Shown here in pieces: positions 1 through 42,622 of a stretch of 42,622 nt of DNA. Position numbers and translations under genes: made by a program. Where the stretch lies: the NCBI GenBank assembly GCA_903824855.1, contig CAIJYI010000010.1, positions 1 to 42,622 of the forward strand, in the 5' to 3' direction. This DNA comes from an uncultured bacterium. GTDB lineage: Bacteria; Patescibacteriota; Minisyncoccia; Phycocordibacterales; CAIJYI01. The notes beneath the pieces are model-generated. The model was not told the origin of the DNA. It did not search any database and was given only the letters and a program-made list of their open reading frames with translations. Position 1 is the first letter of the stretch, and every line of letters begins with the position of its first letter.

Positions 1-11
1 CAAAAATCCAT

Positions 12-85
12 TAGGGGATCGTCTAACGGTAGGACAGCAGCCTTTGAAGCTGTTAATCTAGGTTCGATTCCTAGTCCCCTAGCCA
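12..85 (+). tRNA. tRNA-Gln (anticodon TTG)
   Basis: A full cloverleaf can be drawn by hand. The acceptor stem is 12-18 with 75-81, the anticodon stem 37-41 with 49-53, and the T stem 58-62 with 70-74 around a TTCGATT loop. The anticodon loop 42-48 reads CTTTGAA, so the anticodon is TTG and the tRNA reads CAA. The discriminator is G82 and an encoded CCA follows at 83-85. The first acceptor base is T, as in many bacterial Gln tRNAs. The CCA end runs directly into a terminator, and the acceptor strand itself pairs with downstream sequence (see findings). Confidence 0.95.
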
Positions 86-135
86 TAAAAAAAACTCACC
101 TGTTTATTTCAGGTGAGTTTTTTTATGGCTAGGGG
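76..135. repeat. Long palindrome covering tRNA 3' end and terminator
   Basis: Positions 76-102 and 110-135 are reverse complements except for one extra A/T, giving about 26 base pairs around a 7-base loop. The left arm contains the acceptor 3' strand and CCA of tRNA-Gln. The right arm therefore carries an inverted copy of the tRNA end, which continues in broken form to 173. Confidence 0.85.
88..126 (+). terminator. Rho-independent terminator of tRNA-Gln
   Basis: A stem of ACTCACCTG and CAGGTGAGT encloses a TTTATTT loop, with an A run before it and a T run after it. The same stem could work from the other strand. The pairing continues outward through the CCA tail into the tRNA acceptor strand. 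Confidence 0.9.
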
Positions 136-137
136 AA

Positions 138-173
138 GCGAGTGAACTTCTTCACTCGCGTCTAGGAATCGAA
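138..173. repeat. 9-bp hairpin and inverted T-arm copy of tRNA-Gln
   Basis: GCGAGTGAA (138-146) pairs perfectly with TTCACTCGC (151-159) around CTTC. The twelve bases 162-173 are the exact reverse complement of the tRNA T-arm 63-74. Together with the right palindrome arm (125-135), this looks like an inverted 3' part of the tRNA split by the hairpin. Confidence 0.7.
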
Positions 174-185
174 GCCTTTTTCATT

Positions 186-591
186 ATTTATGAACGGGGA
201 AGGACGCCCCGAGAATAAATTGAAAAACGGATACTGTCCTCGTAGAGGAAGATACTCCCAGTATCCTAGCAATATAAAATTCGTTCACATTTATTGTGGA
301 CGAATTTTTTTGCGCTGGGTACTGTTAGGTTGTTATTGTGCGGCACCGCTTCTAAAAGGCGGTTTATTGCCAAAAACTAGCTATTTTTCCGTTTTATGTT
401 CTATTTTTTCTTATCCCCATATATTTTGGCTCTAATTTTGTTTATTCGGTAAAATGGGGGTATTGAGTCTGAAGTTTTAATAATTGCCGAAAAATCAAAA
501 TTGTTTGTTAAATTGCTTGGCGGGAAACCCCAGTCTTTAAATCAGTTTTGTTTTAGGCCTTTCGATTGGTTCTATTTCTGTTTATTTTAAC
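186..591. other. Non-coding stretch with folded elements
   Basis: I find no credible gene here. The stretch holds a possible structured segment (about 195-270) with a GGGG/CCCC pairing at 196-212 and two alternative partners for AGTATC (260-265), a strong terminator at 276-311, and a 7-bp hairpin at 345-363. The remainder up to the ATG at 592 is AT-rich with no motif I recognise. Confidence 0.5.
276..311 (+). terminator. Rho-independent terminator without an obvious gene
   Basis: A 14-bp stem (276-289 with 295-308, one G-T pair) and a 5-base loop end in a T run. No coding region precedes it, so it may close a short RNA that starts after the tRNA terminator. Confidence 0.75.
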
Positions 592-774
592 ATGAGTAAG
601 AAAATCCAAAAGTCAAAAGGCGATAAATCACCAAATATTACCAGTGAAGTAAATCCTGTATTGGAAAAAGTTTGCAAAAGTTGTAATGGAAAAATGATTG
701 AGAGGAGGGGTAATCGAGGTTTATTTTATGGTTGTTCTAATTATCCTAAATGCCACTATACTGAACCTAAATAG
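592..774 (+). CDS. Stand-alone topoisomerase-type zinc-ribbon protein (60 aa)
   Basis: This small protein is a single C4 zinc ribbon of the kind found at the C-terminus of bacterial topoisomerase I, where it binds single-stranded DNA. The ligands are Cys28, Cys31, Cys48 and Cys54 in the order CKSC, then GCSNYPKC. The first 25 residues are a basic, probably disordered tail. The core resembles the third ribbon of TopA in this same window (MMERRGRFGLFYSCTNYPDC against MIERRGNRGLFYGCSNYPKC), so it may be a spun-off duplicate. It stands alone, followed by its own terminator at 826-857. A nucleic-acid binding role is inferred; the partner is unknown. Confidence 0.8.
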   Translation: MSKKIQKSKGDKSPNITSEVNPVLEKVCKSCNGKMIERRGNRGLFYGCSNYPKCHYTEPK

Positions 775-825
775 TAGTTTCTGTATTGATTGTAAATTTA
801 TTCTCGCTTCATACGTTTTGGCAAT

Positions 826-857
826 AAAAACACCGGCAATAATATGCGGGTGTTTTT
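826..857 (+). terminator. Terminator after the zinc-ribbon gene
   Basis: AAAAACACC pairs with GGTGTTTTT around a loop of about a dozen bases, ending in a T run. It separates the zinc-ribbon gene from the EF-G promoter. Confidence 0.75.
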
Positions 858-927
858 ATATGGCCGGGTGCTATAAGAAACCCGCCCGCCCTATGTCTAT
901 TGTCTGTGTTTTTTCTTTTGTTATTTG

Positions 928-936
928 TGGTATAAT
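928..936 (+). promoter_or_regulatory. Extended -10 promoter of EF-G gene
   Basis: TGG followed by a perfect TATAAT (931-936). There is no good -35 box 17 bases upstream, which fits an extended -10 promoter. A start near 943 leaves a leader of about 57 bases before the ATG at 1000. Confidence 0.7.
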
Positions 937-999
937 TACTTCCTATTTATAATAATTAAAAAGGGGGTTTTTATTGATTATTCTCATAATAATAAATTT

Positions 1000-3189
1000 A
1001 TGGAACAACAGAAGATTTCTACGGAACGTAAGGAAAATTCGTTGGAGCGCGATTATCCTCTCGAAAAAGTGAGAAATATCGGCATTATTGCCCACATTGA
1101 TGCCGGTAAGACTACCGTGTCTGAACGTGTGCTCTATTATACGGGGGAAACTCATAAAATCGGGGAAGTTCATGAGGGAGAAGCGGTGATGGATTGGATG
1201 GATCAGGAACAGGAACGCGGTATTACCATTACTTCTGCTGCGACCACTTGTTTTTGGACACCGACCTATGAAAAGGGAGATAAGACAAAAACGAATCGCA
1301 TTAATCTTATCGACACTCCCGGGCATATTGATTTCACCATTGAGGTGAAGCGTTCACTTCGGGTACTCGATGGTGCTGTCGTTGTTTTTGACGGAGTTGC
1401 CGGTGTTGAGCCACAATCTGAAACCAACTGGCGTTATGCCGATGAAGGAAAAGTACCGCGCATTTGTCTCATTAATAAATTGGATAGAATGGGTGCTTCT
1501 TACGAGCGTTCCTTCCAAAGTATTCAAGAACGTCTCACAAAAAACTCGGTGCGCATGCAGTTGCCGATTGGACAAGAATCAAAGTTCTCGGGGGTTGTTG
1601 ATTTGCTTGAAATGAAAGCATATCTTTTTGGAGGAGAAAAAGGAGAAAATCTTACGGAAATTCCCATTCCTGATGACATGGTTTCTGACGCAGAAAAATA
1701 TCATGAAGAATTGATTGCTAAAATAGTTGATGAAGATGAAGAGCTTTCTTCCGATTATATTGAAGGAAAAATTCCTTCCCTTGATGTGTTAAAAAAGACG
1801 CTTCGCGGTGCCGTTATTTCGAATAAAATTGTTCCGGTGTATGCAGGGTCGGCTTTGAAAAATAAAGGTATTCAACAAGTGATTGATGGAGTTGTCGATT
1901 ATTTGCCGAGTCCTCTTGATATTCCGTCGCCAACGGGGATTGATCCGATTACGAATAACGAAACCGTTCGTAAAGTTGCCGATGATGCTCCGATGTCCGC
2001 TCTTGCTTTTAAAGTCGTCAACGATCCGCAGGCAGGGCAACTCGTTTATGTTCGAGTCTATTCCGGAAAATTGGAAACGGGTACGGTCGTATATAATGCT
2101 TCAAAAAAGAAACGAGAAAGAATCGGGCGAATATTGCGAATGCATGCCGATAAAAGAGAAGAGGTTAAAACCGTTTATGCAGGAGAAATAGCCGCTCTTA
2201 TCGGGCTGAAAACCGCTTCTACTTCCGATACTTTGTGTGACGAAAAAAATCCGATTATTTTTGAGAAAATTGTGGTACCGGAACCGGTCATTTCGATGAG
2301 TATTGAGGCAAAAACAAAAGCAGACCAGGAGAAAATGAATTTGGCGATTTCCAAACTTTCCGAAGAAGACCCGACCTTTCGCGTGTCTATTGATCCTGAA
2401 ACTTCCGAAACTATTATTGCCGGAATGGGAGAACTTCATCTTGAGATTATGTTGGAAAGAATGAAACGAGAATTTGGAGTTGAGGTAAATTATGGAAAAC
2501 CACAGGTTTCTTATCGCGAGACAATTCTTGGAGAAGGGGAAGCTGAAGGAAAATTTATCCGACAGTCCGGTGGCAAAGGACAGTACGGCCATGTAAACAT
2601 TCGAGTTAAACCGCTTGATAAATCAATCAAACGTGAAGATTTGCCTAAGAACACAAGGCGTAACAAAACAAATACTTTTGAATTTATTGATAACATTAAA
2701 GGCGGTGTCATTCCGGATACATATATTCCTTCCGTTGAAAAAGGTGTGAGAGAAGCGCTGAATAGGGGAACCGTTGCAGGTTTTCCTGTGATAGATGTTT
2801 CCGTCGAATTGTATGACGGTTCTTATCATGAAAAAGATTCTTCTGATATTGCGTTTAAAATCGCCGGCTCTATGGCTTTTCATGAAGCGACAAAAAACGC
2901 CGAACCGGTTATTCTCGAACCGATGATGAATGTTGAAGTAGTTGTTCCGGAAAAATTTATCGGTGAAATTTCGGGTGATTTTTCTTCTCGTCGCGGACAG
3001 ATTGAATCGATTGATGATCGGGGAACAGATAAGATTGTAAAGGCGAACGTGCCTCTTTCCGGAATGTTCGGTTATGTAACTTCTCTCCGTTCAATGACCG
3101 AGGGTCGCGCAACATCCACCATGGAATTTTCTCATTACGCTGCGGTGCCAAATAAAGTCGCAACCGATATAATCGAAAAGAGAAAATAA
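1000..3189 (+). CDS. fusA: Elongation factor G
   Basis: EF-G is the GTPase that moves tRNA and mRNA through the ribosome after peptide bond formation and helps recycle ribosomes. The 729-residue protein has the full domain order. G1 is AHIDAGKTT near residue 31, the switch I region contains RGITITSAATT, G3 is DTPGHIDF, G4 is NKLDR, and domain IV contains IKGGVIPDTYIPSVEKG. An in-frame TTG at 925 lies inside the promoter, so the ATG at 1000 is the likely start. It lacks a clear Shine-Dalgarno sequence. The gene stands apart from any rpsL/rpsG/tuf cluster, at least in this window. Length and motifs are ordinary for the family. Confidence 0.97.
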   Translation: MEQQKISTERKENSLERDYPLEKVRNIGIIAHIDAGKTTVSERVLYYTGETHKIGEVHEGEAVMDWMDQEQERGITITSAATTCFWTPTYEKGDKTKTNRINLIDTPGHIDFTIEVKRSLRVLDGAVVVFDGVAGVEPQSETNWRYADEGKVPRICLINKLDRMGASYERSFQSIQERLTKNSVRMQLPIGQESKFSGVVDLLEMKAYLFGGEKGENLTEIPIPDDMVSDAEKYHEELIAKIVDEDEELSSDYIEGKIPSLDVLKKTLRGAVISNKIVPVYAGSALKNKGIQQVIDGVVDYLPSPLDIPSPTGIDPITNNETVRKVADDAPMSALAFKVVNDPQAGQLVYVRVYSGKLETGTVVYNASKKKRERIGRILRMHADKREEVKTVYAGEIAALIGLKTASTSDTLCDEKNPIIFEKIVVPEPVISMSIEAKTKADQEKMNLAISKLSEEDPTFRVSIDPETSETIIAGMGELHLEIMLERMKREFGVEVNYGKPQVSYRETILGEGEAEGKFIRQSGGKGQYGHVNIRVKPLDKSIKREDLPKNTRRNKTNTFEFIDNIKGGVIPDTYIPSVEKGVREALNRGTVAGFPVIDVSVELYDGSYHEKDSSDIAFKIAGSMAFHEATKNAEPVILEPMMNVEVVVPEKFIGEISGDFSSRRGQIESIDDRGTDKIVKANVPLSGMFGYVTSLRSMTEGRATSTMEFSHYAAVPNKVATDIIEKRK

Positions 3190-3229
3190 TTTTGGATACT
3201 CGTTAGCCGGGAAACGAAAAAGAGAGAAG

Positions 3230-3258
3230 TTGACAAAAACACATAATTAGTGTATTAT
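3230..3258 (+). promoter_or_regulatory. Near-consensus sigma-70 promoter of lipoprotein gene
   Basis: TTGACA (3230-3235), a 17-base spacer and TATTAT (3253-3258). The predicted transcript starts near 3265 and carries a leader of about 34 bases with the Shine-Dalgarno AGAGGTG at 3289-3295. Confidence 0.85.
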
Positions 3259-3298
3259 TAAGGGTAGATTGTTTCTTAATTTCACTTTAGAGGTGTTC

Positions 3299-3559
3299 AT
3301 GAAAACGTTAAAACGTGTTGGTTTAGTACTGATAATTTTATTAATGATGGTTGCCTGTGTTCCTATGGGCGGATACTATCGTCCTTACAGCGGTGGTGGA
3401 TACGGTGGTTACGGCGGATATAACGGTTACGGTGGCGCTGTCTATTCTTCACCCATTATTGTCAGCCCATATTTTGGTGGCGGTCACTTCGGTGGTTATG
3501 GCGGTCATTTTGGCGGCTTCGGCGGTCATCACGGCGGTTTCGGCGGACACCATAGATAA
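3299..3559 (+). CDS. Small glycine/tyrosine/histidine-rich lipoprotein (86 aa)
   Basis: The N-terminus is a lipoprotein signal: basic MKTLKR, a hydrophobic stretch, and a lipobox ending MVAC, which makes Cys20 the likely lipidated residue. The mature part is low-complexity, first GGY repeats, then a short SSPIIVSPYF segment, then GGHFGG and GGHHGG repeats ending in HHR. The histidine clusters could bind metal, but nothing proves it. The ATG at 3299 is chosen because AGAGGTG lies four bases before it; the longer frame starts upstream of this signal. It has its own promoter and terminator. The well-formed promoter and ribosome site differ from most neighbours, so recent acquisition is possible. 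Confidence 0.75.
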   Translation: MKTLKRVGLVLIILLMMVACVPMGGYYRPYSGGGYGGYGGYNGYGGAVYSSPIIVSPYFGGGHFGGYGGHFGGFGGHHGGFGGHHR

Positions 3560-3570
3560 TACAAATATAA

Positions 3571-3600
3571 AACAGCGAGATTTTTCTCGCTGTTTTTTTT
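3571..3600 (+). terminator. Terminator after lipoprotein gene, probably bidirectional
   Basis: AACAGCGAGA (3571-3580) pairs perfectly with 3585-3594 around TTTT, followed by a T run. The opposite strand also has a T-rich tail and may end the transporter gene that converges from the right. Confidence 0.9.
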
Positions 3601-3629
3601 GTTTCAGATAATTCCTCTGAAGGAACGAA

Positions 3630-5006
3630 TTAAAGAATCGTAGCCAATACGGCAATTCCAATCAAGGTCATCATTATCGTGGTAAACCAGCCACTGGCGG
3701 TGATGAAGCGATGATTTTTATGTTCACCCATGATTTTCCTGTCTGAGCTCAATTTGACGATAAAGAAGAGCACTACGGGGGCAACACAGCCATTGGCGAC
3801 GGCGGAATAGATGAGTCCTTTGATTGGGTCCAGATGGGCATAATTTGCGATGGTGGCGATAATCATCGATATAATGATGATTCCATAAAAGGCATACGCT
3901 TTTTTCAGTTTCAAGTAGAGACCTTGTTTCCAACCGAAGCTTTCTGAAATTGCATAAGCTGATGAACCGGCCATCGTAGGAATAGCAAGGAAACCGGTAC
4001 CGATAATTCCGATAGCGAAGAAGAAGAAGGTGAGATCACCACCAAACGGGCGAATCGCTTCGGCGGCCTGATCAGCTGTTATGATATTCGTAATCCCATT
4101 AGAGAAAAGTGTTCCTGCACAGGCGGCGATGATGAAGAACATAATGAGGTTAGAGAAAAACATTCCTGACCATGTGTCTTTTCTCATATTCTTCAATTCT
4201 GTTTTTGTCACGTTTTGTCTGCGCGATTTGACGGTTGTCTCGCCGATTAAGATTTGCTCCTCTACTTCTTGAGAAGTTTGCCAGAAGAAAAGATACGGAG
4301 AAATAGTTGTACCCAAGATGGCACAGAGTAAGAAAACTTGGTCGCGATTTAATCCGCTTATGTGGGGCATAAACGTACGACTCAAAACTTCACCCCAATT
4401 CAGATGAACGGCGAAGGCGGTAAAGACATAGGATAAAAGCGCCAGCGTTAGGTATTTTAGAATCTTTGAATATTGTGCGTAGGTGGTAAATATTTGAAGA
4501 AGAAGAATAATGAAAGCAATAGCTGAAACGCAGAAAATAAAATTTATTCCCGGAACGAGGAGTTTGACGCTTGCCGCCATGACGCCTAAGTCAGCGGCGA
4601 TATTTAAGGTGTTTGCGAGAAAAAGAAGGGAGGTGACAAAATATAATATTTTCTTTGGGTAGTTGTGGCGAATGTTTGCGGCTAAACCTTGTCCGGTGAC
4701 AATTCCTATACGGGCGCACATTTCCTGAACTATCGCCATGAAAGGGTAGGTGAATAAGGATAACCAAATGAATTGAAATCCATATTGAGCACCGGTTTGA
4801 GAATAGGTCGCAATTCCTGAAGGATCATCATCCGCCGCTCCCGTAATGAGTCCCGGTCCGAGCACATCGAAATATTCTCTCGTTTTTCTGAACGGTTTCT
4901 TGCTGGCAATTTTCTTTTCGTCTTTGATTATCGTTTCAATAGTTTTCTCCAACGCCTTGGCCGGCGCCTCAACTATATCTTTGGCGAAATTATTTGAGTC
5001 AGTCAT
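3630..5006 (-). CDS. NRAMP-fold divalent cation transporter with altered ligands (458 aa)
   Basis: A polytopic membrane protein of the NRAMP/SLC11 fold, with about eleven membrane segments after a 40-residue charged N-terminal extension. In classical NRAMP proteins the Mn/Fe site is built from DPGN in helix 1 and a methionine in helix 6 (typically A-T-V-M-P-H). Here the helix 1 motif is DPSG (residues 61-64, so Asn is replaced by Gly) and the helix 6 motif is TTISPY (Ser236 in place of Met). Both changes argue against transition-metal selectivity and recall the NRAMP-related Mg transporters, though the substrate is not shown by sequence alone. A TATAAT at 5017-5022 lies 10 bases before the ATG. 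Confidence 0.85.
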   Translation of the reverse strand: MTDSNNFAKDIVEAPAKALEKTIETIIKDEKKIASKKPFRKTREYFDVLGPGLITGAADDDPSGIATYSQTGAQYGFQFIWLSLFTYPFMAIVQEMCARIGIVTGQGLAANIRHNYPKKILYFVTSLLFLANTLNIAADLGVMAASVKLLVPGINFIFCVSAIAFIILLLQIFTTYAQYSKILKYLTLALLSYVFTAFAVHLNWGEVLSRTFMPHISGLNRDQVFLLCAILGTTISPYLFFWQTSQEVEEQILIGETTVKSRRQNVTKTELKNMRKDTWSGMFFSNLIMFFIIAACAGTLFSNGITNIITADQAAEAIRPFGGDLTFFFFAIGIIGTGFLAIPTMAGSSAYAISESFGWKQGLYLKLKKAYAFYGIIIISMIIATIANYAHLDPIKGLIYSAVANGCVAPVVLFFIVKLSSDRKIMGEHKNHRFITASGWFTTIMMTLIGIAVLATIL

Positions 5007-5086
5007 TTGTTTTTATATTATAAAACTTTAGGGAAGTTTCTCTTATTTTAACACGAAACAAAATTGTGAACAAAAAATAGGGGATA

Positions 5087-6874
5087 CTATTCGATTTCAT
5101 TTTCAGGATTTTCAGCCTGATCAAAATCTATGAGATAAATTCTCGGTTTTTTAGTGAAGTCGACATTTCCATTTTCATCATGGAAGAATTTCAGACTAAA
5201 ATTGTTGTCATGCGGGTGGCCGTGAATTATGGCATTATCGCGAAGAACGCGTAAAATCATATTTCTGTCTTTTGTTAATTCATCCCTAAAATCTTCCGTC
5301 ATTTGATACCAGTCGTAAAAGGAAAGATCAAGAACTCCGCTATATACATCCGCCATTCCGGAATCGGTCATTTTGAAGGATTGAATCGGTTCGATTGGTA
5401 CGTAATCAAAACCGTTATCTTTCCAGAGTTGATAGTCCTCAAAAAGCCTCTGCCAAACGAGAAATGGATTAATTTCAATTTCTCTCAAGACTGTTTTGTT
5501 TTTCAAATCACCACCGATAAGGGTAAGTTCTGAACCTGTTTTAAGAAAATCTTTTCGTGAAAAATTGTCTTCCGAAATATTTCCTCCTTCATACAATCGG
5601 GACTCAACAACATTATTTCCCAATTGTTTTTTTGCCAGATCAAAAAGTTTCTCTTTTTCATTATCCTGAAGAAGATGAATCATTTTTAGACATCTGCTTT
5701 GTATCGTCGGATGAATGTTTTTCAGTCCGGCTTCGAGAAGTGACGGCCAATATTTCTCGGGAAGAGAATGGATGGTCATCGTGTATATTTTTGCCGATTC
5801 TTCATCGTCGCTCGCGAGACCTTTCTCAAGAATTTGAGAGAGATGCAGATAGAGGGGCGCACGATCTTGATTGTTTGAAATCGAATCGATATTCATCGCA
5901 CAAATTTTATGTATCTCCGCGTTTTCTATTGAGAGCGCTTTTTCAAAAAGTGCGGCGCGTTCATTTTCAGTAGCAAATTCAATGGCGGACACGGTCTTTT
6001 TTTGAACGTCACGGCTTTGATTATCGAGACCAATTTGTATCAAGGAAGCAATTTCATTTCTGGGTGAAGAATGAATCATCTCGGCTGCCATTTCCTGTAA
6101 TTTTTCCGTGCCGTTCATGAGTAAATCTCGAGTGAAGGAAGCCCTTTTTTCAATTGAGGCATATTCAATCATTGAGGCGGAGATTAATCGGTCATTCTCA
6201 TTTTCACTTTTAAGACCTTTTTCAATTATTGAGGATACCTTTTTTGTGAGAATTTCTTCCTCGTTTTTTGATTCTAATGATATATTCCAGATATTTGACG
6301 CACATAATTTTTGGATAGTAAGATTGTTGCTCTCCAGTCCTTTTTGAAGAAGCGGAGGTATCGTATTTCCCGGTACAAACTTAATCAGCCCCGCGAACTC
6401 TTCCGCCAAAGCAATATTTTTGGAGTCCAACTTTTCGGAAATAAGGGAAGACAAATGCGAGTACATAGAGCTTTTTTTCTCTTTCGGGAGATAACCGATT
6501 AACCACGCGCATTTCCATCTCACTTCAGGAAAGTCGCTTTGAAGACCAATCTGTATGAGTTCAGAACGATCTTCAATTTTTACATAACCAATTTTTTCGG
6601 CGCAGTCTAATTGCTCGCGCATATCTTTGCTTTTCAGACCTTCTTTAATGATTTCAGACATCTTACTGATTGGAGCTTCGGCGAGTATGTCTTTTATTGT
6701 TATGGGTATTTCCGTGTGGTAACCCTTCGCCTCATTCTTGAAATTTTCCTTGTCTTTTTGGTATCTCTCAAGAGAATGTTCAGTAATTTCTTCTTGTCCG
6801 GGCAGTCGGTACATTCCCAGCGCTTCCGCCGGAATGATATTTAATTTTTCACTTTCATTTTTATAGTTTTCCAT
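5087..6874 (-). CDS. Helical-repeat protein with kinase-like C-terminal domain (595 aa)
   Basis: I do not recognise a named family. Residues about 60-420 are roughly ten helical repeats of HEAT/ARM character. Each begins with a pattern such as IIKEGLKS, LIQIGLQS, LLQKGLES, IIEKGLKS or ILEKGLAS. The C-terminal 150 residues resemble a phosphotransferase or protein-kinase fold: HGHPHDNN (551-558) at the place of the catalytic loop and IDFDQA (DFD 583-585) at the place of the metal-binding DFG/DFD. The usual catalytic Asp of HGD is His here. The N-terminus carries a GQ-EIT-HS-RYQKDKE segment shared with the paralogue at 24196-25506. It is leaderless by its promoter. Pseudokinase or unusual transferase are both possible. 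Confidence 0.7.
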   Translation of the reverse strand: MENYKNESEKLNIIPAEALGMYRLPGQEEITEHSLERYQKDKENFKNEAKGYHTEIPITIKDILAEAPISKMSEIIKEGLKSKDMREQLDCAEKIGYVKIEDRSELIQIGLQSDFPEVRWKCAWLIGYLPKEKKSSMYSHLSSLISEKLDSKNIALAEEFAGLIKFVPGNTIPPLLQKGLESNNLTIQKLCASNIWNISLESKNEEEILTKKVSSIIEKGLKSENENDRLISASMIEYASIEKRASFTRDLLMNGTEKLQEMAAEMIHSSPRNEIASLIQIGLDNQSRDVQKKTVSAIEFATENERAALFEKALSIENAEIHKICAMNIDSISNNQDRAPLYLHLSQILEKGLASDDEESAKIYTMTIHSLPEKYWPSLLEAGLKNIHPTIQSRCLKMIHLLQDNEKEKLFDLAKKQLGNNVVESRLYEGGNISEDNFSRKDFLKTGSELTLIGGDLKNKTVLREIEINPFLVWQRLFEDYQLWKDNGFDYVPIEPIQSFKMTDSGMADVYSGVLDLSFYDWYQMTEDFRDELTKDRNMILRVLRDNAIIHGHPHDNNFSLKFFHDENGNVDFTKKPRIYLIDFDQAENPENEIE

Positions 6875-6881
6875 AGTTAAC

Positions 6882-6890
6882 AGAATATCA
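6882..6890 (-). promoter_or_regulatory. Extended -10, leaderless start (helical-repeat gene)
   Basis: On the minus strand TGA plus TATTCT (TATTCT at 6882-6887), then seven bases to the ATG at 6874. Confidence 0.55.
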
Positions 6891-6931
6891 TAAAATTACG
6901 GCAAAAAAAATGTTTTATTTATATTTTTATG

Positions 6932-6940
6932 TGATACAAT
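6932..6940 (+). promoter_or_regulatory. Extended -10, leaderless start (Nudix gene)
   Basis: TGA plus TACAAT (6935-6940), then seven bases to the ATG at 6948. It decides the start, because an earlier in-frame ATG at 6939 overlaps the -10 box. Confidence 0.65.
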
Positions 6941-6947
6941 GACGAAT

Positions 6948-7349
6948 ATGAAAATACGAGTAGCAGCAGCGTTTATATTGGACGAACATGGTCACTTCCT
7001 TATCGCACAGAGGTCCAAGGGGATGCTTGCCGGAAAATGGGAATTCCCCGGAGGGAAGTTAGAAGAGGGGGAAACAGACGAAATGGCCATCATTCGCGAA
7101 ATAGAGGAGGAGCTTGGGGTGGTGGTAAAACCGATAAAAACGATTGGTGTTTTTAACCATCAACTTGTTGATTTGGAAATTGAACTCGTTCTTATCAAAT
7201 GCGATTTATTGCCGAACCAAAATATTGTTTCAGACGGAAGCCATTTGCAACACGCATGGATAAGACTTTCAGAATATAACGAATATGATTTTACCGTATT
7301 GGATAAAGAGCTTGTTCAATTTTTGGAGAAAACCGGAGAGATAGAATAA
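6948..7349 (+). CDS. MutT-like Nudix hydrolase (133 aa)
   Basis: Nudix enzymes cleave nucleoside diphosphates linked to another group; MutT-type members remove oxidised dGTP from the nucleotide pool. The Nudix box is complete, GGKLEEGE followed by REIEEELGV, and GKWEFPGG just before it is typical of the MutT/8-oxo-dGTPase subgroup. The length (133) matches MutT. The start at 6948 follows a -10 box at leaderless spacing and gives MKIRVAAAFI, the usual first strand. A strong terminator follows. The exact substrate cannot be read from the sequence. Confidence 0.85.
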   Translation: MKIRVAAAFILDEHGHFLIAQRSKGMLAGKWEFPGGKLEEGETDEMAIIREIEEELGVVVKPIKTIGVFNHQLVDLEIELVLIKCDLLPNQNIVSDGSHLQHAWIRLSEYNEYDFTVLDKELVQFLEKTGEIE

Positions 7350-7366
7350 TTTTTTTTCGACGATAT

Positions 7367-7396
7367 AAAAATTCCCCGATATTTCGGGGAATTTTC
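7367..7396. terminator. Bidirectional terminator between convergent genes
   Basis: An 11-bp perfect stem (7369-7379 with 7384-7394) around TATT, flanked by A and T runs. It sits between the Nudix gene and the PAP2-like gene, which converge. Confidence 0.85.
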
Positions 7397-7397
7397 T

Positions 7398-8051
7398 TTA
7401 TTCGGGGTTCATTTCATTATCGAACAATTGCCAGTCATTTTTGAAGAAATATTTCGCGAGGGTGAAGATGGTATAGGTGATGAAGAAAGCAGCGAGGACA
7501 TCAATTGAATAGTGCATGTGACCCATAAGAACGATGACACCGAAGAAAATGGAGGTTGCGGTAAAGAGCCATAAAAGCCATTTGTTTTTTGCAAAAACCA
7601 GAGCCATGAGGAAAGGAAGACCGGTATGCGCGGAAAAGAAGAGGTCTCCGCCAAAAGTGAAGTCGTGAATAGCATTTGTAGCATAATCCACATTGAGCAT
7701 ATCAATGGACGGGCCGATATGAGTGAGAGTTATAAAAACAGAACGAACGAGAATGAAAAGAGCGACACTTTTTAAGACAAACGGGATGCGATTGGGACGA
7801 TAAAGACAAAGTAATAAAACAAAAGCCCAAAGGAAAAATGGTCCGTAAACAAAAATATTGGTAACATCATAGACGCGAATATTATCGAGGACGATATCGG
7901 TCACCGCATTGCTGGCTTTCATCGTCGCGTAGATGCCTGCGTAGAAATTTACGACCAGTGAAACCCCGAGCAGGAGTGTAGCAGAAAACGCCGCAGAAAG
8001 TGATCTCGCGTTTGTCCAAAATTCCTGATGGTTTTTTAAGGTTTTTCCCAT
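7398..8051 (-). CDS. PAP2/sphingomyelin-synthase-like membrane protein (217 aa)
   Basis: A membrane protein with about six hydrophobic segments. Two motifs match the PAP2_C type of lipid phosphatase/phosphotransferase: FFSAHTGLPF (compare SGHT) and GHMHYSIDVLAA (compare HYTIDV), which together supply the catalytic His and Asp. Members act on phospholipid head groups or isoprenoid pyrophosphates in the membrane. The first motif has SAHT instead of SGHT. It is the last gene of a minus-strand cluster with two glycosyltransferases and a DedA protein, so a role in envelope lipid or glycan handling is likely. The substrate is unknown. Confidence 0.65.
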   Translation of the reverse strand: MGKTLKNHQEFWTNARSLSAAFSATLLLGVSLVVNFYAGIYATMKASNAVTDIVLDNIRVYDVTNIFVYGPFFLWAFVLLLCLYRPNRIPFVLKSVALFILVRSVFITLTHIGPSIDMLNVDYATNAIHDFTFGGDLFFSAHTGLPFLMALVFAKNKWLLWLFTATSIFFGVIVLMGHMHYSIDVLAAFFITYTIFTLAKYFFKNDWQLFDNEMNPE

Positions 8052-8070
8052 GTGTTTTTATTTATGTTTG

Positions 8071-8790
8071 TTAGCGAATGTCTTTATATTCCTGTGTGGT
8101 TGGTTTATGAAAAAATGCCTCAGAAATATAATTTGAAATATAGAGAAGGGAAGTCGGCATAATACCTTGACCTACTAATCGTCGACCGGACGTATACATC
8201 GGAAATTTCAGATTAAATTCTACCTTTCCGAACATGTGCGCTCGTCTCGCTATATTGGTATCTTCGCCGTAGAACTCTATCGTTGTATCAAATCCTTTCA
8301 TTTTGTCAAGTACGCTTTTTCTGATGGCAAAATTGCCGCCGACTAACATGTATCCGAGTATTAAATAAACGGGAACACCGAGAAAAACCCAGTAGAGACG
8401 GACAAAAAATTGATTGAGTTTGGTGATATCGTAATAGATATAAGGGCCGGAAAGGGCGGCGAGATCCGGGTTGTTAGCAAACTTGTTCTTTATCATGGCA
8501 CACCAGCCTTTCGGCATCTGTGTATCTGAATCAACAAAAGCAAGGACGTCGCCTTTCATTTCGAGGAATGCTCTTTGTCTTGCTCTGGTTAAACCTTTTT
8601 TTTCTTCACGAATAACTCGAACTCCGGGATATTTGCTTGCGACTTCGCTTGTTTTGTCTGTGCTCGCATTATCGATTACCAGTATCTCAAAAAAACCGCC
8701 ATCCGAATTTTTAATCGCATAGTCAAGGCATTGTCCAATATATTTTTCTTCATTGTACGCAGGAATAGCAAGCGTGATTTTTGGATCCAT
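8071..8790 (-). CDS. GT2 family glycosyltransferase (239 aa)
   Basis: A family 2 glycosyltransferase with a GT-A fold, which transfers a sugar from a nucleotide or lipid donor at the inner face of the membrane. It opens with ITLAIPAYNEEKYIGQCL, followed by IDNASTDKT for nucleotide binding, and the metal motif VDSDTQ. An ED motif (FYGEDTNIARRA) sits at the usual acceptor position. A hydrophobic stretch around YWVFLGVPVYLILGYML suggests membrane association. It lies 47 bases after the DedA gene and 19 before the PAP2-like gene in a presumed operon. Confidence 0.85.
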   Translation of the reverse strand: MDPKITLAIPAYNEEKYIGQCLDYAIKNSDGGFFEILVIDNASTDKTSEVASKYPGVRVIREEKKGLTRARQRAFLEMKGDVLAFVDSDTQMPKGWCAMIKNKFANNPDLAALSGPYIYYDITKLNQFFVRLYWVFLGVPVYLILGYMLVGGNFAIRKSVLDKMKGFDTTIEFYGEDTNIARRAHMFGKVEFNLKFPMYTSGRRLVGQGIMPTSLLYISNYISEAFFHKPTTQEYKDIR

Positions 8791-8837
8791 GTAATTATGT
8801 AAATACTAAACGAAAATGAAAACCTTTCTCTTGAAAA

Positions 8838-9521
8838 CTAAACTTTTTTTGAAATATATCTCCGATAAAAGGCTTTCCATGACCATTTTTCAGAAAAGAA
8901 ATCCGGGTCATTGCGTTTCCATATATAATACAGGAGAAAAAGAAAAAATGCACCAAATATCAGTGTGGTTATCTTTTCTTGAACGAAAGTAAGAGCTTTT
9001 TGGTAACTTTGTCCGAAGATATAACCGACAATGATGAATTCTCCGATTCCGACGGTAACGCCAGGAATATTAAAGGCAAGAAATCTTGGATAACTCATTT
9101 TATATATGCCGGAAAAAAACGGAGTAATCCAAGAGAGTGGGCCTAAGAGTCTGGCGAAGAAAACGGATTTGGCCCCATATTTGAGGAAGAAATCTTCACC
9201 TTTTTTGTAATTCGTAAGACTGAAGAATCGATTGTGTTCTTTGAATAAACGAGCACCAAATTTTCTGCCAATGAAAAAACTGGCCGAATCGCCGAGAACA
9301 CCTCCTGAAATGAGCCAGAACGCAACGAGCCAAACATTGAGCACTCCTGTTCCCGCAAGGATAGCGCCCGGCAGAAAAATCATCTCTCCATAAATAAAGA
9401 AACCTGAACCGATAAGAGTTTCAAAGAAAGAACCGAAGAAAAGAAATGCATAAGCAAAAGCGGTGTGAGCGCTCAACCACAGTAACATTCCCAATATTGT
9501 ATTTCCAAAAAGTTCTAACAT
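8838..9521 (-). CDS. DedA family membrane protein (227 aa)
   Basis: DedA/VTT proteins are membrane proteins linked to lipid scrambling, including undecaprenyl phosphate recycling. The sequence has four to six hydrophobic segments, an acidic FFETLIGSGFFIYGE segment, GDSASFFIGRKFG, and the signature FARLLGPLSWITPFFSGIYKMSYPRF with the typical FxRxxG...G..M pattern. It is placed between two GT2 genes, 18 bases after the upstream one. That setting suggests support of lipid-linked sugar export. Confidence 0.85.
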   Translation of the reverse strand: MLELFGNTILGMLLWLSAHTAFAYAFLFFGSFFETLIGSGFFIYGEMIFLPGAILAGTGVLNVWLVAFWLISGGVLGDSASFFIGRKFGARLFKEHNRFFSLTNYKKGEDFFLKYGAKSVFFARLLGPLSWITPFFSGIYKMSYPRFLAFNIPGVTVGIGEFIIVGYIFGQSYQKALTFVQEKITTLIFGAFFLFLLYYIWKRNDPDFFSEKWSWKAFYRRYISKKV

Positions 9522-9539
9522 AAAATTTTCTGAAGGTTA

Positions 9540-10280
9540 TTACCTTACAACTTTATACTCCTTCTTTTTTTTACTGATTCTCCACATAAGCGCATCCCAA
9601 TTCCATTTTATAAAAAGTGTAAACCAACCGGTCTGGTCAAAACGTCTTGTAGAAGTTAAAACAGCATCAGTTTCAAAGAAAAAGAATTTTCCGAAAGGCA
9701 AGCATTCTTTTATGAAGAGAAGATCTTCTGCAAGCGCAAGCTTATCATTGAATCGGACTTTGTTTCTGAGTGTCGCGCTCATTATTTGAATTGTGTAGGA
9801 AGTATGCGTAAATTTATGACCCATATCATAAAGACGAAACCACGTCTTGGCATACCAGCCCGTATTTTCGAGAGGCCGAATCGCTGTCGTTCCTATCGCG
9901 AGATTTTTGGCAGATCTTTTTCTGAGGAATATATTGAGATCGTGCAGAAAGTTTTCAGTGAGAATCGTATCGGCATCGAGGAAGATGATCCAATCGCAAC
10001 CGGCGGAGACTTTTTCCATTCCGAAATTTTTTGCTTTTGAAACGCCTTTTACTGAACTGCTTAACACCATGGTGTTTGGTCCGGCGTTCTTCTTTGCGAC
10101 ATCAAAGGTGCTGTCGGTAGAACCGTTCTCAATAACCCATACTTCAAAAGCGCTCGTTGGGTAGGCGAGTTTGTTGATATGGCGAAGCGTTTCTTCGATG
10201 TATTTTTCCTCGTTGTGTGCGGGAATAATAAACGAGAAAAAATAAGGGCGAAGTCCTTTTATTTGTGTCTCGTCAGTCAT
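9540..10280 (-). CDS. GT2 family glycosyltransferase (246 aa)
   Basis: Another GT-A glycosyltransferase: FIIPAHNEEKYIEETL at the start, ENGSTDST for the nucleotide site, FLDADTIL as the metal-binding DxD region, and AEDLLFIKE at the acceptor side. It differs clearly from its neighbour at 8071, so the two probably act on different steps. First gene of the four-gene minus-strand cluster, with a -10 at leaderless spacing. It faces rnhB head to head, about 78 bases apart. Confidence 0.85.
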   Translation of the reverse strand: MTDETQIKGLRPYFFSFIIPAHNEEKYIEETLRHINKLAYPTSAFEVWVIENGSTDSTFDVAKKNAGPNTMVLSSSVKGVSKAKNFGMEKVSAGCDWIIFLDADTILTENFLHDLNIFLRKRSAKNLAIGTTAIRPLENTGWYAKTWFRLYDMGHKFTHTSYTIQIMSATLRNKVRFNDKLALAEDLLFIKECLPFGKFFFFETDAVLTSTRRFDQTGWFTLFIKWNWDALMWRISKKKKEYKVVR

Positions 10281-10287
10281 GTTTTAT

Positions 10288-10293
10288 AGTATA
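10288..10293 (-). promoter_or_regulatory. -10 box, leaderless start (GT2 gene)
   Basis: TATACT on the minus strand, seven bases before the ATG at 10280. Confidence 0.6.
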
Positions 10294-10346
10294 CCTGAAA
10301 ATTTATATTTCTGAAACAATTTGGTGGCATATTTTGTATTTTTAGG

Positions 10347-10352
10347 TATGAT
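10347..10352 (+). promoter_or_regulatory. -10 box, leaderless start (rnhB)
   Basis: TATGAT, six bases before the ATG at 10359. No clear -35 box. Confidence 0.5.
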
Positions 10353-10358
10353 GACAAA

Positions 10359-10964
10359 ATGAAGAGAGATAAGGAAATCAAATATTTGGTCGGAATAGAT
10401 GAAGCCGGGCGCGGTCCTCTTGCGGGGCCATTAGCTCTTGGTGTTTTTTGTGTGTCTGTTGGTAATAAAACTTTCAAAAGATTTTCAAAAGGAGTTCGCG
10501 ATTCAAAAAAACTCAATGAAGAACAGAGGGATGAGTGGTATGAAAAAATTCAAAGGGAGCAGGAAAAACAGGATGGGGAAGTATTGTTTGCCGTATCGTT
10601 TGCTAGTGCGGAAATGATTGATGAAAAAGGTTTAACATTCGCGACAAAATTTGCTCTCGCAAATGCGCTCAAAAAATTAAAGTGTCAGTGTCACGAGACT
10701 TTAGTTTTGCTTGACGGAGGACTTCATGCGCCGAAAGAATATATATTTCAAAAAACAATAATTCACGGAGATGATATTGAACCGATAATTTCGCTCGCTT
10801 CAATTGTGGCTAAAGTTTCGCGTGATAAAAAAATGTACACGCTCGCGAAAAAATATCCGGAATATGGTTTTGAGAAACATAAAGGGTATGGAACAAAAAT
10901 GCACTACGAAAGAATTGAACAATATGGGATAATAGAAGGAATACACAGAAAAAGATTTCTGTAA
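10359..10964 (+). CDS. rnhB: Ribonuclease HII
   Basis: RNase HII cuts RNA in RNA-DNA hybrids and removes single ribonucleotides from DNA. The family signature VGIDEAGRGPLAGP spans residues 11-24, with Asp14 and Glu15 as metal ligands. The later acidic residues are seen in LLDGG and in the segment before ASIVAKVSRDK. The C-terminal YGFEKHKGYGT is also typical. At 201 residues the enzyme is of normal compact length. The TrpF-like gene follows after 29 bases and may be co-transcribed. Confidence 0.95.
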   Translation: MKRDKEIKYLVGIDEAGRGPLAGPLALGVFCVSVGNKTFKRFSKGVRDSKKLNEEQRDEWYEKIQREQEKQDGEVLFAVSFASAEMIDEKGLTFATKFALANALKKLKCQCHETLVLLDGGLHAPKEYIFQKTIIHGDDIEPIISLASIVAKVSRDKKMYTLAKKYPEYGFEKHKGYGTKMHYERIEQYGIIEGIHRKRFL

Positions 10965-10993
10965 TCAATTTTAAATATTAAACCGCTATAATT

Positions 10994-11650
10994 ATGATTA
11001 CTCAAGTTTACGAGGTTGGGACAAAAGAAGAGGCGATACTCGTTGCAAAGGCCGGTGTCGACAATATTGGGGTTCTCGTCGGCGATGGTGAGTTTCCGAG
11101 AGAATTAGGTATCGAAAAAGTAAAAGAAATTTTTGATGTTATTTCCGCTCCCGCCAAAAAGGTTGCTTTAACACTCTCTTCGAATATTGAAAAAATTGAA
11201 AACATAGTGCGTTCACTGAATCCCGACATTCTTCATCTCGGGGCGCTTCCCGAATTACTGACTCCCGACGACGTAAGCAAATTGAAACAAACTTTTCCGA
11301 ATCTCTCGATAATGAGAAGCATTCCCGTTATCGGAGAGGAAAGTGTAGAGATGGCAAAGTCGTACGAAGGAGTGGCGGATTATCTTCTCTTGGATAGTCA
11401 CAAAATAAACGACAATCAAGTCGGCGCTACGGGAATGGTTCACGATTGGAACATAAGTAAAAAAATAGTTGAATCGGTAAAAATTCCGGTAATCTTGGCG
11501 GGAGGATTAGGTGCGGATAATGTTGCGTCTGCCATACAAAAAATCCGTCCGTATGGTGTGGACTCAAAAACACGAACCGACAAAAAGGAAAGCCATGAAA
11601 AGGATATAAATGAGGTGATAAAGTTCGTTCAAAATGCAAAATCCGCCTAA
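10994..11650 (+). CDS. TrpF-like beta/alpha-barrel protein (218 aa)
   Basis: The overall pattern is that of phosphoribosylanthranilate isomerase: the LLLDS strand, ATGMVHDW in place of GGTG-FDW, and VILAGGLGADNVASAI at the phosphate site. The N-terminal KICG motif, which holds the catalytic base Cys in TrpF, is replaced here by QVYEVG. The usual SSGVE after the last strand reads SKTRTDKKE. No other tryptophan gene is nearby. The fold is fairly certain, but isomerase activity is doubtful. A TATAAT at 10987-10992 is too close to the ATG to give a leaderless mRNA, so it may be chance. Confidence 0.7.
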   Translation: MITQVYEVGTKEEAILVAKAGVDNIGVLVGDGEFPRELGIEKVKEIFDVISAPAKKVALTLSSNIEKIENIVRSLNPDILHLGALPELLTPDDVSKLKQTFPNLSIMRSIPVIGEESVEMAKSYEGVADYLLLDSHKINDNQVGATGMVHDWNISKKIVESVKIPVILAGGLGADNVASAIQKIRPYGVDSKTRTDKKESHEKDINEVIKFVQNAKSA

Positions 11651-11779
11651 GGACACTGTATTTTTAACTGTTTTTACTCTGTAATTTGGGCTCACAACGA
11701 GGGGAGGGTCGGTATGGTGTGGAAAGCTTCTCTTTCTTCACTTGCATTTTCTTGAAAAGTACGCTATATTATTAGTACT
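11651..11779 (+). promoter_or_regulatory. Upstream region and likely promoter of rpmF
   Basis: TTGCAT (11742-11747), a 17-base spacer and TATATT (11765-11770), nine bases before the ATG at 11780; a shifted TATTAT (11767-11772) leaves seven. Nothing else recognised in this stretch. Confidence 0.5.
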
Positions 11780-12007
11780 ATGGTAGTACGAATGAGACAC
11801 ACAAGAGCACATACTGCGAACAGGCGCTCACACCACGCTGTGGTTGGCCCGAGATTGTCAGAATGCTCAAAATGCAAATCGGTTCACGTTAAGCACCACG
11901 CTTGCGGTGTTTGTGGAACTTATCGAGGAAAAGAAGTCTTAAATACAATGAAGAAGGTTGAAAAGACTGCAAAGAAAATCGAAAAGAAAACCGAGAAAGC
12001 AAAATAG
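11780..12007 (+). CDS. rpmF: Large ribosomal subunit protein bL32
   Basis: bL32 is a small zinc-ribbon protein of the 50S subunit. The basic N-terminus MRHTRAHTANRRSHH is typical, and the four zinc ligands are present as CSKC (29, 32) and CGVC (42, 45), followed by GTYRGKEV. At 75 residues it is longer than usual (about 57-60) because of a lysine-rich tail with KKVEKTAKKIEKKTEKAK. It is the first gene of a run with nusB-Nudix and rnc. Many bacteria place rpmF beside fatty-acid genes; here it sits with RNA-processing genes. Confidence 0.93.
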   Translation: MVVRMRHTRAHTANRRSHHAVVGPRLSECSKCKSVHVKHHACGVCGTYRGKEVLNTMKKVEKTAKKIEKKTEKAK

Positions 12008-12071
12008 TAGAATCGCGCGTTCCGAAGTTTTTTATTGAACAGTTTTAGTACATTTACGTGTATTTATAATT

Positions 12072-12992
12072 ATGGCAAACAGGCACCTTTCAAGATCGAT
12101 TGTCCTTCAAACACTCTTCGAGTGGGACTTTCGTGATAAAAAAGACGAGACCGTCGATGCAATACTGGATCGCGATGTTACTGAATTCGCGCCGGGACTT
12201 TCCGACATGTCTTTCATAAAGACCCTCGCTCTTGGTGTCGTGAAAAAAAACGAAGTTCTAGATTCAATTATTTTAAAGGCTGCTCCTGAGTGGCCTCTTG
12301 ATCGTATCTCAGTTATCGACAGAAACATTCTTCGTATCGGTCTCTACGAACTTCTTTTCTCTGATCATTCCGATGTACCTCCTAAAGTAGCTATTAATGA
12401 ATCCATTGAACTCGCCAAAACTTTCGGCGGAGAAACCAGCGGTAAATTCGTCAACGGAGTTTTGGGTGCCGTCTACAAAGAACTCGGTGAACCGGGGAAG
12501 GATGATATCAATAAGAAGAAGAACCAAAATGTCCCTCGCGAACAACTACCACTCAAACAACTAGCCGGTGCTGTTGTCTACGCCAAACACGATGGGGATA
12601 TTTATCTCGCTTTTGTTCACGATATTTTCGGTCACTGGACACTCTCAAAAGGAAAAATTGACGGAGACGAAACCACCGAACAATGTGCCATCAGAGAAAT
12701 CAAAGAAGAAATCGATGCTGACATCACCATCAAACAAAAACTCGGAGAGAACGAATATATCGCCAACAGTCCTGAACTCGGCAGATATCGAAAGAACGTT
12801 TGTTACTTCTTGGCTGAAGCCCCTTATGGAGAACTTAAATTAGAGGAGGAAAAAGGCGGACTCGACGACGTGCGATGGTTTAAGATTGAAGAAATTGCCG
12901 ATTTGAATTTCTACGATGATATACTTCCGATAATCACAAAAGGCGTTGAAGTTCTCTCAGGAAAAGAAGAATCGAAAGAAGAAGAAAAATAA
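12072..12992 (+). CDS. nusB: NusB transcription antitermination factor fused to a Nudix domain (306 aa)
   Basis: Residues 1-140 are NusB, an all-helical RNA-binding protein that works with NusE (S10) on boxA during rRNA transcription. Seen are NRHLSRSIVLQTLFEWDF, IDRNILRIGLYELLF and AINESIELAKTFGGETSGKFVNGVLG. After a lysine-rich linker, residues about 165-290 are a Nudix hydrolase with the box G194-KIDGDE and REIKEE (208-213). WTLSKGK before it resembles the diadenosine-tetraphosphate hydrolase type (W-LPKG). The reading frame is continuous, so this is a real fusion. The gene lies just upstream of rnc, so rRNA synthesis and processing appear coupled. The Nudix substrate is not known. Confidence 0.92.
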   Translation: MANRHLSRSIVLQTLFEWDFRDKKDETVDAILDRDVTEFAPGLSDMSFIKTLALGVVKKNEVLDSIILKAAPEWPLDRISVIDRNILRIGLYELLFSDHSDVPPKVAINESIELAKTFGGETSGKFVNGVLGAVYKELGEPGKDDINKKKNQNVPREQLPLKQLAGAVVYAKHDGDIYLAFVHDIFGHWTLSKGKIDGDETTEQCAIREIKEEIDADITIKQKLGENEYIANSPELGRYRKNVCYFLAEAPYGELKLEEEKGGLDDVRWFKIEEIADLNFYDDILPIITKGVEVLSGKEESKEEEK

Positions 12993-13017
12993 AATCTACT
13001 AGCAAATAATACTCACC

Positions 13018-13725
13018 ATGACTCCCGACTTCACAAAATTCGAAAAGGAAACCGGAATCGTTTTTACCGACAAAAACATTCTTCGCGAAGCATTCACTCA
13101 TCGCTCTTATTTAAACGAATCAAAAGAGAAAGGACTTCTCCATAACGAGCGTCTCGAGTTTCTCGGAGATGCTGTTTTGGAATTGATTGTTACCGATTTT
13201 CTCTTTAAAAAATATCCTCACGAACAGGAGGGTGTGCTCACCGCATACCGAGCAGGTTTGGTAAACGCAAATATTCTTTCCGATATCGCATTAAAACTTC
13301 ATCTTGGCGAAATGCTTTTGCTTTCAAAAGGTGAGGCGAAAGACATAGGAAAAGCACGCCAATATATTCTTGCAAATACTATCGAATCTGTCCTCGGCGC
13401 TATTTATCTTGATCGCGGATATGATGTTGCTGCACAATTTGTTTCGAAATATATACTTTCACTCGTTGACGAAGTTGTCGAGAAAGGACTCTGGCAGGAT
13501 GCAAAAAGCTTGTTTCAGGAAAAGGCTCAGGAGCTTCATGGTGTTACTCCGACGTATAAAGTTCTCAAAGAAACGGGCCCCGATCACGACAAACAATTTC
13601 TCGTCGGCGTCTATCTCGATGCCAAATTAATGGGAGAAGGCACAGGCCGTTCTAAACAGGATGCGGAACAAGTCGCTGCAAAGAAAGCGCTTTCAGGTGA
13701 AGCGATGAAAAAAACTAAAAATTAA
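13018..13725 (+). CDS. rnc: Ribonuclease III
   Basis: RNase III cuts double-stranded RNA, including the rRNA precursor. The signature NERLEFLGDAVL spans residues 43-54, and the second acidic pair appears in ANTIESVLGAIYLDRG. A double-stranded RNA binding domain fills residues about 160-232 (AKSLFQEKAQELHG ... GRSKQDAEQVAAKKAL). The length of 235 is normal. It follows nusB-Nudix after 25 bases and is followed by the kinase-like gene after only 3 bases, so the three are probably one transcript. Confidence 0.96.
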   Translation: MTPDFTKFEKETGIVFTDKNILREAFTHRSYLNESKEKGLLHNERLEFLGDAVLELIVTDFLFKKYPHEQEGVLTAYRAGLVNANILSDIALKLHLGEMLLLSKGEAKDIGKARQYILANTIESVLGAIYLDRGYDVAAQFVSKYILSLVDEVVEKGLWQDAKSLFQEKAQELHGVTPTYKVLKETGPDHDKQFLVGVYLDAKLMGEGTGRSKQDAEQVAAKKALSGEAMKKTKN

Positions 13726-13728
13726 AGT

Positions 13729-14595
13729 ATGAATCTGGAAAGTTTGCTCAACATTTTCGGAAATCAGAAAGAGGGTGAATTTGAGCCTTCGGTCAATGAA
13801 GGTTCTTCAGAGAAAAAAAATCATTCCGATGATCATAAAAATGAAATACAAAATCCTCAAAAAGAGAAAGAGAAGCAAGCTCTTCTGAATTTGCAAAATG
13901 GAGTTGTTAAATCAATGGTGGAGTTGGATGAAGGAACGGTAAATTCTGTTTTTTTGGTTGAGTTTACGAATGGTACATCCGGCATTTTTAAGCCGGCGTC
14001 AGGCGAATCAGCTATGCGAAAAATTGAACACGGTACTTTATTCAAAAGAGAAAGGGCCGCTTATTTAGTGAACGCAGAGATGAATTTTGGTTTCGTACCG
14101 CCTACGATAATTAGAAAAATAAACGGACAGATTGGAAGTTTACAGTTATTTATTCCCGACACCTTGCCTTACTACGAAATTCGGCGAGAAGAAATTTCCA
14201 GAAAAGAACATATTCAAAATCAACTAAAAACTTTTTGGGTCTATGATCTGCTTATCCATAATTCCGACAGACACATGGGAAACATCCTCTGTGAAAAAGT
14301 AGACGGAAATTTTAACCTTCATGCGATAGACAATGCCGCTTCGTTTTGTAAGTCGGAACTTCGCTTTGATGTAGGTAATTTTTTTGACCAAGAACTTCCT
14401 GAAGATTTGGGAGAAAAAATAAGTAATCTTCGTAAAAATCAATTATTGAGAGAAAAACTCCGGGCATTACTCCTTGAATTGCTAAATAAAAAAGAGGTGG
14501 AAGCTTTCTTTGCGAGGGTGAATCTGATTGGGGATACCATAGATGAATGCAATTCAATACCACGTTCAAGGTACGACACCATTACGAATATTTAA
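13729..14595 (+). CDS. PI3/4-kinase-like phosphotransferase (288 aa)
   Basis: An atypical kinase of the phosphatidylinositol 3-/4-kinase fold, as seen in some bacterial proteins of unknown target. After 55 acidic, probably disordered residues comes the nucleotide-binding part with GIFKPASGE (Lys88). The catalytic loop is NSDRHMGNIL (Asp180, Asn185) and the metal site is AIDNAASF (Asp201). All key residues are present, so the enzyme should be active. It starts 3 bases after rnc, and two more small genes follow within 10 bases each. A protein or small-molecule substrate is more likely than inositol lipid in such a cell, but this is inference. Confidence 0.75.
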   Translation: MNLESLLNIFGNQKEGEFEPSVNEGSSEKKNHSDDHKNEIQNPQKEKEKQALLNLQNGVVKSMVELDEGTVNSVFLVEFTNGTSGIFKPASGESAMRKIEHGTLFKRERAAYLVNAEMNFGFVPPTIIRKINGQIGSLQLFIPDTLPYYEIRREEISRKEHIQNQLKTFWVYDLLIHNSDRHMGNILCEKVDGNFNLHAIDNAASFCKSELRFDVGNFFDQELPEDLGEKISNLRKNQLLREKLRALLLELLNKKEVEAFFARVNLIGDTIDECNSIPRSRYDTITNI

Positions 14596-14602
14596 TTTTT
14601 TT

Positions 14603-14863
14603 ATGAAATACGTGGAAATTAAGAAACTTCAAAATGACGGAACGCAATTATTACTTGCAACCTGTACTCTTTTTGATGATGAAATAAAAATCGAGGGAGA
14701 TCAAAAATTTGCTCAGTTTGTGACGGAAGAAGGAATTAATAATTATTCCGAAGACGGTTCTAAGAAATTGTTTCCAAAAGACGGTTTGCTTTTTCTTGAA
14801 CAACTCCAATATAATTTCAAGTCGGGATATCTGAGTGCCGGGCCGGTACAAGAATCAAACTAA
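14603..14863 (+). CDS. Small orphan protein between kinase and nucleotidyltransferase (86 aa)
   Basis: I do not recognise this protein. It starts MKYVEIKKLQNDGTQLLLAT and has alternating hydrophobic residues suggesting a mainly beta fold, then FVTEEGINNYSEDGSKKLFPKDGLLFLEQL and a short tail. No membrane segment or cysteine cluster. The ATG at 14603 leaves a 7-base gap after the kinase-like gene; an earlier in-frame ATG at 14543 would overlap that gene by 53 bases. The tight spacing on both sides suggests a shared function with the kinase and nucleotidyltransferase. Confidence 0.65.
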   Translation: MKYVEIKKLQNDGTQLLLATCTLFDDEIKIEGDQKFAQFVTEEGINNYSEDGSKKLFPKDGLLFLEQLQYNFKSGYLSAGPVQESN

Positions 14864-14867
14864 TTTT

Positions 14868-15617
14868 ATGGTAAATGAAGGGGTAATGAATGAAAATAAA
14901 TCTGCCGAGGCATTTCCCGAGGCAACGGATATTTTCCCGGAAGGTGAAGCTGAATTTTTAAACCAAGAAAGACAACCTTATCGGACCGATAAGCTTTTTG
15001 ATGCACGCAAATCAGGAGAGACGTATAACAGGGAATTCTTTGCCGTTATCCGAGACGTGGAATCACGGTTTTCAGAAATTCCGGAATTTATTGGTCTTGC
15101 TCCTTTTGGTTCGTACACAAAAGGGTATGCCAATGATGCATCGGATTTTGATATTTACGTCATTATTGATGCACCGACACGTGAATTACCGGCTGTGGAT
15201 AAGATTATTACGAGCGTAGAAGAAGAATATAAGCAAAAAGGAATTAAAATTTCCATACATAAGGAATCGATTTCCACGGAAAATTTTGGTACCGAAAATG
15301 CCTCCATTTCAGAATCAACAATCGAATCTGCCGAATCAATGGCGTTATTGACTCGTACCATAACCGGCCATAAAATAGGAAAATATCGCGAGCTCGTGAA
15401 GAAAAAAGTTGATAAAATGTATCCTTTGAAACGGAAAGCTTTTTTTGAAAATATTGTTATTATTCTGACGGAACTCGACGGACTCTCTCGAACTCTCGAA
15501 AAAATGGATAGGCGAGCCGATGAAAATGAAAATTCCGATGAATTTGATAAAGAAAAATATGTAAATGCGCGCCGAGAACTCTGGGAAAAACGCGCTCACA
15601 AACTTTTTGGTGAATAG
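14868..15617 (+). CDS. Nucleotidyltransferase-fold protein A (249 aa)
   Basis: A protein with a polymerase-beta type nucleotidyltransferase core. The signature is PFGSYTKGY (Gly81, Ser82) followed by SDFDIYVI (Asp93, Asp95). The third carboxylate expected on the next strand is not clear: the strand reads KISIHKES, with Ser129 where paralogue B has Glu. The C-terminal half is helical and charged. The start could be 14868 (4 bases after the previous stop) or 14886 (preceded by GAAGGGG); I prefer the first because of the spacing. Targets of such enzymes include antibiotics, tRNA and proteins; none can be assigned. Confidence 0.75.
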   Translation: MVNEGVMNENKSAEAFPEATDIFPEGEAEFLNQERQPYRTDKLFDARKSGETYNREFFAVIRDVESRFSEIPEFIGLAPFGSYTKGYANDASDFDIYVIIDAPTRELPAVDKIITSVEEEYKQKGIKISIHKESISTENFGTENASISESTIESAESMALLTRTITGHKIGKYRELVKKKVDKMYPLKRKAFFENIVIILTELDGLSRTLEKMDRRADENENSDEFDKEKYVNARRELWEKRAHKLFGE

Positions 15618-15689
15618 ATGAGTGGTAATTTTCCAAACCACTGTGTTTTTTTGTTGCGCATTTTTTTTCGAAATTACCCACCCCTCGTT

Positions 15690-15761
15690 CGTCTTTCCAG
15701 ACCGCGATCTGGAATCCACGGCTGAACAACGTGGATTCTGGATCAGGTCCAGAATGACGAC
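15690..15761 (-). repeat. REP/BIME-like paired palindrome, copy 1
   Basis: Two short inverted repeats, CCAGACCGCGATCTGG and TTCTGGATCAGGTCCAGAA, joined by a variable stretch with CCACG and CGTGG. It is in the opposite orientation to copies 2-4. It fills the gap between the two nucleotidyltransferase genes. Confidence 0.85.
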
Positions 15762-15841
15762 AATCTTATATTTTTATCTCTATCGACAAAAGATTCTTTT
15801 TGTCGTAGAATCCAGATAGGTTTTTGATGTTTGAAACTGAA

Positions 15842-15871
15842 TTTTGTGTGTTCAAAAACACAAAAAGGGAG
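15842..15871 (+). promoter_or_regulatory. Hairpin touching the ribosome-binding site of gene 15878
   Basis: TTTTGTGT (15842-15849) pairs with ACACAAAA (15858-15865); the next base starts the Shine-Dalgarno AGGGAG (15866-15871). The site decides the start at 15878. Control of translation by this stem is a guess. A second 8-bp hairpin (CGACAAAA/TTTTGTCG) lies at 15784-15805. Confidence 0.5.
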
Positions 15872-15877
15872 ATTTTT

Positions 15878-16564
15878 ATGTTGTACAAGAAAAAATTAAA
15901 GCTCCGCTTTGATAAGATTGTTGATGCGACAAATATTGACGGTAAGAAAAATCAATATGTTTTTGAGGTTACCAAACGAATAGAAAAAGAACTTTCAAAA
16001 TTTCCGGAATTTATCGGTGTTTTTCCTTTTGGTTCAAGAGTGAAAGGCTATGGAAGTGAAGATATTATCGAGACTAAGACGGGAATGAAAGGTTCTGATT
16101 ATGACGTCTATATTTTAGCAGATAATGCTCTTTCCTGGGGTGCCGAGGATCTCTATGAACACTCTGCGATTATCGGTAATGAATATCGGAAATTAGGAAT
16201 AAAGATTGAATTTATCATTCAATATATAAACATCAGGAATTTGGACGGTCTGCTTGAGATGTTGGATATTGTTGGTCCTGAATATCTTTCTTTGGTGAGT
16301 TTTTCAAATTTGTTACGACCCGGTCGCGGTAAAAAAATCAAAGCATGGCGAAATGTGGTAAAAGAAGAACTGTTAAAAATGACCAAAGAAAAGCGCGAGA
16401 AATTATTGCGATTATTTTCCGACAGTTTAGTTTTTGCGGATAAACGGTCGCTGGTAAAGATTACAGAAAGAATTCCCGACTTTGATAAAAATGATTGGCT
16501 TCAATCCCGCCGAAAACTTTGGACAAAGAGAGTCTGTAAAATATTCGATACAATATATAATTGA
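15878..16564 (+). CDS. Nucleotidyltransferase-fold protein B (228 aa)
   Basis: Paralogue of protein A: both contain FPEFIGVFPFGS or a close version, an SD-x-D motif, and a similar C-terminal RRKLWTKR helix. Here GSRVKG starts at Gly52 and SDYDVYI gives Asp74 and Asp76, separated by an insert of about eleven residues absent from A. Glu111 in GIKIEFII can serve as the third metal ligand, so this copy has a full catalytic set. The ATG at 15878 is chosen for its AGGGAG site; the longer frame begins at 15824 within poor sequence. A terminator follows. Substrate unknown. Confidence 0.75.
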   Translation: MLYKKKLKLRFDKIVDATNIDGKKNQYVFEVTKRIEKELSKFPEFIGVFPFGSRVKGYGSEDIIETKTGMKGSDYDVYILADNALSWGAEDLYEHSAIIGNEYRKLGIKIEFIIQYINIRNLDGLLEMLDIVGPEYLSLVSFSNLLRPGRGKKIKAWRNVVKEELLKMTKEKREKLLRLFSDSLVFADKRSLVKITERIPDFDKNDWLQSRRKLWTKRVCKIFDTIYN

Positions 16565-16612
16565 AATGAAAAAATATTGTAATGAATCAAAGTAGTGATA
16601 AAATGGTAAAAC

Positions 16613-16645
16613 AAATTCCGCACCAAAAGGTGCGGGATTTTTTAT
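16613..16645 (+). terminator. Terminator after nucleotidyltransferase B
   Basis: A stem of about 12 bp with CCGCACC paired to GGTGCGG around AAAA, ending in a T run. Confidence 0.85.
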
Positions 16646-16683
16646 TGATTATACAAAATTTGTACACCATCACACCTATTAAT

Positions 16684-16762
16684 CGTCATTCTGGGCTTGA
16701 CCCGGAATCCATGTTGAAGAGCGACAGACGTGGATACCGGATCCTTGTCCGGTATGACGACG
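16684..16762 (+). repeat. REP/BIME-like paired palindrome, copy 2
   Basis: CATTCTGGGCTTGACCCGGAAT is the first palindrome type and TACCGGATCCTTGTCCGGTA the second, with GACGTGGAT in between. It lies between converging nucleotidyltransferase B and rsh. Confidence 0.85.
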
Positions 16763-16784
16763 TTCTGATTTTAATGCTTTTCAT

Positions 16785-18248
16785 TTACACTTTCGGCGGA
16801 AGGTTTTTTTCTTGAAGAATCATTCTGATATGACGTTTAGCGAGAGTCGTTCTTGCACTCTCAAGCCATTTCCTCGTTGGAGAAACGGATTTCTTTGTTT
16901 CAATTTCAACGATATCGCCGTTGTGGAGAATCGTATCGATGCCGACATATTTTCCGTTAACACGCGCTCCTGAAATATGGTTTCCAATTTCGGAGTGAAT
17001 CGCGTACGCAAAATCTATCGCACTTGGTGCTTCGGGTAAGTCGATAACATCGCCTTTTGGTGTGAATACGAAAACGCGGTTCTCGAAGAAATCTACTTTG
17101 AGTTGATTGAGAAATTCTCCCGTCTGAGAAACGTCTTTTTGGAGTTCTACCAGTTGTTTAAACCATGCATATTTTTTACCAAGATCTTCAATACTGGCCT
17201 TGTTTTGTGTTATTCCTTCTTTGTAACCTAAATGAGATGCGATACCGTATTCCGCCTCTTGGTGCATTTTTTCCGTGCGTATCTGAACTTCGATAATTCC
17301 GCCGTCACCCGTAAAGACGGTTGTGTGCAAACTTTGGTAACCGTTTGGTTTCGGAAAAGCGATATAATCTTTAATACGTCCGGGAAGCGGGCGCCAATTC
17401 GCATGAACGACACCAAGAACTCCATAACAATCGGCGACAGTAGGAACGATAACGCGAATCGCCATCACGTCATAGATCTTCGCCATATCCATTTTCTTCT
17501 CCAGCAACTTTTTGTAAAGGCTGTATTTTCCTTTCATTCTGTTTGAAGTTCGAAACGCTTTGTATCCGGCCTGAGCAATTTCTTTTTTCAGATTTCGATA
17601 AAATTTCTCGAGACGTTTTTCCAATTCGTCTTCGCGCTCCTTTAGTAGTTCGGTAACTTTTTTATATTCTTCGGGATATGCGTAAGGAAAGGAAAGTTCT
17701 TCTAATTGGTGGCGGATAACACCCATTCCGAGACGGTAGGCGAGAGGGGCATAAATTTCAAGAGTTTCTAGAGCGATGCGTTTTCTTTTTTCAGGAGGGA
17801 CGAATTCAAGAGTACTGACATTATGTAATCGGTCGGCAAGTTTAATAATAAGAACGCGAATGTCTCGAGTGGTCGCAATAAAGAGTTTGCGTAAGCTTTC
17901 AACATGTCTTTGTTCTCCGTGGTATTTTAATTTTCCGAGTTTTGTGACACCTTCAACAAGAAAAAGAATTTCTTTTCCAAATTGCGCCTCAAATTCTTTT
18001 GATGTGATTGGCGTATCTTCCAGCGTGTCATGAAGTAATCCGGCGGCGATAACTTTAGTCTCCATTCGAAATTCCGCAAGATTCATTGCGACACAAAAAC
18101 AGTGAGTAAAATAGGGTTCCCCCGAGAATCTTTTCTGACCTTTGTGCGCCTCCAAAGCAAAATTGTAAGCCTTCGTAATAAGAGCCTTGTCTTCTTCTGT
18201 TGGATTTTTTAAGGCGGCAATAAGGGTTTCAAGTTTGGTTTCTGTCAT
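16785..18248 (-). CDS. rsh: Bifunctional (p)ppGpp synthetase/hydrolase, short form (487 aa)
   Basis: A RelA/SpoT homologue that makes and breaks the alarmone (p)ppGpp. The hydrolase HD domain has HDTLEDT (His73, Asp74) and LADRLHN. The synthetase domain has NRMKGKYSLYKK, IYDVMAIRV and IKDYIAFPKPNGYQSLHT. A TGS domain (VFTPKGDVIDLPEAP ...) ends the protein. The zinc-finger and ACT domains that complete the usual 700-plus residue enzyme are missing, so ribosome-linked control may differ. Both catalytic halves look intact. The start at 18248 is preferred to 18257 because TATAAT (18256-18261) overlaps the first ATG and leaves a leaderless 7-base gap to the second. Confidence 0.93.
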   Translation of the reverse strand: MTETKLETLIAALKNPTEEDKALITKAYNFALEAHKGQKRFSGEPYFTHCFCVAMNLAEFRMETKVIAAGLLHDTLEDTPITSKEFEAQFGKEILFLVEGVTKLGKLKYHGEQRHVESLRKLFIATTRDIRVLIIKLADRLHNVSTLEFVPPEKRKRIALETLEIYAPLAYRLGMGVIRHQLEELSFPYAYPEEYKKVTELLKEREDELEKRLEKFYRNLKKEIAQAGYKAFRTSNRMKGKYSLYKKLLEKKMDMAKIYDVMAIRVIVPTVADCYGVLGVVHANWRPLPGRIKDYIAFPKPNGYQSLHTTVFTGDGGIIEVQIRTEKMHQEAEYGIASHLGYKEGITQNKASIEDLGKKYAWFKQLVELQKDVSQTGEFLNQLKVDFFENRVFVFTPKGDVIDLPEAPSAIDFAYAIHSEIGNHISGARVNGKYVGIDTILHNGDIVEIETKKSVSPTRKWLESARTTLAKRHIRMILQEKNLPPKV

Positions 18249-18255
18249 AGTTTTC

Positions 18256-18261
18256 ATTATA
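18256..18261 (-). promoter_or_regulatory. -10 box, leaderless start (rsh)
   Basis: Perfect TATAAT on the minus strand, seven bases before the ATG at 18248. Confidence 0.65.
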
Positions 18262-18291
18262 AAACATTTTTGTCATAGTTCAAAATATAAA

Positions 18292-18326
18292 CAAATAACC
18301 ACCGGATTTAATTCGGTGGTCATTTG
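18292..18326 (-). terminator. Terminator after topA
   Basis: A 13-bp stem (18292-18304 with 18314-18326, one mismatch) around a 9-base loop in the gap between the topA stop and the rsh promoter, with a T-rich tail on the minus strand. Confidence 0.75.
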
Positions 18327-18350
18327 CTTTGTTTTATTTTTATTTATCGT

Positions 18351-20525
18351 CTATTTTCCTTTTTCGTCTAATTTGTGCGGATTGTGGTTCGGACAGGTTT
18401 TGTCGGAACATCTCTCGGGGATTGTTTTTGTTCCTTCCATCATAAGATTTCCGCAGAGTTTGCAGATGTTGCCGGTTGGTTTTGTTTTTATGATGTGTTT
18501 GCAATCGGGATAATTCGTACAGCTGTAAAAGAGTCCGAAGCGTCCGCGTCTTTCCATCATTTCACCGTCTTTACATTTTCCGCACATAACGCCCGTTAAT
18601 TTTTTCGCATCTTCGGTCGGGTCGGATTTTATGAATTTACATTTCGGATAATTACTGCAGGCGATAAATTTTCCAAATCGTCCGTCTCGTTCCATAAGGC
18701 CGCCACCGCATTTCGGGCATTTTTCATCGAGCATTTTTGGCCCCTCCAACTCACGTCCGTCGAGCATCCTCGCGCCGTTACATTCAGGGAATTTTGCACA
18801 ACTTAAAAAGCTTCCATTTTTTCCGAGTTTGATAACCATGTCGCCACCGCAGATTGGGCAACGCATTTCTTTTGGGGCATCGCCGACATTGGTAATCTTA
18901 TCAATTTTATCTTTCGCTTTTAAGAGTTTAGCAAAGGGCGTGTAAAACTTTTCAAGGGTCTTTGCATATTCACGTTTTCCTTCCGCGATGTCGTCCAACT
19001 CTTCCTCAATTTCGGCGGTGAAGGTATCAGAAATAATATCAGCAAAGTGAGGTTTCAAAAACTTATTGATAACAACTTCTCCTGTGTCTGTCGGGCGGAG
19101 TGCTTTTCCTTCTTTTGTGACATAGCCGTGGTCGATATTCGTTTTGATGATAGACGCATACGTACTCGGGCGTCCGATGCCGAGTTCTTCCAATTTCTTC
19201 ACGAGTCCGGCTTCAGAATATCTGTTTGGCGGTTCGGTTTGTTTTGCTTCCTCTTTAATCTCAATGAGAGTGAGAGTGTCGCCAACAGAAACCTTCGGCA
19301 ATTCAGTATCTTCTTCTCGAGCTTTTGGATCGGCAGAAAGCCATCCCTGAATAAGAAGGCGAGAACCGTTCGCAGAAAAAGGTGGGATACTTTCGCTTTC
19401 CGTATTGGCGGTAATTTTGGTGCGCAAAATATTGGCATCAATCATTTGTGATGCAACTGTTCTTCTCCAGATAAGTCCATAAAGGTCTTTTTGTTCAGCG
19501 TTCATTCCCGCATCTTTTTTTGCAGAATGGGTCGGGCGAATTGCCTCATGCGCCTCCTGTGCATTTTTTGATTTCGTTTTGTAGACGCGAACTTCGAGGA
19601 ATTCCTTCCCGTACAACTTCGTAATCGTTTTTGAGATTTCTTCAATGGCTTCCTGTCCGAGATTTGTGCTGTCGGTACGCATATAGGTAATCTGTCCGGC
19701 TTCGTAGAGTTTTTGTGCGACGCCCATTGTTTTGCTCGGTGAAAATCCGAGGATAGTACTCGCAGCTTGTTGAAGTGTTGAGGTAGTGAAAGGCGCTTTC
19801 GGAGAACGTTTCGCTTGTGTTTCTTTTACATCGATAACTTTCCATTTTTCTTTATTTCCTTTTGCAAGAATACCATCGACTGTTTTTTGGTCTTTCGGTT
19901 TTTCTAAACATTCAAGAGAAATAATCTCTTTGTTTTTTGTTTTTGTTTCGGCGGTAATCACCCAGAAATCTTCCGGAATAAATGCGCGGATTTCTTCCTC
20001 TTTTTCAACAAGTAATCGGAGAGCAGGGGACTGAACACGTCCGGCGCCCAAACCATAGCGGAGTTTTTTCCAGAGGAGTCCTGAAAGTCCATAACCAACG
20101 AGGCGGTCGAGGACACGTCTTGCTTCCTGAGCCTTCCTTAAATCTTGATCGATTTCGCGCGGATGTTTGAGTGCTTCTTTAATGGCCTTTTCTGTAATTT
20201 CATGGAACGCGACACGTTTCGCTTTTTTGAGTCCGAGCGCTTCTGCGACATGCCAAGCAATGGCCTCTCCTTCACGGTCGGGGTCTGTTGCGAGAAGGAT
20301 CTCATCGGCCTTTTTTGCGAGACTTTGCAATTGAGCGACGACTTTTTCCTTACCTTTGGATATCTCATAATGAGGGACAAAACCCCCCGGAATGTCTATG
20401 GCGTTCTTACTACTCTTGGGAATATCGCGAATATGACCGACAGAAGCCACGACGGTGTATTCACCGCCTAAGTATTTGGATATGGTTTTGGCTTTGGAAG
20501 GGGACTCAACAATAAGTAATTTCAT
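18351..20525 (-). CDS. topA: DNA topoisomerase I
   Basis: Type IA topoisomerase that relaxes negative supercoils by cutting one strand. The TOPRIM part has LLIVESPSKA at the start and DPDREGEAIAWH at residues 81-92. The catalytic tyrosine is Tyr281 in ITYMRTDSTNL. From residue 554 to the end there are four zinc-ribbon units; the first three are classical (CPICGG..., CPKCGG..., CGKCKD...) and the last (CKLCGN ... CSDKTCPNH) is divergent. The start at 20525 gives MKLLIVESPSKAK; the longer frame adds 17 residues unlike the family. Length of 724 is normal for this enzyme with several ribbons. Confidence 0.97.
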   Translation of the reverse strand: MKLLIVESPSKAKTISKYLGGEYTVVASVGHIRDIPKSSKNAIDIPGGFVPHYEISKGKEKVVAQLQSLAKKADEILLATDPDREGEAIAWHVAEALGLKKAKRVAFHEITEKAIKEALKHPREIDQDLRKAQEARRVLDRLVGYGLSGLLWKKLRYGLGAGRVQSPALRLLVEKEEEIRAFIPEDFWVITAETKTKNKEIISLECLEKPKDQKTVDGILAKGNKEKWKVIDVKETQAKRSPKAPFTTSTLQQAASTILGFSPSKTMGVAQKLYEAGQITYMRTDSTNLGQEAIEEISKTITKLYGKEFLEVRVYKTKSKNAQEAHEAIRPTHSAKKDAGMNAEQKDLYGLIWRRTVASQMIDANILRTKITANTESESIPPFSANGSRLLIQGWLSADPKAREEDTELPKVSVGDTLTLIEIKEEAKQTEPPNRYSEAGLVKKLEELGIGRPSTYASIIKTNIDHGYVTKEGKALRPTDTGEVVINKFLKPHFADIISDTFTAEIEEELDDIAEGKREYAKTLEKFYTPFAKLLKAKDKIDKITNVGDAPKEMRCPICGGDMVIKLGKNGSFLSCAKFPECNGARMLDGRELEGPKMLDEKCPKCGGGLMERDGRFGKFIACSNYPKCKFIKSDPTEDAKKLTGVMCGKCKDGEMMERRGRFGLFYSCTNYPDCKHIIKTKPTGNICKLCGNLMMEGTKTIPERCSDKTCPNHNPHKLDEKGK

Positions 20526-20708
20526 GTATATTTTTAGTGTTTCTCTATAATTAACACAGATACTAACATTATGCAAATTTTCTCAGCCCGTCGGGTGAGA
20601 ACTCTAAAACCTCATATTCGTCCATTGTACACGGTAAATACAATTATGAAAAACGAGCCATTCTGTGGATAAGAATGACTCGTCATCTAAATATTAGCAT
20701 TTTTCGTC
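20526..20708. other. Intergenic stretch between topA and orphan gene
   Basis: Contains a small imperfect hairpin at 20580-20601 (TTCTCA ... TGAGAA) and the terminator of the orphan gene at 20649-20683. No clear topA promoter was found. Confidence 0.4.
20649..20683 (-). terminator. Terminator of the 92-residue orphan gene
   Basis: ACGAGTCATTCT pairs with AGAATGGCTCGT on the minus strand (one G-T pair) around a 7-base loop, then TTTTT. Confidence 0.9.
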
Positions 20709-20987
20709 CTATTCAATGAAGGCTTCGGCCGTGACCGCTATACCGTCCAGTATGGGATGCTCGTGTTGCGGAGCTATCTTTTTGGCTTTTCTGGCGTGTC
20801 TTGCCAGTTCCTGCCATTCACCTTTGGTAACGGGTTTGTCTTCTCTAATTTTGTCCATTAAGGCTTTTTGAGCTGCGTGGACTTCATCTAATGCTTGGGA
20901 TGTTTTTTGTACTTCAACCGATTTCACTTCTTTGGGTTTTAGTATTGGCTGACTACCGAGCCAAGGTTTGTATGATTCTTTTGACAT
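20709..20987 (-). CDS. Orphan small soluble protein (92 aa)
   Basis: Unknown function. The protein is hydrophilic and lysine-rich, with a predicted helical middle (QALDEVHAAQKALMDKIRED and GEWQELARHARKAKKIA) and an end reading ILDGIAVTAEAFIE. There are no cysteines and no membrane segment. It has a promoter with TTGACT and TATAGT at a 17-base spacing, a strong AGGAGA ribosome site and its own terminator, so it is a complete single-gene unit. The promoter starts five bases beyond the dprA stop. The signals differ from the leaderless neighbours and suggest independent control. Confidence 0.75.
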   Translation of the reverse strand: MSKESYKPWLGSQPILKPKEVKSVEVQKTSQALDEVHAAQKALMDKIREDKPVTKGEWQELARHARKAKKIAPQHEHPILDGIAVTAEAFIE

Positions 20988-20994
20988 GACACTT

Positions 20995-21001
20995 TCTCCT
21001 T
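20995..21001 (-). promoter_or_regulatory. Strong Shine-Dalgarno of orphan gene
   Basis: AAGGAGA on the minus strand, seven bases before the ATG at 20987. It is one of few clear ribosome sites in the window. Confidence 0.8.
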
Positions 21002-21025
21002 TTAGGTTAGGTTGTTCTAATAAAG

Positions 21026-21054
21026 ACTATACTACAATTGAGTATAAAAGTCAA
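21026..21054 (-). promoter_or_regulatory. Near-consensus sigma-70 promoter of orphan gene
   Basis: TTGACT (21049-21054), 17-base spacer, TATAGT (21026-21031) on the minus strand; leader of about 32 bases. Confidence 0.85.
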
Positions 21055-21058
21055 TGGG

Positions 21059-21922
21059 TTACGTCCTTCTAAAATCGCCGCCTCTTTCTATTATTATACC
21101 TTTTATTTCCATAATAGAAAGGAGCGTGTTTCCGTCCGAGGCGGAAATTCCGCAATTACGGATGAGAAAATCTCTCGGTAACGGTTCGGCGAGCATATCA
21201 AAAACTTTTTGTTCTTCAGGAGAAAGATCAAAAGGTAATCTTTCTTGGAATGACTCACTGTCGTTCTTTAAATGAAGGAGTTCTAAAATATCGGATGATT
21301 CGGTAATAGGATAGGCGCCTTGTTTGAGAAGTTTATTTGAACCTTGAGAGCCGGGGGAAAAAATTCCATTTGGTATTACATACACATCGCGATTATATTC
21401 CGTCGCAAGTCGCGCGGTAATAAGTGTCCCCGAACGCTCACCGGCTTCGATAACTAAAATAGCGCGCGAGAGTCCCGCCATAATTCTATTGCGTGCAGGG
21501 AAGCTCCATGTCGACGCTTGGAAGTCGGGCTCATATTCCGAAAGCAAGCATCCTCCTTTTTCTACAATTTCCTCCGCGAGAGAAAGATTCGTTCTCGGAT
21601 AAATTACTTTCGAATCAATCCCCGAACCGGGAACGGCGAGTGTTTTTAATCCCGCCTTAAGTGCCGCCTTGTGTGCGAGGGCATCAATACCGAGAGCGAG
21701 TCCCGAAACGATTACAATCGGATAACCGGAAAGTCCCTCAATAATTTTTTCGCAAGCATCAGCGCCATAGCTCGTGTATTTGCGTGAACCAACAACCGCA
21801 AGCAAAATACTTCCTTCCGGGGGTAATTCTCCTGCTACATATAATTTTTTAGGGGGTTGAGGAATTTCGAGAAGTGAAGCGGGAAATTCATTTTTAGAGA
21901 GCTCTCGTATTTGGTAAGACAT
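21059..21922 (-). CDS. dprA: DNA processing protein DprA
   Basis: DprA protects incoming single-stranded DNA and loads RecA during natural transformation. The Rossmann-like domain shows VVGSRKYTSYG, SGLALGIDALAHKAAL, VPGSGID, YPRTN and FPARNRIMAGLSRAILVIEAGERSGTL. The C-terminal 60 residues look like the winged-helix DML1-like domain. At 287 residues it lacks the N-terminal SAM domain of longer DprA proteins, a common short form. The gene suggests that the cell takes up DNA; the com genes that do the uptake are not in the window. Its -10 sits at leaderless spacing. Confidence 0.95.
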   Translation of the reverse strand: MSYQIRELSKNEFPASLLEIPQPPKKLYVAGELPPEGSILLAVVGSRKYTSYGADACEKIIEGLSGYPIVIVSGLALGIDALAHKAALKAGLKTLAVPGSGIDSKVIYPRTNLSLAEEIVEKGGCLLSEYEPDFQASTWSFPARNRIMAGLSRAILVIEAGERSGTLITARLATEYNRDVYVIPNGIFSPGSQGSNKLLKQGAYPITESSDILELLHLKNDSESFQERLPFDLSPEEQKVFDMLAEPLPRDFLIRNCGISASDGNTLLSIMEIKGIIIERGGDFRRT

Positions 21923-21929
21923 GAATGGT

Positions 21930-21938
21930 ATTGTACCA
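21930..21938 (-). promoter_or_regulatory. Extended -10, leaderless start (dprA)
   Basis: TGG plus TACAAT on the minus strand (TACAAT at 21930-21935), seven bases before the ATG at 21922. Confidence 0.65.
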
Positions 21939-21961
21939 CGTGGGGAAGCTTTTGAGGTGTT

Positions 21962-21990
21962 TTGACAAAATTGTTATTATGATGTAAATT
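21962..21990 (+). promoter_or_regulatory. Sigma-70 promoter of 48-residue gene
   Basis: TTGACA (21962-21967), 17-base spacer, TAAATT (21985-21990). The leader of about 23 bases carries GGTGA at 22012-22016. Confidence 0.7.
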
Positions 21991-22020
21991 TTAGTAGGAT
22001 AATTGTCGAGTGGTGAAAAT

Positions 22021-22167
22021 ATGTCAAAGATAGTAAATAAATTGCTTTCCGTTCTTATTATACTTTTAGTGTTTATCATAATTGGATTTTGGGCTCACGA
22101 CAGATCTCATGAAATGGGCGGGCATCGGACATGGGAACAAGCTTTTGAACAACAATTCGGAAGATAA
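22021..22167 (+). CDS. Single-span small membrane protein (48 aa)
   Basis: A very short gene with full expression signals: a TTGACA promoter, a GGTGA ribosome site four bases before the ATG, and a terminator 14 bases after the stop. The product has a short basic N-terminus (MSKIVNK), one hydrophobic segment of about 17 residues (LLSVLIILLVFIIIGFW), and a polar outside tail with three His (HDRSHEMGGHRTWEQAF). No lipobox. Function unknown; such micro-proteins often regulate a larger membrane partner. Confidence 0.65.
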   Translation: MSKIVNKLLSVLIILLVFIIIGFWAHDRSHEMGGHRTWEQAFEQQFGR

Positions 22168-22177
22168 ATGAAATACA

Positions 22178-22209
22178 AAAAGCCACTCAAATCGAGTGGC
22201 TCTTTTTTT
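22178..22209. terminator. Bidirectional terminator
   Basis: GCCACTC (22182-22188) pairs with GAGTGGC (22194-22200), with an A run on the left and a T run on the right. It serves the 48-residue gene and probably the converging gene at 22208-22531. Confidence 0.85.
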
Positions 22210-22531
22210 ATAAATCTTTATCGAATTCTTCGTAGAGGTCAACGTCGCCGTTCTTCTTTATTTGAACGTCTTCATACGGAGTGGCGAGACGGCGATAGAA
22301 TTCATCGGCAATATTATGGAATGTTCCGGTAGTTGTCGCGATAATCCAATAGCGGACTTTCCCAAATTGTAATCTTATAATCTTGAGTGCGAGTCTCGTG
22401 CAGGTGTAATTTAAAAGGCCTGCATAAGCGGCGTCGTTTCCGGCTTCTTTTGATTTCGCGACAATCTCCTCCGCAAGGGAATCGATTAACGGGTCAAGAG
22501 AAACCCGATCTTCTTTTTTTATATAAGGCAT
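22208..22531 (-). CDS. Conserved small protein, DUF6899-like (107 aa)
   Basis: Begins MPYIKKEDRVSLDPLIDSLA and contains GLLNYTCTRLALKII, then FHNIADEFYRRLATPYEDVQIKKNGDVD. From memory this layout (MPYI..EDR, LNY..TRL, E.YRR..APYED...NGDV) matches a small conserved family seen in phages and in CPR genomes, annotated DUF6899; I could not search to confirm. No catalytic motif is evident. A TATACT with extended TGC lies six bases before the ATG, so the mRNA is probably leaderless. Confidence 0.7.
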   Translation of the reverse strand: MPYIKKEDRVSLDPLIDSLAEEIVAKSKEAGNDAAYAGLLNYTCTRLALKIIRLQFGKVRYWIIATTTGTFHNIADEFYRRLATPYEDVQIKKNGDVDLYEEFDKDL

Positions 22532-22537
22532 ATATAT

Positions 22538-22546
22538 AGTATAGCA
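22538..22546 (-). promoter_or_regulatory. Extended -10, leaderless start (DUF6899-like gene)
   Basis: TGC plus TATACT on the minus strand (TATACT at 22538-22543), six bases before the ATG at 22531. Confidence 0.65.
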
Positions 22547-22587
22547 TTACAAAAACGAAAATCAAAAAATACGACATCTTTCCCTCA

Positions 22588-22656
22588 GTCATTCCGGGCT
22601 TTGACCCGGAATCTATGTTGTTTGGACGTGGATTCCAGATCGCGGTCTGGAATGAC
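22588..22656 (+). repeat. REP/BIME-like paired palindrome, copy 3
   Basis: Outer ends GTCATTCC and GGAATGAC are exact inverted repeats. Inside are the two palindromes CCGGGCTTTGACCCGG and CCAGATCGCGGTCTGG. It lies between two divergent genes. Confidence 0.9.
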
Positions 22657-22707
22657 AGACGTGTAGAAGGAAATGTGTCCTTTTGAATATTGGTATATAA
22701 TTTTTTA

Positions 22708-22716
22708 TGTTATACT
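22708..22716 (+). promoter_or_regulatory. Extended -10, leaderless start (helicase gene)
   Basis: TGT plus TATACT (22711-22716), six bases before the ATG at 22723. This rules out the longer frame beginning at 22690. Confidence 0.65.
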
Positions 22717-22722
22717 TCAAAA

Positions 22723-24153
22723 ATGCTAAAAAGAACACCGCTTCGGAGAGTCTCTCTTCACAAAAATGTCCCTAAAATGTATATCCCGAAAACCATTGAA
22801 AAAAAGGTGGCTTCAAAGAATGCGCCGAAGAAAAAAACAAATATTGATATTAACGAATCTTTTCAAAAAGCGCTCGACGTCATGGAGCATGGCACAAAAA
22901 GCGTTTTTGTTACCGGACGCGCGGGAACAGGAAAGTCGACTTTGTTGGAATATTTTAGAGAACATACCAAAAAGAAAATTGTTGTTCTTGCTCCGACGGG
23001 TGTCGCGGCTCTCAACGTGCGTGGTCAGACCATTCATTCCTTTTTTCATTTTAAACCCGGAGTGACACCTTCAACCGTTAAACGCAGGGTTGATAAAGAG
23101 CAAAAAAATATTTACGAAGAATTGCATTCCATTATCATTGATGAGATTTCCATGGTGCGTGCCGACTTGCTCGATTGTGTGGATCGGGCGCTGCGTTTAA
23201 ATCGCAACCGACCAGCCGAACCATTCGGTGGAGTTCAGATGATTTTTATCGGCGATCTATACCAGCTCCCTCCTGTTGTTTCAAGTGATGAAGAAGAAAT
23301 GATAAACGAATATTACGGAAGCCCGTATTTTTTCAGCGCGCAATCGCTCGAAGATGTAGAATTTGAAACGGTTGAATTGGAAAAAATATATCGACAAAAA
23401 GATATTTCATTTATCAAGATTTTGAACGCTGTTCGCGATAACTCCATCGGTCTCTCGGACTTGGAAAAATTAAATGCCAGACATGTGCCCGGTTATAAAC
23501 ATAAAACCGGCGACTTTTCCGTTTATCTCGCTCCGACCAATCGAAAGGTTGCGGAAATAAATGAAATCGAATTAAACAGATTAGCGGGGACGGAATTTAC
23601 CTACAAAGCGAAAACTGACGGTGATTTTCAGGAAAATCAATCACCGACTGAATCGAAACTTCGGCTAAAATTGGGGGCGCAAGTAATGATGCTCAATAAT
23701 GATGTCCGCGGTAGATGGGTGAACGGCAGCATCGGAAAAATCGTGTCACGTGATAAAGATTTTAACGGCGATATTCTCGGCGTTGAATTGAACGAAGGAG
23801 GGGTTGTTCAGGTTGAACCATTCACGTGGGAAATTTATAATTTCTTTGTAAATGATTCCGGACAAATTACCCCTGAAGCAGTCGGCTCATTTCGTCAGTA
23901 TCCGCTCAAGCTCGCCTGGGCGGTGACTATACACAAAAGTCAGGGCAAGACATTCGAAAAAGTGGTGCTGGATATTGATACGGGAACTTTTGCTCACGGG
24001 CAAACGTACGTTGCGCTTTCGAGGTGTACCAGTTTGGAAGGATTGACGCTTGCAAAGAAAATTGAAAAACGCCATATCATTATGGATAGAAGAGTCGTGG
24101 AATTTATGCGAAACGGCGGATTGGATGTGAATCGGAGAAATCATTTATTTTAA
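22723..24153 (+). CDS. PIF1/RecD2-like DNA helicase (476 aa)
   Basis: A superfamily 1B helicase that unwinds DNA 5' to 3'. Walker A is GRAGTGKST (65-73), followed by VVLAPTGVAALNVRGQTIHSFF (motif Ia), Walker B IIIDEISM (Asp140), IFIGDLYQLPPV (motif III), and near the end AWAVTIHKSQGKTFEKVVLD and YVALSRCTSLEGL (motifs V and VI). All are the PIF1 pattern. The N-terminal 50 residues are basic and probably bind DNA or are disordered. Roles in the family include G-quadruplex and fork handling. It is monocistronic. Confidence 0.92.
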   Translation: MLKRTPLRRVSLHKNVPKMYIPKTIEKKVASKNAPKKKTNIDINESFQKALDVMEHGTKSVFVTGRAGTGKSTLLEYFREHTKKKIVVLAPTGVAALNVRGQTIHSFFHFKPGVTPSTVKRRVDKEQKNIYEELHSIIIDEISMVRADLLDCVDRALRLNRNRPAEPFGGVQMIFIGDLYQLPPVVSSDEEEMINEYYGSPYFFSAQSLEDVEFETVELEKIYRQKDISFIKILNAVRDNSIGLSDLEKLNARHVPGYKHKTGDFSVYLAPTNRKVAEINEIELNRLAGTEFTYKAKTDGDFQENQSPTESKLRLKLGAQVMMLNNDVRGRWVNGSIGKIVSRDKDFNGDILGVELNEGGVVQVEPFTWEIYNFFVNDSGQITPEAVGSFRQYPLKLAWAVTIHKSQGKTFEKVVLDIDTGTFAHGQTYVALSRCTSLEGLTLAKKIEKRHIIMDRRVVEFMRNGGLDVNRRNHLF

Positions 24154-24177
24154 TTTTTATTCAATCATTGTATTATG

Positions 24178-24186
24178 TGTTTATAG
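24178..24186 (+). promoter_or_regulatory. Possible extended -10 of second helical-repeat gene
   Basis: TGT plus TTATAG, nine bases before the ATG at 24196. Weaker than the other examples. Confidence 0.35.
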
Positions 24187-24195
24187 CAATCATCC

Positions 24196-25506
24196 ATGGA
24201 AAATATTACACAAAAAGATAAAAATGAAATCTTGCCGTCGTACATTCATATGTATGATATTTCCGGGCAAAATGAGATAACCCCGCATTCTTTTTTGCGT
24301 TACCAAAAAGATAAAGAAAAAAATCAAAGTAATGTTGAAGATCTGGCAAAAGAGAATCCGATATTGAGCAAACAAGGTCTCCCGGAATTTTCGTCGGAGA
24401 ATGATAAAATTTCATTTATTAACGATGGTTTGTCGAGCGGAGATATTTATGCGGAATTACTTTCCGCTAAATTAATCGAAAGCGTTATCGACGAAGATGA
24501 TAAAAAAACTCTCAGAATCAAACTCTTTGAGGTCGTCTCAAAAGGTCTTGAGGGCGGAAATGTGGAGTCAGAAACAGATTATTCGTGGCTGATTGAATAT
24601 GTCCCTGTGGAAAAGCAAGAAGTGCTCAAAGAAAAGATATTTTCAATACTAGAGCAGGCATTTGAGACAGGCGACGTTACGAAAACCAAAGAACGCGCTC
24701 ACCTTATTTCGTTCGCTTCAGATAAGAAGCTCCCGATTATTATCGAAAAAGGATTTTTGAATGGGGATTCTGATGTACGTTTCTTTTGTCTCAAACAGAT
24801 GGATCGACTTCCTGATGCTCTGGAGGATAAATTGAAGATTGAGGAGATGGTGGAAACGTTTATCCGCGAAGGGTTCGCGAGCGGAGATAAAGAGAGGATG
24901 AAAGAATGTGTCGCATTAAATCGTTTCGCTCCGAAAGAAAAACAAAAAGAACTTTTTGAAAAAGCGAAAGAAATTTTTGGAAATTCTCTTATTGAATCGG
25001 CTCTCTATGATAAGTACGACGTTTCAAACGAGCATTTTTCGAGGCAAGAATTTGAGAAAACGGATTCGCGTCTGATTCTCATTGGAGGAGAATTGAAAGA
25101 AAAAACAGTTATTCGAAAAATCAGTCCTGAGTCATTTTTGGGATGGCAGAAATTGTTTGAGGATTATACTCTTTGGCAATCGGCAGGATTTGATTATGTG
25201 CCCGTCGAACCGATTCAATCATTCAAAGTCGATAGTGCCGATGAGACGGTAGAAGTGTATAGCGGTGTATTGGATTTGAGTTATGAATGGTGGAAGCAAA
25301 TCTCCGCCGGAAGTTTTATCGAGGAATTGGAAAAAGACAAAGACACTATTTTAAAATGTTTAGCGGAAAAAAATATTGACCATGGACACCCCCATGAAAA
25401 CAATTTCTGCCTCAGATTTTTCAGAGACGAGAAGGGTAATGTAGATTTCAACAAAAAACCGCGCATGTATTTAATCGATTTTGACCAGGCGAAGAAAATT
25501 GACTGA
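24196..25506 (+). CDS. Helical-repeat protein with kinase-like C-terminal domain, paralogue 2 (436 aa)
   Basis: Paralogue of the gene at 5087-6874 with about half as many repeats. Both share the N-terminal GQ-EIT-HS-RYQKDKE segment, a helical-repeat middle (here about five units such as FINDGLSSGD, VVSKGLEGGN, IIEKGFLNGD), and the C-terminal domain. That domain has LIGGELKEKTVIRKI, a strongly conserved FDYVPVEPIQSF, HGHPHENN (396-403) and LIDFDQA (DFD 428-430). In aminoglycoside-phosphotransferase-like kinases the loop reads HGDxHxxN; the Asp is His in both paralogues, yet the second His and the Asn are kept. A conserved but altered active site, rather than decay, is the best reading. Confidence 0.7.
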   Translation: MENITQKDKNEILPSYIHMYDISGQNEITPHSFLRYQKDKEKNQSNVEDLAKENPILSKQGLPEFSSENDKISFINDGLSSGDIYAELLSAKLIESVIDEDDKKTLRIKLFEVVSKGLEGGNVESETDYSWLIEYVPVEKQEVLKEKIFSILEQAFETGDVTKTKERAHLISFASDKKLPIIIEKGFLNGDSDVRFFCLKQMDRLPDALEDKLKIEEMVETFIREGFASGDKERMKECVALNRFAPKEKQKELFEKAKEIFGNSLIESALYDKYDVSNEHFSRQEFEKTDSRLILIGGELKEKTVIRKISPESFLGWQKLFEDYTLWQSAGFDYVPVEPIQSFKVDSADETVEVYSGVLDLSYEWWKQISAGSFIEELEKDKDTILKCLAEKNIDHGHPHENNFCLRFFRDEKGNVDFNKKPRMYLIDFDQAKKID

Positions 25507-25589
25507 TTATGGATGTTTTGCCTTTCCATTTGGTATTTTGTTAAAAAATTGGTACTATTGAATATATATAATGAATTAAAATAAATACT

Positions 25590-26855
25590 ATGCTCGACAT
25601 TAAATTCATCCGTGAAAATGCGGATCTCATTACGGCAGCGGGGAAGAAAAAACACATTGAATTCGATGTGACTAAACTTCTTGAGGTTGATGACAAACGA
25701 AAAATCGCTCTTCAGAATCTTGAAACACTTCGTGCGGATCAAAATGCTATTTCCGATAAAATCCCGACGGCTACCCCGGAAGAAAGGCCGGTGCTTATCG
25801 CTGAATCAAAAGCGATGAAAGACGACATGGATAAAAAAGAAGAGGCGCTTCGTGAAGTCATGAAAGAATGGCAGACACTTATGCTTTCTGTTCCGAATAT
25901 TCCCGATATCTCAGTACCTGAAGGAGAAACCGATGCCGACAATAAAGAAGTTTCTACATGGGGCGAAATTCCTAAATTTGATTTTGAACCGAAAGGGCAT
26001 ATTGAACTTATGGGAAAGCTCGACATGGTTGATTTTGAACGCGGATCCAAAGTCGCCGGTTACCGCGGATATTTCCTGAAGAATGATGCAGTACTATTGG
26101 AACTCGCCGTCTGGAATCTCGTCGTTGAAATTTTGTCCAAGCGCGGATACAACCCGATGTTTGTACCATCACACGTGAAAAAAGAAACAATGATGGGAAC
26201 GGGATATTTACCTCAAGGAGAAGAAGATACCTATCACACTCAAGATTCTACCTACTTGGCGGGAACCGGTGAGGTGGCTGCTATGGGATATTATATGGGA
26301 GAAGTTGTACCAGCTGAAAAGTTTCCAATAAAGATGCTCGCATTTTCTCCTTGTTTCAGAAGAGAAGCCGGTGCAGCGGGAAAAGATACGAAAGGATTGA
26401 TGCGCGTTCACGAATTTATGAAATGGGAACAGGTGATTTTGTGCGAAGCGAGTCATATGACCTCCGTTGAATATCACGAAGAACTTCGTCAGAATGCCGA
26501 AGATATTTTGCAGGCTCTTGAAATTCCATATCATGTTGTCATTAATTGCGGCGGAGACTTGGGTCAAGGACAAGTAAAGAAATATGATATCGAAGCGTGG
26601 GTCCCGTCTGAACAAAAATATCGTGAGACACATTCTTGCTCATATTTCCACGACTACCAGACGAGACGATTGGGTATTCGCTACAAAAACGCCGAAGGAA
26701 AACTTCAGTTTGCTCATTCACTCAACAATACAGCTCTCGCCTTCCCAAGAGCGCTCATTCCACTCATTGAAAATCATCAGCAAGCCGACGGTAGTATCAA
26801 GATTCCAAAAGCATTGCAGAAATGGATGGGGAAGGAGGTAATAACTGGGGAATAG
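25590..26855 (+). CDS. serS: Seryl-tRNA synthetase
   Basis: Charges tRNA-Ser with serine. A class II synthetase of 421 residues, normal length. The N-terminal 110 residues form the antiparallel coiled coil that grips the long variable arm (LETLRADQNAISDKI ... DKKEEALREVMKEW). Motif 2 lies around CFRREAGAAGKDTKGLMRVHEF, and motif 3 is NNTALAFPRALIPLIENHQ. The TGEVAAMGYYMGE segment is the serine/ATP-binding region; classical enzymes have TAEV. A TATAAT at 25567-25572 is followed by a leader of about ten bases. The FtsQ-like gene follows after 42 bases. Confidence 0.96.
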   Translation: MLDIKFIRENADLITAAGKKKHIEFDVTKLLEVDDKRKIALQNLETLRADQNAISDKIPTATPEERPVLIAESKAMKDDMDKKEEALREVMKEWQTLMLSVPNIPDISVPEGETDADNKEVSTWGEIPKFDFEPKGHIELMGKLDMVDFERGSKVAGYRGYFLKNDAVLLELAVWNLVVEILSKRGYNPMFVPSHVKKETMMGTGYLPQGEEDTYHTQDSTYLAGTGEVAAMGYYMGEVVPAEKFPIKMLAFSPCFRREAGAAGKDTKGLMRVHEFMKWEQVILCEASHMTSVEYHEELRQNAEDILQALEIPYHVVINCGGDLGQGQVKKYDIEAWVPSEQKYRETHSCSYFHDYQTRRLGIRYKNAEGKLQFAHSLNNTALAFPRALIPLIENHQQADGSIKIPKALQKWMGKEVITGE

Positions 26856-26897
26856 CAAAGTCCTCAATATTCCGTCAGCCTATTTTCTAACATCTTA

Positions 26898-27845
26898 ATG
26901 CACCACGCCATTCATTCAACTAAAAAGAAAAAGGAGATTCAGAAAAAAACCAAAATTATTGCGATTTCGGTTTTTTTTGGCGTTCTTTTTTTGTTTGCCG
27001 GTTTAGTCTGGGTTTCTTTACGTCCGGCACTCTTGATAACAGGTACGGCAATACAAGGTACAAAAATATTGGACGTTGATGCATTGAAAAAAAACGCCGA
27101 AGAAGAGTTAGTTGGGAATTATTTTTATTTCTTCCCGAAGAAGAACATATTTATTTATCCTGAAAACTCTATACAATCTCACATCCGCTCAGCTTTTCCG
27201 GGTGTCGCTTCCGTTCATCTCTCTGTCGGAAAATCACACGAACTTATTATTTTGATTGATGAGCGAAAACCCTCGGCTATTTGGTGCGGTGTAGATAAAC
27301 CTGAAAATTCGGTCAGTCTTCCCGACGGATGTTATTACGTTGATGAAACGGGATATATCTTCGGAAATTCGCCAAGTTTTTCCGGTGATGCTTATTTTAC
27401 CTTATATGGACAAGGCGATATAAAAGGAACGAAAATTCTTGGGCAACATTTAGTATCTGAAGATAAATATGAAAGAATTCTTAATCTAAGGAATTTTCTT
27501 TTGGGATACATAAACACCGTCAATACTATTTATTTGGGAGTTGATAATTACGCTGAATTTATAGATAGCAGCGGTTTCCTTATTAAGTGGAATATTGATC
27601 AAGATATCAATCAGATTAAATCAAACATGCAGGCGATCTTCCGGTCCGGATCATGGAAAGATGGAACGTTTTCTTCAGACCCGGAAAAAAGAAAACCTTT
27701 GGAATATCTCGATTTTCGTTTTGGGAATAAAGTTTTTTATAAAGAGAGGGGGAAGGAATCGATTGTTCCTGTTATTGATGCACCGACAGACTCAGCAACT
27801 ACCACAACAGATGTAATTCCTGCAAATGAGGTTTTACCGCAATAG
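26898..27845 (+). CDS. FtsQ/DivIB-like cell division protein (315 aa)
   Basis: A single-span membrane protein: a basic cytoplasmic tail (KKKKEIQKKTK), one membrane segment (IIAISVFFGVLFLFAGLVWVS), a POTRA-like region (about residues 48-115), then the beta domain with CYYVDETGYIF, which matches the LVDxxGxxF hallmark of FtsQ. The C-terminus is Thr/Pro-rich. FtsQ links early and late divisome proteins and is normally found in the mur-fts cluster; here it follows serS. Assignment rests on architecture and the hallmark, since sequence in this family varies greatly. Confidence 0.75.
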   Translation: MHHAIHSTKKKKEIQKKTKIIAISVFFGVLFLFAGLVWVSLRPALLITGTAIQGTKILDVDALKKNAEEELVGNYFYFFPKKNIFIYPENSIQSHIRSAFPGVASVHLSVGKSHELIILIDERKPSAIWCGVDKPENSVSLPDGCYYVDETGYIFGNSPSFSGDAYFTLYGQGDIKGTKILGQHLVSEDKYERILNLRNFLLGYINTVNTIYLGVDNYAEFIDSSGFLIKWNIDQDINQIKSNMQAIFRSGSWKDGTFSSDPEKRKPLEYLDFRFGNKVFYKERGKESIVPVIDAPTDSATTTTDVIPANEVLPQ

Positions 27846-27873
27846 AATCTTTGTTCAAGATAACAAACGACGA

Positions 27874-27924
27874 AAATTTGGGGTCGCACCGCACGAACAA
27901 AGCGGAACAACCCCAAATTTTTAA
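27874..27924 (+). terminator. Two-stem terminator after FtsQ-like gene
   Basis: AAATTTGGGGT (27874-27884) pairs perfectly with 27910-27920, and the 25-base loop holds an inner CCGC/GCGG stem. A short T run follows. Confidence 0.75.
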
Positions 27925-27992
27925 CGACGCCTTTTTTTTGGTTATCACGAAAAAGATACCCCCAATCTCTGTTCGGAAAAAACATTTACTCG

Positions 27993-28001
27993 TGGTATAA
28001 T
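27993..28001 (+). promoter_or_regulatory. Extended -10, leaderless start (membrane/ClpC-like operon)
   Basis: TGG plus a perfect TATAAT (27996-28001), seven bases before the ATG at 28009. Confidence 0.75.
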
Positions 28002-28008
28002 TTATTAT

Positions 28009-28416
28009 ATGAAAGTTCCACGCGTCAAAATGTTATCTTTGCTTGAGCACTATCTCGTCTGGCACTACGGTCAGGCATATAGAGATATTTATCATGTTTG
28101 GATGAATTTCATCTGGTTCTGTTTTAATTTCTTTTCTATTACCGATCTTTTTGCTTCGTTATTCCAACCATGGAAACGCATGGGGGAGGATTATCCTAAA
28201 GCTTTTGATCTTGCAAAAATTGTTTCGACCTTCATTGTAAACATACTTATGCGGATTGTCGGTGCGATGGTACGCTTGATTGTTATTACCATAGGGCTCA
28301 CATTCGCTTCTCTTGTATTTTTTATTGGTCTTGCCATTCTTCTTGTGTGGACTGTTATGCCGGTCTTTTTTGTCGCGCTTATCGTTATGGGACTTAGCTT
28401 GATTATTTATGGATAA
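28009..28416 (+). CDS. Small membrane protein upstream of ClpC-like ATPase (135 aa)
   Basis: A protein with a polar/aromatic N-terminal half (HYLVWHYGQAYRDIYHVWMNFIWF) and two or three hydrophobic segments in the second half. No enzyme motif. Its last 8 bases overlap the start of the ClpC-like gene, so the two are translated together and almost certainly function together at the membrane. Possibly an adaptor or anchor for the ATPase. I do not recognise a named family. Confidence 0.75.
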   Translation: MKVPRVKMLSLLEHYLVWHYGQAYRDIYHVWMNFIWFCFNFFSITDLFASLFQPWKRMGEDYPKAFDLAKIVSTFIVNILMRIVGAMVRLIVITIGLTFASLVFFIGLAILLVWTVMPVFFVALIVMGLSLIIYG

Positions 28417-30898
28417 TAACTCAAACAAACAAATTGAAGATTTGTCGGTATATCCGCTTCTCCTTCTGGAAGAGTGGTTTCCTCATCATTTGCGTCATAA
28501 ATTTTTCCGAGTCCTCCTTATCGTGATGTCGTTCCTGTTTATGGTTTTTACCATACTTTTCTATATCAACAGTACCATACCACAAGAACAAAACACTTAT
28601 TTTTCTCTCGTTCATGCCGTGAACGCTCGAATCGAAGGTATTTTCCTTATACTCTTTGCTTTTTGGGTGGCGGTATATTTACTGGAAAGTTTTCATCGGG
28701 CAATATATTTTCACAATCGGTCATTTAAGATGAGAAAACGACAAGGAAAGGATGGAGGTGAGATGAATTATGAGATGTCGTCGGAAGTAGCCACTGTTTT
28801 TTATTTTGCTGAAGACGGAGATATTATAAAATCATTTTTCAAATCACCACTCGGTTTTCAGATTCTGATACGGTGTGGTTTTCTCTCTGACGATGTGAAT
28901 TCTTTTTTAGAAAAAAGACAAAATATCCTATCTATTTTGATTGGTGATATGTACGCGGAATCAATTTTTAATATGGAGGATTTTGCTTTATATATATATA
29001 AAAATTATCCGGAATTTTCTGATTTTCTTTTCAAAAAGGGTGTTGGTGAAAAAGACTTTAACGGTGCAGTGAAATGGGCGGTTAAAGTGGAAGAAGATGA
29101 AGAATTCAAAGAACGTTGGTGGAGTCGTGATCACTTGAAAAAAATCGGAAACCTCGGGAAAGATTTTTCTTTTGGCCATACATATATGCTTGATCGATAT
29201 GCTCATGATATTACTATCGGCGGAGCAGCACCTTCCGATAAAGAATTGCACTGGGAAGACGAAGTGACACAACTCGAAAATGCCCTGTCGAAAGGTAAAG
29301 AAGCAAACGTAATGTTGATTGGAGAAGACGGAGTTGGAGTGATTGATATTGTGTATGAATTTGCTTATCACATGGATGCGCGCGAAGTCCCGCTTGTTCT
29401 TCAGGATGACAGAATCCTTCTTGTTGATACAAATCTTATTGTCGCCACCGCAAAGGAAAAAGGTATTCTTGAAGAACAAATTATCCGTCTATTAAATGAG
29501 GCGGTGAAGGCGGGGAATATTATCCTTGTATTTGATCACTTCACTTCATTTGTTGAAGGTGCCCGTTCCTTGGGTACCGATGTTATTGATATTTTAAATC
29601 CATATCTTACTTCTCCTCAAATCCACATTATCGCTCTTGCGCCGACAGAGGAATATCATAGAGTTTTAGCTCCAAATGGAGAGATGACAACGCGTTTTGA
29701 ATTGGTTCAGGTGAAGCAACCGGAGGGAATAAGAATAATTGGTCTGCTCGAAGATGGCGCGCTTCTTTTGGAAAGGAGGTACGGCGTTTGTTTTACTTAT
29801 GCATCGATTGTTGAAGTAATAAAAAGTGCAGAGAATTATATTACGGAAGGAGTCATGCCAGATAAAGCGACTGATCTTCTTATGGAAATACCGCCGTATA
29901 TGATTCAGAAAAATAAGTTGCTTGTTGAGAAGCAAGATGTTTTGGACTTTGTTCATATTAAAACAAAAATTCCCATCGGCGAAATATCACCTCTCGAAAA
30001 GGACAAACTCGAGCATCTTGAGGTTGAACTTCATAAACGAATTGTTGGACAAAACGATGCAGTAAAAGCTGTTTCGGATGCAGTGCGACGGTCTCGCGCA
30101 GGAGTGCGCGATCCGAAAAAACCAATCGGCTCGTTCCTTTTCCTTGGTCCAACCGGTGTCGGAAAAACGGAAACTGCAAAAGCTCTTGCCTCGGTGTATT
30201 TTGATAGCGAAGAAAAAATGGCACGTTTAGATATGTCGGAGTATCAAGGTTCGGATGCAATGGAGCGTTTAATCGGTTCGTTTGAATTGGGTAAACCGGG
30301 AGCGCTTTCAATGCTCGTGAAAAATTTTCCGTATGGCGTTCTTCTTCTCGACGAATTTGAAAAAACAAGTAAGGAAGTACAAAATCTTTTCTTGCAGGTA
30401 TTAGATGAAGGATTCTTCTCTGATATGGGTGGTCATCGTGTGAACGTGAAGAATCTTATATTCATTGCGACTTCAAATGCAGGGTCCGGTATGATGTATG
30501 ATTTCATTCAAAACGGTCAAGATCTTCACGCTTCTAAACAACTTATCGTCGACTCTATTATTAAGGACGGAATACTTAAACCGGAACTTATGAATCGTTT
30601 TGATGGAATCATTCTTTTCAATCCATTGGAGAAGAAAGATATTACTGATGTTGCAAAAATCATGTGCGAGAATTTGCGAAAACGTTTAAAAGAAGATCAT
30701 TCAATCGACCTTGCCATTAATCAGGTACTTATTGATGAATTGGTAAAAGAAGGACTTGACCCGCTCTTCGGAGCCCGTCCTATGGCCCGCGCGGTAAAAG
30801 ATAAAGTTGAAAAAATTATCGCCGAAAAATTAATCAGCGGAGATATTCAAACAGGAATGACCGTAGAACTCGAACAATCTGATTTTGATAAAAAATAA
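28409..30898 (+). CDS. Membrane-anchored ClpC-like AAA+ ATPase with degenerate first domain (829 aa)
   Basis: A double AAA+ protein of the Clp/Hsp100 family. Unlike ClpC, it begins with two membrane segments (about 35-55 and 73-93). The first ATPase domain has GEDGVGVI (305-312) where GExGVGKT is expected, so the Walker A Lys and Thr are gone, and VFDHF (Asp376, His377) where the Walker B DE should be. The second domain is intact: GPTGVGKT (580-587), LLDEFEK (648-649), ATSNAGS, LMNRFD with the arginine finger, and GARPMAR as sensor 2. I see no IGF/IGL loop for ClpP docking in the second domain. It probably remodels membrane or envelope proteins, with or without a protease. A strong terminator follows. 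Confidence 0.88.
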   Translation: MDNNSNKQIEDLSVYPLLLLEEWFPHHLRHKFFRVLLIVMSFLFMVFTILFYINSTIPQEQNTYFSLVHAVNARIEGIFLILFAFWVAVYLLESFHRAIYFHNRSFKMRKRQGKDGGEMNYEMSSEVATVFYFAEDGDIIKSFFKSPLGFQILIRCGFLSDDVNSFLEKRQNILSILIGDMYAESIFNMEDFALYIYKNYPEFSDFLFKKGVGEKDFNGAVKWAVKVEEDEEFKERWWSRDHLKKIGNLGKDFSFGHTYMLDRYAHDITIGGAAPSDKELHWEDEVTQLENALSKGKEANVMLIGEDGVGVIDIVYEFAYHMDAREVPLVLQDDRILLVDTNLIVATAKEKGILEEQIIRLLNEAVKAGNIILVFDHFTSFVEGARSLGTDVIDILNPYLTSPQIHIIALAPTEEYHRVLAPNGEMTTRFELVQVKQPEGIRIIGLLEDGALLLERRYGVCFTYASIVEVIKSAENYITEGVMPDKATDLLMEIPPYMIQKNKLLVEKQDVLDFVHIKTKIPIGEISPLEKDKLEHLEVELHKRIVGQNDAVKAVSDAVRRSRAGVRDPKKPIGSFLFLGPTGVGKTETAKALASVYFDSEEKMARLDMSEYQGSDAMERLIGSFELGKPGALSMLVKNFPYGVLLLDEFEKTSKEVQNLFLQVLDEGFFSDMGGHRVNVKNLIFIATSNAGSGMMYDFIQNGQDLHASKQLIVDSIIKDGILKPELMNRFDGIILFNPLEKKDITDVAKIMCENLRKRLKEDHSIDLAINQVLIDELVKEGLDPLFGARPMARAVKDKVEKIIAEKLISGDIQTGMTVELEQSDFDKK

Positions 30899-30901
30899 AT
30901 T

Positions 30902-30936
30902 AAAAAACATCCGACAACTGTCGGATGTTTTTTTTA
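30902..30936 (+). terminator. Terminator after ClpC-like gene, likely bidirectional
   Basis: AACATCCGAC (30906-30915) pairs perfectly with 30920-30929 around AACT, flanked by A and T runs; the dus gene converges from the right. Confidence 0.9.
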
Positions 30937-31884
30937 AATTATTTTATTGAGGATTTTTTTTACATCTTCGGCGCATTCGGTTTCCATGAGTTCTACTCTT
31001 ATGTCCTTGGCTCCGGGGAAGCCTCCGATGTACGCTTTGAAGTGCTTTTTCATTATGGCGAAATTTTTTGTTTTTCCGAAAATCTCTTCAAATAGATAGG
31101 AGTGTTCTAAAAGCACGGTGCATTTTTCTTCAAAACTCGGATCGTCTTTTCGGTCGGCAAAAAGCCACGGGTTACCAAATATTCCACGTCCAATCATTAT
31201 GCCGTCACAGCCGGTTTCTTCTGCGCGCAATTTTCCTTCGGCGATATTTTTGACGTCGCCATTGCCGATGATAAGAGTTTTGCTCTTCATTTCATTGCGC
31301 ATTTCCACGAGTCGCTTTACTTGGCTCCAATCGGCGGGAACATCGGACATTTCTTTTTTTGTGCGTGCGTGAAGTGTGATGGCGGCAGGATTTGTTGAAA
31401 GAATTACAGGGAGCCATGTTTCGATTTCATTCTTGTTGTATCCGATGCGAGTTTTTACTGAAACAGGCATATCTCCCGCGCCTTCCATTGTTGCGAGAAT
31501 TATTTCTCTTGCCAGTTCGGGAGTATTTATGAGCGAAGCTCCGGCTCCTTGTTTTTGTATATTCCTTTCCGGGCATCCCATATTTATATCAATTCCGTCG
31601 AAGCCAAGCTCACGAATAAGCTTCGCTGTCTCTTTGAAATTTTCCGGTTTGGCACCAAAAACTTGTGCCACTATCGGGCGCTCATCTTCCGTGTAAGAGA
31701 GGTCTTTCATGAGATGTTCACGTCCTATGCTCTGCAATCCGTCGCAGGCGACAAATTCAGTCCACATGACATCCGGTTTGCCGTACTTCGCAATAATACG
31801 TCGAAAAGCCGCATCGGTGACATCAGCCATCGGCGCGAGTGCAAAAAAAGGTTTTGGCAGTTTATTCCAGAAACTTTCAATCAT
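30934..31884 (-). CDS. dus: tRNA-dihydrouridine synthase
   Basis: Flavin enzyme that reduces uridine to dihydrouridine in the tRNA D loop. ALAPMADVTDAAFR at the start, DINMGCPERNI with the catalytic Cys, KTRIGYNKNE for substrate, LHARTK, and the FMN phosphate site IGNGDV ... GIMIGRGIFGNPW are all present. At 316 residues it has the normal Dus length with a short helical C-terminus. The start at 31884 is chosen since TATATT (31891-31896) lies six bases before it, and the longer frame adds 18 hydrophobic residues unlike the family. Resembles DusB types most. Confidence 0.93.
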   Translation of the reverse strand: MIESFWNKLPKPFFALAPMADVTDAAFRRIIAKYGKPDVMWTEFVACDGLQSIGREHLMKDLSYTEDERPIVAQVFGAKPENFKETAKLIRELGFDGIDINMGCPERNIQKQGAGASLINTPELAREIILATMEGAGDMPVSVKTRIGYNKNEIETWLPVILSTNPAAITLHARTKKEMSDVPADWSQVKRLVEMRNEMKSKTLIIGNGDVKNIAEGKLRAEETGCDGIMIGRGIFGNPWLFADRKDDPSFEEKCTVLLEHSYLFEEIFGKTKNFAIMKKHFKAYIGGFPGAKDIRVELMETECAEDVKKILNKII

Positions 31885-31890
31885 AATAGA

Positions 31891-31896
31891 AATATA
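31891..31896 (-). promoter_or_regulatory. -10 box, leaderless start (dus)
   Basis: TATATT on the minus strand, six bases before the ATG at 31884. Confidence 0.6.
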
Positions 31897-31952
31897 CGTT
31901 AATTTTCGCAAAAAAACAAATAAAAAGCAATCGGTCAAGTGTGTTTATTTAT

Positions 31953-32684
31953 TTAGTGAACAATCAACATGTCAGCCAATTGTCCAAGAGTGTAGCCGAT
32001 AATTATTGCAATACTCGCGAGAATAAGAATTTTCGACCCGGCCTTTAGCGGGTTTTCCTTTGTATAAATGCTTGTTGTTACACCAAGGAGAAATAATCCA
32101 AAAAGAGTGATACATATGGAATAGAGAACACCTTGCTTTACCGGAAGAAAGAAATAGGGAGAAAGAGGGAACAGTCCTCCGACGAGCCAAGCTGAAAACA
32201 TGGCGATTGAATTTTTTATAACGGATGGGTTTTTGTTTGGAACAATAGAAAGTTCTCTGTATGCCATTTCTTTTAGCATAAGATTTTCGTTTTCTTTTGC
32301 ACTGAGTGACATTTGTACCGCCATATTTTTTGGCCAGCCGTCCTTTATGAAACGTCTTTCCATTTCGACGCTCTCTTCTTCTTTGTTGTTCTGTATTTCA
32401 GAAAGTTCTTCTCTAAGCATTTCATTTTCCATTTTTCTTTGGGAGGAAAGGGAGGTAAATGTTCCGATTGCCATTGATATGGCACCGGCGGATATAATTG
32501 CCAATCCCGAAAGAAGAACAATAAAATGATTTTGAGAGCCAACGGCGATACCCGTAAGCGCACTCAAGGCTGAAACCATTCCGTCCTGCATACCAAAAAC
32601 AATTTCGCGCCCGTATAAGTAGGCAGCGCTTTGGTGATGGATACATCTCGGGTTGAAATTATAATGAGGGTCTTTATTTTTCAT
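31953..32684 (-). CDS. VIT1/CCC1-family membrane protein (243 aa)
   Basis: Members of this family move Fe or Mn out of the cytosol in plants and yeast, and related forms occur in bacteria. Five hydrophobic segments are seen. The first holds the hallmark VFGMQDGMVSALSALTGIAVG (compare VFGxNDGxVS). A cytosolic charged segment with many Glu (ENEMLREELSEIQNNKEEESVEMERRF), between segments 2 and 3, corresponds to the metal-binding domain. The last two segments end in GYTLGQLADMLIVH. Together with the NRAMP-like gene at 3630 it is one of two predicted divalent-metal transporters in the window. Confidence 0.85.
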   Translation of the reverse strand: MKNKDPHYNFNPRCIHHQSAAYLYGREIVFGMQDGMVSALSALTGIAVGSQNHFIVLLSGLAIISAGAISMAIGTFTSLSSQRKMENEMLREELSEIQNNKEEESVEMERRFIKDGWPKNMAVQMSLSAKENENLMLKEMAYRELSIVPNKNPSVIKNSIAMFSAWLVGGLFPLSPYFFLPVKQGVLYSICITLFGLFLLGVTTSIYTKENPLKAGSKILILASIAIIIGYTLGQLADMLIVH

Positions 32685-32747
32685 TTAGGTATAGTCATTT
32701 CGGAATGCTTGGCGGGAATGTACCACATAAATAAACCGGTCAAAAAA

Positions 32748-33041
32748 TTATAATCCAAGTTTCTCTCGGAGTTCAGCACTTGGTTCCCATGGCGGGTCGA
32801 AGGTAATTTCCACTCTTACTAGACCTGCGCCTTCAAGTTTTCCGACTTCTTTTTCTACTTGGCCAATGAGTGTATCGGCAAATGGGCAAAACGGGGAAGT
32901 GAGTGTCATCAAAATTTCCACTCCATCATCATCGGGGGTGATTTTCCGAATGAGTCCGAGTTCAACAATATCAAGCCCTATTTCCGGATCTTTGACGTTC
33001 TTAAGTTGTTCTAAAATGTTAGTTCCTAAAATTTTTTTCAT
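32748..33041 (-). CDS. sufT: SufT/MIP18-family Fe-S assembly factor (97 aa)
   Basis: A DUF59-type protein thought to help insert Fe-S clusters. The motifs are DPEIGLDIVELGLIRKI near the N-terminus and TSPFCPFADTLIGQVEKEV with the conserved Cys, then FDPPWEPS. The longer frame would start inside REP copy 4, so the ATG at 33041 is preferred. It is the third Suf-type gene on this strand after sufU and sufC, but REP copy 4 stands between it and sufC. Confidence 0.88.
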   Translation of the reverse strand: MKKILGTNILEQLKNVKDPEIGLDIVELGLIRKITPDDDGVEILMTLTSPFCPFADTLIGQVEKEVGKLEGAGLVRVEITFDPPWEPSAELREKLGL

Positions 33042-33053
33042 ATTTTTAATGGT

Positions 33054-33129
33054 CGTCATTCTGAACTTGATTCAGAATCCACGGTTGTAAACGGCGGACG
33101 TGGATTCCAGCTCGCGGGCTGGAATGGCG
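33054..33129 (+). repeat. REP/BIME-like paired palindrome, copy 4
   Basis: CATTCTGAACTTGATTCAGAAT and ATTCCAGCTCGCGGGCTGGAAT joined by a GACGTGG stretch. It fills almost the whole gap between sufC and sufT (33042-33136). Confidence 0.9.
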
Positions 33130-33136
33130 GGTGAAA

Positions 33137-33862
33137 TTATTCTTCTTTAAATCCTTTCAGAGCTATTTCCTCGGCAAGTTCAGGACCTCCGCTTCTTACT
33201 ATTTTTCCTTCTTTCATAATGTGGACGTAATCGGGAGTAATTTTCTCCAAGATTTTTCCGTAGTGAGTAATGAGAAGAAATCCAGTCCCGTTTTTTCTGA
33301 GTGTATTGATAACGCTAAAAATCTTTTCAACGGCATCAATATCAACACCGGAATCTATTTCATCAAGGAAGGCGAATTTTGGTTCAAAGAATGCGAGTTG
33401 AAATGCTTCGCTTTGTTTTTTCTCCCCTCCCGATAATCCGGCATTCACGCTACGTCTGAGAAAAGTTGGAGAAAGACCGTACTTCTCCGCCTCGGCTTTT
33501 ACAAAAGTATTAAATTCCAAAAGGGTGATATCTTTTCCTGTAAGTTCTTTATAGGAACGATAGAGAAAGTTCGTGAAGGAAACGCCGTCAATTTCGGGTA
33601 AATGTTGGAGAGAGAGGAATAATCCTTTTTTAGCTTTTTTATCAGTAGAAAGATCTGTTATGTCTTCGCCGTCAAGAATAATATTTCCTCCGGTAATTTT
33701 GTATTTTGAATGGCCCATCAATGTGTTGACGAGGGAGCTTTTTCCGGAACCGTTTGAGCCCATAAGAATATGAACTTCTCCGGAGCCCATCGATAAAGAG
33801 ACATCGCGAACGACATCTTTTTCTTCGGCAGTTACTGAAAGGTTTTTTATTTCTAGTTTCAT
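33137..33862 (-). CDS. sufC: Fe-S assembly ATPase SufC
   Basis: SufC is the ABC-type ATPase that drives the SufB-SufD scaffold. Walker A is GSNGSGKSS (35-43), the ABC signature is LSGGEKKQSEAF, and Walker B is FAFLDEIDSGVDIDA, all typical of SufC rather than of transporters (LDEIDSGLDIDAL). The length of 241 is normal. SufB and SufD, its partners, are not in the neighbourhood, nor is a SufS desulfurase; they must be elsewhere or absent. The gene lies 17 bases after sufU. Confidence 0.95.
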   Translation of the reverse strand: MKLEIKNLSVTAEEKDVVRDVSLSMGSGEVHILMGSNGSGKSSLVNTLMGHSKYKITGGNIILDGEDITDLSTDKKAKKGLFLSLQHLPEIDGVSFTNFLYRSYKELTGKDITLLEFNTFVKAEAEKYGLSPTFLRRSVNAGLSGGEKKQSEAFQLAFFEPKFAFLDEIDSGVDIDAVEKIFSVINTLRKNGTGFLLITHYGKILEKITPDYVHIMKEGKIVRSGGPELAEEIALKGFKEE

Positions 33863-33879
33863 TTTTATTTGTTATTTTT

Positions 33880-34266
33880 TTACACAGGACCAAATCCCGG
33901 TTCTCCGAGCCACCTTCTTAAAGTGTTTATCGGAAGATAAGCGCATTTTTCTCTTGATGGTCCAATCTCGATTCCAAGCATTTCGCGCATATTCTCTTCT
34001 GAAATTTCCCCGATACTTTCCATGCTTTTACCAATAATTTTATCCATAAGCATATCTGCGGATGCTTGGCTTATTGCACAACCTTCACCATCCCAATGGG
34101 CGTCAGAAATATTCCCATTATCATCAAATGAAAGAAACACGATAAGATTATCTCCGCAAGTAGCATTTACGCCTCCTTCGTGAATATCGTGTTTTTCCGG
34201 AACGCTTTTTCTTCGCGGATGTTTGTAGCGATCCAATATATTTTCTTTGTATAATTCTTCATCCAT
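33880..34266 (-). CDS. sufU: SufU/IscU-type Fe-S scaffold
   Basis: A sulfur-carrier or scaffold protein that passes sulfur from the desulfurase to the SufBCD complex. The ligands Cys37 and Asp39 (NATCGDN), Cys63 (GEGCAISQASADML) and Cys108 (REKCAYLP) are all in place. At 128 residues it is close to IscU length. The longer frame adds a hydrophobic tail starting upstream of the promoter, so 34266 is chosen. First of the three Suf-type genes on this strand. Confidence 0.93.
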   Translation of the reverse strand: MDEELYKENILDRYKHPRRKSVPEKHDIHEGGVNATCGDNLIVFLSFDDNGNISDAHWDGEGCAISQASADMLMDKIIGKSMESIGEISEENMREMLGIEIGPSREKCAYLPINTLRRWLGEPGFGPV

Positions 34267-34278
34267 AGGGTGAACTAA

Positions 34279-34306
34279 CAATACCACAAATTGGCAAAAA
34301 TACAAC
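34279..34306 (-). promoter_or_regulatory. Promoter of sufU
   Basis: TTGTAT (34301-34306), 16-base spacer and TATTGT (34279-34284) with TGG before it. The start codon is 12 bases after the -10, so the leader is only a few bases. Confidence 0.55.
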
Positions 34307-34348
34307 ATGTGTTGTTATCAATTTGCTATTCTCTGAATGCATATTTTT

Positions 34349-34357
34349 TGTTACAAT
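34349..34357 (+). promoter_or_regulatory. Extended -10, leaderless start (gene 34364)
   Basis: TGT plus TACAAT (34352-34357), six bases before the ATG at 34364. It excludes the earlier ATG at 34337. Confidence 0.65.
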
Positions 34358-34363
34358 AGCGAT

Positions 34364-35134
34364 ATGGAATGGGCAACAAAAAGAAAACTCGCATATATAC
34401 TTTCATTTTTTGGCATTATTTTTATAATAGCCGGAGCAACTTATTTTCTCCATATTTATAAACCGCCGTCCTGTACCGATGGAATTCAAAATCAGGAAGA
34501 AATGGGGGTGGATTGTGGCGGTCCTTGTACCATTATCTGTAGTAATCTTGTGTCACAGCCAATCATTCTTTGGCAGAGATCTTTTGAGAGTGCTCACGGA
34601 TATTATAATGCGGTTGCTTATGTCGAAAATCCGAATATGAATCTTGGGGTAGCCGAGGTGTACTATAGCTTTAAACTTTATGATAGCCGGGGGATTTTTA
34701 TCGTGGAAAGACAGGGGAAAACTTTCCTAGTACCCAACGAACGCTTTGCCATATTTGAACAAGCATTGTCCGTTGGCGAAATCATCCCAAAAACAACTAC
34801 TTTTACATTTACTAGATTTTCCCCTTGGACTAAAATTTCCCGAGAAAAAACACCTCTCACCGTCGGTGGTCCTCAATTGTCAGGAATGGACACAAAGCCA
34901 AAAATAACGGCCTCGCTCCAGAATAAATCGCTCGTTCCGGTTAAAAATATTAACGTCACCGCCGTTGTGTATGATTCCAATGAGAATGCTATCGGTGCGT
35001 CTGCGACTGTTGTCGATGTCATTCCTCCTGATTCTTCATACGATATTGTTTTCACTTGGCTTCAACCGTTTAGCGCGACACCACAGCGAGAAGAAATTAT
35101 CCCCAGAATAAATCCATTCGATACTTCATTTTAA
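34364..35134 (+). CDS. Single-span protein with a conserved cysteine motif (256 aa)
   Basis: A basic N-terminus and one membrane segment (YILSFFGIIFIIAGATYFL) are followed by SCTDGIQNQEEMGVDCGGPC, with Cys37, Cys51, Cys55 and Cys59. The C-x-DG-x-QN-x-E-x-G-x-DCGGPC pattern recurs in extracytoplasmic proteins, where it may be a small calcium- or disulfide-stabilised module. The rest (about 70-256) looks like two beta-sandwich units without catalytic motif. It points outside the cell. The RodA/FtsW gene follows after 52 bases. I do not know its function. Confidence 0.75.
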   Translation: MEWATKRKLAYILSFFGIIFIIAGATYFLHIYKPPSCTDGIQNQEEMGVDCGGPCTIICSNLVSQPIILWQRSFESAHGYYNAVAYVENPNMNLGVAEVYYSFKLYDSRGIFIVERQGKTFLVPNERFAIFEQALSVGEIIPKTTTFTFTRFSPWTKISREKTPLTVGGPQLSGMDTKPKITASLQNKSLVPVKNINVTAVVYDSNENAIGASATVVDVIPPDSSYDIVFTWLQPFSATPQREEIIPRINPFDTSF

Positions 35135-35186
35135 TTTTTGACCTCCCTTATTATTCAAAAAAAGATTCAGAAACTTCCATAACTTC

Positions 35187-36311
35187 ATGCATTTTCTTCG
35201 TACTCTTAAAATTGACTGGATATTATTTTTCTCCACTGTCCCCATCCTTTTGGCTGGGGTTATTACAATGAGTTCTTTTGGTTCGGTGGGATCTTTTGCT
35301 TCAAAGCAATTATTATGGATTGGAGTTTCTTGGTTGCTTTTCTTCGGCCTCAGTTTTGTCGACTTTCGTTTTCTTCGACGTACCGGTGTCGTAATCTCTC
35401 TCTTTATTCTTGGCTGTGCTTTCTTGTTATTATTATTCATGCTTGGAAGTGTTTTTAAGGGAGCTAAAGGTTGGTTTAATGTCGGACTCTTTGCTATTCA
35501 ACCCGCTGATCCGATGAAACTCGTGCTTATTCTTGTTCTTACAAAATATTTTTCGCGCAGACATATTGAAATTGCAAATATTCGGCACATTGTTGTTTCC
35601 GGAATTTACGCCCTTATTCCTTTTATTCTTGTAGCAATTCAACCTGACTTCGGGTCGGCTATCATTTTTTTCTTCATCTGGCTCGGAATGGTTTTTGTAT
35701 CCGGAATTTCGAAGAAACACCTTCTTATTGTTTTTACTCTTGGTCTGGTTTCTTTTGGAACTTTATGGGGATTTGTTTTTCATGATTACCAAAAACAGCG
35801 CATCATGACGTTCATTCATCCGCTGGCAGATGTTCGAGGGTCCGGATATAACGCTTTTCAGTCTACTATAGCTGTCGGGTCGGGAGGAATTTTTGGTAAT
35901 GGAGTCGGATACGGAACCCAGTCACGACTGAATTTTCTTCCGGAACATCAGACTGACTTTATCTTCGCAGCGTTCTCTGAGGAGTGGGGATATATAGGAG
36001 TGTTACTTCTTTTTATTTTCTTTGCACTTTTAATATGGAGAATTCTTGCAAATGCATTTCTTGGGGAAACAAATTTTGAGATATTATTCGGCATGGGCGT
36101 TGCCATTTATTTCATTGCTCATTTCACGATTAACATCGGCATGAATATTGGATTATTGCCGGTTACCGGAATTACCGTACCTTTTATGAGCTATGGGGGC
36201 TCTCATCTTTTGACTGAATTTTCTGCGCTTGGGATATTAATGGGAATGAGAAGATATAGGCGCGCGGCTCATCGGGACGATCTCAAACACGAATTTCTCG
36301 GTGTGGAATGA
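35187..36311 (+). CDS. RodA/FtsW/SpoVE family peptidoglycan polymerase (374 aa)
   Basis: A SEDS-family glycosyltransferase with about ten membrane segments that polymerises lipid II with a partner class B PBP. Typical segments are GAKGWFNVGLFAIQPADPMKL, QPDFGSA, HPLADVRGSGYNAFQS, LNFLPEHQTDFIFAAFSEEWG (which holds the catalytic-region Asp) and MNIGLLPVTGITVPFMSYGGS. The length of 374 suits RodA more than FtsW, but the gene order does not decide. No PBP is adjacent. A bidirectional terminator separates it from the converging GT4 gene. Confidence 0.93.
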   Translation: MHFLRTLKIDWILFFSTVPILLAGVITMSSFGSVGSFASKQLLWIGVSWLLFFGLSFVDFRFLRRTGVVISLFILGCAFLLLLFMLGSVFKGAKGWFNVGLFAIQPADPMKLVLILVLTKYFSRRHIEIANIRHIVVSGIYALIPFILVAIQPDFGSAIIFFFIWLGMVFVSGISKKHLLIVFTLGLVSFGTLWGFVFHDYQKQRIMTFIHPLADVRGSGYNAFQSTIAVGSGGIFGNGVGYGTQSRLNFLPEHQTDFIFAAFSEEWGYIGVLLLFIFFALLIWRILANAFLGETNFEILFGMGVAIYFIAHFTINIGMNIGLLPVTGITVPFMSYGGSHLLTEFSALGILMGMRRYRRAAHRDDLKHEFLGVE

Positions 36312-36337
36312 TTTTTACATAGGATTAATATAAATAA

Positions 36338-36375
36338 ATCCCGCAGACGGTTTGTCGTCGCGGGTTATTTTTTAA
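36338..36375. terminator. Bidirectional terminator
   Basis: CCCGC and GACG (36340-36349) pair with CGTCGCGGG (36356-36364) apart from one bulged A; a T run follows on the plus strand and A/T-rich sequence on the other. Confidence 0.8.
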
Positions 36376-36384
36376 TTCAGTTTT

Positions 36385-37554
36385 CTATAGCTGTTCAACT
36401 TTATAAACCGTCGCTGTTTCTTTTAATGTTTTTGGAAGAGAAAAATCTTTTTTTACCATGCTCTGCAATTTCTTGCCAAATTTTATTGCTTCATCTTCGT
36501 GGCTCATAATATATTTTATGGCGGACAATATTTCATCGGCATTCTTTGGACGGACAAGAATTCCTGTTTGCATATCTGTTATAATCTCCGGAATTCCGCC
36601 GACGGCAGAGGTGATTGTGGGGATTCCTGCGATTCCCGCCTCTAATATTGCGAAAGGGAGTCCTTCTTTTATTGAAGTAAAGAGAAAGACGTCAAAAGCC
36701 GGGAGCAGAGAAGAAGCTTCGTCAACATTTCCGAGAAGGAATATTTTATTTTCAAGTCCCGAATCGATAATTTGTTTCTGAAGGGCCATTCTCTCTTCGC
36801 CTTCACCCATTATAAAAAATAATATTTTTGAATCATTTGGTAATTTTGAAAAAGCTTCGATGGCGTAGGTTTGGCCTTTGTTTTTATGTAGTTCCGCTAT
36901 TGTGCCAAACCAAAAAGCATTTTTGCTTTCCTCCACCGTAAGGCCTCTTTCTTTGGCGAGATGACTCAAAACACGTTTTCTCGCTTCTTCTTTTTCCAAT
37001 AAAGGCAAATCTGAAATACCGTTATGTATCAGTTTAATTTTTTTTCGGGTAAACGGCATCGCCAAGGCTTCGCGCTCATCCCTCTCGGAAACAGTAATAA
37101 CCGTATGGGAAAAAAGTATGGTTAGCCACGATAAAACCTTAATGGCGAATATTTGAAGTGCGGGTCGTTCTTCTCTAAAAGCCCAACCATGCGCTGTGAA
37201 AATAATTTTTGGTACTTTTGCGATACGTCCGGCAAGAGCACCGAGCCCGCCGATTTTTGAACTGTTTACATGAATGATATCCGGTGCTTCTTCTTTAAAA
37301 AGTTCGATTAACTTTTTAAAAGTTCGCATATCGTCCGTCAAACTAATATCCCTTGAAAGAAAGGGGAGCGGAATGGTTCTAATGCCTGCATCGAGAAGTC
37401 GTGTTTTGAGTTCTCCCGTACCTCCGAGAGCTACCGAAACATCATATTTTTTTGCAAAATTTGTAGCGAGGTCATATACATAGCGTTGCGCACCACCCCA
37501 ATTGCTTTTGGTGATGACATACAGTATTTTTTTCTTTGGTTGCGTTGGTGTCAT
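36385..37554 (-). CDS. GT4 family glycosyltransferase (389 aa)
   Basis: A GT-B fold glycosyltransferase. The N-terminal acceptor domain shows SNWGGAQRYVYDLA and IIHVNSSKIGGLGALAGRIA. The C-terminal donor domain shows GTIAELHKNKGQTYAIEAF, LLGNVDEASSLL and the E-x7-E motif EGLPFAILE. The product probably adds a sugar to a lipid-linked glycan. It is encoded divergently from the glycosylphosphotransferase at 37639, and both belong to the polysaccharide set. The donor sugar cannot be told. Confidence 0.92.
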   Translation of the reverse strand: MTPTQPKKKILYVITKSNWGGAQRYVYDLATNFAKKYDVSVALGGTGELKTRLLDAGIRTIPLPFLSRDISLTDDMRTFKKLIELFKEEAPDIIHVNSSKIGGLGALAGRIAKVPKIIFTAHGWAFREERPALQIFAIKVLSWLTILFSHTVITVSERDEREALAMPFTRKKIKLIHNGISDLPLLEKEEARKRVLSHLAKERGLTVEESKNAFWFGTIAELHKNKGQTYAIEAFSKLPNDSKILFFIMGEGEERMALQKQIIDSGLENKIFLLGNVDEASSLLPAFDVFLFTSIKEGLPFAILEAGIAGIPTITSAVGGIPEIITDMQTGILVRPKNADEILSAIKYIMSHEDEAIKFGKKLQSMVKKDFSLPKTLKETATVYKVEQL

Positions 37555-37602
37555 ACAAAATAAACTATATTAGTTTGAAGTTAAAAATGTCAGCTCTTTT
37601 CT

Positions 37603-37631
37603 TTGATATTTTCGCCTAAAGCTATTATACT
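37603..37631 (+). promoter_or_regulatory. Sigma-70 promoter with leaderless start
   Basis: TTGATA (37603-37608), 17-base spacer and TATACT (37626-37631). The ATG at 37639 lies seven bases after the -10, so transcription should start at the start codon. Best two-box example in the window. Confidence 0.8.
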
Positions 37632-37638
37632 ATATTGT

Positions 37639-38982
37639 ATGTATATTTATAACAAAAAGGAAGGGTTACTGCTCTTTTTTGGGGACATAATCGTCTTTGT
37701 CGCCTCTCTTTGGCTGGCGCTTTTCCTCCGTAACCTCCACATACCTTCTTCCGGGCTTTTTTACAGTCATATTCGGCCGTTTTCCTTTATTTTTATTGCT
37801 TGGGTAATAAGTTTTTTTGCCGCAGGATTATACGGAAAACACACCATGCTTTTTAAGAGTCGGTTGCCTACACTCCTCTTAAATACACAAATGATAAATA
37901 CCGTTCTGGCAATTATCTTTTTCTACTTCAGTCCGTCACTCACGGTAACTCCGAAGACGACACTTTTTATTTACATCATTATTTCATTTGTTCTCATTCT
38001 GGTATGGAGAGTCCGCCTCGTTTCTTATCTTGGTTTCAGAAATAAACAAAAAGCATTTCTCATTGGCGAAGGAAAGGAGATACGAGAACTTTATGAAGAA
38101 GTAAACAGTAACCCAAGATACTCACTTTCTTTCATCGGTTTTCTCGATATTGAAAAAGAAGGTTTTGATATTGAGGACGATCTCGTTCGACCTGTTTATG
38201 AAAACGGAATTTCTGTAATTGTTGTTGATTCGAAAAGTTCAAAAATTGAACCGCTTCTGCCTCATTTGTATAATCTAATTTTTGCGAATGTGAGTTTTGT
38301 AGATATGCATAAGGTGTACGAAGATATTTTTGACCGCGTTCCACTTTCTCTCCTTCGATATAATTGGTTTCTTCAGAATATTTCTTCGGCTTCACACCCG
38401 GTATACGACACACTGAAACGTCTGATGGATATCGCCCTCTCTTTGATTGCTCTTGTTGTTTCGTTCATTTTTTATCCGTTTGTATATATCGCTATCAAAA
38501 TGGAAGATGGTGGTCCAATATTTAGCCACCAAGACCGAGTAGGGAAAGGGAACACTATTATTCATTTGCTGAAATTTAGAACCATGACTGCTGATGACGG
38601 TGGAAAATGGGGGCAAGGTGAGAATAAGATTACTAAAGTAGGAGCATTTTTGAGAAGAACAAGGATTGATGAATTGCCACAGCTTTGGAATGTTCTCTTT
38701 GGAAGTATTTCCCTGATTGGCCCACGTCCTGAATTCCCTGAGCCGGTAAAACAATATATCGCTGAAGTTCCGTATTACAATATCCGACATCTCATCAAAC
38801 CGGGCCTCTCCGGTTGGGCGCAAATCTATCACGAAAATCACCCACATCACGGCATCGACATCGTAGAAACAAAAAACAAACTTTCGTACGATTTGTACTA
38901 CATAAAGAACCGCTCAATAATGCTGGATGTAAAGATTGCATTTTTAACCATTAAAACTTTATTATCCAGAAGCGGGAAATAA
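37639..38982 (+). CDS. Polyprenyl glycosylphosphotransferase (WcaJ/WbaP type, 447 aa)
   Basis: This enzyme starts a glycan by moving a sugar-phosphate onto undecaprenyl phosphate. The N-terminal part has four membrane segments and a CoA-binding-like domain with FLIGEGKEIRELYEEV. The C-terminal catalytic part shows KRLMDIALSLIALVVSF as re-entrant helix, GPIFSHQDRVGKGNTI, LLKFRTM, RTRIDELPQLWNVLFG and LIGPRPE, all diagnostic. The frame extends to TTG 37603, but that lies in the -35 box, so 37639 is the start. The GT4 and epimerase genes beside it complete a probable surface-glycan pathway. Confidence 0.95.
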   Translation: MYIYNKKEGLLLFFGDIIVFVASLWLALFLRNLHIPSSGLFYSHIRPFSFIFIAWVISFFAAGLYGKHTMLFKSRLPTLLLNTQMINTVLAIIFFYFSPSLTVTPKTTLFIYIIISFVLILVWRVRLVSYLGFRNKQKAFLIGEGKEIRELYEEVNSNPRYSLSFIGFLDIEKEGFDIEDDLVRPVYENGISVIVVDSKSSKIEPLLPHLYNLIFANVSFVDMHKVYEDIFDRVPLSLLRYNWFLQNISSASHPVYDTLKRLMDIALSLIALVVSFIFYPFVYIAIKMEDGGPIFSHQDRVGKGNTIIHLLKFRTMTADDGGKWGQGENKITKVGAFLRRTRIDELPQLWNVLFGSISLIGPRPEFPEPVKQYIAEVPYYNIRHLIKPGLSGWAQIYHENHPHHGIDIVETKNKLSYDLYYIKNRSIMLDVKIAFLTIKTLLSRSGK

Positions 38983-39022
38983 TTCTGAGATGAAACCTTT
39001 TTTGAAAAAATAAGTTGTAAAA

Positions 39023-39028
39023 TATAAT
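39023..39028 (+). promoter_or_regulatory. Possible -10 of epimerase gene
   Basis: Perfect TATAAT, 24 bases before the ATG at 39053; a leader of about 18 bases without a Shine-Dalgarno. Confidence 0.45.
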
Positions 39029-39052
39029 CGTTAAAATAATAACAATAAAAAA

Positions 39053-39964
39053 ATGGCAAATGAAAAAGTCGTCGTAACCGGAGGTGCAGGATTCATTGGT
39101 TCCAATCTTGTTGATGGTCTTATCGAAAAAGGGTACGAAGTACATGTTGTGGATACCCTCGTTTCGGGAAAAAAAGAAAATGTAAATCCGAAGGCTATTC
39201 TCCACGAAAAAGATATTCGCAATGCTGTTGATATGGCGGAGGTAATGAAAGGCGCGAAATACGTTTTTCATCTTGCCGCTGTTCCTCGTGTGCAGTTTTC
39301 CATTGAAAACCCTATTGAGACACACGACGTAAACGTAACCGGAACATTAAATATTCTCAAATCTGCCAAAGATGCGGGAGTGAAAAAAGTTGTTTTCTCC
39401 GCCTCAAGTTCTGCTTATGGCGATCAGAATATTATGCCGCTTAACGAGGTAATGCTTGCGCACCCGATGAGTCCCTATGGTCTTCATAAACAAATAGGAG
39501 AATTATATTGCCGACTCTTTAGTGAGATTTATAATCTTCCAACCGTATCTTTGCGATATTTTAACGTCTATGGGCCGAGGCTTGACCCGGCAGGCGCTTA
39601 TGCTTTGGTTATCGGTTTATTCTTGAGATTGCGAACAGAAGGAAAGCCAATCACTATTACCGGTGACGGTACGCAAACAAGAGACTTTACTCACGTTCGC
39701 GATGTCGTGCGTGCCAACATTCTTGCTGCAGAAAGTGAAATAGTAGGGAAAGGTGAAGTGATAAATATTGGTGCCGGAAAAAATTGTACTATCAATCGTT
39801 TAGCCGAACTTATGGGAGGGGAGGTAATTCATATCGCGCCACGACTAGAACCTCACGATACTTTGGCGGATAATTCTCTCGCAAGAAAATTATTGAATTG
39901 GGAACCGATGGTCTCTTTTGAAGACGGAATTGCGGAGTTGAAAAAATTGTTTAATTTAGTTTAA
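39053..39964 (+). CDS. NAD-dependent sugar epimerase/dehydratase (303 aa)
   Basis: A short-chain dehydrogenase of the extended type acting on nucleotide sugars, such as UDP-glucose 4-epimerase. The NAD site is GGAGFIGSNLVDGL, then DIRN, HLAAVPRV, SSSAYGD, and the catalytic YGLHKQIGE (Tyr-x3-Lys). NVYGPRLDP and GDGTQTRDFTHVRDVVRA are typical of the GalE/WbpP and UDP-GlcA types. At 303 residues it is shorter than E. coli GalE. The enzyme likely supplies the sugar for the glycan genes before it. A perfect-stem terminator follows. Confidence 0.92.
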   Translation: MANEKVVVTGGAGFIGSNLVDGLIEKGYEVHVVDTLVSGKKENVNPKAILHEKDIRNAVDMAEVMKGAKYVFHLAAVPRVQFSIENPIETHDVNVTGTLNILKSAKDAGVKKVVFSASSSAYGDQNIMPLNEVMLAHPMSPYGLHKQIGELYCRLFSEIYNLPTVSLRYFNVYGPRLDPAGAYALVIGLFLRLRTEGKPITITGDGTQTRDFTHVRDVVRANILAAESEIVGKGEVINIGAGKNCTINRLAELMGGEVIHIAPRLEPHDTLADNSLARKLLNWEPMVSFEDGIAELKKLFNLV

Positions 39965-39973
39965 AATATATTT

Positions 39974-40012
39974 AAAAAAAGCGATGTTGAAATTTCAACA
40001 TCGCTTTTTTTT
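39974..40012. terminator. Bidirectional terminator with perfect 10-bp stem
   Basis: GCGATGTTGA (39981-39990) and its exact complement (39995-40004) around AATT, with A and T runs of seven to eight bases on the sides. Confidence 0.92.
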
Positions 40013-40022
40013 AAAATATTCT

Positions 40023-40496
40023 TTATTGGGCTTTTGGCGCTCCTGTCGGCATCCCTCCCGGGCCGCCAAAAGTTGAACCGGCCGGACGAATGGTGATTGT
40101 GGTTGCAGTAATGCTTCCGTCAGCATTTGATGTTCCGTTTGTGATAACATTTGTTCCGACGGCGAGGTCATCGAGTGTTCCAATAACTGACTTCATAATT
40201 TCGGAAGCTGTTCCTAGATAGACAATCTTTGATCCGCCCGTGCGGTCTTTGATGGTGATGCTTTTGATATCCTTTGATAGAATCTCTCCGGAAACCATTC
40301 CTGCGCCTCCTCTCATTCCGGCAGTGCGTGTTCTCGTTGTGCCCGTTTGGCCTCCAAATTGCCCTCCGGCGAATTGGGCATTTCGGGCATTATTTTGGCT
40401 TCCTGCATATTTCATTCCTCCATAGAAGGAAATTCCACAAAGAAGGATGGCTGTAACTATAATACCGGCAATAACTTTTGGTGTGTGTTTTTTCAT
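40023..40496 (-). CDS. Membrane-anchored DUF5666-like protein of an exporter operon (157 aa)
   Basis: One N-terminal membrane segment (VIAGIIVTAILLCGISFYGGM), a Gly/Gln/Thr-rich linker, then a small beta domain (VSGEILSKDIKSITIKDRTGGSKIVYLG ... DDLAVGTNVITNGTSNADGSITATTITIRP), which resembles the OB-like DUF5666 type, and a Gly/Pro-rich tail. The last gene of the macA-ATPase-permease run, about 50 bases after the permease. Members of this type commonly sit beside ABC exporters in CPR genomes. Function unknown; perhaps a periplasmic-side accessory. Confidence 0.7.
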   Translation of the reverse strand: MKKHTPKVIAGIIVTAILLCGISFYGGMKYAGSQNNARNAQFAGGQFGGQTGTTRTRTAGMRGGAGMVSGEILSKDIKSITIKDRTGGSKIVYLGTASEIMKSVIGTLDDLAVGTNVITNGTSNADGSITATTITIRPAGSTFGGPGGMPTGAPKAQ

Positions 40497-40546
40497 AAAA
40501 TTTTTTTAATTTTTTAATTTTTTTCTAAAACGTAATACATAAAACC

Positions 40547-41770
40547 TTATTCGTATCTTAATGCGTCAATCGGATTTAATGCGGCGGCTCTTGTTGCGGG
40601 ATAATACCCAAAGAGGATTCCGATTCCCGCAGAAACACCAAAGGCAAGAAGAACAGAAGAAAGTGAAATGCTTGTCTGCAGTATTCCGGTCGCCGAAATT
40701 CCATAGGCGATAAGCCAACCGAGAGCCACTCCGATAACTCCGCCGGAAAAGGTGAGCATAACGGCTTCGGCGAGAAATTGTAAACTAATATCTTTTTTCT
40801 TTGCTCCCACTGATTTTCTCAAACCGATTTCTTTTGTTCTTTCCGTAACAGTAGTAAGCATCATGTTCATAATGCCGATACCTCCGACGACAAGGGAAAT
40901 TCCCGCGATGGCCGCTAGGAGCAAAGTAAATGTTCCTGTGACGCTTGAGACGGTGGAAACGAGGTCTGCAAGGTTCATGGTATTGAAGTCAGCCAATGTC
41001 GAATCGGTAATATGGTGACGTGTCATTAAAAGGTCGGTGACTTGTTGCTGGGCTTCTTTCATTGAGGCTGTATCAATTGCTTGAACATTTATTGTCGTGA
41101 CATATTGATCTCCGGAAAAATATCGTCCGGCAGTCGTTAAGGGAATAAATATCATTTCGTCAGTGCTTCCAAATCCTGAACCGCCTTTTAGTTTTGTAAT
41201 TCCTATAACTTTAAATTCAATACTTTTTATGCGAATTGTTTTTCCTAATGCACTTACTCCTTCTCCAAAAAGATCTGTCTGTACGGTTGGTCCGATAACG
41301 GCAACTTTGGAAAAACTTTTTGTGTTTTGATCAGTAATAAATGAACCTTGGTCAACCTGAAGATTTTTTACCGCCGGATAGGAGGAAGTAACTCCGTCAA
41401 CGGTCGTGTTGGTATTCATGCCTCTTGTCGTCACTTGGGCGCGTGTAGAAATTTCCGGAGCAACCGCTTTTACAAGCGTGAGGTTCTTAGCAATGGCGGT
41501 GGCATCGTCTTGGGTAAGAGTTTTTGCGTTTCCTCTAGCTCCCTGCACTCCGGCACCCTGAGTTCTTGGAGCTCCCGGTTGAACAATGATGAGATCAGAG
41601 CCCATGGATGAGATATTTGATTCAATAGAGGCCTGTGCGCCTTGTCCGATGGAAACCATGGCGATGACTGAACTGATGCCGATGATGATACCGAGCATCG
41701 TTAAACCGGTTCGCACTTTATTGGCGGTAAGAGAAGCATAAGTTTCTTCCAATATATCAATGGTTGTCAT
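40547..41770 (-). CDS. macB: MacB-type ABC transporter permease (407 aa)
   Basis: Permease of the MacB/LolC family. It has one membrane segment at the N-terminus (GLTMLGIIIGISSVIAMVSIG), a large extracytoplasmic domain (about 50-270) with MacB-PCD character, and three membrane segments at the C-terminus in the FtsX-like layout (GGIGIMNMMLTTVTERTKEIGLRKSVGAKKKD). The ATPase is encoded by the separate gene at 41772-42488, whose stop is 1 base before this start. In E. coli the two parts are fused as MacB. No outer-membrane partner is expected in this cell type. Substrates may be peptides or lipoproteins. Confidence 0.9.
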   Translation of the reverse strand: MTTIDILEETYASLTANKVRTGLTMLGIIIGISSVIAMVSIGQGAQASIESNISSMGSDLIIVQPGAPRTQGAGVQGARGNAKTLTQDDATAIAKNLTLVKAVAPEISTRAQVTTRGMNTNTTVDGVTSSYPAVKNLQVDQGSFITDQNTKSFSKVAVIGPTVQTDLFGEGVSALGKTIRIKSIEFKVIGITKLKGGSGFGSTDEMIFIPLTTAGRYFSGDQYVTTINVQAIDTASMKEAQQQVTDLLMTRHHITDSTLADFNTMNLADLVSTVSSVTGTFTLLLAAIAGISLVVGGIGIMNMMLTTVTERTKEIGLRKSVGAKKKDISLQFLAEAVMLTFSGGVIGVALGWLIAYGISATGILQTSISLSSVLLAFGVSAGIGILFGYYPATRAAALNPIDALRYE

Positions 41771-41771
41771 T

Positions 41772-42488
41772 TTATTTCTTTGTTTTATGTTTTATTCTTT
41801 TTTCGTGCTCTTTTGAATCGCTCACTATCATTCCGTCTATAATGTGTATTATTCTGTCGGCATGTTCTGCGACGTCATGTTCATGAGTGATAAGAATGAT
41901 CGTTCGACCTTCTTCTTCGTTAAGTCGTTGAAATGTTTCGAGAACAATATCACCGGTTTTTGTATCGAGATTTCCCGTCGGTTCATCGGCTAAAATAAGA
42001 GAGGGATTATTTACGAGCGAACGCGCGATGGCGACGCGTTGAATTTGTCCGCCGGAAAGTTGATTTGAATGATGAAGAAAATGTCCCTCATCAAGTCCTG
42101 CTGCAAAAAGGGCTTCCCTTGCTCTCGCTTCGCGGTCTTCACGGCTAATCCCTTCGTCGTACATGAGGGGGAGCATGACATTCCGAAGGACGGTTGTTCT
42201 TGGCAAAAGATTGAAGGCTTGAAAAACAAATCCGATTTTGTCTTTGCGAATATCCGCGAGTTCATCATCGGAAAGTTTGGAAACATCTTTTCCATCAAGA
42301 AAATATGTTCCGGAAGTTGGAGTATCAAGCGCTCCCAAAATATGCATGAGCGTCGATTTTCCCGACCCTGAAGGTCCCATGATGGCGAGAAATTCTCCGT
42401 CTTCTACCGTGAAGCTTACTCCGCCGAGTGCATTGAAAGCGACATCGCCCGTGTTGAATGTTTTTATAATGTTTTTAATTTCTATCAT
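41772..42488 (-). CDS. ABC transporter ATP-binding protein, MacB/LolD type (238 aa)
   Basis: Walker A is GPSGSGKST, the ABC signature is LSGGQIQRVAIARSL, Walker B is LILADEPTGNLD and the H-loop is LITHEHDVAEH. This is the LolD/MacB/FtsE type of ATPase, which drives mechanotransmission across the membrane rather than bulk transport. Its start is 14 bases from the stop of the macA-like gene, and its stop is 1 base before the permease, so the three form an operon. Confidence 0.95.
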   Translation of the reverse strand: MIEIKNIIKTFNTGDVAFNALGGVSFTVEDGEFLAIMGPSGSGKSTLMHILGALDTPTSGTYFLDGKDVSKLSDDELADIRKDKIGFVFQAFNLLPRTTVLRNVMLPLMYDEGISREDREARAREALFAAGLDEGHFLHHSNQLSGGQIQRVAIARSLVNNPSLILADEPTGNLDTKTGDIVLETFQRLNEEEGRTIILITHEHDVAEHADRIIHIIDGMIVSDSKEHEKRIKHKTKK

Positions 42489-42502
42489 AGAGTAATTGTG
42501 AA

Positions 42503-42622
42503 TTATCCCCCTATCCTTCCTCCACCTCCGAATAGACTGCGCGTTGATGCAGTAGATGCTGCCGTTGTCTGTGCTCCTGTTGTTGTTCTTGTTACCACTA
42601 AATCTCCTTCTTTTACTCCCGA
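42503..42622 (-). CDS. macA: MacA/HlyD-like adaptor, C-terminal end only (partial)
   Basis: The frame runs off the right edge; only the last 39 residues are visible. They begin SGVKEGDLVVTR, which matches the end of the membrane-proximal domain of efflux adaptor (HlyD/MacA) proteins, and end in a Gly-rich tail (SLFGGGGRIGG). Its position just before the ATPase and permease supports the assignment. The rest of the gene cannot be judged. Confidence 0.7.
   Translation of the reverse strand, partial: SGVKEGDLVVTRTTTGAQTTAASTASTRSLFGGGGRIGG

What the first reader, a model, noticed from the sequence alone, without database searches (positions are those of the whole stretch)
5087..6874. Helical-repeat protein with a kinase-like domain whose catalytic Asp is His
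The 595-residue product joins about ten HEAT-like repeats to a C-terminal domain with HGHPHDNN (551-558) and IDFDQA (583-585). These sit in order and spacing like the HGDxHxxN and DFD motifs of aminoglycoside-phosphotransferase-type kinases. The Asp that acts as base is His553. The motif and its neighbours are strongly conserved in the paralogue at 24196. That argues for a working but altered site, for example a nucleotide-binding pseudokinase or a transferase with a different chemistry.
Basis: partly seen in the sequence, partly recalled or inferred. Interest (0 to 1): 0.8.

Follow-up and report, generated by a model that had tools for sequence, protein, structure and literature searches.

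The report
HEAT-repeat pseudokinase with catalytic Asp→His
A protein from a tiny-genome bacterium joins a helical-repeat arm to a cut-off kinase-like domain in which the key catalytic aspartate has become histidine; the same altered site is kept in relatives across Patescibacteria and DPANN archaea, so it looks like a new, conserved family of probable ATP-binding pseudokinases.

Summary
The 595-aa product (minus strand, 5087-6874) joins about ten HEAT-like repeats to a C-terminal domain. AlphaFold2 predicts that domain at pLDDT 90, and Foldseek's listed PDB hits are protein kinases (best E 6.5e-6). There are three paralogues in the genome. In 38 distinct relatives from Patescibacteria and DPANN archaea, the HRD-His, loop Asn-Phe and both DFD Asps are invariant. 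His replaces the catalytic Asp in 35 of 38; the others are S, N and, in one fast-evolving member, HGDLHTGNF. A canonical HRDAHHRNF kinase aligns His553 to the catalytic Asp. The domain is under purifying selection (dN/dS about 0.06-0.08). Best reading: a Mg-nucleotide-binding pseudokinase acting as a switch or scaffold on a HEAT solenoid. His as base or nucleophile, or SelO-like AMP transfer, stays open. Precedents: HGH in Toxoplasma ROP36, HG[R/K/H] in ROP5, SelO's HGV, and SteC, inactive when cut just after its DGD motif. No matching Pfam or NCBIfam family and no conserved gene neighbour were found.

The parts
5087..6874 (-). Whole gene: 595-aa HEAT-repeat protein with a C-terminal truncated pseudokinase domain (P0001)
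   Evidence: three paralogues in the genome
6746..6814 (-). Conserved N-terminal motif MYxxxG...RYxxxK (residues 21-43)
   Evidence: invariant M, Y, G, Y in 20 aligned members; within this genome found only in the three paralogues
5636..6652 (-). About ten HEAT-like helical repeats (residues ~75-413)
   Evidence: family repeat profile, 9 envelopes; Pfam HEAT_2 7.6e-20 in relative L059; PADLOC HEAT-ARM 7.7e-5 in P0001
5105..5596 (-). Kinase-like domain (residues ~427-590); the protein ends 10 residues after DFD
   Evidence: AF2 model pLDDT 89.8, Foldseek kinases, alignment A2
5483..5485 (-). Arg464, in strand β3 at the inferred place of the ATP-binding Lys
   Evidence: R in 37 of 38 rows; predicted strand 58-64 of the model; the equivalence itself is inferred
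5198..5224 (-). Catalytic-loop motif HGHPHDNNF (551-559); His553 sits at the catalytic Asp position
5120..5128 (-). DFD (583-585), metal-binding DFG equivalent
   Evidence: both Asps invariant in 38 of 38
24196..25506 (+). Paralogue P0002 (436 aa), same architecture with a shorter solenoid
25381..25407 (+). HGHPHENNF motif of the paralogue (residues 396-404)

Best explanation
The gene encodes a pseudokinase, a member of a previously unlisted family built as an N-terminal MY...G...RY motif, then a HEAT solenoid, then a kinase-fold domain cut off just after DFD. SHOWN by sequence and prediction: kinase fold, Asp→His at the catalytic position, invariant loop Asn and DFD Asps, Arg at the β3 Lys position, absence of everything after DFD, purifying selection. 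INFERRED: the domain binds Mg-nucleotide through the invariant Asn and DFD Asp but does not transfer phosphate to a peptide, because it lacks the Asp base and the αF-αI substrate platform. Nucleotide binding would set the shape or partner affinity of the solenoid, so the protein works as a nucleotide-gated switch or scaffold whose partner is read by the variable HEAT arm.
For: Fold: AF2 pLDDT 89.8 and pTM 0.85 from 34 relatives without templates. Foldseek PDB: best hits IRE1 and ULK2 at 6.5e-6, 264 hits at E<=0.001, and the 50 listed are nearly all kinase domains. Position: the A2 profile aligns HGH to HRD and DFD to DFG of a Pfam-recognised kinase, and hhalign gives the same register. Conservation in 38 rows: H551, N558, F559, D583 and D585 invariant; H553 35/38; H555 36/38; R464 37/38. 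Catalysis unlikely: all members end 4-14 residues after DFD; by comparison SteC fragments cut 11-13 residues after the first Asp of its DGD motif were inactive (PMC13395416). Replacement of the catalytic Asp by a basic residue marks ROP pseudokinases, including HGH in ROP36 and HG[R/K/H] in ROP5 (PMC3682881), and ROP5B binds Mg-ATP non-canonically and is probably inactive (PMC4718504). dN/dS is 0.077 and 0.058 in the kinase domain of two orthologue pairs. There is no conserved neighbour, as fits a stand-alone protein.
Against: His can act as a general base, and H553/H555 are conserved more tightly than a dead loop needs. One member has a full HGDLHTGNF (L066), so the site can carry the canonical base. 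SelO also lacks the Asp (HGV, PMC3281104) yet is described as a conserved AMPylase (PMC12663964 abstract). ATP binding was not tested.
Confidence: 0.6

Rival explanations
1. An active enzyme with altered chemistry: His553 is general base or a phospho-acceptor, or ATP binds inverted as in SelO and AMP is transferred. The solenoid brings the substrate and stands in for the missing C-lobe.
For: H553 and H555 conserved together with the metal ligands from DPANN archaea to Patescibacteria; strong purifying selection; SelO is a precedent for a kinase fold without the Asp that is an AMPylase (abstract); the HGD member L066.
Against: The C-lobe ends right after DFD in every member. Loop length varies in L027, L030, L032 and L037, and H553 is S or N in L027 and L056, which is unusual for a catalytic loop. 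No carboxylate in the loop is conserved; position 556 is D in only 16 of 38.
Confidence: 0.25
2. A nucleotide-free structural pseudokinase: the domain has lost ATP binding and is only a protein-binding cap of the solenoid.
For: β3 Lys→Arg (37/38), Asp→His and truncation; the distant sister subfamily (L067, L068) shows no Arg or Lys at that strand either.
Against: The loop Asn and both DFD Asps are invariant in 38 of 38; a purely structural role would not obviously need all metal ligands.
Confidence: 0.12
3. A His-rich metal site (H553, H555, D583) with non-kinase chemistry such as hydrolysis.
For: HGHxH plus Asp could bind Zn or Fe; H555 36/38 and D583 38/38.
Against: The H555 position is His also in the canonical HRD relatives L060 (HRDAHHRNF) and L073 (WRDGHQRNF), so it is not specific to a metal site; the HGD member L066 keeps that His and the Asn without H553.
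Confidence: 0.03

Closest known systems
Toxoplasma rhoptry pseudokinases ROP36 (HGH) and ROP5 (HG[R/K/H])
   Same: Catalytic Asp replaced by His or another basic residue in a kinase fold; ROP5B keeps the loop Asn and DFG Asp and binds Mg-ATP non-canonically (PMC3682881, PMC4718504)
   Different: Eukaryotic secreted proteins with a C-lobe; no HEAT solenoid; no sequence relationship found; the replacement probably arose independently
SelO / YdiU family (HGV pseudokinase, AMPylase)
   Same: Asp of HRD lost, loop Asn kept (PMC3281104)
   Different: SelO keeps the β3 Lys and αC Glu; this family has His, Arg at β3 and no C-lobe after DFD
Minimal bacterial kinases OspG and SteC
   Same: Small kinase domain with reduced C-lobe; one member gives a weak Pfam hit to OspG (0.017)
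   Different: SteC keeps an HD catalytic Asp and αF/αG; cut just after DGD it is inactive, which is this family's natural state
Bud32/PRPK and WaaP/WaaY-type kinases
   Same: Weak profile hits in single members (Bud32 0.0018; WaaY 0.19, Kdo 0.089)
   Different: They carry the canonical catalytic Asp (own knowledge); the hits are far too weak for membership; the own genome has no Bud32 match
ActPs2 bacterial pseudokinases
   Same: β3 Lys→Arg together with loss of the HRD Asp (PMC12599244)
   Different: ActPs2 has Asn, not His, and mostly a deleted DFG; here DFD is invariant

Membership tests
Protein kinase-like fold superfamily | Kinase N-lobe sheet with αC, hinge, αE, catalytic loop and DFG strand in order | tested here: met
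   AF2 secondary structure order and Foldseek kinases at E 6.5e-6, prob 1.00
Protein kinase-like fold superfamily | Complete C-lobe with activation segment and αF-αI | tested here: not met
   All members stop 4-14 residues after DFD
Active protein or small-molecule kinase (HRD/HGD type) | Catalytic Asp in the loop | tested here: not met
   His in P0001 and 34 other rows of 38, D only in L066
Active protein or small-molecule kinase (HRD/HGD type) | β3 Lys | tested here: not met
   Arg in 37 of 38 at the β3 position; equivalence inferred from the predicted strand
Active protein or small-molecule kinase (HRD/HGD type) | Metal ligands: loop Asn and DFG Asp | tested here: met
   Invariant in 38 of 38
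Pseudokinase (kinase fold lacking at least one of β3 Lys, HRD Asp, DFG Asp) | Kinase fold with one or more of the three residues replaced | tested here: met
   HRD Asp→His and β3 Lys→Arg; definition in PMC4718504
Pseudokinase (kinase fold lacking at least one of β3 Lys, HRD Asp, DFG Asp) | No phosphotransfer activity in vitro | not testable with these tools
   Needs biochemistry
Aminoglycoside phosphotransferase family (PF01636) | Match to the family profile | tested here: not met
   No APH hit among 34 members at E<=1
SelO-type AMPylase | β3 Lys and αC Glu kept while the Asp is lost | tested here: not met
   β3 is Arg and the candidate αC Glu479 is 30/38
SelO-type AMPylase | AMP transfer | not testable with these tools
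   Needs biochemistry
HEAT-repeat proteins | Tandem helical repeats matching HEAT profiles | tested here: met
   HEAT_2 7.6e-20 in L059 and 7.4e-6 in L058; weak in P0001 by Pfam, family repeat profile 9 envelopes

The most novel reading that the evidence does not exclude
A truncated kinase fold that is an active transferase using the conserved His pair (H553/H555) in place of the catalytic Asp, with the HEAT solenoid taking the place of the C-lobe as substrate platform, conserved between Patescibacteria and DPANN archaea.
Probability: 0.2. Interest if true: 0.85.

Novelty: new variant of a known kind. Interest (0 to 1): 0.58.

Why it matters
Bacterial and archaeal pseudokinases are little explored. 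A family kept under strong selection in reduced genomes of both domains, with the catalytic Asp fixed as His and the C-lobe absent, tests how much of the kinase fold is needed for nucleotide sensing. The natural HGD member and the canonical HRD relative give ready-made controls.

Tried and rejected
Single-sequence search of genome contigs with P0001 found nothing; the alignment was needed. The first AF2 run with 7 close paralogues was poor (pLDDT 57) and was not used. Profile search of the PDB by sequence gave only chance hits. Viral contigs, phages and plasmids: no relative, so a phage or plasmid origin was dropped. Defence role: PADLOC matched only the generic HEAT/ARM repeats, and no defence neighbours recur. 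Decayed pseudogene: rejected by low dN/dS and deep conservation. C-lobe encoded downstream in another ORF: the next gene after 5087 is an Nramp transporter, and truncation is family-wide. Mevalonate kinase as a relative: rejected, because the alignment does not cover the motifs and vanishes with the wider profile. Bud32 in the own genome: none. One dN/dS script failed on a wrong domain boundary and was rerun.

Full report
OBSERVATION. The ORF at 5087-6874 lies on the minus strand and gives a 595-aa protein with HGHPHDNN at 551-558 and DFD at 583-585. The paralogue at 24196-25506 is 436 aa and matches over the N-terminus and the C-terminal domain; in the domain both HGHPH and YLIDFDQA are kept. 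The genome (1.1 Mb, 45 contigs) holds a third paralogue on contig C41, with HGHTHDDNF. Only the strand was not stated.

FAMILY. Seven genus members gave alignment A1. A scan of GTDB representative genomes with patterns taken from GF[DEN]YVP and PR[IM]YLID, not from the HGH motif, returned 33 loci from Nomura-, Magasanik-, Uhr-, Kaiser-, Morani-, Specht-, Vogel- and Levybacteria and from Diapherotrites and Nanoarchaeota. The family is sporadic: 6 of 397 genomes of the order, 5 of 380 sampled from the phylum (one of these is the canonical kinase L060, not a family member), and 7 of 86 in the order of G613 (two of these, G785 and G828, match only through a distant sister subfamily). No relative was found among viral contigs, phages or plasmids.

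FOLD. AlphaFold2 on the 34-row alignment without templates gave pLDDT 89.8 and pTM 0.85. Foldseek against the PDB gave IRE1 at 6.5e-6, then ULK2 and others, with 264 hits at E <= 0.001 and protein kinase domains throughout the listed ranks. The viral library gave the same picture. TM-scores normalised by the query are only 0.4-0.5, as expected for a domain without the rest of the C-lobe. No Pfam or NCBIfam family covers it. Weak single-member hits are Bud32 0.0018, OspG 0.017, Kdo 0.089 and WaaY 0.19.

THE CATALYTIC POSITION. The family profile hits a canonical Patescibacteria kinase (L060) that Pfam recognises as Pkinase/APH. The alignment places HGHxHxxNF on HRDAHHRNF and YLIDFD on YIIDFG, and profile-profile comparison gives the same register. 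In 38 distinct rows H551, N558, F559, D583 and D585 never vary, H553 is His in 35, and H555 is His in 36. The exceptions at 553 are S in L027 (HRSFDHDENF, one residue longer), N in L056 (HGNNTNNNF) and D in L066 (HGDLHTGNF). L030 and L032 keep HGH with a one-residue longer loop, and L037 has a shorter loop. On a maximum-likelihood tree the archaeal and both bacterial groups carry HGH, and L066 sits inside one of them on the longest branch. The simplest reading is that HGH is the family's old state and D a later change, but the place of a long branch is uncertain.

(a) Every member, archaeal ones included, ends 4-14 residues after DFD, so the activation segment and helices αF-αI do not exist. 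(b) The β3 position normally Lys is Arg464 in 37 of 38 rows; this equivalence is inferred from the predicted β3 strand. (c) A motif MYxxxG...RY near the N-terminus is shared by the family and within this genome occurs only in the three paralogues. (d) A distant sister subfamily (L067, L068), also with a long N-terminal part and ending after ID[FW]D, has HGHGHPGN or HGHPLKGN; the two subfamilies find each other's profiles.

SELECTION. Nei-Gojobori dN/dS for two orthologue pairs is 0.077 and 0.058 in the kinase domain and 0.10-0.11 in the HEAT part; synonymous sites are near saturation, so these values are rough. This is not a decaying gene.

CONTEXT. Clustering the ORFs in 39 stretches, with up to about 4 kb on either side of the gene, shows no recurrent partner beyond scattered housekeeping genes. 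The gene stands alone.

MECHANISM. Shown: fold, substitution, truncation, retained metal ligands, selection. Inferred: the domain binds Mg-nucleotide, does not phosphorylate peptides, and acts as a switch or scaffold on the solenoid. Precedents are ROP5 and ROP36, where the Asp is replaced by a basic residue and ROP5B binds Mg-ATP in a non-canonical way (PMC3682881; PMC4718504), and SteC, whose fragments ending 11-13 residues after the first Asp of its DGD motif were inactive (PMC13395416). The main rival is an active enzyme with other chemistry, for which SelO is the model (PMC3281104; named an AMPylase in the abstract of PMC12663964). I give the pseudokinase 0.6 and the active enzyme 0.25.

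NOVELTY. Literature searches for pseudokinases or HEAT-kinases in CPR or DPANN organisms found no report in the held library. That library lacks most subscription journals and preprints, so a prior description cannot be excluded. The HGH substitution itself is known in one eukaryotic group. The combination of HEAT solenoid, HGHxHxxNF, β3 Arg and a domain ending after DFD was not found described. I call it a new variant of a known kind.

Noticed in passing
window 13729-14595 (+): SCO1664-family-like protein (TIGR03843 E 3.7e-26, below cut-off; PI3/PI4-kinase 1.6e-4) with an intact DRHxxN loop: a second, probably active atypical kinase in the same window.
   Followed up: partly
window 12072-12992 (+): One ORF carries a NusB domain followed by a NUDIX domain, an unusual fusion.
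   Followed up: partly
window 14835-15617 and 15824-16564 (+): Two adjacent proteins with nucleotidyltransferase-like GS-K-GY motifs; the first matches NTP_transf_2 (2.2e-5), the second no Pfam family.
   Followed up: no
L067 (1-1947, +), L068 (1-1944, -): Distant sister subfamily with long N-terminal part and C-terminal HGHGHPGN / HGHPLKGN and ID[FW]D, also ending right after it and lacking the β3 Arg.
   Followed up: partly
L060 1066-2439 (-): Canonical kinase (HRDAHHRNF, DFG) directly next to a TsaE-like ORF (2436-2891) in a Patescibacterium; relatives in L073 and L074.
   Followed up: partly
L030 2698-3990: The HEAT array contains near-identical 93- and 114-bp DNA repeats in tandem, so solenoid length has changed recently while the C-terminal domain stays conserved.
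   Followed up: partly
L066 205-2097 (+): Single family member with HGDLHTGNF and GDFD, on the longest branch of the tree; a natural control for the Asp/His question.
   Followed up: partly
L044 3-500: Family copy with an in-frame stop in the kinase domain, probably a decaying gene or assembly error; left out of all alignments.
   Followed up: no
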